Assembly: GCA_009602725.1 (NCBI GenBank)
Contig: WELB01000076.1
Location: forward strand, 337,283 to 401,282
DNA length: 64,000 bases
Reading direction: 5' to 3'
DNA from: Spirogloea muscicola
Taxonomy: Eukaryota; Streptophyta; Zygnematophyceae; Spirogloeales; Spirogloeaceae
Part shown: one piece after another, positions 1 to 64,000 of the stretch
Layout of the letters: each line of letters opens with the position of its first letter
Numbering within the stretch: the stretch's first letter is position 1
Position numbers and translations under genes: made by a program
Notes under the pieces: generated by a model
Database searches by the model: none
What the model was told of the DNA's origin: nothing
What the model saw: only the letters and a program-made list of their open reading frames with translations

Positions 1-77
<77 letters not shown>
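1..77. other. Poly-A run, probable assembly artefact at contig end
   Basis: Seventy-seven consecutive A bases run directly into GC-rich coding sequence of a light-harvesting gene, in the middle of its transit peptide. A natural A tract that size inside an algal exon is implausible. Two other A runs (49 bases each) occur in the window, one of them preceded by an Illumina adapter, so I read this one as artefactual too. It truncates the gene that follows. Confidence 0.75.
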
Positions 78-80
<3 letters not shown>

Positions 81-1837
81 CGTCCACGGCGCAGCCGCCG
101 CCGCCGCGCCGCGGTCCGCCTTCCTGGCGGGCGCCGCGCCCGCGCAGAACGCGCTCCGCGCCAAGGTCGGCGTGGCGCAGGCCCGTGTCACCATGGTGAG
201 CGAGCGCGCAAGCCCTCGCATGCCCGTCTCCGACGGCCAAGTCAGTGGTCTGGCCAGTGTCAGAGCCGACGTCGTCGGCCTGCCAATGCAGTCGGATGGC
301 GCTCCTCCTGATGGCTCAGGAGCGCGAGAGCGCGCGAGCGCTCTCACTCCATTGCCAGCCTCATGGCTTGCTTCCATGATCGCCACCGACTGCGTCCGGG
401 CTCGAGTCGGTGCCATGCGGGTCCCAATGCTACTGCGTTTGACTCATTGTGCCCTCTTTCTTTGCTACAGCTCGACCTGTCGCAGTATGGCCCTGATCGC
501 CCCAAGTACCTCGGCCCCTTCTCCAAGGCCACTCCTTCTTACCTCAAGGGCGAGTTCCCTGGCGACTACGGCTGGGACACCGCCGGCCTGTCCGCCGACC
601 CCGAGTCCTTTGCCAGAAACCGTGAGCTTGAGGTATGCATTGGCCCAACAGCACTCAAAGCAGCGTCTGTGCCACTAACAGTACTCTGCCATCTTGCCTT
701 ACAGGTTGTTTCTCAAGAATAGGGTGCTGGGACTTTTGGCTGAACCTTCACTTGCCACAGTCGTGCAGACATGCTTAGGCTTGCCACTGCAGTCCATCTG
801 TTGCTTTCCCAAGGTAGATCTTGAGTCCAGTGTGGATCGGACACATGCTCACCTTCTTGAGCAATCTGGTGCATATCTGAATGCAGCTCATTCATGCACG
901 GTGGGCCATGCTTGGAGCCCTGGGCTGCATCTTCCCGGAGCTCCTGAGCACCTGGGTTGGTGTCAAGTTTGGAGAGCCCGTGTGGTGGAAGGCTGGCGCT
1001 CAGATCTTTGCTGACGACGGGCTCAACTACCTCGGCAACCCCCTCCTTATCCACGCACAATCCATCCTCCTCACTCTCGCTGTGGAGGTAAGGTGGAACA
1101 ATGTATGCATAGTACTGGCATCTGCTTGTCAAAGATGTCTGCCTGATTAGGCAATAGGCGTAAGCTGCACACATTCTAGCAATGCGTGCAACATGGTCTT
1201 TCTGCTATTGTTGGGGAAGGGGGCCGCGCCAGGACAAGCATCTGTGCAAGCAATATGTTTAAAATGGTCAGCATGTGCTATGCGCACTTTGTTTGCAGTT
1301 GCCAATCTGTCATTCTTTGTTGCAATGCAGGTCATTCTGATGGGTGGTGCAGAGGCCTACCGTGTGAACGGGCTTCCTGGTGTTGGTGAGGGTGGTGATG
1401 TCTACCCAGGTGGCCAGTTCTTTGACCCCCTGGGCTTCGCTGATGATCCCGACACCTTCGCTGAGTTGAAGGTCAAGGAGATCAAGAATGGCCGCCTGGC
1501 AATGTTCTCCATGTTTGGTTTCTTCGTACAGGTGGGCATGTTCTTCACTTTTGGCCGTGTGCATTCTCTTGCGAAGTAGGACAAGGCAATAGTGCCCAAT
1601 TGTCGCTACCTGCAAGAAAGTACGGCTTTGAAGGTGAAGTGCCTGCCATTGTAGGAAGTGTATCTTAGGGTTTGTAAGCAATTTGTGGGCTCATTATTGA
1701 CCAAGTGGAATGCTTTGTTGGCTTGGCAGGCTATTGTCACTGGCAAGGGCCCTCTTGAGAACCTTATTGACCACCTTGATAACCCCTCCGTCAATAATGC
1801 CTGGGCTTATGCCACCAACTTCGCCCCCGGTCAATAG
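76..1837 (+). CDS. LHCBM: Chlorophyll a/b-binding protein, LHCII type (5' truncated)
   Basis: A thylakoid antenna protein of the LHC superfamily that binds chlorophyll a/b and feeds photosystem II. Exons: 76-195 (start missing), 471-632, 887-1087, 1331-1531, 1730-1837, all in consistent phase. Exon 1 is an Ala-rich plastid transit peptide reaching RVTM. Exon 2 has the [13 protein letters not shown] and [10 protein letters not shown] signatures. Exon 3 starts with [10 protein letters not shown], which with the preceding Glu completes the ExxHxR chlorophyll-binding helix B motif. Exon 4 carries EIKNGRLAM, the ExxNxR motif of helix C. Exon 5 ends [13 protein letters not shown] then TAG. From the mature N-terminus the length fits LHCII of about 250 residues. 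The 5' end is lost at the poly-A run. LHCII rather than an LHCI or stress-type member is supported by the N-terminal and C-terminal motifs. Confidence 0.93.
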
Positions 1838-1999
1838 ATAGCTAAATAGGCCTGTCTCATAGCTTATGGCTCATGGCCAGAGTGATCGACAAAGGTAGCC
1901 TGAATATATCAAGGGTTGTGTGAGTGCATCCATGTCACTAAGTAGGAGGCTGTTTCCGCAAGTAGGTGATGGCCTCAGCTACTAAAGGCTGGTAATATA

Positions 2000-2004
2000 T
2001 GTAA
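2000..2004 (+). terminator. TGTAA polyadenylation signal of the LHC gene
   Basis: The green-algal poly(A) signal TGTAA lies about 160 bases after the stop codon of the LHC gene, a usual 3' UTR distance. Confidence 0.6.
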
Positions 2005-3412
2005 ATGTGTACTGCTGACTGTCAACATATGAACCCCATTTGCATGCGCCAACAATGTTGTGAACGACTCGCTGATGCAGTCACTGTGGAGAGCAGTGGT
2101 GCTGTGGCTGGCCTGTTCAGCAGTTGTCACGTGCTTCCACAGTGGAAACCTCTGCGCTGGGGAAGGTGCAGGTGGCGATTGCTTGGGCCGCTTAACTTGC
2201 TCACACAGTATGCCAGCCCCGTAGTCAAGGCATTGGGCATTGTTGAAGGTACCACCATAGGCAACGTGTCACTGCTGCTTGAGGGGGACGCACAATGAAG
2301 CGCAAGTGTAATGCCTCCTCTGGCAGTGAAAAGTACGGAGTGACTCAACTTTACTGCTTATATCAGCTTGCTCCAACGGGGGCGCATGTGGAGGTTTTCT
2401 GTGAAACAAGCGGTTGTGAGAATAGCAGCTGCAGTTTCTAAGAGTAGAGGTGACTGAGCAACCACGGATAGAGGGCGGCTGTCTCAAACGAGCAAAAGGG
2501 TGAGACAGCGGAGTACACAGGATAGCTCAGCCTCACTGAGCAAGTTGACGTCAGGCCAGGTGTCTGGCCAGGCACCAAATGACTTGGCTGGCCTTACACA
2601 GCCATCGCCCCCTTGTGGGAAGAACTTTCTCTTCAAGCATCACCTACGTTCCCTGCGTTCCTTAGGCACGGCTGAGAGAAGGCGCGCGGTGCGCTTGATA
2701 TGAGAGAGGCCAGATCAAGCCAATACACTGTTCAGGCAAAAGCTAGTGCAAAACGTGGGCCTACATAAAGCGAAGCCCTATATGCTTATTGGGGCTTAAG
2801 CTAACAGTGCAGAAGCAGGCTGAAGGGGATCAGTACTCACCAGTAAGCGCGCACATATTCGACAGGCTAACTCAGAAGAGGAAGGATGCGGCTGCTGGTA
2901 TCGAAGAGCGGCTGTAAGAGCCAGCGAGGTACATACAGAGGGTGTTCATGACTGGAGATAGCGGAGCCAGGTCCCACTTGGGAGCCGGAGCACCTCCACG
3001 GAAGCCATGTGGCCGGTTGGAGGGAACGACGAAGGTTGTGCCCGATAAGCCTCGCGGTAGCGGCTCCGTAGCGGGGCCCATGAAGATCCGCCTCACCAGC
3101 TCGCCTGGCGACTGTGGCGCCGCCGCTGCCGCCGCCGCGGCCGCCGCCGCCGCCGCTNCCGCCGCTGCCGCCGCCGCCGGAGGCCCCGCTTGCCTCCGCC
3201 GCGCTGCAGCTCCTTGTCATCGGACGCCGTTGTCTTGGCCTTGCGTAGCGGCCGGGCGCGGAAGCCACGGCTGCCACCTCCGCCAAGAGAGCTGGCTGCA
3301 CAGCCGCCGCGACAGCAAGCGAGCTTGCACCGATAGTGGAGGTTGGCGCCTGCTGAGAGGATCGAGAGGCCGGGGAAGCAGCGCACCTGTGGCTCTATCA
3401 CGTGCAGCAGCA
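2005..3412. other. Intergenic DNA with dispersed repeats
   Basis: No gene recognised. The stretch 2672-2790 is a copy of a dispersed repeat (GAGAAGGCGCGCGG ... CAAGCCAATACA ... TTCAGGCAAA) also found near 10.24, 12.83, 19.55 and 31.82 kb. Positions 2900-2955 resemble the ends of the foldback element at 58 kb (ACAGAGGGTGTTCATGA). A (GCC)n tract at 3118-3180 contains an isolated N at 3158. The last part is presumably the promoter and 5' UTR of the hydrolase gene that starts at 3413. Confidence 0.6.
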
Positions 3413-6400
3413 ATGGCAGAATCAACAGAGGCGCCGCTTGTTAGCTCTGAAGTCTTGTTGAATGGCCTTGGCGTCATCACGCTCAACAGGCCAAAGGCCC
3501 TGAATGCTATGAATTTGGGTGAGACGTTGCTGAAGGTGCAGGCTGAGCTCCGTAAAGACATAGCATGTGCGCCACGTGCTACTTGCCCTTCTCAGGCGAA
3601 ATGAATGTCATCCTTGACTAGAGTCTGCTAACAGATATTCTCTGCTGTTGTTGCTTCCAGATATGGATGTCGACTTCAAGAGAATACTAGACGAATGGCA
3701 ATCTACGAGCAGCATCAAAGCGATCCTGATAAAGAGCAGCACATCACGGGCCTTCTCCTCAGGTTGACAAATTTAGCAAGTCAGAGAAGCACTGCGCCAC
3801 AGGATTGGCAGGAAGATTGCGGGTAATTCGAAGTGCAGCTCTCATAGATGATGGCTTTTTCTCATTATGTGCAGGTATGGATGTCAAGTGGTGCACAGCT
3901 GCTATTCGGCAGGAACCAACCACCGAACTTGTGCAGCAGGTTATTGTTGGCTGAAGTAGGAGATGCTATGAAATGGTCGTCCACGGCTCAGGAAGTCTCT
4001 CGAAGTGGTTTTCGTATTGCAAGCATTGAGTATGTTGCTACTTAAGGGTTACCATAGCTGCAAAGCTTTAGGACGGGCTGCAGCAATGGTTGTGGATTTT
4101 GAGTACATCATGTAGAGTACGTCGTGCAGGAGGGGACGTCAAATGGATGACAACGTCAGGGTGCGAGCAGATGACAATGTCAGCACTGGCATGCAAGGTT
4201 GTGGGTCTTGGGACAGAATTGGAAGCTGGTAGTAGTGGTATGACAGCAGATCCGTATAATGGGTGCCAGTGAATGTATATGAGGGTTGGAGACGAGAGTA
4301 GCTTGGGCAAGTCAATCCTGGCGGCTGTATTTAATGCATACCTGAGCAGCACAGTCTTTTCCAGCAGCTGGGAACAATCCACAATGGGATATGGGACACT
4401 AGTGAGGCTGCAATGGCACATGATGCGTAGCAGAGGTGCTTGCAACATAGTTGGATCGCAACAGACCCGTGTGCATCTTTGTTGCTGTCAGGTCTTCACG
4501 GCAGAGTACACCTTAATTTGCGCCATTGCAAGGTGCAGGAAGCCCTATGTAAGCTTCATGGATGGTGTGACAATGGGCTTTGGCCTTGGTATTGCTTGCC
4601 ATGGTCACGTCAGGATTGCTACTGAGGTATACTCATCAAGGCAACTTTGAGATATCTCACCTTATAAGAAGCAGCTCAGGCGACCCAATCATCATTACTC
4701 AGCAAACAGCACCAGCTATTTAATGCAAGAACAGCTGTCAAAAGCCTCAGCAATAATGATTCGTGTTGGACACTGTGTGCAGAGGACAATATTGGCTATG
4801 CCCGAGAACAGCATTGGTCTATTTCCGGATATTGGATTTGCATACCTTGCGGCCACTGTTTGCAAGCCAAGCATTGGTAGGCTTCAATGACTTACATTTG
4901 TGCTGAAGTGCACGTCAATATCGCCAAGAATGCCGTGCGGCCATGTCCGCAAGCACTTATTGCTTAGCCTCTATGACTCAAGCTTGGACGGTAGTGCTCC
5001 TGTTGCATATTGCTTATATCAAGAGTGCCCTGCCCACAAAGTCTAAGGAGAGCCTGGCTTGAGCCAACTACAGAGTTGTCGATGCTTAGACTGTGCTTAG
5101 CAGTGGAGGGACTTGCTCAGCTCTAGATTACCCTTGACCTTGGTGCAGGATCATACCTGGCCCTAACAGGAGCAAGATTGAGCAACCCTGCAGATGCGCT
5201 CTTCAGTGGCCTGGCTACTCACTATGTCCCATCAGAGCAACTGAAGAGCCTACAGGATGCACTGCAAATAGAGGATCTGTAAGTCACCTCAAGTTGCATA
5301 TAACAATGCCTGCCACAATGATCTAAGACTTTCGTTTGCCCTCCACTTATCCACATATTACAGCAGATCAAATTTGTACACTGCAGCACGCAGAACGCAA
5401 TGCAACAAGAATATGTTCTACTATTGCCTTGTATGTTTCTGATCCAATCATTACCTGGAATATACGCAGGTCCACTTTGGAGGAGGTCAACTCCATCATC
5501 AGGAGGTTTCAGCAGACCCCCGAGGACAAATCTACTCTTGAGAGGCATTTGCACCTGATTGAGTGCTGCTTTGGAGATGATAAGACAGTGGCTGACATTG
5601 TTAGGTCTCTACAGCTTCTGGAAAGGTCCAATGACCCGGAAGGTATGTGGCTGCACCCTAACACTCCCACAAGCTGTGATGCCTAACCTCTGTTACATAC
5701 AATCTGTTTGAGCACCGCAACTCATGTCATGCTCATCTGATTATAATTGGGTGTCCGTTAGCAGAGGCTGCATGGGCTCATCAGTGCCTGCAAGACTTGG
5801 CAAAAGGAGGCCCTTTCAGCCTAGCAGCTACACAGCGGCACCTTGCAGCTTGTACCTCAAGCACCCCCCCTCCTCAGGTTTGTTTACGATCGTTCTTTCT
5901 GTAGAAGTCTTCAGGGTACAACACTCCGTAGCTTACAGTCACCTCTTGCTTGCCGGCAATTTTACTGCTCAATAACAACTGATAACCACCTTCCATGGGA
6001 GCCAGTTCTTTGGGCCAGCCCTTATGCTCGCTCAATGCATTGTTCCTGTTTCACAGATAGAGGAGGTTATGCAAGTGGAATATCGACTAGCGACTCGCAT
6101 CTCCACGCGGCCAGACTTTGTTGAGGGTGTCCGTGCAGCTCTGATTGACAAAGACCAAGTAAGATGTGTGATGTGATTGACTGTATTCCGACAGAGTAAA
6201 GAGACTTAACACGTGTCAGGGTTCCAAGCATCTGCATCCAATTGCAGACAATATTCTCAAGGTGATCTGACATTTTCCTCAGCTCGTCTGTGGATATTCA
6301 TCTGTCAGTGGCGTTTGCACATTGATGAGTGCAACACACAGGAACTCATCTGCGGTGGTAGCCCTGCAGAAACCAAAGTGGCAACCTGCATCACTGGACG

Positions 6401-6471
6401 ATGTGGAAGTTGCAGACCTGGAGGCGGTCTTTGCTCCACTTCAGCACCCTAGTGCCGAGCTCCACTTCTAG
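3413..6471 (+). CDS. HIBCH: 3-hydroxyisobutyryl-CoA hydrolase (HIBCH/CHY1-like)
   Basis: Hydrolyses 3-hydroxyisobutyryl-CoA in valine breakdown; a crotonase-fold enzyme, mitochondrial or peroxisomal in plants. Ten exons in continuous phase: 3413-3551, 3661-3762, 3875-3939, 4492-4626, 4783-4876, 5149-5278, 5470-5642, 5765-5877, 6057-6158, 6370-6471, coding for about 384 residues, the family's normal length. Diagnostic motifs in order: [28 protein letters not shown] (oxyanion loop); [14 protein letters not shown] (catalytic Glu and Asp region); [24 protein letters not shown]; and KPKWQPASL near the C-terminus, typical of HIBCH and absent from plain enoyl-CoA hydratases. I chose the ATG at 3413 because similarity begins soon after; the same frame is open upstream through an Ala/Arg-rich stretch that could be a mitochondrial presequence, so a longer form is possible. 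A TGTAA signal follows at 6706. Confidence 0.9.
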
Positions 6472-6705
6472 GAGCCCTACGTCCACAGGGCAGCCAACAT
6501 ATGAGGAGGATGAGCTTTCACAGTCTGATAGGCACAAGACCATGATACATAGCAGGCCGCAGGCCAGGTTTGCTTGTCATTCCACACAACACTGATGTTA
6601 AAATCAACTGCAGGACACACCAGGGTGCCTAAGCTTAGATACCTCAATAAGCAGGCGCTTGTGCAAGACATCATGTACTCATCTGTACCCATTTGCACCC
6701 AGCTG

Positions 6706-6710
6706 TGTAA
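6706..6710 (+). terminator. TGTAA polyadenylation signal of the HIBCH gene
   Basis: TGTAA about 235 bases after the stop codon at 6469-6471. Confidence 0.5.
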
Positions 6711-7429
6711 GGTCGCTAGTGCATCAGGGGTAGCGAAGATACAATAAGACAGACGTTGTATACATACTCACAGCTCAAAAAGCATGGCCCAAAGAGGCTC
6801 TTATCACATGCTGTGGATCTTGGTGCAGAAGGCCCGCTGCCAAGGTATGCAGAGGGCGCAGATTGTAGCTGTGCAAGCAGGGTCACTACAGTGCGCGGAC
6901 TTTGTGGTGTCTGGTGCTGTGGCGCACCCCATAGAAAGACCAGCTCCAGCAGCATCAATTCTTGCCTGCTTTGAGGTTATGGCAGACGCTCCCTTATTTT
7001 GGAAAAGGGCTCTTCCCATTTTTCGGGGTTGCAGAAGATAGACCGCGGGACAATCTCTCAGAAAGGCTCGATGGCCGTTGGAGGTCAGCCCACAATGGAG
7101 TGGTCAACTGCCCACAGCTACGCAAGCTATTACGATTAGGCGCTCAACAACCCCAACGAAGCACCAGGAAGTTGGAGTAGCTTGCAGCCGGAGAGAAGAT
7201 GCACGGTGCGCACATGATTCGGATTGTGTTCAACGCGTAAGGTAGTGTGAAGTGAGAGTCACCACCTCTCCCTGAAGCTTAACACAGCACCCAGGACGAG
7301 GTACACAAGGAAAACAGCTCTTACAGCGCAAGGTAATGGCCGTGAGAAAAGCGATGGCCAGCCCACAGAGACAAACGGCAGGGTAGGAAAGAGAGAAGGC
7401 GCGCAGGGTGCACAAAACAGAAGGGAAGA
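6711..7429. other. Intergenic DNA, nothing recognised
   Basis: Short open frames only, with no family resemblance. The right part (about 7250-7430) has composition like the repeat material next to LINE 3' ends. Confidence 0.5.
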
Positions 7430-10242
7430 GCTCGCACATAGAGAAGAGGGGCTGGCAAAGCCAACTCAAAAAGAATGGACAATGTCCAAAGCCAAAGAAA
7501 GAAGTGCCGAAAAAGGACTACACTACAAAGCACGAGACCGTGCAGAGGGAGATTCAGATGGATGCTCAGTATCGACGTGTGAGCAACAGCAGATGAGAGT
7601 AACTCGAAGCAGGAAAAGCGGCACTCTGTCGAGACCCGGAAGCAGCAGCCATAGCACGGCCAGCGCGTGCGTGGACCGCATGAGCCAAAGAGCGCTGTAG
7701 CGAGACCGCCAGCCTCATCCGAAAGACCTGCGCGAGGGAGCCGGCAGCATTGAAGCCTGGCGAACCCGGCTGCCGCTCGATGGCCTCCCGGGCAAGCCGC
7801 TGGAGGAGATCCAACCAGCCACTGCCGAAGGCCCCGTGTACGTCAATGGCCAGTGCCGCGAAGGCATCGCCTGGAGGGTGGTCAGAGTACTTGCGCTCCT
7901 TACTCCGAGCCGCCAAAGCGACCGCATACCCGATGAGAGTCGCCGACTTCGCGGGGTTGGCCGAATCAATGCAATCTGCAGTCACCACATCAGCGATGAT
8001 ATGCGGACCTCCTCCGGGCGGGATGACAACGAGGTCCGCGCGGCGGGTGTGAAGCTGTCCTTCAGCGCCCCGCAGGATGGGCATGATCGTCAAGTTCTCA
8101 ACTGCCACCTTGTAGCCGGCCTCCAGCAACACACCCTGCATGGCGTCTCGCAGGAGGTCGTGTGAACCTGTCCGCTCGCCCCCATGCGCGCAGCGGAGCA
8201 TGTGGGCCGTCAGCGCCGCAGGGTCATCGTGGCGGGCACCGCACTCGCACTGTTGGACCCCGACGAGGCAGGGAGGGAGGAGGCCAAGGAGCCGGCGGGC
8301 CGCCGTCCTGAATTTCGCGTCTGGAATTGTCAGCGCCGCGTAGATGGGGAGTGCTAATAGCCACGCCGCCGCCTCTGGGGAGGAGGCGGAGAGGATCCGG
8401 GCGCACCCTTGGATGTCGTGCGGCGGAAGGAGCTCCACCACCTGGTCATAGGCCGCTTTGTCCACAAGCGCAATGTAGCAGGCCTGGGCCCGCAGGTCGG
8501 GGGTGTACGCAAGGTGGATGAACGAAACGACCTGCTTTGACAAGTCGGGGTGGGCCGCCAGGAGTGCGTCACGAGCAGCGCGGAGAGCAGCCTGGAAGGG
8601 CAACGAGCCGCTCTCCACTTCAGCTACCACCCGCCCCAAGGTGCGGATGCCGTGAGCTTGGAACTGCCGGCTGATGGGTGCGGCGACCTGGGCCCTGCTG
8701 CCCAGGTAGGCGGCCCGCAGGCGCGGGCAACTGGGCGGCAGTCCAGACCGCCGCGACTAACAGGCAGGCTAGCCTAGAGCAATGCGGCTGGTGTGGTGAG
8801 GAAGCCGGGGTGTTGCAGGAGAGTGGCAGCGCTCGCCAGAATGACAGAGTTAAAAGCCGCGTACGCAGCCTTCACCGTCGGGGAGGGAGGGAGGACGCGG
8901 GCCAGGTAGTGCGGACGCTGGGCAATGCACCTGGTCAGCATGGCGGTCGCCAGCTGCTTGTCTTGCAGCGTGTGGAGGCGGTCCGCCGGCTGGAGGTGCT
9001 CCATCAGTCGTGCCTGGAGCTGCTCCACCACAAAGGCTGGGGAGCCTATGGGGGCGCCGAGGAGGATGAAGCTCCCAGCTGGTGTCTAACAGCCCGAGGG
9101 CAAGCGCAGGTGGGCAGGCAGGCCCTAGGAAGACCCAGAGCTGCCTTTGGCTGCGCAGATGCCCAAGCCGATCGCGCCCAGCTGCACTTTGAAAGTGTCA
9201 AAGGCTGCCACGACGTCGTCTGGCGGCCCCACCAGCGTTGTGTCGTCAGCATACGTGGGGGCGTGGACGCCCAGGTGAGCCGCGACCGTGGCCAGCAGCG
9301 CACGGTTGTGAGCCAGCGCGTAGTAGAGCCCAGCCAGCGGATCTCCTTGGCGTGCGCCTGTGGAGGAATGGAGGACCGCCACCACCCCATGCCCTGTCCG
9401 CCACAGCAGGTCGCTTGGCTGCCCATATCCCAGCCTGAAAAAGGGGAAGAGGCTGGGGAAGGCCGCCCTCAGCTCCTCTACGATGACATCCCAGTCTGCG
9501 CTGTGAAAAGGCATTCTGGACATCTTACGCCAAGGCCATCCATCCGGGTTCAGGTCCAAGGCGGCCCCGTCCGCCGTGCACGACCACCTCACCGCCGCTC
9601 CGCAGCCCCGCGCCGAACTGGTGGGGCGCCAGGTGTGCCTAGGCCAGCTCCGCGTGCTGTTGCCATAGTGCGCGCCCCACCAGGCGGTAAAGCACTTCGC
9701 CGACGGCCATGGGCCTGACCCCCCCATTGGCCTTGCTGAGGGCCAGCAGCGTGCTTGTGCAGATGACGCCGCGGATGCGGGCCGGGAACTGGTCGCGAGC
9801 AAGGAGCTGGCACACCTGGTGAAGCGCCTGGGAGTCACTTGATTCTCCCTCCAGGAAGAGCTCGCGGAGATGCTCGGCGAGCATGTGTGACGGACCTCCA
9901 GCGCCTGCGCGGCGGCTGCTCTGCAAAGAGCCTGCCCAAGAGCGTCGGCGTCGAGGGCCACCTCCTCCGGCGGGGCGAAGGCGGCGAACAGACGGCGAGC
10001 CTCCGTCTGGCTGCCGTTTGGGCAGAACGACGGGGAGGGCGGCCGGGCCTGAGCGGCCGCGCCGCGCCTCTCCGGACCCGCCGCTCGTGGCCAAGCGCCT
10101 GGCCTGCACGCGGCCGGCCGGCAGCACGTGCAGGGCCAAGGTTGCTGGCGTCAGCAGGGCCCCTGCCGTGACGACGGCCCGCCCCTCCGTCAGCTGACGC
10201 GGCTGCGGCCCGGACACTCCTGCTTCCGCCGCAGCACCCGTG
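7430..10242 (-). mobile_element. Non-LTR retrotransposon (LINE) copy A, RT plus RLE-like C-terminus
   Basis: Read on the minus strand. Reverse-transcriptase finger region with KANGGVRPMAVGE lies at about 9640-9850, palm motif B GARQGDPLAGLYYAL and motif C YADDT at about 9125-9400, thumb at about 8770-9030, and a 357-codon open frame 7566-8639. The last has a CxC...H...H...C cluster (CECGARH...HMLRC), then a SHDLLRDAMQ segment and RRADLVVIPP...IIADVV, which resembles the zinc-knuckle plus restriction-like endonuclease of R2-type LINEs; that assignment is inference. The RT is split over at least two frames, with a frame change in motif A, so the copy is not active, although the C-terminal frame is intact. 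The 3' end carries a hairpin module (GGGGCTGGCAAAGCC) that recurs in the window. Limits are approximate. Confidence 0.8.
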
Positions 10243-10243
10243 G

Positions 10244-10332
10244 GAAGAGAGAAGGCGCGCGGGGCGCATGAATTGAAAGGGAGGCCAATTCAAGCCAATA
10301 CATTGTTCAGGCAGAGTCGAGTGCAGAAGGGA
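10244..10332 (+). repeat. Dispersed repeat R1 (about 90 bp copy)
   Basis: A copy of the repeat GAGAGAAGGCGCGCGG ... CCAATTCAAGCCAATACA ... TTCAGGCAGAG. It sits between the LINE A 5' end and the SDR1 start, next to a (CCG)n tract at 10350-10392. The SDR2 upstream region lacks it, so it arrived after the SDR1/SDR2 duplication or was lost from one copy. A nearly identical copy is at 31818-31908. Confidence 0.75.
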
Positions 10333-10359
10333 AGGCAACTAGTTCCATCGCCACCGCCC

Positions 10360-10392
<33 letters not shown>

Positions 10393-10456
10393 ACGCCCTC
10401 TGTGGCTTCACTTTGAACCCCTAATCCATTGCCTCCTGGCTGCTCGCCGCCTCGCC

Positions 10457-12136
10457 ATGGCTGGAGTCAAGCGGCTGCAGGGCCAGGCGAGCTCACCTGC
10501 CCCCTCCTCGACGCTCGGCCCCCCACTGAACTAGCAGCCACTCGTGGGCACCACCGGTCGTCTCTCGACCTGGCTTTGCTCGCCACCCAACGACTAGCTG
10601 AGCTGCCGCTGCCCGATCGCCAGCTAGGAAGTCCCATTGTTGAGGTCTTCTGGTGTATAACCGGAGAAGCTTCTACCCGTGTTGAGCCGGCTGCCAAGGT
10701 GCCCCAGCCAAGTCACCTTGGATGAGGACTTGGAAATGCAGGTCGCGCTCATAGCCGGCGGCGCAGGCACAGTGGGCTCTGGAATTGTGCATGGCTTCCT
10801 CAAAGCTGGCGCCAAGTGAGTGTAATGGACCCATTAGTATGCAGACCCTCCAGCAATATTCTGTGCCATATAAGCACTCGCACTCTTGGCTAAGTTTTCC
10901 AGCTTCTGATTCTGGTGCTTCATGGGCTGCAGGGTCGTCGTCCCCTCCAGAAGCGTCGACGCGCTCAACACCCTCAGTACTGAGTGCGGCGGCACCCAGG
11001 ACCTCTACCTCGTCAACGCTGACGTCGGCACGGAGGATGGAGCTCAAGTCGTTGCAAAGGTCGGACCCCTCAACTGGAGCTGTCTCGGACCCCTTAATTG
11101 TAGCTTCTCTGTAGCTGTGTCCTGCAAGTTGTTGGCTGGTGGATTAGGATGCTCACGGGTGACTGAGCATTTATGCTGCTTCTCCACAGTACATTGAGGA
11201 GAAGCTTGGAGGGCAGCTAAATCATGTGAGGACCACAACAATGTCTGTGCAAACAGACATTGACAAATGTGCCTCGAATGCGGTCTGCACATCTGGCTGC
11301 TCTGGCCGTTTTGCGTGACTGGACCGTACCTGGAACTGAATTGGATACCCAGCGAGAATGTATTGCTGGAGACTGTGACCTCGACTTCTCTGTCTTACAT
11401 GTCCAGCTTCATTGCGCAGGCCTTGAACAAGCCTATCTAGGGGGCTTACCTTAGTGCTCCTAAGAGCCTTCAGTGTCCAGACGTAAGCACGACATGATTC
11501 CATCTCTGTCTTGTCCATGTTGCAGATGGTGACGAGCTTGGGTGGCGGGTACTGGGGTACTCCAGTTATTGGAGACAAGCCGTCTAGCCATCTGGCAAAG
11601 GCCATCACAGACCTCTGCATATCACACTATGTGGTAGCAAACGCCTTCCTGCCAAAGCTTGAGAACCAGGCTGGCTCCACGTACACAATCATCACCGGCG
11701 GCCTCGGTGGGGCCTACATGCCTGGAGCCGGGTTCACAACTATTGGCGCCGCCGCCTTGTGGTATGCTTTTCAAACCATGACTGGCCTTGATCCCAACAA
11801 TCTTAAAGCAGGTTTGGCAGCTGTGCCTCTATTTCTGACTGCACTGTGGGACTTGGTTTTCGACAATTGACACTGGAAGACTGTAGTGAGGCAAACACTT
11901 GCAAGTCTGTTTCTTGCAGGGGCTTGAGCATTGTCGTGAGGCAGGAGATGAAGGAGAAGGCAGTCCGTGTCAATGAATTCCGGATCATGATTCCTTTGGA
12001 GCGTAACACCGAGTCCAGCCTTGGCGTCAGCCAGGTTTTGGCGGGCATATCTGCCGGAGCAAATCAGGCAAGCAGTCAGGTCATCGGCTTGGGTAGTGAC
12101 CAGGACCTCCAGGAGCTGCTGGCTACATCGGGCTAA
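10457..12136 (+). CDS. Atypical short-chain dehydrogenase/reductase, copy 1 (SDR1)
   Basis: Rossmann-fold SDR of unknown substrate. Six exons: 10457-10486, 10742-10815, 10933-11059, 11190-11225, 11526-11761, 11920-12136; 720 coding bases, 239 residues. Exon 1 encodes only MAGVKRLQGQ and is followed by a GC donor (CAG|GCGAGC). Joined to exon 2 it gives LQGQVALIAGGAGTVGSGIV, the Gly-rich nucleotide-binding loop. Later come the acidic-strand segment (LYLVNADVG), MVTSLGGG in place of the usual NNAG, and GAGFTTIGAAALWGL where most SDRs have Tyr-x3-Lys. The catalytic Tyr and Lys are therefore absent, and enzyme activity is uncertain; a reductase with another mechanism or a binding or regulatory role are alternatives. 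First of three same-strand paralogues with the same exon plan. Confidence 0.82.
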
Positions 12137-12823
12137 GAGGATTGGCAGCTCTTTGACATGGAAGTTCTCCAGGAGCGTGATGTTGCGGTGTTGCGAAATA
12201 GTTCAACTTCTACAGATGAAGGACGCAGCCTGGGCCAACAGTAACTGCATGAGGATTATCATGAGATTGATTCCTCGACCAACTTCTCAACCTTGATGGG
12301 CCTATATGTAGACAGACAGTACATGGGCAAAGAATACAAGTAGAACGAAAGCTTCAGGCTTTTGCTTATTCTTCAAGACAATACATTAGCTGAATCCACA
12401 AGAAGAACAATGGAATGCTTTGGTCCAAGCACTTACTTGCTGATGTTGAGATGCTTTTATTGGATCTAACAATTGGCTCCTCCTCAGCTGCTGCAGCAAC
12501 CCAGTGAAAGGAGTGGTTGCATGACACTAACACCATCACACATGCCACAGGCCAGATTATATCCTTCTGTGTCAGTTCTTACAGTGTCAAACTCCAATGA
12601 CCGCCATGGCGGGCCATGGGCGTGAAAGGGGTCGCCTGAGGGAGGATGAGATTGAGGGGAAAGGTGGGGGTTGTGACAGGAGGGCGAGAGTCTGCAGGAG
12701 GATATTTGCGTACTCCTTGGACAGCTCGCTCTTGATTTTTGGGATTGAGGTTCAGGGTACAGGGTCTAGGGTCTCTGGCTGGGGCAAATGTGTGTTGCAG
12801 ATTACCCCGCCCGTTGGCCGACG
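12137..12823. other. SDR1 3' flank, homologous to the SDR2 3' flank
   Basis: Bases up to about 12410 align by eye with the region after SDR2 (18491-18735), sharing blocks such as TTGATGGGCCTATA and ACATGGGCAAA. This shows the duplicated unit extends well beyond the coding exons. The right part contains degenerate AGGGT-rich sequence near 12740-12775 and no gene. Confidence 0.6.
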
Positions 12824-12937
12824 GAGTAGAAGGCGTGCGGTGCGCATGGAGTAAAAGGGTGGCCAAATCAAGCCGATATTTGTTCAGGCAAAAAGTGGTG
12901 CAAGTATGGGGCTCCATGAAATGAAGCAGTATGCTAA
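12824..12937 (+). repeat. Dispersed repeat R1, interrupted by a Harbinger element
   Basis: R1 copy (GTAGAAGGCGTGCGG ... GGGGCTCCATGAAATGAAGC). It ends at ATGCTAA, where the TAA target site of the Harbinger element begins. The matching copy at 19553-19690 continues past this point, so the transposon went into a pre-existing R1 copy. Confidence 0.7.
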
Positions 12938-14624
12938 GGGCCTGTTTACACTGGGTCACCGGGTCGCGTCGAGGGGTACGTGTCGCGCGGTGTATGGAAC
13001 GGCCGGCTTCACAGTCTTGCGGGCCGGGTCATGGTCACTCGCCACGGAGAGGCCACATCGGACGCTGACGAGGACTCATTTCGGGCGGCGTTAAGGAGAA
13101 AACGCGCGCGTTTGCCACGAGGGCGGCCGGAACTGGGCCCTCCTCCCGAGGAGGGCCCAGTTTTGACNGGCCTGCCCGAATTGAGATAGCTGGGCACCCC
13201 CTTCCCTCCAAAATACAGCCGATTGTTTTACAGCCCATTTTTTAATATCAGCAGCCGCTTGTGTAAAATACACAGATTTCCAATTACGAAAGTTCCCCGA
13301 CCCTGCTCCCCTCCCGCCCCCCTCCGGCAGCTCTGGCCTGCAGCGCTGTCATAGCGCCATCGCGATCGCCAAAGCGGCGCAGTCCCAGGGCAGCTGCAGC
13401 TGGTGGTCGCCATGGCAGCAGCTGACATACCGCCTGTAGTCTGCGACAACGGCAACATTGCGGAGGATAGGCTGCATCCCCGAGCAGACAGTTGTCTCCA
13501 AGTCTCCCTTCACCGCACCGCTGGCCGACCTTGCTCTGGTTGAAAATCGTGCAGTCGTGTACGCTGCCGCACCGGCCGACGTCGAAGGCCCAGATCTTCC
13601 GGTTCGCGTCAGCGACCACCTGCAGGACCACAGAATGGTGGCTCTATCTATTATAGTAGTACTTGGGACGATCACTTGGAGCAATGATGGGGATATGCGA
13701 GCCGTCGACTGCGCCGACGACGTACGGGATGCCTGCCAGCTCCTAAAAATTTGGCGGCCATGCCGAGCATCTCCCTGTGCGTCGGCCACTTGACCTGCTC
13801 CAGCAGCAGGTTGTCTTTGATGGCCTCCAGCACCTCCCTAATGATAATGCTCGCTGTGCACTCCGCTATCCCGAAAAAGATCGGATGTGGCCCTAATGTA
13901 GCTTCCGGTTGCCAGGCGGTGCAGCGTGATCGCAACCCTCGCTTCCACCGGCACAGCTGCTCTGAAATTCGTGTCCCGCTTCTCGATTGTGCCGCCGAGA
14001 GCCCGGACCAACTTGTCAAAGACTCTGCGCGACACTCTCACGCGCATCCGGAAGTCCTGCTCGGTCGAAGTGAAGTCGACCTGCAGCTGCCGGAGCCAGC
14101 CGGTCGTCTGGTTGGAGCTCCACAGGAGGCGCGGTGCTCTCTCCTTCTTCCCCTGCAGCATCATCAAGGCCACGGCAGCCTTGAAGTCGAATTGGGGCAG
14201 CAGATCCGCCTCCGCCTCCGCCTCCGCCTCCGCCTCCGCCTCCACCTCCGCCTCCACCTCCGCCTCCACCTCCGCCTCCGCCTCCGTCTCCGCCTCCGCC
14301 TCCGCCGGGCACAGCTGCCAGCGGTCCAGGACGGCTATCGTGATGCAGCAGATCCGCCTCCGCTCGGGGCCCATGCCTGCAGGCCTGGTCGGCAACGGGA
14401 GGGGGGAGCGTGCGCCTGCGGGGGCGCTCGACCAGGCGGCGGGAGGCGGCGCTGCTGCCGGGGTTTGAAGCTGCTGCCCTAGCGCGCCGGGCAGCCGTCC
14501 GACCTGGCGGGGCTTGGGAGGTGATACCGCACGTGCAGGTGGCCTCGGCCTCCGTGGCGGTGACCAAACCCTTGACCCCGCGGTCAGCACGTGCGTGACC
14601 GCGCGACCCAGTGTAAAGAGGCCC
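12938..14624 (-). mobile_element. PIF/Harbinger DNA transposon A (internally deleted)
   Basis: Bounded by imperfect terminal inverted repeats starting GGGCCTGTTTACACTGGGTC on the left and GGGCCTCTTTACACTGGGTC (reverse complement) on the right, with TAA on both flanks (12935-12937, 14625-14627), the usual 3-bp Harbinger target site. The transposase reads on the minus strand: a helix-turn-helix-like region (RVSRRVFDKLVRALGGTI), AVDGSHIPIIAP (first Asp), VVADANRKIWAFDVGRCG (second Asp) and CLLGDAAYP. A stop falls after YYYNR, and sequence following DAAYP jumps to terminal DNA, so the last catalytic block is missing. An (GGAGGC)n tract encodes an Ala-Glu repeat. An isolated N lies at 13168. Confidence 0.87.
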
Positions 14625-14627
14625 TAA

Positions 14628-16403
14628 GGTGGCTCCCTAATCGGCCCGTCCTGCGTCCGCTGCTGGAGCCGCTAGAGGAAGAAAGCGCCTGGTCGAGCGC
14701 CCCCGCAGGCGCACGCTCCTCCCTCCTGCTACCGACCAGGCCTGCAGGCATGGGTCCCGAGCGGAGGCGGATCTGCTGCATCACGATAGCCGTCCTGGCC
14801 CGCTGGCAGTTGTGCACGGCGGAGGCGGAGGCGGAGACGGAGGCGGAGGCGGAGGCGGAGGTGGAGGCCGGGGTGGAGGCGGAGGCGGAGGCGGAGGCGG
14901 ATCTGCTGCCGCAATTCGACTTCAAGGCTGCCGTGGCCCTGATGAAGCTGCAGGGGAAGAAGCAGAGAGCACCGCGCCTCTTGTGGAGCTCCACCCAGCC
15001 GACCGGCTGGCTCCGGCAGCTGCAGGTCGACTTCACCGAGCAGGACTTCCAGAAGCGCATGAGAGTGTCGCGCAGAGTCTTTGACAAGTTGGTCCGGGCT
15101 CTCGGCGGCACAATCGAGAAGCGGGACACGAATTTCAGAGCAGCTGTGCCGGTGGAAGCGCGGATTGCGATCACGCTGCACCGCCTGGCAACCGGGAGCT
15201 ACATGAGGGCCACATCCGATCTTGTCGGGATAGCGGAGTGCACGGCGAGCATAATCATTTGGGAGGTACTGGAGGCCATCAAAGACAACCTGCTGCTGGA
15301 GCAGGTCAAGTGGCCGACGCACAAGGAGATGCTCGGCATGGCTGCCAGATTTGAGGAACTGGCAGGCAGCCCGTACGTCGTCAGCGCAGTCGACGGCTCG
15401 CACATCCCCATGATAGCTCCAAATAGAGAGCGCCACCACTCTGTGGTTCTGCAGGTGGTCGCTGACGCGAACCGGAAGATCTGGGCCTTCGACGTCGGCC
15501 GGTGCGGCAGCGTACACGCCTGCACGATTTTTCAGGGTCGGCCAGCGGTGCGAGGAAGGAAGACTTGGAGACTACTGTTTGCTCGGGGATGCAGCCTATC
15601 CGCCGCGCAGATACATGTTGAGTCCTTTCAAAGGCTGCCGGGAGGGGTTGTCAGCCCTCCAACAGGACTGGAACCACAGGCAGTCCAGATTCAGGGTGGT
15701 GGTTGAACAGGCTTTGGGACATCTGAAGGGGCGGTTCAGAATTCTCCAGAAATGAATGGACGTCCGACTCAAGACTGCCAACTGGCTGGCAGCGGCCGGA
15801 TGCGAACTGGCTCCATGCCCCCGCGCAGCGGAGTGCCCCCACCAGCTGGCGCTGTTGGCGCTGGTGGAGGTGACAATGGTGACGAGGCAATGTTGCCGCT
15901 GTCGCAGAATACAGGCGGTATGTCAGCTGCTGCCATGGCAGCCACCAGCTGCTGCTGCCCTGGCGACTGCGGGACTTCGCGGCCTTGGCAATCAGGATGG
16001 CGCTATGACAGCGCTGCAGGCCAGAGCTGCCGGGATGGGGGCGGGAGGGGAGCAGGGTCGGGGGACTTTCGTATTTGAAAACCCGTGTATTTTGGAGAGA
16101 AGGGGGTGCCAGCTGTCTCAATTCGGGCAGGCCGGGCAGCGTCCCTGGGGTCCGAAGGGGGGTGGGGGGGGGGTCAAAACTGGGCCCTCCTCGGGATGAG
16201 GGCCCAGTTCCGGCCGCCCTCGTGGCAAACGCGCGCGTTTTCTCCTTAACGCTGCCCAAAATGAGTCCTCGTCAGCGTCCGATGTGGCGCCTCCGTGGCG
16301 AGTGACCATGACCCGGCCCGCAAGGCTGTAAAAGACGGCCGTTCCATACACCGCGCGACACGTACCCCTCGACACGACCCGGTGACCAAGTGTAAACAGG
16401 CCC
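14628..16403 (+). mobile_element. PIF/Harbinger DNA transposon B, opposite orientation
   Basis: Same family as A but on the plus strand, so the two transposases diverge from the centre. The right end has the family terminal repeat (reverse complement of GGGCCTGTTTACACTTGGTC) followed by TAA at 16404-16406. The left terminal repeat is missing: about 70 unrelated bases stand where A has its 5' end. The transposase frame 14591-15706 contains the Ala-Glu repeat, VDGSHIPMIAP and VVADANRKIWAFDVGRCG, then shifts frame after ACTIF. The remainder in the next frame still encodes LLGDAAYPP and RVVVEQALGHLKGRFRIL (final acidic residue). It is a near-complete but broken copy. The outer 230 bases at 12938 and 16403 are inverted copies of each other. 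Confidence 0.87.
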
Positions 16404-16429
16404 TAAGACACCAGCCAGGGAACGCTAGA

Positions 16430-16760
16430 TAGAGACAGCAAAGGACAAGCACAGGCGGTTGGCCGGGCGGCGAGCAAACGGCGAGCGCCCGTCGGGCTGC
16501 CGTTTGGGCAGAATGACGGGGCGGCGCCAATGGCTGCGAGCGGGCCTCCTCCGCCCGCCGCACGTGGCCGAGCCGGTCTCCACGCGCCGCGCACACATTG
16601 GATCCGAGGCCCCCCACCCCCGGCCGGTACACGTGCGGGACCCAGGCCGCTGGCGTCAGCGGTGACGACGACCCGTCCCCCCCGCCCCGGGCTCGCACCC
16701 GCCGCCCCCTCCGTCAGCTGACGCGGTGCCGGCCCGGGCACTAACGGGCATTGCCGCCCG
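16430..16760 (-). mobile_element. LINE 5'-end fragment upstream of SDR2
   Basis: Aligns by eye with the 5' part of LINE A at about 9990-10225 (shared blocks GGCTGCCGTTTGGGCAGAA, TGACGACG, CCCTCCGTCAGCTGACGCGG). It holds the same position relative to SDR2 as LINE A does to SDR1, which suggests that it was carried along in the duplication. Without the rest of the element it is inert. Confidence 0.6.
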
Positions 16761-16848
16761 GGCTGGCCAATTCTCACGCTGGGCTTCTCCCAGTGCGGCT
16801 TCACTGCCTCTTCGAGCCCACCGGCTTGTGGCTGCTCGCCGCCTTCCC

Positions 16849-18490
16849 ATGGCTGCAGTCAAGCGGCTGCAAGGCCAGGCGAGCTCGCCTGGCCCCTCCT
16901 CGACGCTGGGGACCCCCACTGTACCTGCCACTCGTGGGCACAATCGGTCGTCTTGCGACCTGGCTTTGCTCGCCACCTGACGCCTAGCTGAGCTGACGCC
17001 GCCCGAATGCCAGCTAGGAAGTCCCATAGTCAAGGTCTTCTGGTGTCTAGAGGAGAGGCTTCAACAAAGCGTCAATGGGTTGAGCCCGCTGCCAAAATGC
17101 CCCAGCCAAGTTCACCTTGGGTGGAAGTTGGATTTGCACAGGTCGCGCTCGTAGCCGGCGGCGCAGGCACAGTGGGATCAGGCATCGTGCATGGCTTCCT
17201 CAGAGCTGGTGCCAAGTGAGACCCTTTGCTTCACAGATCTCCCAGAAAATCCTGTGCCTTGTTGCACTCGCACGCTTGGGTACTCAGTTTTCCAGCTTCA
17301 TCATTCTGGTGCTTCATGGGCTGCAGGGTCGTCGTCCCCTCCAGAAGCGTCGACGCGCTCAACAACCTCACTATTGAGTGCGGCGGCACCCAGGACCTCT
17401 ACCTCGTCAATGCCGACGTCGGCACGGAGGATGGAGCTCAAGTCGTTGCAAAGGTCGGACCCCTCAACTGTAGCTCTGTCGGACCCTCCCACTGTAGCTG
17501 CTCTAAACCTGTGTCCTGCAAATTGTCTGGCAGATTAGAATGCTCGCGGGTGACTGAGCATTTGTGCTGCTTCTCCACAGTACATTGAGGAGAAGCTTGG
17601 AGGGCAGCTAAATCATGTGAGGATCACAACCATGTCTGTGCAAACAGACACTGACAACTGTGCCTCGATTTCGATCTGCACATCTGGCCGGCTTGGGCAA
17701 CTTCTGTGACTGGACCGTACCTGAGACTGAGTTGGATACGCAGCGAGAATGTATTGCTGGAGACAGACAACTCGACTTCTCTGCCTAACTTGTCCAGCTT
17801 CGTTGTGCATGCCTTGAACAAGCTTACCTACGGCTTGCCCTGTTACTTCCAAGAGCCTCCAATGTCCAGACATGATTTCATCTCAGTCTTGCCCATGTTG
17901 CAGTTAGTGACGAGCTTGGGTAGCGGGTACTACAACGCACCAGTTATCGGAGACAAGCCGTCTAGCTATCTGGCAAAGGCCATCGCAGATCTCTGCATAT
18001 CACACTATGTGGTAGCAAACGCCTTCCTGCCAAAGCTTGAGAACCAGGCTGGCTCCACGTACAAAATCATCACCGGCGGCCTCGGTGGGGCCTACATGCC
18101 TGGAGCTGGGTTCACAACTATTGGCGCCGCCGCCCTGTGGTATGCTCCTTAAAGCTTGACTGGCCTTGATAACAAAAACCCTTGAAGCATGTACGGCAGC
18201 AGTGCCTCTGTGATCTGACAATGACACAGGATGATTGTGGTGAGGCAAGCACTTGCAAATGTGTTTCTTGCAGGGGCTTGAGCATTGTCGCGAGGGAGGA
18301 GATGAGGGAGAAGGCAGTCCGGATTAATGAATTTCGGATCATGTTAGCCATAGAGCGTAATACCGAGTTGGGCCGTGGCATCGGCCAGGTTCTGGCGGGC
18401 ATATCTGCCGGAGCAAATCAGGCAAGCAGTCAGGTCATTTACTTGCGTAGTGACCAGGACCTCCAGCAGCTGCTGGCTAGTTCAGGCTAA
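16849..18490 (+). CDS. Atypical short-chain dehydrogenase/reductase, copy 2 (SDR2)
   Basis: Closest paralogue of SDR1, with identical exon lengths: 16849-16878, 17142-17215, 17327-17453, 17581-17616, 17904-18139, 18274-18490 (239 residues). The first intron again starts with GC (CCAG|GCGAGC). The nucleotide loop VALVAGGAGTVGSGIV, the LVTSLGSG segment and the GFTTIGAAALWGL stretch are conserved, with no Tyr-x3-Lys. Frame and splice sites are intact with mostly synonymous or conservative changes against SDR1, so both copies look functional. Intron sequences also still align in parts, pointing to a fairly recent duplication. Confidence 0.82.
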
Positions 18491-18616
18491 GAGGTTCGGC
18501 AGCTTTGTAACATGGAATTGCTCCAGGAGCATGATGTTGGCGCTTCTACAAATTAATTCAATTTCTAGAGATTGAGGACGCAGCAGGGGCCAACAATAAT
18601 TGAATGAGGAGAATCA

Positions 18617-18621
18617 TGTAA
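18617..18621 (+). terminator. TGTAA polyadenylation signal of SDR2
   Basis: TGTAA about 130 bases after the SDR2 stop codon; SDR1 has no obvious equivalent at this spot. Confidence 0.4.
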
Positions 18622-20374
18622 TACTTAATTTAACTTGATGGGCCTATACGTAGACAAAGCACATGGGCAAAAGTTACAACAAACTGAAGAAAACCTTCAG
18701 GCTTTGCTTAGTTTCCAAGACAACTCAATAGCTGACTTTCGCAAAAGATAAGTAAATGCTTCCGTCCAAGCACTTACTTGCTGATGTTGGGATGCCGTCA
18801 TCGGCCTATCCAGTCGGCTCCTCAGCTGCTGCGGCATTCGGGTGAAAGGATGTTGCATGAAACTGACACTTATCACACTTGCCCCTGTGCAAGAAGTGCT
18901 GCAAATATGACCGGCTTGGCAGTGCTTGCCTTACAATCGGTGCAAACATTGTACCACATGTTGCACAGCTATTGGCAAGCTGCAAGATCTGGCGCTGGTC
19001 GTATATAAAGTCAGGTTGAGGTCTTCCCCAGTATCAGGGAACACAACCCTTAACACAGTCCTGGACTTGGACTGCCAGCTTTTGCTGGTTTTCTTTACTT
19101 GAGGTTGACATGGGTGCAAGAGAATGTAGGAAAGACATTTGCTAAATTCCGACTTAAAAGGGTCTCATACTATGAATTGCAATTGATGTTCTCAACGGGT
19201 GCCAGCCCAATCGGGGGAATTGGTGGCTTGCTGCAGGTCTCAGTTGGTCGTAGTCTAACTATGCCGTTGGTCGTAGTCTAACTATGCCATAAGAAATCCC
19301 ATGGTATTGAGTACAAGAGAGAGTCAAGGAAAAGAGAGAGACCAACATCTCCCTTCGGTTCTGTGCAGGTCAACAAAGACAGTCTGGTCAGGTTACTCGA
19401 CTTAACCCTAGACCCAGGAGTAGCAAGGACCATGTTGAATGATGACTTAGTAACCTCTAGTTGATAGCCGGAAGTCAGAAAGACTAGCAGCCAAAGCGAG
19501 GGGAAAGAAGTGAGCTCTTCTATATGGGGTGGGTGCTCTGAAAAGCCAGCCCAGAGAGAGAGAAGGCGCGCGGTGCGCATCAAATGAAGGGGTGGCCAAT
19601 TCAAGCCAATACATTGTTCAGGCAAATACTAGTGCGAACAGTGGGGCTCCATGAAAGGAAGCCCTATGCGATGGTGGCTAAGGTGGCTAAGGTAACAGTG
19701 TGACGATGGTACCCACGGTTGAGCAATCCGACAAGCCAATTTGGGGAGCCGGAGCGCCGCCATAGAAGCCGCTGGCCAGCCTTGGTGCGCCCAGCACGCC
19801 GATGGATAGCAGAGCTTACGAGCGCTGCACGACTGAACGAGAGCAGCATTCTGGCCGAGAGGTCCCAAAAGCAAAGGAGGGAGAAAGTGCTCGCCCATTG
19901 AGGACAGGGGCTGAAAAGCCAGCCCAAAACAAAATGAACAGAGTACGAGAAGGGGGCCAGGGGAAGCGCTAAGAAACAAGCACACAAAGAAACCAAGCAG
20001 CTACGGACACCGCCCCAGGAGGGGAAGGAATTTCGTGTATAAGAAACAAATGTAAGGCCAAATGGCCAAGTACAAAGGCAAGCACATCTGAAGATCTACA
20101 TAACCTACAGCGGATTGACCCGCTCAATAACCACGGGTCAAAACATAAAGGTCACTGATCGATGCATGAAAGGGGGGGTGTCCCCGCCTGTGGGCCGCAA
20201 GCGCCTCGGGAGGTACTTCCCGGCTCGCCCCAAGTGGGCATCCCCCATGATTGCCGTGATCGGCCGGCCCGGCCACGCGGCGCCGTCCCACGTGGCCCCC
20301 CAGCAGCGGTAGACACCCAGGCTCCCCCCTCACCGCCGGCGGCGGCGGCGGCGGCGGCGGAGGCAGCGGCGGCC
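18622..20374. other. Intergenic repeats between SDR2 and SDR3
   Basis: Holds a short tandem duplication of GTTGGTCGTAGTCTAACTAT near 19243-19288, an R1 repeat (19553-19690), a hairpin module (about 19880-19975; GGGGCTGAAAAGCCAGCCC), a copy of the dispersed repeat R3 (about 20050-20165; TTGACCCGCTCAATAACCACG), and the GC-rich SDR3 promoter region with a (GGC)n tract at 20336-20365. No gene recognised. Confidence 0.65.
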
Positions 20375-22216
20375 ATGGCGCCGGGGCCGTCCGCGCGCCT
20401 CCAAGGCCAGGTCTCCCCGCTCCGCCTCCCCGCCGCGCCAAGAACCCTTCAAGAATGCAACCTTCACTCCCATCTACCCACCGCCGCGGCGGCCGCTCGA
20501 GAAGCCGCCAGCGGCCGCTGCTGGGCCGCGGCGGCGCCATCGCCCGCTCGCCGCATTCCTAGAGGAGCTGCATTGCGCGTTCGCTGGTGTGCACCGCCTT
20601 TGGGATGAGTGCAGCCCGTCAGTCGCTCACGGCCCGGCCGCGCGGCCGCAGTGCGCGGCCAGGTCGCCCTGGTGGCCGGCGGCACCGGCACCGTCGGCTC
20701 GGGCATCGTGCGCAGCTTCCTCGCCGGCGGCGCCACGTGAGGCGCCGCTTCCACTTGGCCTCCCCCCGCCGCCGCCATCAACCGCTAGCGCTTCGGTCGT
20801 CTGCTGCAGTGCCCACCTCTGTGGCACTGCAGCCGCGAACATGGGCTCCTCTGGTCCTGCGTGTATAGCGTGGTGGTGCCGTCGCGCAACGCACAACGGC
20901 TGGACACACTGCGGAGCGAGTGCGGCGAGACGGAGGATCTGCACCTCGTCAAGGTGGACGTTAGCAGCGAGGAGGGCGCGCAGTACATACTCAAGGTGAT
21001 TTGTGCCAGGCCACGGCACGGCCTTCCTGCACCAGCTTGCAGCCCATCTCACTGGTCACTCCCGCACTGCCCAAGTTCGTAAGAGGAGAATACGGCCGAC
21101 ATACTTCGAAAATTGAGCTTAGAATTGTATTTCAGCCTGATCGCTCTTTCAACTCGCCTTCTGCACTGCCCAAAAGTGAAGCGATGTGCCCCTGTTGTCC
21201 ATGGGCATGCAGTACATTGACGGGAACTTGGATGGCCAGCTAGACCACGTAAGTACGTCATCATTTCGGCTTGCAAGTTGACTGCGATTGCTCGAGCTTG
21301 CTCTGGCCTCCAATGCAGTTACTGCTTGGACTGAAGATAGGCAGGCTGGAGTCAGGAGTGTGACTATGCATGCTCTTGCAGACAGAACTTCAATATTCCT
21401 TGTCCCTGCGTATTCTTTGGATGCAAGTTGCACTGCGATTACTGTGACCTGTCTTTGAAGACCCAGCTCTCGCTCAACACGTGCCTGGACACCGTCCAGG
21501 TCGTCACAAGCCTCGGCTCAGGAGTGTGGAACACGCCCGTCGTGGGGGACAAGCCGCTGAGCTTCCTCTCAGAGGCGATCAGTGACTGCTGCGGTTCACA
21601 TTACGTGGTGGCCACCAAGTTCCTGCCGCGCCTGCAGGATCGTGCAGGCTCGTCATTCACGTTCATCTCAGGGAGCCTCGGGGGATCTTTCATGGACGGA
21701 GCTGGCTTCACCACCATTGGCGCCGCCGCGCTCTGGTGCGTGTGCTACCCTCAATGACCAATTGACCTTGTGCATATTCTTGGCCTTCTGCAGCCACTGC
21801 CAATTTGTCCTTGAGCAAATCCTTGGACTTCTTCAGACACTACCAAGACAGTAGCATGCATCATCATGATGTGCAATGTGACGAATGTGGCAAGCTCAAA
21901 CAATGAAGCAAACCATAGGCACTTGTCTGAGAAGTTCGTGATGCCATGACTGCAATGTGGCGTCCTTCCGCACTCGTGGTCCTTTTGCAGGGGCTTGAGC
22001 ATAGCAGTGAGAGGCGAGATGAGGGACAAAGCCGTCAGAGTAAACGAGTTCCGGATTGGCACCGTCGTCAAGAGGAAGACGGAGCTGAGCTTTGGCATTG
22101 GACGCGTGATTGCTGGCATTGCGGCTGGCGACAGTGACGCAAAGGACCAGGTCATCCAGTTGGACATGGAGCAGGAGATAGGCCACCTAGTCCGCCTCTG
22201 GGGTTCTGAAGTGTGA
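20375..22216 (+). CDS. Atypical short-chain dehydrogenase/reductase, copy 3 (SDR3)
   Basis: The most divergent of the three paralogues but with the same six-exon plan: 20375-20410, 20663-20736, 20869-20995, 21213-21248, 21500-21735, 21991-22216 (244 residues). Internal exons of 74, 127, 36 and 236 bases are identical in length to SDR1 and SDR2, which validates the models. Intron 1 here begins with GT (GGCCAG|GTCTCC), unlike the GC of the other two. The Gly-rich loop is VALVAGGTGTVGSGIV; VVTSLGSG and GAGFTTIGAAALWGL are conserved and the catalytic Tyr/Lys are again missing, so the loss predates the triplication and the family is maintained without them. The C-terminus is slightly longer. Confidence 0.83.
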
Positions 22217-22304
22217 GGCTGCAACAAGCTTTGCACCAGGGCCATGCAGATAGGCACGCAGACATAAGGACAATCGCACATAGCTTTACCATGTCAGCAA
22301 ACCA

Positions 22305-22309
22305 TGTAA
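22305..22309 (+). terminator. TGTAA polyadenylation signal of SDR3
   Basis: TGTAA 89 bases after the SDR3 stop codon. Confidence 0.5.
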
Positions 22310-22950
22310 TCGATGCCAAAGCTAAGCTAGTCTAAAGAGGTAACAACCAGTGCTGTTTGCTACTTTCACAGCTCATAGCCCATCTTGTCAGTGTGCTCGG
22401 CAAGCCCTTCCTGCCTTAACCAGTCCAGATGGAGGGTTGCAACCAGGCGCCTCACTGCAGCACTCCAGTAAGGCAACAGCAAGCGAGCGCATCACTGCAG
22501 CAATACATACGGCAACTACAAGTACAGATGCTTTAGTGTTGTTCTGGAGCCCGTAACTTCAACCTTGTGCCGACACCTGCCCCTCTATCCGGGCTTGCGT
22601 CACACAGAACAAAGGAACGAGCGTGAAGTGCTGGGCTGGGAAGGTAGCATCTTGTGCCTGCCTTAGGAGTACATATGGCAGTGCTCATCAAGTGCTCAGC
22701 ACCTTGTGTTCACCTAGGCCGCCCTTGCATAACTAGCTGACAAATGCTACAATTAAGGCACCATGAGGGCTAGCGAAGGTTGCTCGCAGACCATGCCTTA
22801 CCTGCTAAGTCAGGAAGATGACGGAGTCAAATGTAGCGCAGCAATGTGGACAAAGGCGAGCAGAGATGGTCCAAGCAATCTGGAATGCCTCCCCTTGAGG
22901 ATGCAGCGACTAAATCAGGGCTCAATTGTGCCTAAGACAGCCATGGGAAG
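22310..22950. other. Convergent intergenic region
   Basis: Between the 3' ends of SDR3 (plus) and the methyltransferase gene (minus). Nothing recognised beyond presumed 3' UTRs. Confidence 0.5.
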
Positions 22951-25655
22951 CTATGGCTTCCCAATCGTTCTGCCTGCAAATGCCAGGAGCTCAACAGGGT
23001 GGGCACTGTTGTCCATAATAGCCATCCTTGTCTCCATGCTTTGGAGCTCCTGCAGGACCGTTCATCTTGTGAAAACCCAACGATTGTCTCGCTTTATTAG
23101 TCAGAAAGATATCAAATTGTAAGGAGCAATCACAGGAGCCTGGTCAATATTTCTAGCTTCTACCAGCCATATCCATGCTCGGTGGCTCTGAAACCACTGC
23201 TGCTACCCCGGCAACTCACCAGGAGCATTGGGCCATTCGCAGCGTCCATCATATCCACAAAGCGCTCCCGGTTCTTGGGGTTCCTCTCCACCGGATCGCT
23301 AATCAGTAGGAGGAAGTTGTCACTGGGGCCAGGTTCACGAAGTTCGCACTGTCAACTGCACGCTCGTCATGCTATTCCCACAACTGGGGGAAAACTTTAT
23401 GGCAGCAGTTGTTCCTGGCATCACCTGCTGCATGAAGAATGGCACTAATGCTGAGATTGGGAAAAGTACCAGTTATGATGCAAGTCGTCATACCACGGCT
23501 TCAGAAGACGAGGGACCAAGTTGGCAATGAGGTCGACGGCTGGCTTCTCGTACAAGACGTCGCAGGCCAACACCTGCTCTGCAGGACTCAAGTGTGAGAA
23601 GTACGACTAAGACCACATTTGCAAGCCCTGTTGCAGAGCAACTTCACAATCACAGTGTGGGTATTGCAGACTTGGCATCTTACCACGTCAAACTCCATGC
23701 ACGCATTTCTGTCTCCCCAGTCAAAAACCTCCGCCCTCATCAGCAGTGGACCTCTTTGCTGGGATTCATGGTAGGCAGGAGAAAAAGGGCCTTCTTGGCT
23801 CCCTGGCCAGGACTCACTATCGAGTGCACCATCTGATCCTGCATTGCAAGGAGCTAACACTCCCGGTTTGCCTGACAGGTTGCTAGCAAGCTCCAAGCAC
23901 CTGCTTGATGCTGTAGGAGTACAACTCGCATCTGAGTCCTTGATTGCTAACTGAGCTGGAAGCTGGGCTGGAAGCGAGGCGCCTGTCTGTGCTTGCAGGT
24001 CGCTGATGGGGAGCATGGAGTTGAGGGGCAGAGCGGATGCGGGGAGGTGCGAGGGCAGCGCGGTGGGGTGGACTGCCGGCCACAAGGGCGACGGTCGCAG
24101 TGGGAGCAGGAGTGGGAGGTTGGTGGAGAGCCCCGGCAGATTGGCATGGGCTGTCAGCAGTGCACACTGAAGCGCCACAATCTCGCGGTCGAGCAGCACA
24201 ACCTGCACGACAGCAATGGGGATGCATTGCCCTCTGTTATTAGCAATCTGGCTCACACTGTAGGGCTGCCAGACATTGGCCCTTTCATGGCTCCCGACAC
24301 ATTTATGGACCATATAATACAGAGAAAATTGCACATCAGAAAGCTAGTGATGTAATGGCTGCTGGGCTCGAGGAAGAAGTCTACCTCAGAAGCTCCAGCA
24401 ATGGCGGCAGCAAGCCCGGCCAAGCCTGCACGAGCTATCAGGAGGGAATGAGCTCGAACGGCCCAGCTACAGCACATTTCAGGTCTATAGTCCTCTCACT
24501 CCTAGCTTGACACCGGACCAAGCTCGCCCCTACTCTGCATGCCACTTGGGACCTTGTTGTCCGGGCTGCGAACTGCCGAGGCTCACCAAGGCCGGCTCCG
24601 AGGTCGCACAACTTTCGACCAGCCACCAGCTCAGGATGCAGCAGGATCTGCAGCGCCGTGTGTCTGGAAGATGAGAGCATAGTTGCGCATGAACAGAAGG
24701 CAGCAGAGAAAGTTGTCAAGAAGCACATCGTTGCTCCTTTAGCAGAGCTTCACAAGTGCGGAAGAAGCCCTGCACTGGGAAGCAGCTGCATTCCAACGTC
24801 TAGCACAAGAGCTGAGCACAAAGTGTGATGGAACCCAGGGAACGTGCATGGCTGACCTCCTCCGCCAGCGCAATTGCAGATGGCCAGAGCCTGCACCAAT
24901 AGGGGTCCCTGTCCATCCGGCCTGTCACACAATCGAAACGGTCTGTTCTGGCTGAGAGCGTTATATGTCCGGTTGCCAGAGCCTGGTTGTTGGGCACAAA
25001 GACGTGGCAGCCATCTCCTCAGCACTGAGGCAGTCATCCTAGTCTACTTAAAGTACAATGGATAGGCAAGTGATAATTGCCAACCAAGAGCAATCTTGGG
25101 CACATAGAAAGCATACATTCGTGGTGCAAGTTCCTGTACTAAACAGCGCCTATAACATTGGCCGCCTGCAGTGCACCTTGCCTGATGTACATTTCAATGA
25201 CCTCGTCTACGTCCTTGGGCTGGATCAGCCGTATGCAGTGGCCGCCCACAGTGATCTGTCAGGTGGAAGGGTGGAAGCATTGAGGTAGTCAATGAGTGGA
25301 GGAGTTGCTTATTGACGTGAACGGTTAGGATTTAGATTTAGGGCTTAAGGTTTAATAGTTTAGGGTTTAGGACTCTGGCAACCCATGGACGTCGGACTAT
25401 GCTGCGTACGGGATAGGCTTATACTTCGCTCATAAGGCATGAATATCAGCAACTTACAGTCCAGGTACACGGCTTACAATCTACAGGGCAGAATACAGAT
25501 CGAAAGGGCTTTCTCACCTCAGCCTGAGCAAGCTCTGGCATGAACTCGAGCTCGTCGGCCTCGCTGCTGCCGCTGCTGTCGCAGAGGCTCGCCTCGCGCT
25601 CGGCAGGAGCGTGGGCAGCTCCTGCGCTCCCTCGCCGGCCGCACTGGTGAGCCAT
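22951..25655 (-). CDS. METTL21-like protein methyltransferase (Methyltransferase_16 family)
   Basis: S-adenosylmethionine-dependent methyltransferase of the seven-beta-strand METTL21/METTL23 type, whose known members mostly methylate lysines in chaperones or translation factors; the target here is unknown. Nine exons in phase: 25518-25655, 25177-25255, 24857-24921, 24587-24647, 24385-24425, 23684-24202, 23494-23573, 23220-23322, 22951-23049, giving 394 residues. Order of motifs: GGHCIRLIQPKDVDEV, YWCRLWPSAIALAEE, CDLGAGLGLAGLAAAIAGA (SAM-binding motif I), VVLLDREIVALQCALLTA, then a 120-residue Pro/Ser/Leu-rich insert, VFDWGD, LACDVLYEKPAVDLI (motif IV) and NFLLLISDP. The insert, inside one 519-base exon, makes the protein larger than usual (about 220-300). 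It might hide an unrecognised intron, though the frame stays open. Intron 1 contains telomere-like AGGGTTT sequence. Confidence 0.82.
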
Positions 25656-26873
25656 CCTCCTCGTGCCAAGCCGGCAAGGCCGTGCGGCTGCTCGTCTTGT
25701 GGGTTTCTGACGGCCGGCATGGCCTTGGCTGCCTTCTGCTTCACGAGACCTCACGAGCAATGCTGGTGCCAGGCCGCGTCCGCAAGAGATGTATGGGCCT
25801 GGCATGACCAATGGGTCGTGGTCAAACGGCCAGCGACTCGGGTCGCATCCCTGGAAGCCCGGCCGAGGCTACCTGATGTGAGGAGCTGGCGGCCGCCGAG
25901 CTTGAGCAAGGCAGGCCACGGCCGCTTCCCCATGCCCGGCTGCCATCACAAGCACGGGACGCCCAGCGGCAGCAAGCGCAGGGGCTCCGAAGCTGTTGTC
26001 ATGAACACCCTCTGTATGAAGAAGAAAGTGCTCGCCCATTGAGAATAGGGGCTGGAACAACCAGCCCGAAAAACAATGAACAGAGTACGAGAAGGGGGCC
26101 AGGGGAAGCGCTAAGGGGAAGCGCTCTGTATGCACCTGGCTGGCTTTGACAGCCGCTCTCTTAAATATTGACGCCCTGTTCTCTTTCAGATCAGCAGCCG
26201 CTCTCTCGTTCGTTTCAGAAGTGCGCGCACCAAGAAAGTGCTCTCTTGACACCTCCCTGTTGGTTACTGAGCGGGTCAGCTTAGCAGCAGGTGATGTACA
26301 TCAGTCAATGTGCTCGCCTTTGCACTCGGCCACTCTGACCCTACATCACTCTATACACACTCATTACTCGGTCTCACTCGCGCGCTCGCTCGCTCTCTCT
26401 CTCCCCCCCCCCTCTCTCTCTCTCTCTCANCTCTCCCTCACGCTCTCTCGCTCAGCACGGCCCCACGTCCCCACCCCACTCACCTCTCACAGCCATCGCC
26501 CCCCTTTGAAGCGCTCTTTCATCTCCACCTCTGTTTCTCGACCTCACCCTTCTTTGCAGAAGAACTCTCCTCCTCTTCACTTCCGCACTCGACCTCCACA
26601 ACGCTTAGTCGCCCCTCCTGCATTCTGTCCTGCCTCGCTCTCTCGCGTGCTGCCCTACCCTCCTTCCTACTCACGATCCCACATAAATCTGCCGCCCTGG
26701 GCTTTGGCACATACTAGCCTACATGCTCGTTCGTGAGCACACGAGCACGAGTCGAGCGAGCTGAGCCAGCATTGAGGAGCTGAAGCCAAGCCCATCTGAG
26801 TCTCACGGCGGAGCTCAGAGTCGGGCTGACCAGTGCAGAGGGAAAAGAGGGGTTTAGGGGTCTTGCCTCCCCC
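25656..26873. other. Intergenic repeats and a CT microsatellite
   Basis: A hairpin module lies at about 26020-26118 (GGGGCTGGAACAACCAGCCC). Positions 25998-26017 and 26125-26160 match ends of the 58-kb foldback family, and 26255-26340 is an inverted copy of repeat R3. A (CT)n tract at 26390-26450 contains an isolated N at 26430. No gene is seen; the end is the 5' region of the gene at 26874. Confidence 0.6.
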
Positions 26874-28817
26874 ATGGCTACCTCTGAGCAACGGCAGGCG
26901 CCACTGCCAGCTCGAGCAGCGCAGAATCGGCCACGGCCGCTCGCGCAGCTTATGGGCCGCCTCTACGAGGCACGCAATGAGGTGGGCTTACAGGCTGCCC
27001 AGCTCCTCTCTACCTTCGCATCACCATTTCAATATGGTTATCAATTGGTTGCTTGTTGTCCAAGTTTGGCTGAGCTCTGTGGCTGTGGCACTTTGGTTCG
27101 CCCTGGCCGCACGCAGTACAAGCTGACGCCAGCCGAGGTCAAGGAGCTGGTGGGGTGCCGTGACTCGGTGCGGTCCGGCTGGCTGCAGGGTGTTGTCACT
27201 GGCAGCTGCATCGGGTGGTGGTGTGAGTTGCTTGACTGCGTCACTGTCTGCCTGACCCCCCTGCCAGTGCTCACCAGACCTTTGCAACCCTTTATCCCAC
27301 GCTTGTCACGAACCACCAAAGGCCAAGCACCAGACTGCAAAGCCAGGTTCTGTTGAAGTAGGTACGCTGTGCTCCTGAAATTCTTCCAGCACAACTGCAT
27401 AAAGTCAGTTGTCGCTGACATGCAAGGCCTGCTTTGCTATACTTGCTATGCAGTCACTGAGAGGAGGAGCTTTCTAGTAAGGGGCGTCTCTGTGCTCGGT
27501 ATCGCCACAAATTCACCTGTCTCGAGTGAAGCCTCGAGCTAGTGGCCTCCTGTGGTCAACATTCACATCCCTAGCAACGGCGCATGTCACATAAGGGATG
27601 TCTGTATGCCAAACCTTGTGGCGCTGCCCAGATGTAATTACACAGACAGCTGCCAACTTCTACAACTTTTATAGTCAGACCCTCATGCTGATGGCCAGCC
27701 CAAGCAAACTGGTGTATGCAAGCAGTGCTGGCGCTGGGGCTGGGCGGGCTATCCCAGCGGGGCGGCGAGGCCAAATGCATTGAGCAGCTGCTCAAGCTGG
27801 AGAACAGCCCGATTTGTGGCGAGCTCATCGCCATGTTGGTGACTCCCTTTTGTACCACAACACCCAATGTATCTGCTTTGCAGGACTATGGGCCTAGCTG
27901 ACGCTGTGCTGTGCTGCTGGATGGCCATCGTCTGTGCTCTGTTCATGGATCAGCCTTGAGGCAGACAACCCCAACCACCCGGCCCTGAAGGTGGTGCAGC
28001 ACCGGCGTCAGGCTGCTGGGTCTGCCCAGCCTGCCCTTGACGAGCACGGATACCGAGCGCCGCCGCGGCTGCCGTTTCCTGGCACACGGCCCCAGGCAAC
28101 AGACAGTCTGGAGTATGGTGTGCAAGAAGGTGGCATGGTGGGGTCAAACGGCCTGGATCACGGCTCTTGGCAAACGGCCGATGTGGGCAGGGCAGAGCAG
28201 GTCCAACAGCTTCGAGAACCTGAAATGCAAGGACAAACATCCTTACAGGTGAGACGAAGTCAATTGAGCAGTCAGTCTGGTACCATCCCTGAGTCCACTG
28301 ATCAAATCTTTTGCGAGCTGTATTCATCTTTGAGACAGAAAGCAAAGGTCTGCCGAGGCATGGATATTACAAGTTTTGGTCAGCTTTTTATCACGCTTAG
28401 TGCATATGGTCCTCTGCATACTACAGTGCTTGCTCGGTTGATTCCAATCCTAGACACTAGCTCCTGAGCAATATCATGCCCATGTTCTCAAATGTGGCCG
28501 AGTCTCTGACATACTTGCTGACATTTACTCTTTCTCATAGGATATTGAGCAGACCTGTGTGCCACTTGATTCAGGCCCCAAAGGCAGGAGCCGCTGATGA
28601 TATGTTTGCTGACCCATTCACTTTCACGAGCTCGGAGGAACTCGACGGGCAGACGGCTGGCCACGACGAGGGCACCCGTGAGCGGCGGCGGAGTCACATG
28701 GATCCCAAGGACCGGCGCCAGGCCAGCCGGCAGCAGTACCTGAAATGGCAAGGCAGCCAAGCAGGACAACAGCAACTGCAGCAGTCCAGAGCGGATGCCG
28801 ATAAGCTCCTTCCATAG
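26874..28817 (+). CDS. Conserved plant/algal-type small membrane protein (tentative)
   Basis: Supported exons: 26874-26981 (MATSEQRQAPLPARAAQ..., 36 codons), 27117 to about 27223 (YKLTPAEVKELVGCRDSVR, then SGWLQGVVTGSCIGWW, a probable membrane segment), about 27730-27835 (LALGLGGLSQRGGEAKCIEQ, LLKLENSPICGELIAML), 27961-28248, and 28575-28817 (stop TAG). Exons between 27224 and 27730 were not resolved. The block after the hydrophobic part (a Gly-rich helix, then a 'C...L.LE.S.I..EL' helix) recalls an uncharacterised plant membrane protein family, but I could not name it. The C-terminal third is polar, Gln/Arg-rich and likely disordered. Function unknown. Confidence 0.5.
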
Positions 28818-29680
28818 CCGCTCAGGTGCACACTGGTTTCTGGTACTCCACATCGCTGTGCGTGCAATCACTTGCTTAGTGCAGAACTTGATGCTGAGCA
28901 AATCATGCGGAGGACTACTGAGTTCTTGCTCGGCTCCTGTTCTCCCCCAGCTTGTAGAGGCCTGACCTTAGAGATGAGTTTTCTGCTTGACTATGTCCAG
29001 CAACGGTGACGTGGACAGATGATCCGATGTGGCACCGACATTGCTGACGCATTTGGACCGAGATGATGTTGCAAGGCAAGTAGGGGCTATCTGGTTACAC
29101 AAGTATTCACAGCTAGGTTGCAGCTAACTGATGGCTTCTCCAGCTTGCTAAAGCCACTGCGTGAGGGTATCGAGTCTTTTTTGAAATAGACAGCTTTCAT
29201 GTCATGCAGCATCGTTTCCTTTCCTGAGTATTGCTACTTACATTCAGCCAATTAGCCCTGGCTGATATTGCATCTTCACCGATATATCTGCACACCTTGA
29301 ACGCGTTACCTCACTGTTTTGGTTTAGGAGTAGATCACTAGGGCATTAAGAAGACCTAGTGATCTATTGGAGGTGAATTTTCCAGAACATACATAGGATA
29401 TGCATACGTTGACATCACCAGGAAGCTAGCACTACTGAGGCTACAAGCAAGACAATTGGATTTTTTCGGACACCATGCAAGTCAAGCTGTGCTTTGCGTG
29501 CTTTCGAGTCCACGTCATTTCAATAACCCCATCTTTCCTTTCATTAGCACCGTTGAGAGCATGAGACCTGCCTTGCCATTTGCAGTCGAGGCAAGTCAGT
29601 GTCATGCTGTGCACCAGAAAGCTGGTAGAGCTTTAGTAGGTGGCAAAGCGATATGTCATTGGCCAGCCAATACATGGGTA
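28818..29680. other. Intergenic DNA with a small perfect hairpin
   Basis: No gene. A 12-bp perfect inverted repeat, TAGATCACTAGG at 29331-29342 and CCTAGTGATCTA at 29355-29366, encloses 12 bases. It could be a transcript hairpin or the remnant of a small foldback element. The rest shows nothing recognisable. Confidence 0.5.
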
Positions 29681-30470
29681 TCAGTTAGCGACCTCTACGT
29701 GTTGACTCGTGGTTCTTGAGCGGGTCGGCTTACCAGCAGGTGATATACATCTAATGATGTGCTTGCCTTTGACACTTTTTGGCACTTAGGCCCTTCCAAA
29801 CATATAGAGGTCTGATCCAGGAGAGTGAGCCCTTAATCCCCGACGCGGTGCCGCCGCCGTGGTCAAGTGCCCTGGATCTCCGCTCGGCGGTGGCCGTGGC
29901 GGCGTTGTCGCCAGGCCAGATGCCCGAAATTCCGGCCTGTCAGTGGCGGTGCTGCCCAGATGGTGAAGTCCCTTCTAGGAGTGTCGTATAAGCACAAGCA
30001 TCGTCTGTACGACTAGTTACAAGTATCCTGACCCAATCCAACACCATGCTACTGGTGACGAGAGAGAAGAGTCCGTTACACACACGCACTGCCGCGCCGC
30101 CTGCGGCCCCGGCCTGCTCGCCGGGTCGTGCGGCCGCCCAGCTGCCGCCCGGGAGAGGGGCTCCACCCGAAATTAGCTTCACTCCGAGCAGCAGCTGCGG
30201 GGCTCTTCCAGGCACTCTGGAGCTAATGAAGTAAGCTCTTCCAGAGAAAGTGGCATTCCTAAAAGGGGCGAGAGTTATGAACAGCCAGCCCGGACGAAGA
30301 AGCAGGAGTGCGAAAATGATTGACAGGCTAGCGGGTGGCTGCCCGTGGAAAGTAACAGCTCTTCCATGTTGACAGCAGTGGCTGTGAGAGGCCAGCCCGA
30401 AGGCATGGACAAGGTCTGAAGGGGCCGAATGGCGCAAAAAGCAGGATACTAACATTTAAGACGTCAGCAA
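29681..30470. repeat. Dispersed repeat R3 and adjoining repeat DNA
   Basis: Positions about 29690-29775 are an inverted copy of R3 (GTGTTGACTCGTGGTTCTTG AGCGGGTCGGCTTA). Copies elsewhere lie at about 20050-20165, 26255-26340, 30955-31075, 57820-57905 and 58370-58475. Flanking sequence to 30470 has no gene; 30250-30300 contains a CAGCCAGCCCG-type hairpin-module remnant. Confidence 0.55.
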
Positions 30471-30700
30471 GTGGGCTCTCACTAACATCTAGTCTGTAAG
30501 TGCAAGTTGGACTGACTGGGAGGGCGGAAAAACGTCGCCCTGACGGACCCCGGAGGCAGCAGCCAAGGAGCGGCCTACACGCAAGTGGACGGCAAACGCT
30601 AAGGACCTCAGCAGAGGAAAAAAACGCTTCCAGGAGAGGGCGGTGGCTGTGAGAGGCAGCCAAGGAAAAGAGAGACCTCGACATACTTCCAGGACCATAG
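30471..30700 (-). mobile_element. LINE C-terminal fragment
   Basis: Minus strand encodes RSLAFAVHLRVGRSLAAASG followed by VRQGDVFP, clearly related to RSLAHAVHARAGRAMAAASG SRQSAAFP at the C-terminus of LINE A. It is a short, heavily diverged 3' fragment. Confidence 0.65.
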
Positions 30701-30819
30701 CCTCTCCGACCTGCGCCTGCTTAGCAGGGGTTACTGAGTGGTTAGTAGCTGCTTTGTTTTTTCTTGTGTGCTTGTCATTTCTGCTGCTTCGCCTTAGGGC
30801 TTCGCCTGGCTTCCCCCCC

Positions 30820-31300
30820 CCTCTTCTTGTACTCTGTTCATTCTTTTTGGGCTGGCTGTTCCAGCCCATATTCTCAATGGGCGAGCCCTTCTTCTGCAGG
30901 GGGAGACTGGGCGCGCGGAGCGCTTGAAACATAAGGAAGAAGTGTATACTAAGAGGCGGAGGGCCTGTGTGGCCAAGTACAGAGGTAAGCACATTGACAA
31001 ATGTACATCCCCTGCTGCTAAGCTGACCCGCTTAGTAACCACGAGTCAGCACCTAGAGGTTGCCAACTGATGCCCGAATACCGGACGGCAATCGACAAGC
31101 TCTTAAGCTACCAGCTAAGGCTCGACCAGCTTTCTGATGCAGAGGGAGGCCAATTCAAATCAACACATTGTTTCAGGCAGAATCTAGAGCAAGATAAAGA
31201 AAGCTACATGACATGGAGCCCTCTGCTAAAGAAGTGGCACTCCCAACGTGGGCAAGGGCTGTGAAAAGCCAGCCCGAAAAGAAATGACAAAGGTTCGAAG
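30820..31300. repeat. Cluster of hairpin modules, R3 and partial R1
   Basis: An inverted hairpin module lies near 30825-30900 (GGGCTGGCTGTTCCAGCCC), a direct one at 31230-31300, an R3 copy at about 30955-31075 and a partial R1 at 31141-31205. The order differs from other loci, which points to repeated insertion or rearrangement rather than one ancient element. Confidence 0.6.
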
Positions 31301-31379
31301 GGGCCAAAATCCGCTTAGCAGCTGCGAAGGGGCAAGAAGGGGCCGGAAGAAGCTATGGCTGTACAGGGGGAGAATGGAC

Positions 31380-31690
31380 GTAGTCACGAGTGAGGAGCCT
31401 CAAATCGGACAGACTAGCTGCCGGATGACTATCCCCCTGATGAAAGCCGGAGGCCGCAGCGAGAGCACGGCCAGCACGCAGATGCAAGGCTTGGGCCATG
31501 GACGGCTGAAGGGAGACCGCCAATCTCATACTATAGACTTGGTTGGGCCCACGAGCCAGCGACGTTGAAGTTGGCCGGCTCCTCGCGCCTGCGGGACACA
31601 GCGTGCCGGGTAAGCCTGGCCAGGGGGTCGAGCCACTGGGACCCGAGAGCCCCGTGCACGTCCACAGCCAGGAAGGTATGCTAAGGTATC
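31380..31690 (-). mobile_element. LINE C-terminal fragment
   Basis: Aligns by eye with about 7600-7860 of LINE A (shared blocks AGAGCACGGCCAGC, GAGACCGCCAATCTCAT, AGCCCCGTGCACGTC). It represents the last part of the RLE-like frame and the start of the 3' UTR in the same (minus) orientation. Confidence 0.6.
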
Positions 31691-31769
31691 CAAGGATAAC
31701 AGGGTGACATTAGTACCCACGGGTGAGCACATACAAATCCGACAAAGTAACGTGTGGAGCCGGAGCGAA

Positions 31770-31910
31770 AGAATGAGCTCGCCCATAGAAGAGAGTGGCT
31801 GGCAGAAGCCAGCCAAAAGAGAGAAGGCGCGCGGGGCGCATGAATTGAAAGGGAGGCCAATTCAAGCCAATACATTGTTCAGGCAGAGTCGAGTGCAGAC
31901 TAAACAATGC
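31770..31910 (+). repeat. Hairpin module followed by repeat R1
   Basis: GTGGCTGGCAGAAGCCAGCC hairpin directly followed by an R1 copy (31818-31908) that is nearly identical to the one at 10244-10332, including the ending AGTCGAGTGCAGA. Such identity suggests recent spread of R1. Confidence 0.7.
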
Positions 31911-32049
31911 TACATAATACGGAGACCTAATCTAAGGTACCTAAGATGACATTAGAGAATGGACAAAATCCAAAGAGCCACAACTGGTGCCGAAAAGAAG
32001 GGAAACACACAGCTAGGCATCTAGACAACTAGACATGACGGAACCACAG

Positions 32050-32930
32050 AAAGCTTAATACCCGTAGGTGAGCAACATCAGGTCAGAGTAGCTCGAAGCT
32101 GGTAAAGATGCAGGCAGACGAGACCCGGAAGCAGCAACGATAGCACGGCCCGCGCGCGAGTGGACGGCATGAGCGAGGGAGCGTTGAAGGGACACGGAGA
32201 GCCGCATCCGGAAGACCTGGGCCAGGGAGCCGGCCGCGTTGAAGCCGGGTCAGCCCCCCTGGCGGACCCGGCCGCCGCTCGATGACCTGCCGGGCAAGCC
32301 GCTGGAGGGGATCCAGGCAGCCGCTGCCATAAGCCCCGTGGACGTCGACGGCAAGGGCCGCGGGTTCATCGCCTGGGGGGTGATCTGTGAAAACGTTCCT
32401 GGGCTGTGTGCTCATGTGCTTGCTCCTGTACCTGTCCCTGTGGGTTGTACACAGCGTTGTCAGAGTCTGGATTCCTCCAGTCATGTTTCTCCATTGGACG
32501 TCCTCCAGGTCCAGCAGATCGCCCTCGTTGAGACGGCGGCCCAGCAGAGCGACCTCGTCGCAGCGGCTCAGATGCAGATGTGCTCATGGCGGCAAACAGA
32601 TTCAGATCTCAGACAGACAGTCAGACGGCACAGGCTCCGCCCTCACCCAAGGTGGGTGGCAGCCAGGGCTAGGGCGCACGGGCGCGTGACCGCGTGGCCT
32701 CAGATGTTCAGAGTTTTCCGACCGGTGCCCGAGGCCTCCCTTATCCAAGGGAGACTCTAAGGGCCCAATGAGACGGTCGGGATGGTCATCCACCCCGACC
32801 CGCCGATTCAACATATTACAATATTCAACAATCTGCATACATTCCGCTCCTTGCCCCGGACCGCCAAAGCGACCGCATGCCCAGAGGTCGCCGCCGACAG
32901 CAGGGAGATGGGCAGGCGCATCCTGCACAC
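32050..32930 (-). mobile_element. LINE C-terminal fragment split by a 455-bp insertion
   Basis: Positions about 32050-32390 match LINE A's C-terminal region (DHPPGDEPAALAVDVHGAYG on the minus strand; LINE A has DHPPGDAFAALAIDVHGAFG). The match stops at about 32390 and resumes at about 32846 (CCGCTCCTTGCCCCG...CCGCCAAAGCGACCGCAT), exactly where LINE A continues, so about 455 bases were inserted. The insert has no recognised coding content. Confidence 0.65.
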
Positions 32931-33621
32931 GTGCGCACACACGTGTGCGTCTTCTCTGTGCAAGAAAGAAAGGAAGTGGCTCTGGGGGCCAGCCGGCGGT
33001 CGCGGTCGCCGTCGTACTATAGTCGGCGGCTGCGCGAGATGGTGCGGCTACTGCGAAACACGTGCCGCACGCGGGGGTTCGCCGCAGGTGCACATAACAG
33101 GGGGCGGCCCCCGGCCCGCGCCGCGTCAGGCGGCGATAAAAGCGCCGCAAGGGGGGCCCTGCCGCGAGATGCGGCGCTCTGCCGCGAATCGAGCGGCCGC
33201 GCGCGGGTCACGACAGGGCTCTCTTGGAGCGAAGCGGCCCGTGCACGTGCGGTGCCGTGCAGCACGTGCGGAAGGGCGGCGGGCGAAAGGCGGGCCCTGC
33301 GGCGCGGTACGGGCCAGTGCGCCAGATGGCGGAGCCGGCGGCGCCGGCGGTGTACCCACGTGGGATGGCGGGCCAACCGGGGCGGGGGGAACCGGCAGGC
33401 CCGATCTGATCGAGAAAGGGCCTCCCTCGGCCCGCCGCCCGCAAGCGCGAGCTGAGGACGGGGGTTCGAGCCCCCCGTCCGCCGCCGCAGCTGGCCCCCC
33501 AGCCCTGGGAGGGCCGGCGGGCAGGTCCAGAGCCGCTGCGGCTGCTGCTCGAGCCGGCCATGGCCAGCACGCCGGAGTGCCGCTGACCGCGCAGCCTGGC
33601 CCGACGGTCCGCGAGGGCGCC
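32931..33621. other. GC-rich region upstream of the HIPL gene
   Basis: Very GC-rich with long incidental open frames on both strands, as expected from composition. A T-arm-like stretch GGGGGTTCGAGCCCCC at 33462-33478 lacks a matching acceptor stem, so I do not call a tRNA. Presumably promoter and 5' UTR of the next gene. Confidence 0.5.
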
Positions 33622-36600
33622 ATGGCTCCTCGGCGGCGCGGTGGCGCGGCTGCCGCTCGCCGCAGCAGATGGCTTGCGCGCACCGTGGCCGCCGCGCTGC
33701 TGCTCGTCAGGACTGCGCTGGCGTATCCCATCTGCGAGGACTTCTGTGAGCACCACCGCTTATCTTGCGGCCGTAGCCAGCTCCTCCGTGTGGTCAGCTC
33801 CTGTGGGTGGCGCCTCGATCTCGGAAAGAGGCCATGTCTCTGTCACAGTTGAGCCTGGCATGGCCGCCCTGATGGGAGCTCTGGTGGTGGGCGCGCTCGC
33901 AGCTGGGCCTGTGCCGCAGTCCCCTGTGGGCCCCGTCTGCATGCAGCTCTACGGCGGCGCATATGCCAACCTGGGGTGCTGCGACTACCACGCGGACGTC
34001 CAATTGCAGCAGCAGGCCGCCGAGATGGCCTTCTCGGGTGGCTCCGACGACCAGATTGTGGCCTGCCGGACTTTTCTGCAGCTCGCAACCTGCGCAGTGA
34101 GCTCCCTCACATAACCAGCTGCTGATTCATCGATCAGCGGCCACCCTGGTGGCCGATCGATTGGCAGTGTGCTCCGTCGCGGCGCTCGCTGACGGGCTCG
34201 ACGACCTGCCATGCGTTCATGCAGCAATGCGACCCGTGGGCGTCGCACCTGTTCGACTCGGAGGTCGGCGCGACGCGCGCTCTGCCGCTGCTCTGCCTGG
34301 GAAGCTACTGCGACGGCGCGTACGCAGCGTGCGCTGGTCTCAACATCACGTACTCGCCATTCTACCTCCAGTACCTGCAGGCGCAGCAGGACGAGCTCAA
34401 CGTGCCGCCGAGCGCGGCAGCATTCTGCCTGCTAGACCAATACCCGACGGTGGATGCATTCCGGCTCGACTTCTGTGCGTCGCCACACCAGGACCGCTGC
34501 TTCTCCGGCTCGCCTTACGATCCCAACGGCCCGTTGCGCCCAGCACCGCCACCGCCACCGTACGTGATGCCCCCGCCGGCCGGCTCGGCGCCGCCTCTGC
34601 CCGACATCTGTCTCGACCGTGTCGATGACCAGTACTACCTGGGCATGCTACGGCACCCCGATGGCTCCAACCGCGTCTTCCTGCACACGCGCAGCGGATA
34701 TGTTTTCCTTGCGCAGGTCCAACCAGAAGGCAGCGGCAAGAACTTTACCAACAGGAGCACTGTAAGCCAAACTCCTATGCCAAGCATGCTGATGGTTGGT
34801 GCTGCTCCAGCGCCAGCGCTTGCCGCCTCCAGTGACGAGGCCGCCACGCCTTAGCGAAGGTCTGACCTGTTCACGCTCTTCACATGTGCAGTTTCTCGAT
34901 ATTCACTTGAGGACTTTGGCCAACGGCGAGCGTGGCCTGCTGGGATTTGCACTGCACCCGAACTACCTTGTCAATGGCCGCTTCTGTGTCGTACATCTGC
35001 AATGGCACCAAGCACCCGGACTGCCAGGGGCCGTGCGAGTGCAATGTGGTCAATCAGTGCTCTATCCCGCAGCCCAACGTCAGTAACTCGCAGCAGCCCT
35101 TGTGTGAGGCCAACGCGATTGTTGCTGAGTACAGTGCCGGCCACAGCCCACGCACAGCGACAGTCGCCATCAATGCCGAAGTCCGGAGGCTCCTCACGTT
35201 TGCAAGGTAGGGCATGCCAGGAAAGCTCCTTGGCGGGCGAGGCATCATTGTTCGCAGCAGCTGCCCGCCCATTGGAAATTGACTTCGGCTGGCGAGTCCC
35301 ACGGCCTGTGTACAGGCCCTACAGCAACCACAATGGCGGCCACCTGCTCTTCCGGCGCACTGTGCTGCAGCCTTACATGTACTACATGTCCGGTGATGGA
35401 GGTGGAGCTGGCGACATCTTCAACTTCGCACAGCGGGGCACGACCTTCCTCGGAAATATTCTGCGGCTTGACGTGGATAACTACACAGCAATCAGTCCAT
35501 ACGGCATACCGTCAGATAATCCATTCGTTGGCGTCTTAGGGATTTGCCCCGAAATCTATGCGCTTGGCTTGCGCAACCCCTGGAGCTGCACTTTTGACCG
35601 CGACAATGATGACTTCCTCTGTGCTGATGTTGGCCAGGTCTGGCGGACAGCCCCGACTGTATAGCTGCAATAGCCAGATCCTGCTTTTTGTTGCTGTCGT
35701 CGCTGTAGCTGCTTGCTTTCCTCTCATACGGATCGTTGCCTCTACTGCAAGCATTGTGAGCATTCATCAGCTTGGACTTCCTGCACTGCAGGACACCATG
35801 GAGGAGATTGATGTCATGGAGGCTGGAGGAAACTACGGTTGGCGTATGTTTGAAGGTGCGTATGAAGTTTCGCCCCTGGCAGGAGCTCCACCAAGGCATC
35901 ACCAGCATTTGCTGCTGCGCATTGATGGGCTACTTGCTGGTGCCAGCTCTTATGGACCGGATGTCTGGCAAGGTGCCCATCTGAATATGCAGCTGGCACT
36001 TTGATTGCACAGGAACGTTGAATTTCACAATAGTCGCACTGTATGACAAGCATGCCCCGCCAGGCGGCTTCACCGACCCCTCCAACATCTTTGGAACGCT
36101 AAAGGTGGGAGCTCTTGAGGCCCAGCCATTGCTGCCGATGACTTGCGTCTCCCCCATCAATCATGCAGTGGTCTTGCCAAAGCTGGAGGGACCTGAAGCG
36201 CTTTCATGACTACTGCAGAATCAGTATCGCTGATGCAAGCTTTCTCATTCCTTTCTGGCCGCAGTGGCCGAAATTGACTTACTTGCACCAGGACCCGCAT
36301 GTCAGAGTGACCTCCGTTGCAGTCATCGGTGGCCCCATATATCGCTCGTTGCGTGTCCATTGCTACAATGGCAAGTACTTCTACAACGACCAGTATGGCG
36401 CGGCATGGATTGCGACCGACACGAGCGCGCCTGGGCACCCGCGGTGGACCACCATGGCCAAGCAGCTTGTCAACTTTTACGCTGCCCTTGACACCACGCT
36501 TGCTATCCCGTTCAACTATACGCCTGGCGGTCCACTCGCGGTGCCAGAGATCCACAGCTGGGGTGAGGACTACAACGGCGATCCATACATGCTGACCCCA

Positions 36601-36927
36601 AGCGGCGTGTACAAGGTCACCGGCCACGACCGCTGCGCCATCCCTGGCTGCCCTGCGCAACCGGCACCGCCGCCCACAAGCTCAAGTCCCCCGCCCCCAC
36701 CGCCGAGGCCGCCACCGCCCCCGCCCAGCTCCCCGCCTCCTCCCCCATCGCCGTCAAGCCCCCCCCCTCCCAGCTCCCCTGTCCTCCACCGCAGCGGCCG
36801 CCTCCGCCTCCACCTCCACCTCCACCTCCACCTCCACCTCCATCTCCACCTCCACCTTCACCTCCACCTCCATCTCCACCTCCGCCATATATCTGACCCT
36901 CCAATCACGAGGTGCTGTGCTGTCTAG
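33622..36927 (+). CDS. HIPL-like secreted protein: folate-receptor-like plus glucose/sorbosone dehydrogenase domain
   Basis: Secreted relative of plant HIPL and animal HHIP proteins. Exons: 33622-33745 (signal peptide WLARTVAAALLLVRTALA), 33903-34096, 34168-34761, 34892-35206, 35316-35637, 35792-35855, 36013-36104, about 36265 or 36292 to the end. The Cys-rich folate-receptor-like N-domain (PICEDFC, GCCDYH, CHAFMQQCDPWASHLF, CLGSYCDGAYAAC) is followed by the GSDH propeller (GERGLLGFALHPNY, PYSNHNGGHLLF, MYYMSGDGGGAGD, YALGLRNPWSCTFDR, EEIDVMEAGGNYGW). The enzyme class uses PQQ or Ca but activity is unproven. A Pro-rich cell-wall-like tail follows. Two frame problems: one near 34984 (between NGRF and VSYICNGT) and one in the C-rich tract near 36760; in the second, the other frame reads a clean Pro/Ser tail ending PPPYI with a stop at 36894. 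Sequencing errors are likely. Confidence 0.83.
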
Positions 36928-37104
36928 ACATTCATTGCAACACGATCCTTGACATGCTTGCACATGTGCCGCAGATGTGTACGCCTAGTTGCCCACCTGC
37001 ACTTTGCTACAGCGTCAGGTTGTAGATCTGCCTGCACCCCTACACCTGCTCGTGCTTCAGCACGGAGCAAATTGCAAGCACCATGAATGTATACCTTAAA
37101 TCAA

Positions 37105-37109
37105 TGTAA
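37105..37109 (+). terminator. TGTAA polyadenylation signal of the HIPL gene
   Basis: TGTAA about 180-210 bases after the candidate stop codons, consistent with a 3' UTR end. Confidence 0.5.
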
Positions 37110-37620
37110 AGTGATGTACGCATGACATATGGATCACATACATACATATAGATACTGTTGACTACTTACTGCAGTCAAAGTCTTAGAATTTCTGATACAA
37201 GTGCCATTGACATGTGAGTTTACTCGTTAAATCTTAGTCAGAAAGAGAAATGGTTTTGCTTAAGAGACAGACTGTCCAGCTGATTGATGGCAACGTGATT
37301 CTCCTTGAGGACACAAAGAATCAAAAAAATCGAATTGGAAATCTTGCTGAGGGTTCTAAACTCCTGCAGAGGCAGTATGAGGGGCCCTCGGTTGGAAGGG
37401 GGGCCGACTATGTGGCACTGAGACTAGGGTTTTGGAAGAAGGCCGGCTACTAAAAGAGACATGACATATCTACTTGCAATGGACTTGATCTTCTTTTTAC
37501 AAGCTCGAGAGCTCTTAAACAGCTGTGAGCAGTACTTGATCTATCAGCAAGTAAGGAAGTGGATTGAATGGTGGGTATCGCCTGCACCATTGCTCAACGA
37601 GAGCCTGGTGGTGGCGGTGA
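37110..37620. other. Intergenic DNA, nothing recognised
   Basis: AT-richer than the surroundings. A 67-codon open frame at 37250-37453 has no recognisable features. Confidence 0.45.
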
Positions 37621-37629
37621 GGGGGGAGG

Positions 37630-38262
37630 CGAAGGCGGGGGGTGGCGGGTAGGCTGGGATCCCACGTAGTTGCACCCACCTACCTATAGATGGCACAACG
37701 GCTGCGCCGACACGGCCAGGTGTGACAATGACAAAGAGCAAGTAGTATTCTTGGGTGGCGATGTTGCTCTTGGGCGGGAGGGAGAGAAGGCGGGAGGGTG
37801 ACTGTTGTCGAGAATGTGCCATTGCCATTAGCGACAAACTTGGTGGACTGCAGCTTGACCATGCGCTGGCCCATGTTGAGGCCATGAGTGCTCACGCGCC
37901 GGGGTCGATCAGCACCTCAGAGACGGCCTTCGCAGCCGCCGCCGAGAACGTGAGGGGGGCGTTCTGGGAGCAGAGGAGGGAGGTAGGCAAGGACGGCGAG
38001 ATGATGGGCGGTGGAATCATCTGGTCGTCGAGGTACTGGTGGCGAGAAGGCCTCCACAGACAGTTGCATGGCCCCCGAGTACTTGGTTGGGGGAGGGAGT
38101 GTGTAGGGGCTTCCTCCTGCCAGGATGACCCTGCCGCCATGGGCGAGCGTGGCAGATGCCTGGAATGGCCTGGCGATGGTGGCGACGGTGACAAGACGTC
38201 GAACCTCGCTGCCGAGCTGGGCGACACGGCTGGATTGAGAAGGTATGGGTTCAATGCTGCCG
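37630..38262 (-). pseudogene. Galactose/glyoxal-oxidase-like gene remnant
   Basis: Minus strand, reading from 38262: blocks resembling the end of the beta-propeller and the C-terminal DUF1929-type domain of glyoxal oxidases appear in sequence but in different frames: GGRVILAGGSPYTLPPPTKY, YSGAMQLSVEAFSPPYLDD, then HGLNMGQRMVKL, and YYLLFV...PGRVGAA. The typical enzyme has PxYHSxA, GGRVLxxGSNP, THxxxxxQRxxxL and YYxLF in that order, which is matched. At least three frame changes and no start or upstream propeller make this a decayed fragment, unless some changes are assembly errors. The copper-ligand regions upstream are not present in the window. Confidence 0.6.
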
Positions 38263-38383
38263 TGCCAGCGGCACAGCCGCTCTTTTGATATTAGCAGCCG
38301 CTTTCTCTTTTATCGGCGCCACAGGTTGACTTGCACTTGACCCTGTGCGCACCTTCGTGGGCCGCGCCCCCCCCGGGGCAGCC

Positions 38384-39487
38384 ATGGCGCGCCGCGCGCT
38401 GCTGGCCGCGGCGCTCCTGGTCGCCCTCGCGGGCGCCGGCGACGTCCTGCGCGCCATGACCGCTGGGGCAGCGCTCGAGCAGGTGCGCCGGCGGCGGCGG
38501 CGGCGACGGCTTGGCTGGCTGGCCTCCGCCGCCATGGCCTTCCGCTTGCTGACCCCGTGACTCGACCGCGCGCCGCAGCGGGACGCGGGCGCGGACGCCA
38601 GTGCCGTGTCCCCCAAGGAGGACATGGTGGCGAAGGAGGCGTCGGCGGCGGCGGCTGCTGCTGAGCCGGCGGCTCGCCGAATCCACATCGCTTACTGCAC
38701 CTCGTGATCCTACAAGTGAGCGCCGCCGCTGCCGCCGCGTAATGAGCTCATGTACCACCTGCCGCCGACTCGTCGAAGCTCCGGTTTAAGGTCTGAGATT
38801 AAGGGTATAGGGTTTCGCGGAAGCTTGCCCTCCTAATGGCGGCTGCGGTGAGCAGGAACGTGGCCATGCAGTACCGCCGGGCGCTGTTGGCCGCCTTCCC
38901 CAACGTCGAGGTCACGCTCGCCAACTACCCGCCGCCGCCGCACAAGGCCCTGCTGGCCAACGCCGTCCAGGTCGCCCAGCTCGGCGGCGTCGCGCTCTCG
39001 CTGGGTGGCGACTACGCGTTCCGCGCCCTCGGGCTGGCGCAGCCGCCGGCATGGTACCAGGCTATGACGCGCAACCGCCTCGGCTACGCCGCGGGCTTCT
39101 GGCTGGGTGGGAACGTGGTCATCAACTCGCTGGTCAGCACGGGCGCTTTCGAGGTCTCGCTTGACGGCCATCAGGTAAGGTGTTTCTAAAGGTCACACTC
39201 ACATGCTGACTTTGCCCGGCTGCCTGTTCTAAGAGCAGCTTCGTCTGTTGACCTCCCATATTGAGCACTGCTCATGGACACTTGGACAAGCTTTATCTTG
39301 TCCAGTTCCAGAGTGATGATGCAGATTACAAGGATGCAGAAGCTTCATGGAGTCTCTGAGTCGGGTCTGTCCACGCTCCTGCGTGGTTGGCCAGGTGTTC
39401 TCTAAGCTGCAAGCGGGCAAAGTTCCCAGCGAGCGGGAGCTTACAATGCGAGTGGGCAACGCCTTGCACCAGAGCCTTGTGGAGTAG
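38384..39487 (+). CDS. SELENOT: Selenoprotein T, with UGA-encoded selenocysteine
   Basis: ER-membrane thioredoxin-like oxidoreductase. Exons 38384-38482, 38579-38715, 38856-39174, 39395-39487; 215 residues counting selenocysteine. The N-terminus has a signal/anchor (LLAAALLVALAGAG). Exon 2 ends IHIAYCTS, then TGA (38705-38707), then SY, matching the SelT redox motif Cys-x-x-Sec. The reading frame continues in phase through NVAMQYRRALLAAFPNVEV, NRLGYAAGFWLGGNVVIN, SLVSTGAFEVSLDG and VFSKLQAGKVPSERELTMRV, all SelT signatures, to TAG at 39485. Similarity on both sides of the TGA, in one frame and across a splice junction, is strong evidence that it is read as selenocysteine. A SECIS element should lie in the 3' UTR (39488 to about 39875); I could not identify one convincingly by eye. 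Confidence 0.9.
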
Positions 39488-39855
39488 CCGCTGGCATAAC
39501 TGCGACGAAAGCGGGGTGCCCATGTTCCTGGTCTTGGACATTGCCCTGGTTCTGAAAATACTTCGGAGGCACGAGGGAGTGCGGTTGAAGTGCCTGCTGA
39601 GGCACAAAGGCTTGGAGACTTGCACACATGACAGCGTCGTCAGAAAGCTGGCCTTTTAGGCCGACTGCCGAAGCTTGAATTCTGCAAAGTCGAGGCCTGC
39701 TGCTCAATCAGTGTGCAATACCCCTCCGTCTGCTAAAGAAAGGCCCATAGCCTTGTTCGACCAATACCAGATGGACGGTTGTACCCTTTACATTACTCTT
39801 ATGGAGGTTTAGGCTGCTCTTACGTCTACAAAACGGTTACTACTGCTCATTGTTG

Positions 39856-39860
39856 TGTAA
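39856..39860 (+). terminator. TGTAA polyadenylation signal of selenoprotein T
   Basis: TGTAA about 370 bases after the stop codon, leaving a 3' UTR long enough to house a SECIS hairpin. Confidence 0.5.
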
Positions 39861-39874
39861 AGTGTATCTCAGAC

Positions 39875-40476
39875 ATAGCATGTCGGCTGGCCCAAAAATA
39901 AGGGAGACACCAAGTGGACCGGAGAATGATTGCGCTTCTTCAATAAAATTATGGGGTTTGAGTGACCGCTGATCTTGAACATGTGCCTTGCAAAGATCAC
40001 TTCAGTGCACTGAGGCAATTGACTGGAAGCATGAAGGCTTGCTTGCTAATCCCACAGTGCACTTAACACTCTGAGGATGACCTCATCAATCTCTCAATCC
40101 GACTGTAAAGAGCATTGCCTTTTGTCATGTTTGTGGCAAGGCCGAGTAAGATGGTAAATGTAGTCCTCAATCATCATCGGACGTACTTCTACACCGTGAT
40201 ATGGTGATTGGTACTTTGCCAATATTGATCGAACACTGCTCACTCCATTTTGCACCTCACTGAGCATCTATCAGATAGTGGGGGACCAAGCTTCTTGGTG
40301 ACATGGTCTTGGGTCAAAAATGTCAATTTCATGTGATAGGCAGCTGGACGGACTCTTGCAGGGACTAGTCACCTCACCAAGCAAGGGCCTGACAACACAG
40401 CAATCAACTGGTAATGAATTTGGCCTATGAAAGGCAAGACATCATCCAAAAGTTGTATCAAAAGGGGGGTCGCTGC
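39875..40476. other. Convergent intergenic region
   Basis: Lies between the 3' ends of selenoprotein T (plus) and hyccin (minus). No gene or repeat recognised. Confidence 0.5.
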
Positions 40477-42242
40477 TCATCCGGGCGTGGTGCTCAGTGC
40501 GGCCAAGCGGACTAGGCTGCGGCTAGCCAGCAAAACGTCACAGGTTAGATCGTGTGACGCACGACTGAAGATGGCCTTTGCTGCCTGCGCGACCTCGTCT
40601 CTGACGGACCTCCCGGCGCTAGTGGCGGTTGGTCCCACGGAGACAAGAGCGTGGCCCAGGGCCAGCAAGATTGGCCGCAGGACTACCATGTCCAGCTGCA
40701 CCCTTCTGCCACTCAAGGCTTCCGCAAGAGCTTGGTCACTATTGGTGGAACTAAGGGTAGCGCTCGGGCCCGCAGCCTCCACCTCCTCGGCTCTAGCTTT
40801 TCCCTGGTCTGCCACTTGCGAGTGAGCTGGCTGCTGGAGCACAGCGCCGGCCTCGCTGAGGGACTCGCCAGTGGCCATGGCAAGCCCCCTCTGCAGCCCC
40901 GCTTGATCTGCGGCAGCCGGCTTGTCCACCGAGGGCAATGCTGCAGCGGCCAGCTCGTTGAGGTGCGCTGGCGTGGCCCACTGGCAGCCTCTTATGGCAA
41001 GCCTGGCCATGGCACAACCACCATCAGTGTGACATGCTGGGCTCATGACACAAGTGGAGGCTATCTCAAGTTGGCCACCATGCAGGAGCTTGCGGGAGAT
41101 CGAGACACGGAAAAGCTCCTCCACGGTCACAACAACGCCTTTTGACTGATTGGTTCATATTATGGTGCAATGCCAGTTAGTTTATGATTTAGGGTTTTGG
41201 TCAAGAAGTTAGGGTTAAGGAGCAGTGGGGCAGCACCCACTCCCATGGCCACCTTGTCGTGCTCATTCTTAGCAAGCTTGCCCAAGAGATTGTGACACTG
41301 ATAGCGTACCTTGAAGCAACAGTGCACAACGAGACAAGCACGAAGATGGGCATTTGCGCAATGCTGCGCCGGAGGCGCCCGAGGGCAGTGCCGACGACAG
41401 CGTTCTGCTCATATGGTCGCAGCGGGCACGCCATTGCATGCAGTGGCAGTGACGAAGCGGCCTGCACTTTGCACCAGAAATCAATCAGAGACAGCAAAGA
41501 TGATGCCACCTGCCACATCCATTCAGGCTTGCTATTGAAGCCAAAGTTGCCGCCTTCTGCAGACGGCCGTGCCTAGAGCAAGCCAGGTTTGAAATACTCA
41601 ATCCCTACTGACACCTTCTTCATGAAAGTGGAAGGAGCTTCTATCTGGCCTTGGTTAAGATGGAGATATTACCGGCGAGACCATTGGACTTGGAAGGCGG
41701 GGCGGCGCCTGGAGCAGCGATGGCGGCGGCCCTCCAGCCTCGCGCAGCTCGCCGTGGCGGAATCTTGCCTCCTCATTGTGGACGGCCACCAGCAGCTTCT
41801 CGTAGCCTACGCATGCACGAGGGGCGCCGTGTGGAGCCCGAGCTTGCCGCTCGCCGACGACGGGCCATCAACCGTGCAGGCAGTGACCACTGCCGGGCAG
41901 CCGCAGCGGCTCCTCACCGGCCGCCGCTGCGGGGCGGCCGTCTGCGCTGCGGCAGAGGTACTGCTCCACTATGAGGGGGAGGAACTGGAGCACGACGTCC
42001 TGCGCGGGGCCTTGCTCGCGCTGCAGGAACTCCATGAGCAGGTCGCACGTCTGGTCGTCGGCCTGCGCAACGACAGCCGGGCCACGACCGCCCGTTAGCT
42101 AGCGGCTGCCAGGCGAGCCACGGCGGCCGAAAGCCTCCGCGGAGACGGGGGGCGGCCATGGCGCGCACCGAGCCGGCGTCCGGCCCGCACAGCGACGCCG
42201 AGAAGGACTGGAAGAGCTCTGCCGCCGACTTGGCCGGCACCG
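40477..42242 (-). CDS. Hyccin (FAM126) family protein
   Basis: Hyccin proteins are scaffold partners of the plasma-membrane phosphatidylinositol 4-kinase alpha complex. On the minus strand I see, in order: SAAELFQSFSASLCGPDAG (42242 to about 42164), ADDQTCDLLMEFLQREQGPA then DVVLQFLPLIVEQYL (about 42045-41905), GYEKLLVAVHNEEARFR (about 41810), NAVVGTALGRLRRSIAQMP (about 41420-41360), VTVEELFRVSISRKLLHG (about 41130), and a last exon ending at 40477 with VVLRPILLALGHALVSVG and AIFSRASHDLTCDVLLASRS. The VVGTAL...MP and final ILGH...ASHDL...ILAS blocks are hallmarks of plant hyccins. Exon limits are partly unresolved. No in-frame ATG was found for the first exon: upstream is a GC tract with an N at 42313, which may hide a small indel. 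Divergent from the proteasome gene at 42548. Confidence 0.7.
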
Positions 42243-42547
42243 CAGCCTTGGCCGCCGCCGCCGAGAGTCCCGGCGGCCTGGCCGCGCCCTCGGGCGGCGG
42301 TGGCGCGCCAACNTCTGCGCCGGGAGGCCCGGCATCGCGCCTCCGGCGCGGAGCCGCAGACTCGCGGCGGCGCGGGGCTCAGCGCCGCTTCTGGCGGCGG
42401 CGGCGGCGCAGGGCTGGCGGAGACTTGGAGGAGGATCTAGGGTTAGGTTGTCCGGGCTTCAGGGGAGGGGGGGTGGTTAGTGGCAAACCCCTTCGCAAAA
42501 CCCCGCTCCTTCACTCTCCTCCGCCGCGGCCGCCCTCGTCGGCCGCC
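42243..42547. promoter_or_regulatory. Shared upstream region of hyccin (minus) and PSMA4 (plus)
   Basis: About 300 bases or less separate two divergent genes, so both core promoters should be here. Contains an isolated N (42313) and CTAGGGTTAGG at about 42438, a telo-box-like motif; in plants such motifs occur in promoters of translation and proteasome genes. Promoter function is inferred from position only. Confidence 0.45.
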
Positions 42548-44284
42548 ATGGCGCGGCGCTACGACTCGCGCACGACCATCTTCTCGCCCGAGGGCCGGCT
42601 GTACCAGGTGGAGTACGCCATGGAGGCCATCAGGTGCGCGGCCCTTCTCCCGCCGCGGCGGCTCGGAATGGCTACAGAGGACCCTATCGTAGCACATGGC
42701 CAATGAAAGCGGTAGTGATCATGAGCAGTAGGATCTCTACTCTTAGACACCAAACTGGTTCTCTTGTATTCCGGGGCTGACGACGATGGCCGCTTGCGAG
42801 CGGGGTTAGCGCAGCCACGCGGGGGCTGCGGTGGGCATCATGGCCGTCGACGGCGTCGTGCTGGCTGCCGAGAAGAAGATCACCTCCAAGCTACTGGGTC
42901 CGTGCCCCTCACCCCACCGCGCTCCCTCCCGAGTTCCTTGCTTGCGCAGGGCGCCAGCAGCTCCATCGCCAATCACGACGATGGTTTCGGATTTACGGGC
43001 TCAGGGTCTAAACCAATGAATCCACCTCGACCGCCGCCTCACTACCATAAGCCTGCTCGAGCAAGCCGCGGAGGCCGCGCTGGCATGACAGCTTGGAATA
43101 GAAAATTCTGGGCTCCTACTTGTGGGCCGGGGGGGGCCCGCACTCTCGCCGGCCTTGCGACTTGCTGCGGTGCAACTTGGGCCGGCTCGTTGCCAGCGTC
43201 AGCCCAGCGGCAGGGCTTGGTGGCGGTGCGCTGAGCAGCATGGGGCTGGGCATGAGTTCCGCGCAGAGACGTCCAAGACAACGGAGAAGATGTACAAGAT
43301 TGACGACCACGTGGCGTCGGCTGTGGCCGGCATCACTGCTGACGCCAACATCCTCGTCAACACTGCCCGGCTCATTGCGCAACGATACGCCTTCGCGTAC
43401 CAGGTGAGCGAGTGTGCTGAGTGAGGGAGCAGTACCGTATGGGCTCTCATACAGGCTGTTGCACACTCAAATTCCTTGAGATACTTCTCTCCCTTGCAGC
43501 AATGGATGCAAGGTCAGCCTTGCTGACCACCAGTGGCCTCTGGATGTCGCCCTGCAGGAGGCCATCCCTGTGGAGCAACTTGTCCAGCAGCTGTGCGACA
43601 CAAAGCAGGGGTACACGCAGTTCGGCGGCCTCCGGCCCTTTGGAGTGTCGTTCCTCTTTGCTGGTTGGGACCAGAACTTTGGGTTTCAGCTCTACCAGGT
43701 ATGTCAGAAGCACATGCCATCAGGAGATGGCTCATGCAGGACGTCTCAAGCAACCGGCACAGTGCACCCATGCTCACTTGGCGCGTCCATCAGTCAGAAG
43801 GCAACAGCTAGCTCAGTGACAGCATGTGGCTTTCTCACTATACTTTACCGTTTGGCAGAGTGATCCGAGTGGAAACTATGGGGGCTGGAAGGCTGCCGCA
43901 ATTGGCGCCAACAATCAGGCGGCACAGTCAATTCTGAAGCAAGACTACAAGGAGGACATGGACCTGGAGGCTGCCCTCGGTCTGGCCCTCAAAGTCCTGA
44001 GCAAAACCATGGATAGCACCACCCTTTCGGCCAACAAGCTGGAGCTGTCGCAGGTGCACTGCCTTAATTTGCAGCAATGGCAGTAGTGAGCAGTGGCAAG
44101 CAGCTAATAGTCCTTTGTGAGGTAGTAGTCATGTTCATGTGGTGGCCCTGGGTTCTTTGGGGTTGGGGAGCAGGTCAGCAAGGGGCCCAATGGTGAGGTG
44201 GAGTACAAGGTGTTCACTGCTGCAGAGCTGGACGGCCTGCTTACCAAGCTCAAGGTGCTGCAGCCAAAAGAGGACGAGAGATAA
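42548..44284 (+). CDS. PAC1: 20S proteasome subunit alpha type-4 (PSMA4/PAC1)
   Basis: Structural alpha-ring subunit of the 20S proteasome, cytosol and nucleus. Six exons: 42548-42633, 42815-42897, 43267-43403, 43558-43698, 43859-44053, 44174-44284, giving 250 residues, the family's length. Starts [28 protein letters not shown] (proteasome alpha N-terminal signature), followed by [62 protein letters not shown] and [20 protein letters not shown]. The [14 protein letters not shown] and [14 protein letters not shown] blocks separate it from the other six alpha subunits. The alpha type is non-catalytic. A beta subunit gene of the same complex lies about 6 kb downstream, though with unrelated genes in between. 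Confidence 0.95.
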
Positions 44285-45020
44285 TCTCAGACCTGCAAGA
44301 GACGGCATCACTTTACCTGTACAGAAGCACAAGGATGCAAGCTGCTTTGCTCATTCTTTGATTACAATGCTCTTATATGTCCTCCACGTCAGTCTCAACT
44401 CCTGAATAGACTCAAGGACAAGGCCTCACTGAGCCGCCTGAGGCAGGCCCCACATTCACACATGCGAATCAGGGCAATCGTCCACCTTCTACATACAAGT
44501 AGCTCTCAAGCAGACAAACTGCATTCAAAGTCAAGAGAGTGCTTACTGCAAGCTAACATATTCTACTTCATTTATGGAATGCGCCTCAGGTAAGCTCCAG
44601 TTCTTAGACATGGGGTAGGAGGCCACACAATAGGACCAATAGACGTATTCAGCTCTCCTAGCCGCCTGGGCACATGCCAATAGCATGGAATTGAGGGAAA
44701 CTAATCTGTTCCCCATGTCCGATATGCAATCTAAGTTATTGTCTTTTACAAAGGAGGACACCACCGTGACTCCAAAGAATGTCAATAGCCAAGTGAGGGC
44801 AACGAGGGCAGGCTTGAGCAAGGGCGCATTCCGACCACTTGTGGTAATTAAGGGGCTGCCTGCAACTATTTTCATGCTTGAGCAGCAATTGAGCCGGACA
44901 AAAAGCATACAGATAGAATCCTGCACTAAGAGGTTGCAAGGATGAGGTGATAGTGAAGTAAGATCGTGTTACTTTGAGCAGTGCCGTGCGTTCTGAGGCA
45001 CATGAAGTGCCAGCTCTCCA
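44285..45020. other. Convergent intergenic region
   Basis: Between PSMA4 and the bZIP gene. TTACA at 44746-44750 (TGTAA on the minus strand) is a possible poly(A) signal for the bZIP, 270 bases after its stop. A 127-codon minus frame at 44543-44926 with a hydrophobic stretch overlaps it; I found no family match and do not call a gene. Confidence 0.45.
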
Positions 45021-46097
45021 TCAATACATTAGCTGCTGATTATCAATTGAGTAAAGTGCCCCGAAGGCCAATGAAATGGATGAACTGGGCGAGTAACTTG
45101 AGGGTGAGGGCTCAATAGGATAGCTGGGTAACGCTGTTCCCCGCATGTTCGCCTTGACTAGAAGCCGTAGGCTCTCATTTTCCTGCAAGCAGAGACTGAA
45201 TATAAGCTGCAAGTCCACTGCTTCTTACAGCAACAGTGATGCGTCTCTCGCCGGGCTGCCTGCTAACCTTCACTCATGGCGCCTCCAGACACCGACATAT
45301 CATGACATGCTGCAGGTCTATCAGCAGGCATCATGACCTGCTGCAGGTCTATCAGCAGGCGAGGCAATACAAAGTCAAGATCAAAGCTTGTGTGCCACAG
45401 TACCTTCGTGAGGTCGTATATCTGCTTCTCTAGTATCTCATTTGCAATTTCAACCCTTCTGCATTGTTCTTCCATTGCCTGCAGGGACAGGAAATTGATC
45501 CACCATGAGATGGCAGATAAGTTCGACCCACCAGCCATCATCACCTTAATCACATCTGACACCATATGCACGCTAGCAATCATATGAACAAATAAATGCC
45601 TGCAAGGAAGCAATGCACCTATTGATAACCATCAAAGCGAATGGATGAATCGTGCCTGTTCACGCGATCGCTTCCGTTCGCGAGCAAGCTGTGCACTCAC
45701 ACGATTCCGCAACAACCTGTTGGCAGCAAATGGAGAAGCTCAAATTGACTCTCTAAGGGACGCTCCACTTGTATGTACTCTGGGAGTAGCTTGTAGGCCA
45801 CAGGCTTCACCACTAACAGGAAAAGCCGAAGCAAACGCTTTAGTGCGTGAGTTGCTGACATTTGACCATTTTGAAGCCAACAAAGGCCTCACAGTGGATC
45901 AATACATGTGTAAGATTGCCATGAAAGTTGCAAACGCACCGCTTTTTCTTCCGCTCCTCCTTCACCTTGGCAACTGCTGGGATCTTGGCCACTGAAGTAC
46001 TTGGTGACCCAACTTCTGTGCTATCCTCAACCTTCACAGCTGGCACCACTGCATCTACTTGACTTGTATTGAGGGTGCTGTCAGTGGGACTTGACAT
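45021..46097 (-). CDS. HY5-like bZIP transcription factor
   Basis: Small nuclear bZIP protein, 151 residues in four exons: 45940-46097, 45656-45716, 45404-45478, 45021-45182. The basic region reads KKKRLLRNRVSAQLARERKR with the invariant N-x7-R, close to the HY5/HYH basic region of plants (NRVSAQQARERK). The zipper spans exons 3-4 with a heptad series Met, Val, Leu, Leu, Leu, the last from ENESL; it only lines up if the intron between exons 2 and 3 uses a GC donor (GAACAG|GCACGA). In plants HY5 acts downstream of photoreceptors and COP1. The N-terminal half is acidic/Ser-rich and contains VPAVKVEDSTE, a possible short VP motif. I keep the name tentative because other small algal bZIPs share the basic region. 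Intron 3 has a 30-bp tandem duplication (45300-45360). Confidence 0.82.
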
Positions 46098-46465
46098 GGC
46101 GCCACTTTTTGATGCTGTCAATTATTCAAGTCAAAGCAAGTAAGGCAAGTCAATACACAGAAACTTTTCAATGCTGTCAATCATTCAAGTCAAGCAAGTC
46201 AGGCAAGCCAATACACATCAATCAAGCGGCTGTAAGATAGCTGAAAAGTGCGAGGTGGATAAGCGAGTCTGCAACACGAGGCAAATGGATAGGTTGCTCA
46301 GACCCCTGCTTGTGTATATTTCTGTGCTTAGAAAGCAAGCTGACTTGTAGCATTCCAAGGAGCTGTTTAACGACTGCCTACAGAACCTCACATTCTTCTG
46401 TAAAAAGCAAGGAGTTTAAAAAGCAAGCTGACTTGTAGCACTCCAGGGAGCTGCTCACTGACTGC
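46098..46465. repeat. Intergenic region with local tandem duplications
   Basis: Two imperfect tandem duplications: TGCTGTCAATTATTCAAGTC repeated near 46113 and 46171 (period about 58), and AAGCAAGCTGACTTGTAGCA repeated near 46333 and 46420 (period about 87), the second running into the 3' end of the next gene. These look like replication-slippage products, not a known element. Confidence 0.6.
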
Positions 46466-47565
46466 CTAAGAGCCCTCACATTCTTCTATGAAGCGCCTTC
46501 GCTTGCTGCGCTTCAGGTGGTCTCGTGAGGCCCTCTGCTGACGGGCAATAGCAGCAGCATTGGAGAGCGGGCTAGCTCTGCAGAGGTGCAAGATACGTTG
46601 CATGTGAACAACTGAAGGATAAGAAGGACGTTGCAAGTGCTGCAGACAGGCACCTTCAGTGCATATCAACAAGCAAGCACTGCAAACACACTCACACGAG
46701 TGGCGCCAGAAAAGGGCTTGTATCTGAGGTTGGGCTGACTGGAACTTGCTGTAGCTGTGTGGTGATGCCATGGGTTAAATTAACAAGAGAGGATAGACAA
46801 TCTGCAATAACGACAAAAGGAGGTGCCGTCCAGGACGGTCAGTAGTGTGCCGCGCTTGCCCATCGAGCACGTCTTTGGGGTCCTGTTATAGAGATTTCTC
46901 CTCTTGCTTAGGACATCCAGAAGCTCCCTGTATGCCCGACAAGGTTGTCGAGGTCACCATTGTCTGGAGGCCACCAGATATACGTGCTTTGCTCATTCAT
47001 CTCTTCTATCTCAAAGATAGGCATGCTGCAATCGTCTGAACATGGTAGAGTGACCGCCTCACGACAAGCCACGGCTCACCTCCTGGATTCTGCAGCTGCG
47101 CAATTGGCAAACTGTTGGGTGGGCCAGATGGAGCTGACGTGGAGAGCGCAAGAGCAGGCAGGCCTGGACTCAGCAGTTCACGCCTGACCGCCAGCTCGTC
47201 TGATGATGGCATCTGCTGTTGCAGGTGCCTGACCAAGCTACAAGTAAAAGTGTCAGTGTCAAAGGCCACACGAACAAGCGAGGGTCTAAGCACACAACAA
47301 CCCCCCCAACCCGGGTTCCACTTCACCCTGCCATTCCTTGTCGCTGCTTTTCAAAGGCAGCAGAAGTGTGATCTACTTTGCTTGAAGCAAGTGGGCTGAC
47401 GCTGTTCTCCACATAAGCACAGTGGCACACTGGAAGAAAGATAGAGAGCACTGTACGCCACAGAATGCACTCGAAATAGTTTGGCTGCAACTCAGGGCTC
47501 CGGATAAAGGCTTACTTTGTGAGGAGGTCCCTCATGATGTCGTCAAATTCAATAGAGCCATTCAT
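46466..47565 (-). CDS. Hypothetical protein (five-exon model)
   Basis: Not recognised. A phase-consistent minus-strand model: 47516-47565 (MNGSIEFDDIMRDLLT), 47080-47237 (NLVRHLQQQMPSSDELAVRR then a Pro/Ser/Ala-rich stretch), a short exon ending about 46975 (EEMNEQSTYIWWPPDN), one near 46700 (ASSSQPNLRYKPFSGAT), and 46466-46575 (PSPLSNAAAIARQQRASRDH, LKRSKRRRFIEECEGS). That makes about 140 residues with a helical N-terminus and a strongly basic C-terminal KRSKRRR cluster that could be a nuclear localisation signal. The first two and the last exon are better supported than the two small ones. Function unknown. Confidence 0.4.
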
Positions 47566-49163
47566 TGCTCCCCTGCACATGGTATTGTTCCCCACACACA
47601 CTCGTCACTGTACGACCTCGTGTTCGTTCGGAGATGCTTGTGCTATTCTAATCGACGTCCCTTCACAAAGTCACTATGCTGTATCGGTGACTTGCAGCAT
47701 GCAACTGGAGAAGCTGCAGCATAAGCTAGCAGACTTTCTCAGAAATGCACACAACACCTTAGAACTGTGAAAAGGCGTGAAATGCACAGTAAGGCTGAAC
47801 TACAGACCAGAGCTCTGGCTCAGTAGTCCACGGCTGCTCGCAGTGCAGGGCAGCTCCTGACGCAGCAGCAGCAGCACCATGCAGCGGGTGAGAGCGGGTC
47901 CGTTTGGCGACGAAAGTGGACAAATAGGCGTGGAGCCGGCCGATCGGAACGATCGGCGCGGCTCTGGTCACAGCGAGGCGAATGCAGGGGCCGGCGAGAG
48001 ACTCACCGCCACGAGCAGAGGCGGGCCGTCGCCACGGCCAGCGCAGCGGGACGCGGACTCGCAGCCTTCCGGCGCGCGAGCCTTGTGCAGAGAGCTCAGG
48101 CGCCTCCCGGCTGGAGTGAGCTTCTCTTCGCGCGAGGGGTTCAATGGCGGCGGCGGCGGCGGCTTCGTGCTGGCGGCGGCGGCCGCGGCCGCGGCGAGGA
48201 CCCCCGGGGCGCCTCCCGGACTGAGGGGGAAGCCGGAGGGTCCGGGAGGAGGGAGCGTGGGCCGGAAGGCGTGGGCCGGAAAGGCTCGCTTTTTCGCCCC
48301 GGGTGCCACGTGGCGGTGCGCCGGGCGCGGATGTGGTGCCCATCGGACGGCGCACGGGAGGCCGCGAGGGCCCCGCGAGAGGGCGCCGCGGGTTGGCGCA
48401 GCAACTGGAGTGGCGGGATCGGATCCCCGGCGGCGCGGGGCCGTACGGGAGGTACCGTCCTCTGCGGGCACAGGCCGCCGGCCGAACCGGCGGGGCCGGT
48501 CGCCGGCGCCGTGCCCCGGCGAGGAGCCGGCCCGGCCGTCCCCGGCTGTCCAGGAGGGGACGGGATCGAATCTGCACGGCCCGCCCTCCCAGGCTGTTCG
48601 AGCACTTCCGCTTTTTCCCCATTGCCATCGCCACGTGCTACTTGGCGAGCTCCTGGCACTCCTACGCCTATAGTACCACGCTGACCACACTACTACCCCG
48701 ACCCCCTACGGAGCGGGTCGGTTGGGCTGGAAGCTACTAACGTGCCCGCCCGTGTTGGTCGCCAACTGCTTGTTTGCAAATCCAAGCTCTTTCACTCCGG
48801 GGGGCCCACTGCCTTGTATAGGACGAGCTTGTTTGTCTTCGTACTGGCTGTGAAAGGGACGGCCCCAACAAGAAGGAAACTAGGTCCCGAGTGAACGATG
48901 TCCGGAGAGGCCGGAAAGTGCAGATCGCGCAGCTTCTCAAGTGGCTACTTCGAAGAGGTGCACGACACACCCTTGTCAAGAGCCGCAAGCTAAAGTAGCT
49001 AGCAGCCGGAAGGGGCCACGTCAAGACAGAGGCGTTTGTTCTGGTCCTTGGATTGGCTCTTGCTTGTCCACTTGATTTAAGGGCTGGCCAGCCATCACCT
49101 CCATCTGAAGAATTATTCTCGTAGTCTACAATTGTAGGTTTTGCCTTGTTGTTACTTGGCCGC
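47566..49163. other. GC-rich unassigned region
   Basis: Between about 47850 and 48740 GC content is very high and long open frames exist on both strands at once (over 200 codons each), which is what composition alone produces. No motif or family was recognisable in any frame, and the rest to 49163 is also unassigned. It could be a CpG-rich promoter island or a repeat of unknown kind. Confidence 0.4.
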
Positions 49164-49978
49164 TCAGGGCCGCCCTCTGTCAGATATAGTACACGCTGTT
49201 CCCTCCTCATACAGTGGCTGGCCATCTCTCTGCATAAATGGCAAAACTGACAAGCAGACTATGATCTAATGCTTCGTCACATGCTCGTGCTCACATGGCC
49301 GAGCACCTCTCAAGTGCAGACGAGCGCCATGCGGTGATTGTAGACTCTTACCAGGGTTATCGTCTCACTGAAGGCGCATGAGGCGCTTAACTTCGCAATG
49401 TTTCCAAGACAGAACACGGCAAAACTGACAAGCAGACTATGACCTGATGCTTCGTCACACGCTCGTGCTCACATGGCCGAGCAACTCTCAGGTGCAGACG
49501 AGCGTTACGCGGTGATTGTAGACGCTTACCAGGGTTATCGTCTCTCCCGTGCGTAAGTGAGCGCCGTCCCTGCCGGCCCCGCTCTCGAAAGGCGTACGCG
49601 GCCGCATCGCCTGGATGGCCTCCCACTTCTCGCGCGACATGGGCTCAAGCTTGGCCTGCTCGAGCTCTTGCTCTCGTGCGCGCCGCGCAATCCGCTCTGG
49701 CTCCTTCGCCTCGTCGTACTGCCAAATCGCACCGAGCAATCAGGCCTTTCTACTGGACGGCTGTATGACGGACTGCACTGGTGGCTGAGTCTTTCCCAAT
49801 CAAAGGGCACATGCTCCACCGACGTGCCAGCGACAAGGCTCGCAGTAAGCTCGTACTGAGCCTAGCACTGAGAAGCCAAGCATGACAGCCGAGGTCCGGC
49901 GCCAGCTGCGAGATAGGGGGCCCGCACCATCATGATGAGCTTGGCGACGACGGCGACAACAGCGAGGCCGGCTCCCAT
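49164..49978 (-). CDS. Hypothetical small single-pass membrane protein
   Basis: Three exons in phase: 49928-49978 (MGAGLAVVAVVAKLIMM, a membrane segment at the very N-terminus), 49530-49718 (YDEAKEPERIARRAREQELE then a charged helix and RPRTPFESGAGRDGAH) and 49164-49229 (RDGQPLYEEGTACTISDRGR, stop). The product of 101 residues would be an N-anchored protein with a long charged helix. The layout recalls small organelle-membrane assembly factors, but I do not recognise a family. The intron between exons 2 and 3 carries a tandem duplicate of the exon 2 end including a second donor site (about 49345-49375). The 5' side ends in adapter and poly-A at 50057, so the promoter is missing from this assembly. 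Confidence 0.5.
49241..49548. repeat. Tandem duplication (period about 178 bp)
   Basis: Positions 49241-49372 and 49419-49548 are about 90% alike by eye (both start GCAAAACTGACAAGCAGACT and end ACCAGGGTTATCGTCTC). The right copy contains the real exon 2 end of the small membrane-protein gene on the minus strand. Confidence 0.8.
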
Positions 49979-50056
49979 CTGCAGCGTCGCCCAGGCGCCA
50001 TCGTCGCCGTCACGGCCGCCGCCGCCGCGGGCCGCGGCCGCGCTGGAGGCTGCCCG

Positions 50057-50075
50057 AGATCGGAAGAGCGTCGTG

Positions 50076-50124
<49 letters not shown>

Positions 50125-50125
50125 N
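50057..50125. other. Illumina adapter, 49-base poly-A and N: assembly artefact
   Basis: AGATCGGAAGAGCGTCGTG at 50057-50075 is the exact start of the reverse-complemented Illumina TruSeq universal adapter. It is followed by 49 A (50076-50124), typical of read-through past an adapter, and a single N at 50125. The DNA left and right of this point should not be assumed to be contiguous. Confidence 0.97.
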
Positions 50126-50138
50126 GCCGCCGCCGCCA

Positions 50139-50172
<34 letters not shown>

Positions 50173-50481
50173 GGCATCCACTTGCACGTCGCAGGCCACT
50201 AGCTAGTCTATACATCCAGCAAAAGCTCAACGACGTGCCACTGAGCCGCGCGTGGAGGGCGGCGTTGCCCTGCCCTGCCGTTTCTGCTGCGCCGAAGAAG
50301 CGGCTGGCTGGGGCGCGCGCCGCTGCGAGGAGCCCTTGCGGCGTGCCGGACGGCTGTGACGGCGGGCTCTGGGCCAGGGCGCCGGGGGCGTGGAGCTGTC
50401 ATAGATACTAGGATTTAGGAATCGAGAGCTCCCCGGCTGCCAGAATCTGCAGTTCTGGTATAAGGGAGCTGGGCTTCGGCC

Positions 50482-52313
50482 ATGGACTGCCTCTTCGGCC
50501 TCGTGGGCGACGGCTTCACGCTGCTGGTGGCGGACTCGTCGGCGGTGCAGTCCATCGTGGTGCAGAAGACGGACGAGGACAAGATCATGGTCCTGGACTC
50601 CCACAAGCTCCTGGGCAACACCGGCGAGACCGGCGACAGGTCGGCCCCCGCTTCCAGCGTCCGCTCCCCTCGGCAGGAGGCCCCGCCGAGGTGGCCAGTG
50701 TATCAAGTCCGGCTAGCTATAAAAGAAGGGCTCTGGAGGTCTTGGGATTTGATCATCATGCTTATTGGCATACTGGGCCTTGAGTGTTTCGTGAGGCCGG
50801 TCATGTCATGGCTCCAGCCAGAGGCAAGCTTCTGGTGTCTTTTCGTTGTTCCGGGTGTTGGTCATCACGCCAAGGGCCTCACTGTCATCAACGACTACTT
50901 CCTTGAGCCCCTGGTCGCTGTAATTGAATGTATAACTTCAAAATCTCCACCGTCGCGCCCTTTGACTCTCTTGAGACGTTGTGAGATCCTTGGGCCAGTT
51001 GGAGTTGCACAACCTGTGCACATCAACTGTGTCAGTCACTCAGCAGTCTAGCAGGCCCTTGATCAATTTGTCATTTGTCCGGAACTGACTCTGTGCCTTT
51101 GCCACGAGCAGGGTGCAATTTTCTGAGTATATACAGAAGAACATCCATCTATACCAGTTCAGGAATGGCATACAGCTGTCGACTGCGGCAGCTGCCAACT
51201 TCACCCGGGGTGAGCTCGCAAAGGCGCTCCGCAAGGCAAGTTTTCTCTGACTCTTATGCCCCCACAAGGCCATCCTGCCTTTCCATTCAAAGACAAGGTC
51301 CTTCTGCTGATGCAGATCAATGGAAATTTTATTAATTGTTGTCCTGGGCTTATAACGACTGACTTGAGTGCAAGCTTGTGGCAAAGTATGAGAAGGTTCC
51401 TTGGGCTTAGTTGTATGTTGAGTTATGCTGAGGAAATTTTTCTTGGAGCATCTGTTGCCAAAAGCTTATGCCCGCATTGATGGGCCACATCTAGGACTGA
51501 TCCAGCACTCTGTTGTTTGTTGCTGTCATGGCCATTTGCCTTGAGATGAACGTCTGTCCTTGCGCTTGGTTCCTTTCCCCTTGCCCTGCAGAGCCCCTAC
51601 CAGACCAACCTGATGCTCGCCGGCTTCGACAAAGGTGTTGGGCCTTCCTTGTATTTCCTCGATTACATCTCCACGCTGCACAAAATAGAGAAAGGCGCCA
51701 TGGGTTATGGTACAGCCTTTGCTGAACACGGCCCGCATTTGTTGCTGCTGTCCTAAAGTTTGTGGCGGTGATGAGGAACACGCGGCAATAGTTACCAAAC
51801 TTTCCATTCCCAGCCTTTTATACACCACGGAGAGATCGTGTCACTGACTTTCGCAGCAGCTCCGCGAAGTTGGCAGCTGCACTGACAACGCTTGATCTTG
51901 TTTTCATTAAGTGTCCCCACATTTTCTGTCCTGCTCACCAAAAAGTCTGTATTATAAGAGATACCACAGGCCTGCAACTCCAGCTCGTGCTGGGGATTGA
52001 ATTTGCTCTCCATGCAGTGCAGAGCTTGGCTTGATCTTCTCATTCATACATGGACTACTTGCACGCTGCAGGCGGATTTTTTGTCCTCTCCATGATGGAC
52101 AAGTACTACAAGAAGGGCATGTCCCTGGACGATGCCCTGGCTCTTGTCGACAAGTGCATCGAGGAAATCCGGTCGCGCCTCGTCGTTGCACCCCCCAACT
52201 TCATCATCAAGGTCGTGGACAAGGACGGCGCCCGCTTTCTGGGCTGGCGGAAGAGCGTTGGCGACTCCGCTGCCACCAGCACGGTCAATGAGGGCCCTGC
52301 TGTAGCTGTGTAG
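50482..52313 (+). CDS. PBD1: 20S proteasome subunit beta type-2 (PSMB2/PBD)
   Basis: Non-catalytic beta-ring subunit (beta4) of the 20S proteasome. Four exons: 50482-50639, 51112-51235, 51592-51709, 52072-52313; 213 residues. Motifs: [69 protein letters not shown], then [14 protein letters not shown] and [20 protein letters not shown], ending in [20 protein letters not shown]. The initiating Met precedes the mature fold directly, with no propeptide and no Thr nucleophile, as in PSMB2. Intron 2 begins with GC in a perfect GC-donor context (CGCAAG|GCAAGT). The C-terminus has about 20 extra residues ([17 protein letters not shown]) compared with plant PBD. Confidence 0.95.
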
Positions 52314-52900
52314 ACTTCAGCTTGAGTGGCCTACCACTTTGCCGGCCGGGCTGTGTTCCTTCAGAGCTCGTGTTGTGCTACTAACGTTCACAACCTGTTA
52401 CTTGTACAGCGTCTAGTTGAGCTGACAGACGGAGTTGACGTCACACATGCAGGGCTGTCTTGCTTGTATGATTGACTCTGACCAGGCTTGTCTGTTAGTC
52501 CATCCAAAAGCATGGAATTATATACAACGGTGGATCTGCTATGTGAGTGTCCTCACAAAATCTCCAGAAATTGGTACTCGAATGTTAGGACTGCAGAATG
52601 TGGATCACATCAGCTAGTCGCTGTCTTCTGAGATCAGCAAGCAAGCAAGAATTTGGGGCAGGTGATCGGTTGCTGTCTAAGGTCTGAAGCTAGTCTCCTT
52701 CACCGATCACCACGTCGTCAGCTACATACTACAATGGATGGGCAGCCGAAGACACGTCGTGCTCAAAGTCAGTGCACAACGTGTCTTTGAGGCTGCTTCA
52801 GGAACTCAGAACATCATCAGCGATGTTGTAACGCTACCCTGCTCATGGTCACATAAATATAATGTGTGTTAGGGATGTGCAAAGCTGTTCCTTGGCCAAG
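52314..52900. other. Convergent intergenic region
   Basis: Presumed 3' UTRs of PSMB2 and the TPR-PB1 gene. No repeat or gene recognised. Confidence 0.5.
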
Positions 52901-55900
52901 TCATGTGCCATGGGTGCTCTCTGCACCTGCCCGAAGTGCACTCAGCTTTTGGTTCCGCCTCCGTTTACTGCTCTTGCTCAAGCACTTCTCGTCCACTTCG
53001 CCGTCTCTCTCGGAGCTGTCCTCAGGAGCAGTACCACCCTCCTCATTGCCTTGAATCACCACATTGGGGTCCTCGGCCAAGTCTCCATTACTGTGGACAA
53101 GCTCCACAGTGCCATCAAGCTCCACAGCGCCATCAGTGGCCTGCACTGGACTTCCATCCACCACCTCAGCAGTGCTGCTTCTTGGTACATCAGCTTCTTC
53201 CTCTTCCCCCTGCGTATCTGGAGTGTCGGTGATCAACTCTGCATGTTGGACTTCGCTTGGCAAGGCTGTCGTTGTCTGGTCACCTTCCACAAATGACTCG
53301 CTCACTTCCTCTTCTGCTCCACCACTGCTTGTGTGTCCCGGATGCTGCCTCAACGTCTCTTCGACTTCCTTCTCTGTCAACCCGCTAAGTCTGTAGTGGC
53401 GGGCTGCTTCATCCAACAACACCCGCCAATGTGGGTCGTCCCTAGCATACTGCAGAGTATGACATAGTATTAGCATACTACACACAATACTGTGCACCGC
53501 TCTTAGTGCAGAGAGGATTGTGAGCCTGGAAGCAGTGTGGACGACAGCTTTGACTGCTCGAGTAGGTCTCATTCCAGAAGGTAGTAAAGGTCTACGAAAT
53601 TGGGCACACGTCCAACTTGAGGAACTTGCAGATTCACTCAGGCTTGGCAGGACTGATGCTGCTTGCCATAAGTGAAGAAACTCTCACCTCTAGTTTGGAT
53701 AGCTTGAGGGCCACCGCTGCGTGCTGAGAGGCCACCTGGCCTTGGTAGCTCAAGATGTCGTCCAAACGGCTCTGATGCTCGCGGTCGTTTCCGTTCTCAG
53801 CAGTCCCCACCGCCCCCTCAGTGCCCTCTGGCTTGTCCTTACTACTGGTTGTTGTGGCTGCATCATCCCTGAGCATGTGCTCTCTCTCTTCCTTTTCTAG
53901 TCTCACTAGCTCCTGAAAATGAGCAGTCAAAGGCTTCACTATGCCAGCTAAGATTGAAGGAGAGCTTAATTTATGAAGCATAGTAATCAGGAGAACACAA
54001 GTTCCTGATGTGAGAGTTGCTGACCTTCTCAGCAGAAGCAAAGCATTGCTTGGCTGCTTGAAGCAAGGCATATGTTTGGCGAGAAGGATCCTCAACACCC
54101 TCTAGCTCTCCTTTCTCAGCCAGGAACTTTGCAAGGTCTGTACGAGCAGTCGCCAACAAAAGGTACCCCTGGAGAGGCAGCCGACAAAGGACAAATGAGG
54201 AATCAGTATGTCATGTATACAGGTCTGGAATATCTGATGGAGATGTGTCAATCTGCTGACAATCTCATGAATTGAGCGCAAGACATTAGCTAAATGCTGA
54301 TACAGGTCTGTTATCTGAACATGTGTCAATTGGTAGTATCTTCATGCACAGCGCATGTGACCCAGGACGTCTCTCTCTCTCTCTCACGAGGCGCATTGGA
54401 GCTCTCACATCGAGGAAATTGGGAATCAGCGATTCAATCACTTCCATCGTGGCAATTGCCTGCTCGTATTGCTCAATTGCAAGCCCCAGGGCCTCCTTCC
54501 TTTTCGTCTTGTCCTCATCGGAGGTGTCCACTTCTGACTTCCCGTCTGTCTCTTCCGCATTGCCATCACTCGCTTTGCTGCATCCCAGCTCGCTGCCTCC
54601 CAGCTCGCTGCTGCCGTCCAGCTTGCTGGCTTGGCTCTCTGCATCCCCAGCCCTAAGCTTTCCAGGAGGCTGCAGCCGGTGCCTTGCCAGCACAAGCTGC
54701 CCTTGTACCCAATTGTAACCAGCGAGCCCAAACTGCAACAGAAGACACAGAAGGTAGAACTGTACAGCAGTTTGCTTGTGGGTTGACATCCTCTTCTTCA
54801 GACTAAATCACTTGAGGGTGAATGTGATATGTGAGAGGTGAAAGAAAAGCAGAGCTTTGAGTTTTCGACCAATACTGCTTCTTGGTAGTGGGTGAGAGCT
54901 CGCTCAAGAAGCGGGCCTGCTGCCTCGCTCTGCACGGTCTTCTCAAACGCTGCCTGGAGGTCCTCGGCACCAAACTTGATCTGCTCGTTGGTCATGAGCA
55001 GGTCGATGCCTGTCAAAGCAGCAGCATTTGCTTCAGCAGTGCTCCACATTGCAGCAATTACAGAAGATTCCAAGATGGAAATTGCATAGTGAAACATGGT
55101 CACTGACTGACCAAATGTCCTTTGGCAAGTGATTGCAGCGCGAGGTGCAGCTCGCACCCAGCCTAGCCTTGAAGAGATCCACAAAGTCCCAGACAAACTC
55201 GTCAAGGACCGTCTCCACCACGCCAGGCTCCTCCTCTTCCACCCTGCGGCCGCTGCCAGCAATGGTGGCCTTGCTTTTCTCACTGTCATCCTCTGCAACA
55301 GCCAAGTCTGGAGTAGCGAGCGCCGCTACCATGGGCTCGCTCTTGTCTGCCATTTCCTCGTGTTCGCTGTCACGATTGTTGTCGTCCTCGGAAGTGGCCG
55401 GCTCGCACTCAGGCGCAACTTCTGTCACCCACAACTTGAGCGGGCGGCGCGCAACAGGCAGTTCAGCAACTGCAACTCCCGCTCCCTCCTGCTCGGCAAC
55501 CTTCCCTTCAGCTGCAGTGAAACCAGGGCCAGCCTCACGGCTGGCCTCGGCCTCCCGCAGCTCGTGGCTACTGGTCATCGTTACAAGGTCGCCCTGCATT
55601 TAGTAGAGCACAACTAGCTGACAATCAGGCAGGATGAGTGGCCTTCTACTGGCCTGCACAGGCTTTGCGCGAAAAATGCTGTAGAAATGCAGAGCAAGTT
55701 CAAGGTCCAGAGTAAAGATCCAGGGTCCAAGGTCCTAGGTCCAAAGTGGACGATTAAGAATGACTTTGAATCTTACGCTATAGATGGCAGGATCTAGCGT
55801 CAAGTCTAGGGTCACCGCTGCAGTTGAACATTAAGACCATGCATGCAAGCCCACTCACGGAAGCGCCGTGCTCACCTCCACATCCCTGTACTTCACAAGT

Positions 55901-57514
55901 ACGGCCTTGGAAGCTGGAAACGTTGCCTGTACAATCTGCCGGAGCTCGCTGAAGCTGCAGAACCCCGACAACCGCAGGAACAAATTTAGGGTACCGAATT
56001 AGGGTAGAAACTTTACAGCCACCTTGGAGTTCACTTTTGGTGAGACAATGTACAAAGCCCTGATGTGACATGGGGCTGCAGCAGCACTGGCTCACTATTG
56101 GTTGCGCTGTGGTGCTTCTGGAAGGGGCTATGCTGACGCGCTGTTGCACCAACCTGCAACCCAAGGGCATCTCGGCTCTCCGGATGTCGTCGCCACCATA
56201 CACGAGCTTCAGCGTCACAAGTGACCCCCTTGCGTGCTGGCCTTGCCGCTTGCGTATGGCGACCGCGCCTCCCTGCTCCTTCTCCGCCCGTGACAGGCCA
56301 GCTCTGGCAACTGACACGGCCTCCACCTCCTGAGTTGGACGCCTAGCGAAAGGCCTCATGTCCTCAGGTTCCTTGGCAGCGCTGTTGTCCTGCTTGGATT
56401 TGGTGGTTGTGGAGGCCGCTGGTTGCGAGCTCCCATGCCTGCCGCTGCTCGCTGCCACGGCCGCAGCCGAGGCTGGGCCTGGTGCAAGCTGGCTCGAGGT
56501 GCTGACCTTCAGCATGACAACGGAAGCCGCCGCAGCCTTTGGCCCTTTCGGCTGGCTTCGTAGCCTTCGCAGAAGGTCCAGAGCATCCTGGTTCGCTGGT
56601 TCCACCTGCCAGCAAGAGGACATCGACAATCAACTGGCAGGCCTGATGCCGACCCTTATGACGCGTCGCCGATCAAGGAAGTAGTGCTCCAACGTCACCT
56701 GCAGAAGAGTGGCGAGGTCCGCTAGTGCGGCAGGGGCCTGGCCGAGGTGGGCGTACGCCCTGGCGCGCCGCAGCAGCGCCTTGGCAAAGCCCGGGTGCGC
56801 GTCCAGTGCCAATGTGCACTCGTTGACGACGTCGCGGTAGGCTGGGGGCGTACTCAGCAAGAGGCAGGCGGCCCGGTTGCTGGAGGAGGGGAGGAAGAGG
56901 AGCAGCCCACCTCAGCTTGCCTCAGCTCAGCTCAGCTCAGCTCAGCAGATCAGCAGCTCAGCAGCTCGGCTGTACTCAACATTAGCTATCTCAGGTCAAA
57001 AACTGGGCACGCTTCAGCTCAGCTCAGCAGCTGAGCTTCACTTGACATCAGCTATCTCAGGTGAGGAACCGGGCAAGCAAGCTCGGCAGCAGCAGCTCGG
57101 CGGCCAGCCACAAATTTCTCTGGAGGGTGCTGGACTGCAAGGCTTCGGTTGCAGAGCCTGAAGGCCTCAACCCTGACTCCCTTGACCCCAAAGAGATGTT
57201 CCACTGAACCAAGCCCTGACAGACGGCAGCTCTAACGTATCCTCTCAATCATCAAACTACGTCCACACTTAATGTGATAGGGTTCAGAAGGCCATGTCAG
57301 TGAGGCTGAAGGGACGTGTGCGGTGCCTATGCAGGAGGGCGCGGTCAGGGTGGCGCGCCGGCGTAAGACGCAGCGCGGCGGCGTAGGCCTCCAGCGCGCC
57401 CACCAGGTCGCGCGTCGCGAAGCGCGCATTGCCCTCCACCTTGAGCTCCTGCGCGCGCTTCAGGAACTCCTGGCCAACCGGAGGGCCACCGCCGCCACGA
57501 CGGCGCGCCGTCAT
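52901..57514 (-). CDS. CLMP1: TPR and PB1-domain protein, CLMP1/Phox type
   Basis: Relative of plant CLUMPED CHLOROPLASTS 1 / Phox proteins, which act in chloroplast positioning or as HSP70/90-binding cochaperones. Ten exons in phase: 57327-57514, 56699-56879, 56154-56605, 55876-55948, 55158-55593, 54876-55009, 54409-54732, 54025-54168, 53688-53912, 52901-53449; 901 residues. The N-terminal TPRs (FLKRAQELKVEGNARFATRD; YRDVVNECTLALDAHPGFAK, ALLRRARAYAHLG) are followed by a Ser/Ala linker, a PB1 domain (VTLKLVYGGDDIRRAEMPLG; SELRQIVQATFPASKAVLVK YRD), an acidic stretch, VLDEFVWDFVDLFKARLG (the conserved post-PB1 helix), further TPR-like helices and a long acidic tail ending in KRRRNQK. Intron 1 has a GC donor (CATAG|GCACCG), required to give the conserved HSNRAACL. 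An A run at 57645 interrupts the 5' flank. Confidence 0.87.
56920..57062. repeat. CAGCT-rich repeats inside intron 1 of the TPR-PB1 gene
   Basis: CTCAGCTCAGCT pentamer array followed by two copies of a unit of about 65 bases, each containing TCAGCTATCTCAGGT or TTAGCTATCTCAGGT. Simple local expansion; no coding role. Confidence 0.65.
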
Positions 57515-57644
57515 CGCCAGCAGTCAGCGACGGGCTTCAAGCGCAAGCGGCTGCCGCGCCGCCATCGCTGCGGCAGGGCGGCACGCACCAGGTCGTCATC
57601 GTCGAGGCCGGCCGGCCCGCCGCCGCCGCGGCCGGCGGCGTCGG

Positions 57645-57693
<49 letters not shown>
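57645..57693. other. 49-base poly-A run, probable assembly artefact
   Basis: Exactly 49 A between two GC-rich codon-repeat tracts, the same length as the adapter-linked run at 50076-50124. No adapter is visible, but the context and length argue for the same cause. It lies upstream of the TPR-PB1 gene. Confidence 0.7.
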
Positions 57694-57696
<3 letters not shown>

Positions 57697-57966
57697 GCTG
57701 CGCCGCCGCCGCTCCGGCGGCAGCGGCGGCGGCGGCGGCGGCGGCTTGGCGGCCTTAGCGGGGATCGAGGAGACCCAAGGTAAGTCTCGTTCTCTGCACA
57801 AGGGACTTCTGGCTTGGCTTACTGACTTGATCAGTTTAGCAGTTTTGGTGATGTACATCCGTGAATGTGCTTGCCTTGGCCACTCAGGCCCACCATCAGT
57901 CAATGCACACGCCATTATCTGGCTTGCGCAGCGGGCTTGCTCTTCCTCCCCTCTGTTGAAAAAAAT

Positions 57967-58250
57967 GCTGTAAATGCCCAACCAGGTGCATACAGATGGA
58001 GGTGTTCATAATACAGAGGGAGGTGTTCATAAATATGTTGCAAAGCACAGGCTCAGCAAAGGGTGCTCTGAATAAGTAAGCCCGCGTCAGCAATAGGAAG
58101 TCAGATGAGCTATCATCTGACTTCCAATCATCTGACTTCCTATTGCTGACGCGGGCGTACTTATTCAGAGCACCCTTTGCTGAGCCTGTGCTTCGCCACA
58201 TATTTATGAACACCTCCCTCTGTATACACCTGGCTGGCATTTACAGCCGT
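57967..58250. mobile_element. Foldback/MITE-type element
   Basis: Two long inverted arms meet near 58115: the left arm from 58014 (CAGAGGGAGGTGTTCATAAA ...) is the reverse complement of the right arm ending at 58222, pairing over about 100 bases with few mismatches. TA flanks both ends (58012-58013; 58223-58224), like a Tc1/mariner-related MITE. Inverted similarity extends outwards (CTGTAAATGCC..CCAGGTG at 57967; CACCTGGCTGGCATTTACAG at 58227), and the left end has a second partial copy of the arm tip (57990-58010). No coding capacity. Related end sequences occur at about 2900-2955 and 25998-26160. Confidence 0.75.
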
Positions 58251-59295
58251 TTTCTCTTCAACAGCCGCTCTTTGTAACGAGAAGAGTCTCTACTCAAGGG
58301 AGCAATGGCTGTGAGAGATGCAGCTCCTTCACGACAGCACTATAATGTCAATGTGCTGAGCAATTGAGGGCCTGAGTGCCCAAGTACAAACGCAAGCGCA
58401 TCAACAGATGCACATGACCTGCTAAGCTGACCCGCTCAATAACCACGGGGCAGCAAGTAGAGGTTGCTTCGATGCCCGATCAACGCATGTCACTTCTTAG
58501 CTCTTCTACCACCAACAAGAGTGCTTTCGGTTTTCTGGTGCAAAGCATGAGCCTGAGCTCGCTGCACATACGCCGAGGCACAGCGGCGCAAGAACAACAA
58601 ATATGCTGCTGGGCGAGCCCATCTTAATCGGAAGCAAAACCTCACGTCGTGCATATCTCGAATTAGACTACAAATGAGTAAGTGATAGAGGAATAGTTCC
58701 TTGGACGGGGGCGACGATTGTGAGAGGGCAGCCCAAGGACCTCCTTCTCTCCTGATGGTTAAGGTCCAAAGGAGTAAGCTCTGCCAAAGTGGCGATGGCT
58801 GTGATAGCCAGCCTAGAAAGAGTGGACAAGGGCCTTTGGGGCTGGAAGCACAATCTACGTAGTCCCGAAATTGCTTCGCAATAGTGACTTAAGTGGCCAC
58901 GAGGCACTCAGTAACCTCCTGTTAGAACAAAAGCCAAGGAGCCGTTGCTCGATTTCATTGAAAAGAAGACACTAGGCCCCGGGGGTTGATGCTCAAGGAT
59001 GCTCAAGGGAAGCGGCAGCGTCATCCAGAGCAGCGTCAGCGTCGGCGTCGCCTTCTGCCTTTCAGGGGTGGCGGTGAAGTGCCGGGGCGAATTGGGCGCA
59101 CGTGGAGACGGGCCGTCGGCTAGCGGGCGCACGTGGGCCCGGGGCGTGGAGATCCTTGGCCCGTGCGGCGGGAAGGTGAAGCTCCGGCGACGATTGGCCG
59201 CCGCCCGGCATTTGGGAACAAGAACGGTCCTTCCAAAAGTGGCTGCAAGAATGCCAGCAGGCACGGACAAAGTCAATTGAAAGCTCCAGCAGAAA
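58251..59295. repeat. Repeat-rich intergenic region
   Basis: R3 copy at about 58370-58475 (CTGACCCGCTCAATAACCAC). The remainder has scattered pieces of the same dispersed families and a GC-rich stretch at 59000-59200 that I could not assign. No gene. Confidence 0.5.
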
Positions 59296-59580
59296 CACAA
59301 GTGCTCGTCCATTGAGAATAGGGGCTGGGAAAAACCAGCCCGAAAAAGAATGAACAGAATACGAGAAGGGGGCCAGGGGAAGCGCTAAGAAACAAGCAGA
59401 AAGCGACGATCTTCTTTCCAGCACGGGGGGCGATGGCTGTGGAAGAAGTGCTCGCCCACAGAGAGGAGGGCTGGCAAAGCCAGCCCAAAAAGAATTTACA
59501 ATGTCCAAAGCCAAAGAAAAAGGACTACACTATCAAACACGACAACGCACTGTGGAGGGCGGCTGTGGAAAGAAGGTGCT
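59296..59580. repeat. Two hairpin modules (LINE 3'-end type)
   Basis: Module 1 at 59300-59400 (GGGGCTGGGAAAAACCAGCC) and module 2 at 59446-59555 (GGGCTGGCAAAGCCAGCCC, then CCAAAGCCAAAGAAAAAGG). Module 2 matches the 3' end of LINE A in the same plus-strand orientation, which is opposite to LINE copy B starting just after it. Confidence 0.7.
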
Positions 59581-61190
59581 CTTTAGCAGCGGCGGTGAGG
59601 TGGTCGTGCACGGCGTACAGGGCCGCCTTGGACCTGAACCCCGGATGGATGGCCTTGGCGGTAGATGTCCAGAATGCGTTTAGAAGCGCAGACCGGTATG
59701 TCATCGCAGAGGAGCTGAGGGCGGCCTTCCCCAGCCTCCTCCCCTTCTTCAGGCTGGGATATGGTCAGCCAAGCGACCTGATGTGGCGGACAGGGCATGG
59801 GGTGGTGGAGGTCCTCCATTCCTCCACAGGCGCGCGCCAAGCAGATCCGCTGGCTGGGCTCTACTACGCACTGGCTCACAACCGTGCGCTGCTGGCCACG
59901 GTCGCGGCTCACCCGGGCGTCCACGCCCCCACGTATGCTGAAGACACAACGCTGGTGGGGCCGCCAGACGACGTCGTGGCAGCCTTTGACACCTTCGAAG
60001 TGCAGCTGGGCGCGATCGGCTTGGGCATCCGCGCAGCCAAAGGCAGCGCTGGGTCTCCCCAGGGCCTGCCAGCCCACCTGCGCTTGCCCTCGGGCTGTCA
60101 GACACCAGCTGGGGGCTTCATCCTCCTCGGCGCCCCCATAGGCTCCCCAGCCTTTGTGGTGTGGCAGCTCCAGGTACGACTGCCGAAGCACCTCCGGCAG
60201 GCGGACCGCCTCCACACGCTGCAAGACATGCAGCTGGCGACCGCTATGCTGACCAGGTGCATTGCCCACCATCCGCACTACCTGGCCCGCGTCCTCCCTC
60301 CCTCCCCGGCGGTGAAGGCGGCGTACGCGGCTTTTGACTCTGGCATTCTGGCGAGCGCTGCCACTCTCCTGCAACACCCCGGCTTCCTCACCACACCAGC
60401 CGCGTTGCTCCAGGCTAGCCTGCCTGTTAGTCACGACGGTCTGGGCTACCGCCCAGTCGCCCGCGCCTGCGAGGCCGCCTACCTGGGCAGCTGGGCCCAG
60501 GTCGCCGCGCCCATCAGCCGGCGGTTCCAAGCTCACGGCATCCGCACCTTAGAGCGGGGTGGTAGCTGAAGTGGAGAGCGGCTCGTTGCCATTCCAGGCT
60601 GCTCTCCGCACTGCCCGCGACGCTCTCCTGGCGGCCCACCCCGACTTGTCGAAGCAGGTCATTCCGTTCATCCACCTTGCGCACACCCCCGACCTGCGGG
60701 CCCAGGCCCGCTACACTGCGCTTGTGGACAAAGCGGCCTATGACCAGGTGGTGGAGCTCCTTCCGCCGCACGACATCCGAGGCGCGCCCGGATCCTCTCA
60801 GCCTCCTCCTCCAGGGCGGCGGCGTGGCTATCAGCACTCCCCATCTACGCGACGCTGACAATTCCAGACGCGGTATTCAGGACGGCGGCCCACCGGCTCC
60901 TTGGCCTCCTCACTCCCCGCCTCGTCGGGGTCCTACAGTGCAAGTGCGGTGCCCGCCACGATGACCCTGCGTCGCTGGCGGCCCACATGCTCCGCTGCGC
61001 GCACGGGGGCGAGCGGACAGGTCACACGACCTCCTGCGAGACGCCATGCAGGGTGTGTTCCTGGAGGCCGGCTACAAGGTGGCAGTGGACAACTCGACGA
61101 TCATGCCCATCCTGCGGGGCGGTGACGGACAGCTTCACACCCGCCGTGCGGACCTCGTTGCCATCCCGCCCGGAGGATGTCAATTGCCAA
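59581..61190 (+). mobile_element. LINE copy B, truncated and decayed
   Basis: Same family as LINE A, now on the plus strand. It starts inside the RT just before motif A (LALDVQNAF-type, here LAVDVQNAFRS) and runs through GARQADPLAGLYYAL (motif B, Gly to Ala), YAEDT in place of YADDT (motif C, second Asp to Glu) and the thumb to 60569. After a frame change the C-terminal region follows (VESGSLPFQAALRTARDALL), with further frame changes, ending in the endonuclease-like segment near 61190. The RT finger region and the last third of the C-terminal domain are absent. About 90% alike to copy A at DNA level by eye, so both are fairly young. Confidence 0.83.
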
Positions 61191-61224
61191 CGGGAAAAAC
61201 TCGGCAACGGTAACGGCAACGGCA

Positions 61225-61445
61225 ACGGCAAAACCAGCCCAAAAAGAAAGTGCCCGCCCATAGAGAATAGGGGCTGGCATAGCCAGCCCAAAAAGAATGG
61301 ACAATATTCAAAGCCAAAGAAGTGCCGAAAAAGGACTACACTACAAAGTGCAAGGCGGTGCAGAGGTAGATGCAGATGGATGCTCAGTAGCCACGTGTGA
61401 GCAACAGCACATCAGAGTAACTCGGAGCAGGAAAAGCGGCAAAAA
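61225..61445 (-). mobile_element. LINE 3'-terminal fragment in opposite orientation to copy B
   Basis: Matches 7430-7620 at the 3' end of LINE A (hairpin module GGGGCTGGCATAGCCAGCCC, then AAGTGCCGAAAAAGGACTAC, then GCAGATGGATGCTCAGTA and GAGCAACAGCA). It abuts copy B directly, giving a tail-to-tail arrangement. A short (GGCAAC)n stretch precedes it at 61200-61222. Confidence 0.7.
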
Positions 61446-62037
61446 GAGGACAATGCTGGCTCCCCAAGGACATGCTGCTTCGCAGCCCCCTTGGGGAGCC
61501 AGCAGCCCCAATATGCTTCGCAGCCCCAATATGCTTGCCTTTGTACTTGGCCACACATGGCCTCCCCATCTCTTAATATACACGCAGCTTCCTTGGAGAT
61601 CGAAGTAAGACCAAAAGGTACGGACAAGGTCCGAAGCACAACAGCTCTTCCAATGCAAGGCAGGGGCTTTGGGTAAGGCCCGGAAGAAAGAGCTCGCCCA
61701 TAGAAGAGAGGGGCTGGCAGAAGCCAGCCAAAAAAGAATGGACAAAATCCAAAGAGCTACAACAGGTGCCGAAAGGGGCCGGAAAAAAAACTGCAAACCA
61801 CGAAAATGGTCATCATTGAAGCTTGTCCTTTCTTGCGGGCTGGCCCTTCACAGCCCCATTGATATTTCATCTTGGAAGAACCTACCCGCCGCTTTTTGCC
61901 CGGCCACCGGCCACCCACGCATGCGCGCGCGCTCATCCCCTCATCCAGAGGCTGCGCTTAGCTCCAAGCCCGCGCACCACTCCCGCCTCCTCGCCTGCCC
62001 CGCCACACCCCCATCTCTACAGCTCCTCGCCGTCTTG

Positions 62038-62088
<51 letters not shown>

Positions 62089-62206
62089 GGCGGCGGCCAC
62101 GCACCGGGCGGCGCGCGCTGCCAGCCTGACCTCCCCACGCCTGCGGCTCCCGCTGCCCCCCCTCGTAGCCACGGGAAGCCTCACCTGTTGAGCCTTCTCC
62201 CTCCAG
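61446..62206. other. Intergenic repeats upstream of the CHRD gene
   Basis: A short duplication CAGCCCCAATATGCTTCGCAG lies near 61498-61530 and a hairpin module at 61689-61790. A (GGC)n tract at 62050-62097 lies in the presumed 5' UTR of the next gene. Confidence 0.55.
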
Positions 62207-64000
62207 ATGGGCGTCCCATGGCCACGCTCTCCGCTTGCCCTCTCGGCCCTGCTCCTCCAGTCGCTCCTCTTCCTCGTAGCTGCTACCTCGGCGGTGGCGC
62301 AGATTCCCAAGCCAGTGCTGACGGCCAGGCTGTCGGGCCAAAACGACAACGGCCCCGCTGATGCGGTCGGCTCATCGCGCTTCGACTTGACGTACCACGC
62401 CAACGGCAAGACCACCATGGGATTCGCTATCACGGGGGTCTCGGGCTTGCCAGCGGGCGACAAGCTCATCCTGGCGCACATCCATGTCGGTACTGTGGAC
62501 GTTCACGACGGCAAGGTCGTCGTCAACCTGGTGCCTTACATCAACTTCACCGACTTCACGCTCACGGGAGCTGCCGCGGGCCGGCTGGCCATCGACACTG
62601 CGCTGGCTGATGCCATTTACAGCAACCCTGATGGTTACTATGTCAATGTTCACTCCAATGTCTACCCAGCCGGTACACGCTCCTCCCTTGCATGAGCAGT
62701 TGCGTTAGCCAATCCAGCCAGTATGTCAACAATAATGATGGCGCAGAGCAGCCACTCCACAAGCTCGTTGGCAGACATCTTGCTCATTCGAGCAGACTGC
62801 CCTTCTCATGATGCTCCTCTGATGGCCCACTGTAAGAGCATGACGGAAGCTCTCCTTATGCCCCCGCCCCTCACGAGACTCCATGCCAATGCAGGCCTGA
62901 TAAGAGGCCAGCTCGCTGATCCATATTCTGCCAACCAACAGCCAGCAGCCAACTCCCGTGAGTTCACACCTGTAACTGCAAAGTATGGCAAAGCTTCAGT
63001 CAGCCTTCTATCTTGCTCACTCACTCACTCACTCACCCTCTATCACTTTCTCACTCACTGTAAAGATGTGTGGCTTGCCTTTTGCAGTACGCTTTTCATC
63101 CGCCCTGTTGGGAAGCAATGAGCCAAATAGCACCTCAAACGGCTCTGGCAGTGCCAAGTTTGCCTTCTCATCCATAAATTCGACGACAGAGCTGGTTGAG
63201 TTCCTCTTGAATGTCACTGGTCTGGACTTCATCTTCCTGGCCCACATCCACGCTGGTGCTGCATCTGTCAGTGGGCCTGTCGTCATCGACTTTGTTCCTG
63301 CCATTAGGTAACCCTGCTGACCTTTCTTACATTCAGCAACTGGTCTCATAAAAGCTTTACTGAAGGGCCAACCATGGATGTGCTTGAAAGTGAAGTGCCT
63401 TCAGCTTGAGCCCCCGTCTTACTCTCTCACCAACCTCGATGGCAGGTTTGGCTCGTTCAACACCAACCATTACTACCGAGGCTACGTGACAACAAACAAG
63501 ACGCTTGTGGATAACATCACTGCCCCGCCTGATAATTACTACACCAACATTCATACAAACAAATATCCTGCTGGTGAGAGATGCATGTGCTTGTAAGAAA
63601 ACGACCAAAAGGGATTGCACTGTAGTCTTCAGCAAAGTGTAGAAGTCCTCAGTCCCGTTTGAGCCTGCAGATTGTAATTTTACTGAATGAGAAGTGTAGC
63701 ATAACTTGAAGGCAGTTGCTTGTCTGGCCGCTCTGACACCCCCTGTGGATGAGCAGGAGCTGTGCGAGGTCAGCTTGCAGCTAATACCACATCAGGAAGC
63801 AATCCTGCGCCCCCCCCCCCTGTCAACATGACTGGTCAGTAACTGCAAATGCATCTCCTGTAGGTTAAGAAGTGCGATAGAGTAATTCTTCAACATTGCG
63901 GCCCTGAATGAGACGCAAACATATGTACGACCTTGTCTTCTCATGGACCTTCTTGCACGGCCATCCTCTTGATGCAAAGGTCAAAGTCTGGGCACATGCT
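62207..64000 (+). CDS. Secreted CHRD-domain protein (3' end outside the window)
   Basis: Extracellular protein with at least two CHRD domains, a beta-rich module first seen in chordin and common in algal and bacterial secreted proteins; role unknown. Exons: 62207-62672, 62895-62957, 63088-63307, 63446-63573, 63757-63834, in continuous phase; more lie beyond the window. Signal peptide SALLLQSLLFLVAATSAVAQ. First domain: LTARLSGQNDNGPADAVGSS, HIHVGTVDVHDGKVVVNLV, YYVNVHSNVYPAGLIRGQL. Second: ALLGSNEPNSTSNGSGSAKF, LAHIHAGAASVSGPVVIDFV, YYTNIHTNKYPAGAVRGQL, followed by a Pro-rich linker (PAPPPPVNMTG). The HIHxG and YxNxHxxxYPxGxxRGQL signatures occur in both. Many N-glycosylation sequons (NFT, NST, NTT). 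The domain/intron pattern shows internal duplication. Confidence 0.85.

Follow-up and report, generated by a model that had tools for sequence, protein, structure and literature searches.

The window analysed here, a stretch of 64,000 nucleotides taken at its full length, carries on its forward strand a four-exon SelT gene model spanning 38384–39487, with three introns of 96, 140 and 220 bases, all of them GT-AG. Exon 1 (38384–38482) opens with the start ATG, encodes a hydrophobic N-terminus, joins the model in frame through a GT-AG intron and can be aligned in two homeologs. Exon 2 (38579–38715), with the C-T-S-U redox motif, exon 3 (38856–39174) and exon 4 (39395–39487, including the TAG stop at 39485–39487) are drawn from the gene model and from alignment of the genomic copies, and exon 3 also from a genome search with its protein. 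The coding sequence comprises 648 bases including the stop and yields 215 residues. Residue 76 of the 215 is encoded by an in-frame TGA (38705–38707, forward strand), found in all three copies and set in the frame ...RIHIAYCTS-TGA-SYK, at the second redox position of the C-x-x-U motif. An intron with GT-AG borders (38716–38855) follows, and the junction 38715/38856 lies in frame 8 bases past the TGA.

Family membership is supported by profile matches that run from residue 67 or 68 to residue 205 or 206, and thus on both sides of the TGA. The spliced protein scores 80.3 bits against the NCBIfam model TIGR02174 (CXXU_selWTH, covering SelT, SelW and SelH; cut-off 34.2) and 66.1 bits against Pfam Rdx (PF10262; cut-off 22.6), and falls short of the Campylobacter-type equivalog NF041051 (44.9 bits, cut-off 88). 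What sets SelT apart from SelW and SelH is a thioredoxin-like fold interrupted by a long hydrophobic insertion, together with a hydrophobic N-terminal segment. The window protein shows both traits: profile positions 1–72 of 74 are spread over residues 67–205 (139 residues), indicating a long insertion within the fold, and Kyte-Doolittle peaks over 19 residues fall at residues 4–24 (1.84) and 110–128 (1.5). A PDB search returned eight rows, the best being Protein C17orf37 (E 4.3e-6) and the remaining seven having E 0.097 or worse.

A sequence-only reading of this DNA had proposed a TGA read as selenocysteine in a SelT gene, a Cys-x-x-Sec redox site and a splice junction 8 bases past the TGA in the same frame. 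These proposals have held up, with both family models matching on either side of the TGA and C-T-S-TGA present in three of three copies, and with the junction recovered in the sequence as described. The stretch then given, 38684–39875, starts too late: the gene begins at 38384, and exon 1 had been overlooked. The expectation that automatic annotation would be misled was correct, as mechanical ORF calling yields a fragment starting at 38836. The value of the finding is mainly one of annotation, in that standard gene callers would break up the SelT gene or end it at the Sec codon.

Around the gene, the first exon of a proteasome alpha subunit gene (42548–42631, forward strand; Pfam Proteasome_A_N, 56.4 bits) lies about 3 kb past SelT, and the open reading frames at 36163–36924 (forward) and 40477–41127 (reverse) have no Pfam match. 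Five lone N bases occur in the window (3158, 13168, 26430, 42313 and 50125) and are probably a trait of the assembly.

Gene copies and protein-level constraint

A search of the genome (153 Mb in 471 contigs) with the exon 3 protein led to three places: the window itself, contig C30 (94% identical) and contig C28 (92%). All three aligned copies share the same four-exon frame, in which the TGA is the sole internal stop, and the TGA, the open frame around it and the GT-AG splice sites are kept in each. Identity among the copies amounts to 94–97% in exon 1, 81–91% in exon 2 and 94–98% in exons 3 and 4, and to 71–90% in the introns and 79–87% in the UTR outside the SECIS candidate described below. 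Beyond the TGA, dN/dS for the three copy pairs is 0.231, 0.312 and 0.192, and the region past the apparent stop is therefore under protein-level constraint, as judged from the aligned copies. Before the TGA the same pairs give 0.748, 0.588 and 0.544, so that constraint is stricter on the part beyond the TGA than on the N-terminal part, and the weak constraint apparent in the latter has been counted against the explanation preferred here.

The SelT region (window 38250–40100) is thus present in three diverged copies, and exons of SepSecS, SelD and eEFSec are likewise found at three loci each. Four genes, each found at three loci, suggest either that the genome was triplicated or that the alga is an allopolyploid.

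Two further searches concerned relatives of the family. When the whole genome was searched with the Rdx profile, two matches containing a TGA came up and the SelT exons went undetected, so that this search is unfit for counting the family. One of the two (L002; 22.5 bits, 23.1 with neighbours, marked as over the cut-off; VEYCRQCRW) was rejected as chance: at 1391–1578 on the reverse strand lies a P-type ATPase exon (E1-E2_ATPase, 44.1 bits), another frame of which mimics the Rdx motif with its Cys-x-x-Cys, a trap for six-frame searches for selenoproteins. The other (L003; 19 bits, below the cut-off) was also taken as chance, with less proof, the opposite strand holding an open frame with no Pfam match. 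Among viral contigs searched for relatives of exon 3, seven pattern stretches were obtained and none was confirmed.

SECIS candidate and selenocysteine machinery

The 3′ UTR contains a type II SECIS candidate at 39617–39691 (forward strand), brought out by an Rfam SECIS_1 match below the gathering score, a motif scan, folding, homeolog alignment and pair counts. Helix I pairs 39617–39624 with 39683–39691 (GACUUGCA/UGCAAAGUC) and has one bulged base, an A; it is followed by AUGA (39628–39631), helix II (39633–39643 with 39665–39675; AGC-G-UCG-U-CAG/CUG-C-CGA-A-GCU), an unpaired AAA (39644–39646), an apical mini-stem (39649–39663; UGGCCU/AGGCCG) and UGA (39676–39678). The AUGA, AA(A) and UGA motifs are thereby combined with helix I, helix II and an apical mini-stem in the manner of a type II SECIS. 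The mismatches of helix II are G-A and U-C in the window copy and G-A and C-A in the C28 copy (L014).

Covariance-model scores for this element are low. The window copy matches Rfam SECIS_1 (RF00031) at 39619–39688 with 17.4 bits (E 7.3; gathering score 35 bits), a score that would, taken alone, count as chance; the C30 copy (L013) reaches 29.4 bits (E 0.011), also below the gathering score, and the C28 copy has no SECIS_1 match at E up to 10. In folding energy the copies barely surpass shuffled sequences (z −0.50, −1.58 and −0.23). One pair shows a two-sided change, C-G to U-A, between the window and C30 copies, with a mismatch there in C28, and this single covarying pair is not distinct from a shuffle control (343 of 500) among the three sequences. 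The SECIS stretch is 92–95% identical between the copies, against 82–87% and 79–84% for the UTR on either side, and standard pairs occupy 95.8% of 72 alignment cells, against 16.7–45.8% when the partner strand is slid by 1–3 columns. A motif-and-pairing scan picks out this element alone in the 3′ UTR, and a comparable motif in 51 of 3000 shuffled UTRs, a figure that serves as a guide only, the scan rules having been written after the candidate was known. Over the 64-kb window the same scan gives two matches on the forward strand and one on the reverse; the second forward match, at 39926, was rejected for its weak pairing and for an ATGA missing from both homeologs.

On this combined evidence we take the element at 39617–39691 as the SECIS. 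The sequence-only reading had seen no clear SECIS in the 3′ UTR and had supposed that its form might be unusual. The candidate is recognisable in spite of its sub-gathering score, and its form is not unusual, because a long apical mini-stem is already described for almost all O. tauri SECIS elements and for several Chlamydomonas ones (parts of PMC2375036). The low SECIS scores affect the certainty of the SECIS more than that of the Sec codon.

That reading had also proposed a search of the genome for selenocysteine machinery, and here the outcome was divided: eEFSec exons were found at three loci, and tRNA-Sec was recovered neither by Rfam nor by four patterns. The eEFSec C-terminal domain (eEFSec_4th, PF21131) gave six matches, four of them over the cut-off, on contigs C80, C233 and C65, and matched in none of 14 control genomes. 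The euk_SelB_III domain (PF21208) gave one match only (L016), below the cut-off and too weak by itself; it lies on C80, on the same strand as the eEFSec_4th match and about 0.6 kb from it. SepSecS (PF05889) is represented by 11 exon matches on C36, C32 and C3, with matches in 3 of the 14 control genomes; PF05889 is matched by three first exons, and TIGR03531 is the best model for two of the C3 exons. Selenophosphate synthetase (TIGR00476) likewise gave 11 exon matches, on C3, C232 and C56 (best E 5.8e-20), none of which passes the whole-protein cut-off, the matches being single exons; all 14 control genomes match this model as well, two over the cut-off. For two of the C3 exons selD is the best NCBIfam model.

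The best genome match to PSTK (TIGR03575; L015) has E 0.084 and 18.6 bits, below the cut-off and too weak. With Rfam RF01852, scoring covered 53 of 7899 first-look candidates and yielded a single sub-cut-off match (L001), which ARAGORN identifies as tRNA-Ser(TGA). Its contig, C392, is a plastid contig, with a photosystem II protein (psbC-like frame, 255.8 bits), tRNA-Gly and tRNA-Thr beside the tRNA-Ser. The four patterns for tRNA-Sec, used without a trial on known tRNA-Sec and the second of them stricter in the T loop than had been planned, gave 0, 0, 4 and 8 matches, against 0+0, 2+2, 1+0 and 14+15 with reversed patterns. By ARAGORN and Rfam, none of the matches (L031–L034 and L035–L042) is tRNA-Sec, and L031 is a tRNA-Glu. 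Given the limits of these searches, we judge the tRNA-Sec and PSTK failures to be misses and not absences. A signal recognition particle RNA gene (RF00017, 83.1 bits) of the same genome lies in L041, at 463–760 on the reverse strand.

Readings of the in-frame TGA

The reading of the C-T-S-TGA site as selenocysteine in a SelT gene is supported and is the best available. It is preferred because C-x-x-TGA stands at the redox site, the family HMM match extends across the TGA, purifying selection acts downstream, a SECIS-like element is present in the 3′ UTR of each copy, and the genome carries genes of Sec synthesis and decoding. We accordingly regard the locus, with a probability of about 0.94, as a standard nuclear SelT gene from a green alga, probably a streptophyte, in which UGA would be decoded as Sec through a type II SECIS. 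The DNA itself shows a conserved reading frame, the motifs of the SECIS and exons of eEFSec, SepSecS and selenophosphate synthetase. The SelT mRNA would be spliced from four exons, and the ribosome would insert selenocysteine at UGA 38705–38707, with the type II SECIS, its AUGA 560 bases further along the mRNA, recruiting SBP2 and eEFSec with Sec-tRNA(Sec). The predicted product is a membrane-associated oxidoreductase of the C-x-x-U type, with a thioredoxin fold and a probable location in the ER. From what is known of the family we infer that the exons are joined as modelled and the UGA decoded in the cell, as well as the parts of SBP2 and tRNA-Sec, the ER location and the redox activity.

A possible alternative donor, GTGATC, lies at 38704–38709 (forward strand), its GT consisting of the final G of the preceding codon and the first base of the TGA. 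Joining 38703 to 38856 would drop Sec-Ser-Tyr-Lys (12 bases) and keep the frame in each of the three copies. The donors of the SelT copies vary (GTGCGC, GTGAGC, GTAAGG, GTGACC and GTAGGT), so that GTGATC could, by its sequence, act as a donor too. Two donors 12 bases apart might allow one gene to yield either a Sec-containing or an in-frame Sec-less SelT, depending for instance on how much selenium is available, and this in each of the three homeologs. We consider such a choice very unlikely, and it would add to selenocysteine decoding, not replace it.

Constant use of GTGATC in place of GTGAGC at 38716, which would splice out the TGA in every transcript and leave only a Sec-less YCTS-NVAMQ protein, is highly improbable. 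Exactly 12 bases would indeed be removed in frame in three of three copies, all of which share the same alternative donor, whereas the main donor of the C28 copy reads GTGACC; this identity, however, is expected anyway because the surrounding codons are conserved. GTGATC also has no G at +5, a base present in the main donor of two of three copies, and constant splicing-out would forfeit the catalytic Sec and the next three residues (SYK), identical in all copies, and render the conserved SECIS useless. We give equally little credence to a general reassignment of TGA, or to readthrough without selenocysteine, for which the open frame alone would speak, but against which stand the SECIS-like element, the genes of the Sec machinery and the placing of the TGA where the family has its Sec. 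A pseudogene or sequencing error, with the TGA a real stop, as the standard code would have it, or a misread Cys codon, can be practically discounted, since the same TGA occurs on three contigs that differ by 10–29% in introns and by 13–21% in the UTR outside the SECIS, with low dN/dS past the TGA and a SECIS-like element in the 3′ UTR.

Relation to known algal selenoproteins

In the library of papers searched, none pairs 'Spirogloea' with 'selenocysteine'. We take Spirogloea muscicola and the alga named 'Spirotaenia sp.' in the work cited next to be one alga. For 'Spirotaenia sp.', a subaerial zygnematophyte, the genome is described as recently triplicated, with the complete set of Sec machinery genes and a small number of selenoproteins, and its transcriptome is reported to be without selenoproteins, though a few such genes are found in the genome (parts of PMC6627142). 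SelT is not named for that species in the part of the text considered here, and the gene may already figure in the sequence data deposited by its authors (PMC6627142). A genome triplication is also mentioned for Spirogloea muscicola (parts of PMC7994812). With its plastid contig and its four genes at three loci each, the genome of the window probably belongs to this alga or to another with a comparable triplication. Should the window come from the 'Spirotaenia sp.' of the former work, the selenoprotein-free transcriptome would count against selenocysteine decoding at this locus (parts of PMC6627142). If the host is a zygnematophyte, and hence of the sister group of land plants, a Sec-containing SelT has been kept three times over just outside the lineage that lost selenoproteins, a pattern of loss already described (parts of PMC6627142).

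The window SelT is a further member of the known algal SELENOT, and the find is an ordinary one, because Sec-containing SELENOT is reported to occur in over half of 36 genomes of algae (PMC7539508). The Chlamydomonas SelT has a C-x-x-U motif like that of the window SelT (parts of PMC9404770), and the Ostreococcus SelT resembles it in having a SECIS with a long mini-stem (parts of PMC2375036). Ostreococcus SECIS elements mostly have an unpaired G before the core, whereas the window element has an A, the common eukaryotic form (parts of PMC2375036). Apart from that base, and as far as published descriptions allow the comparison, the one difference noted between the window SelT and those of Chlamydomonas and Ostreococcus is the presence of three homeologous copies in one genome.
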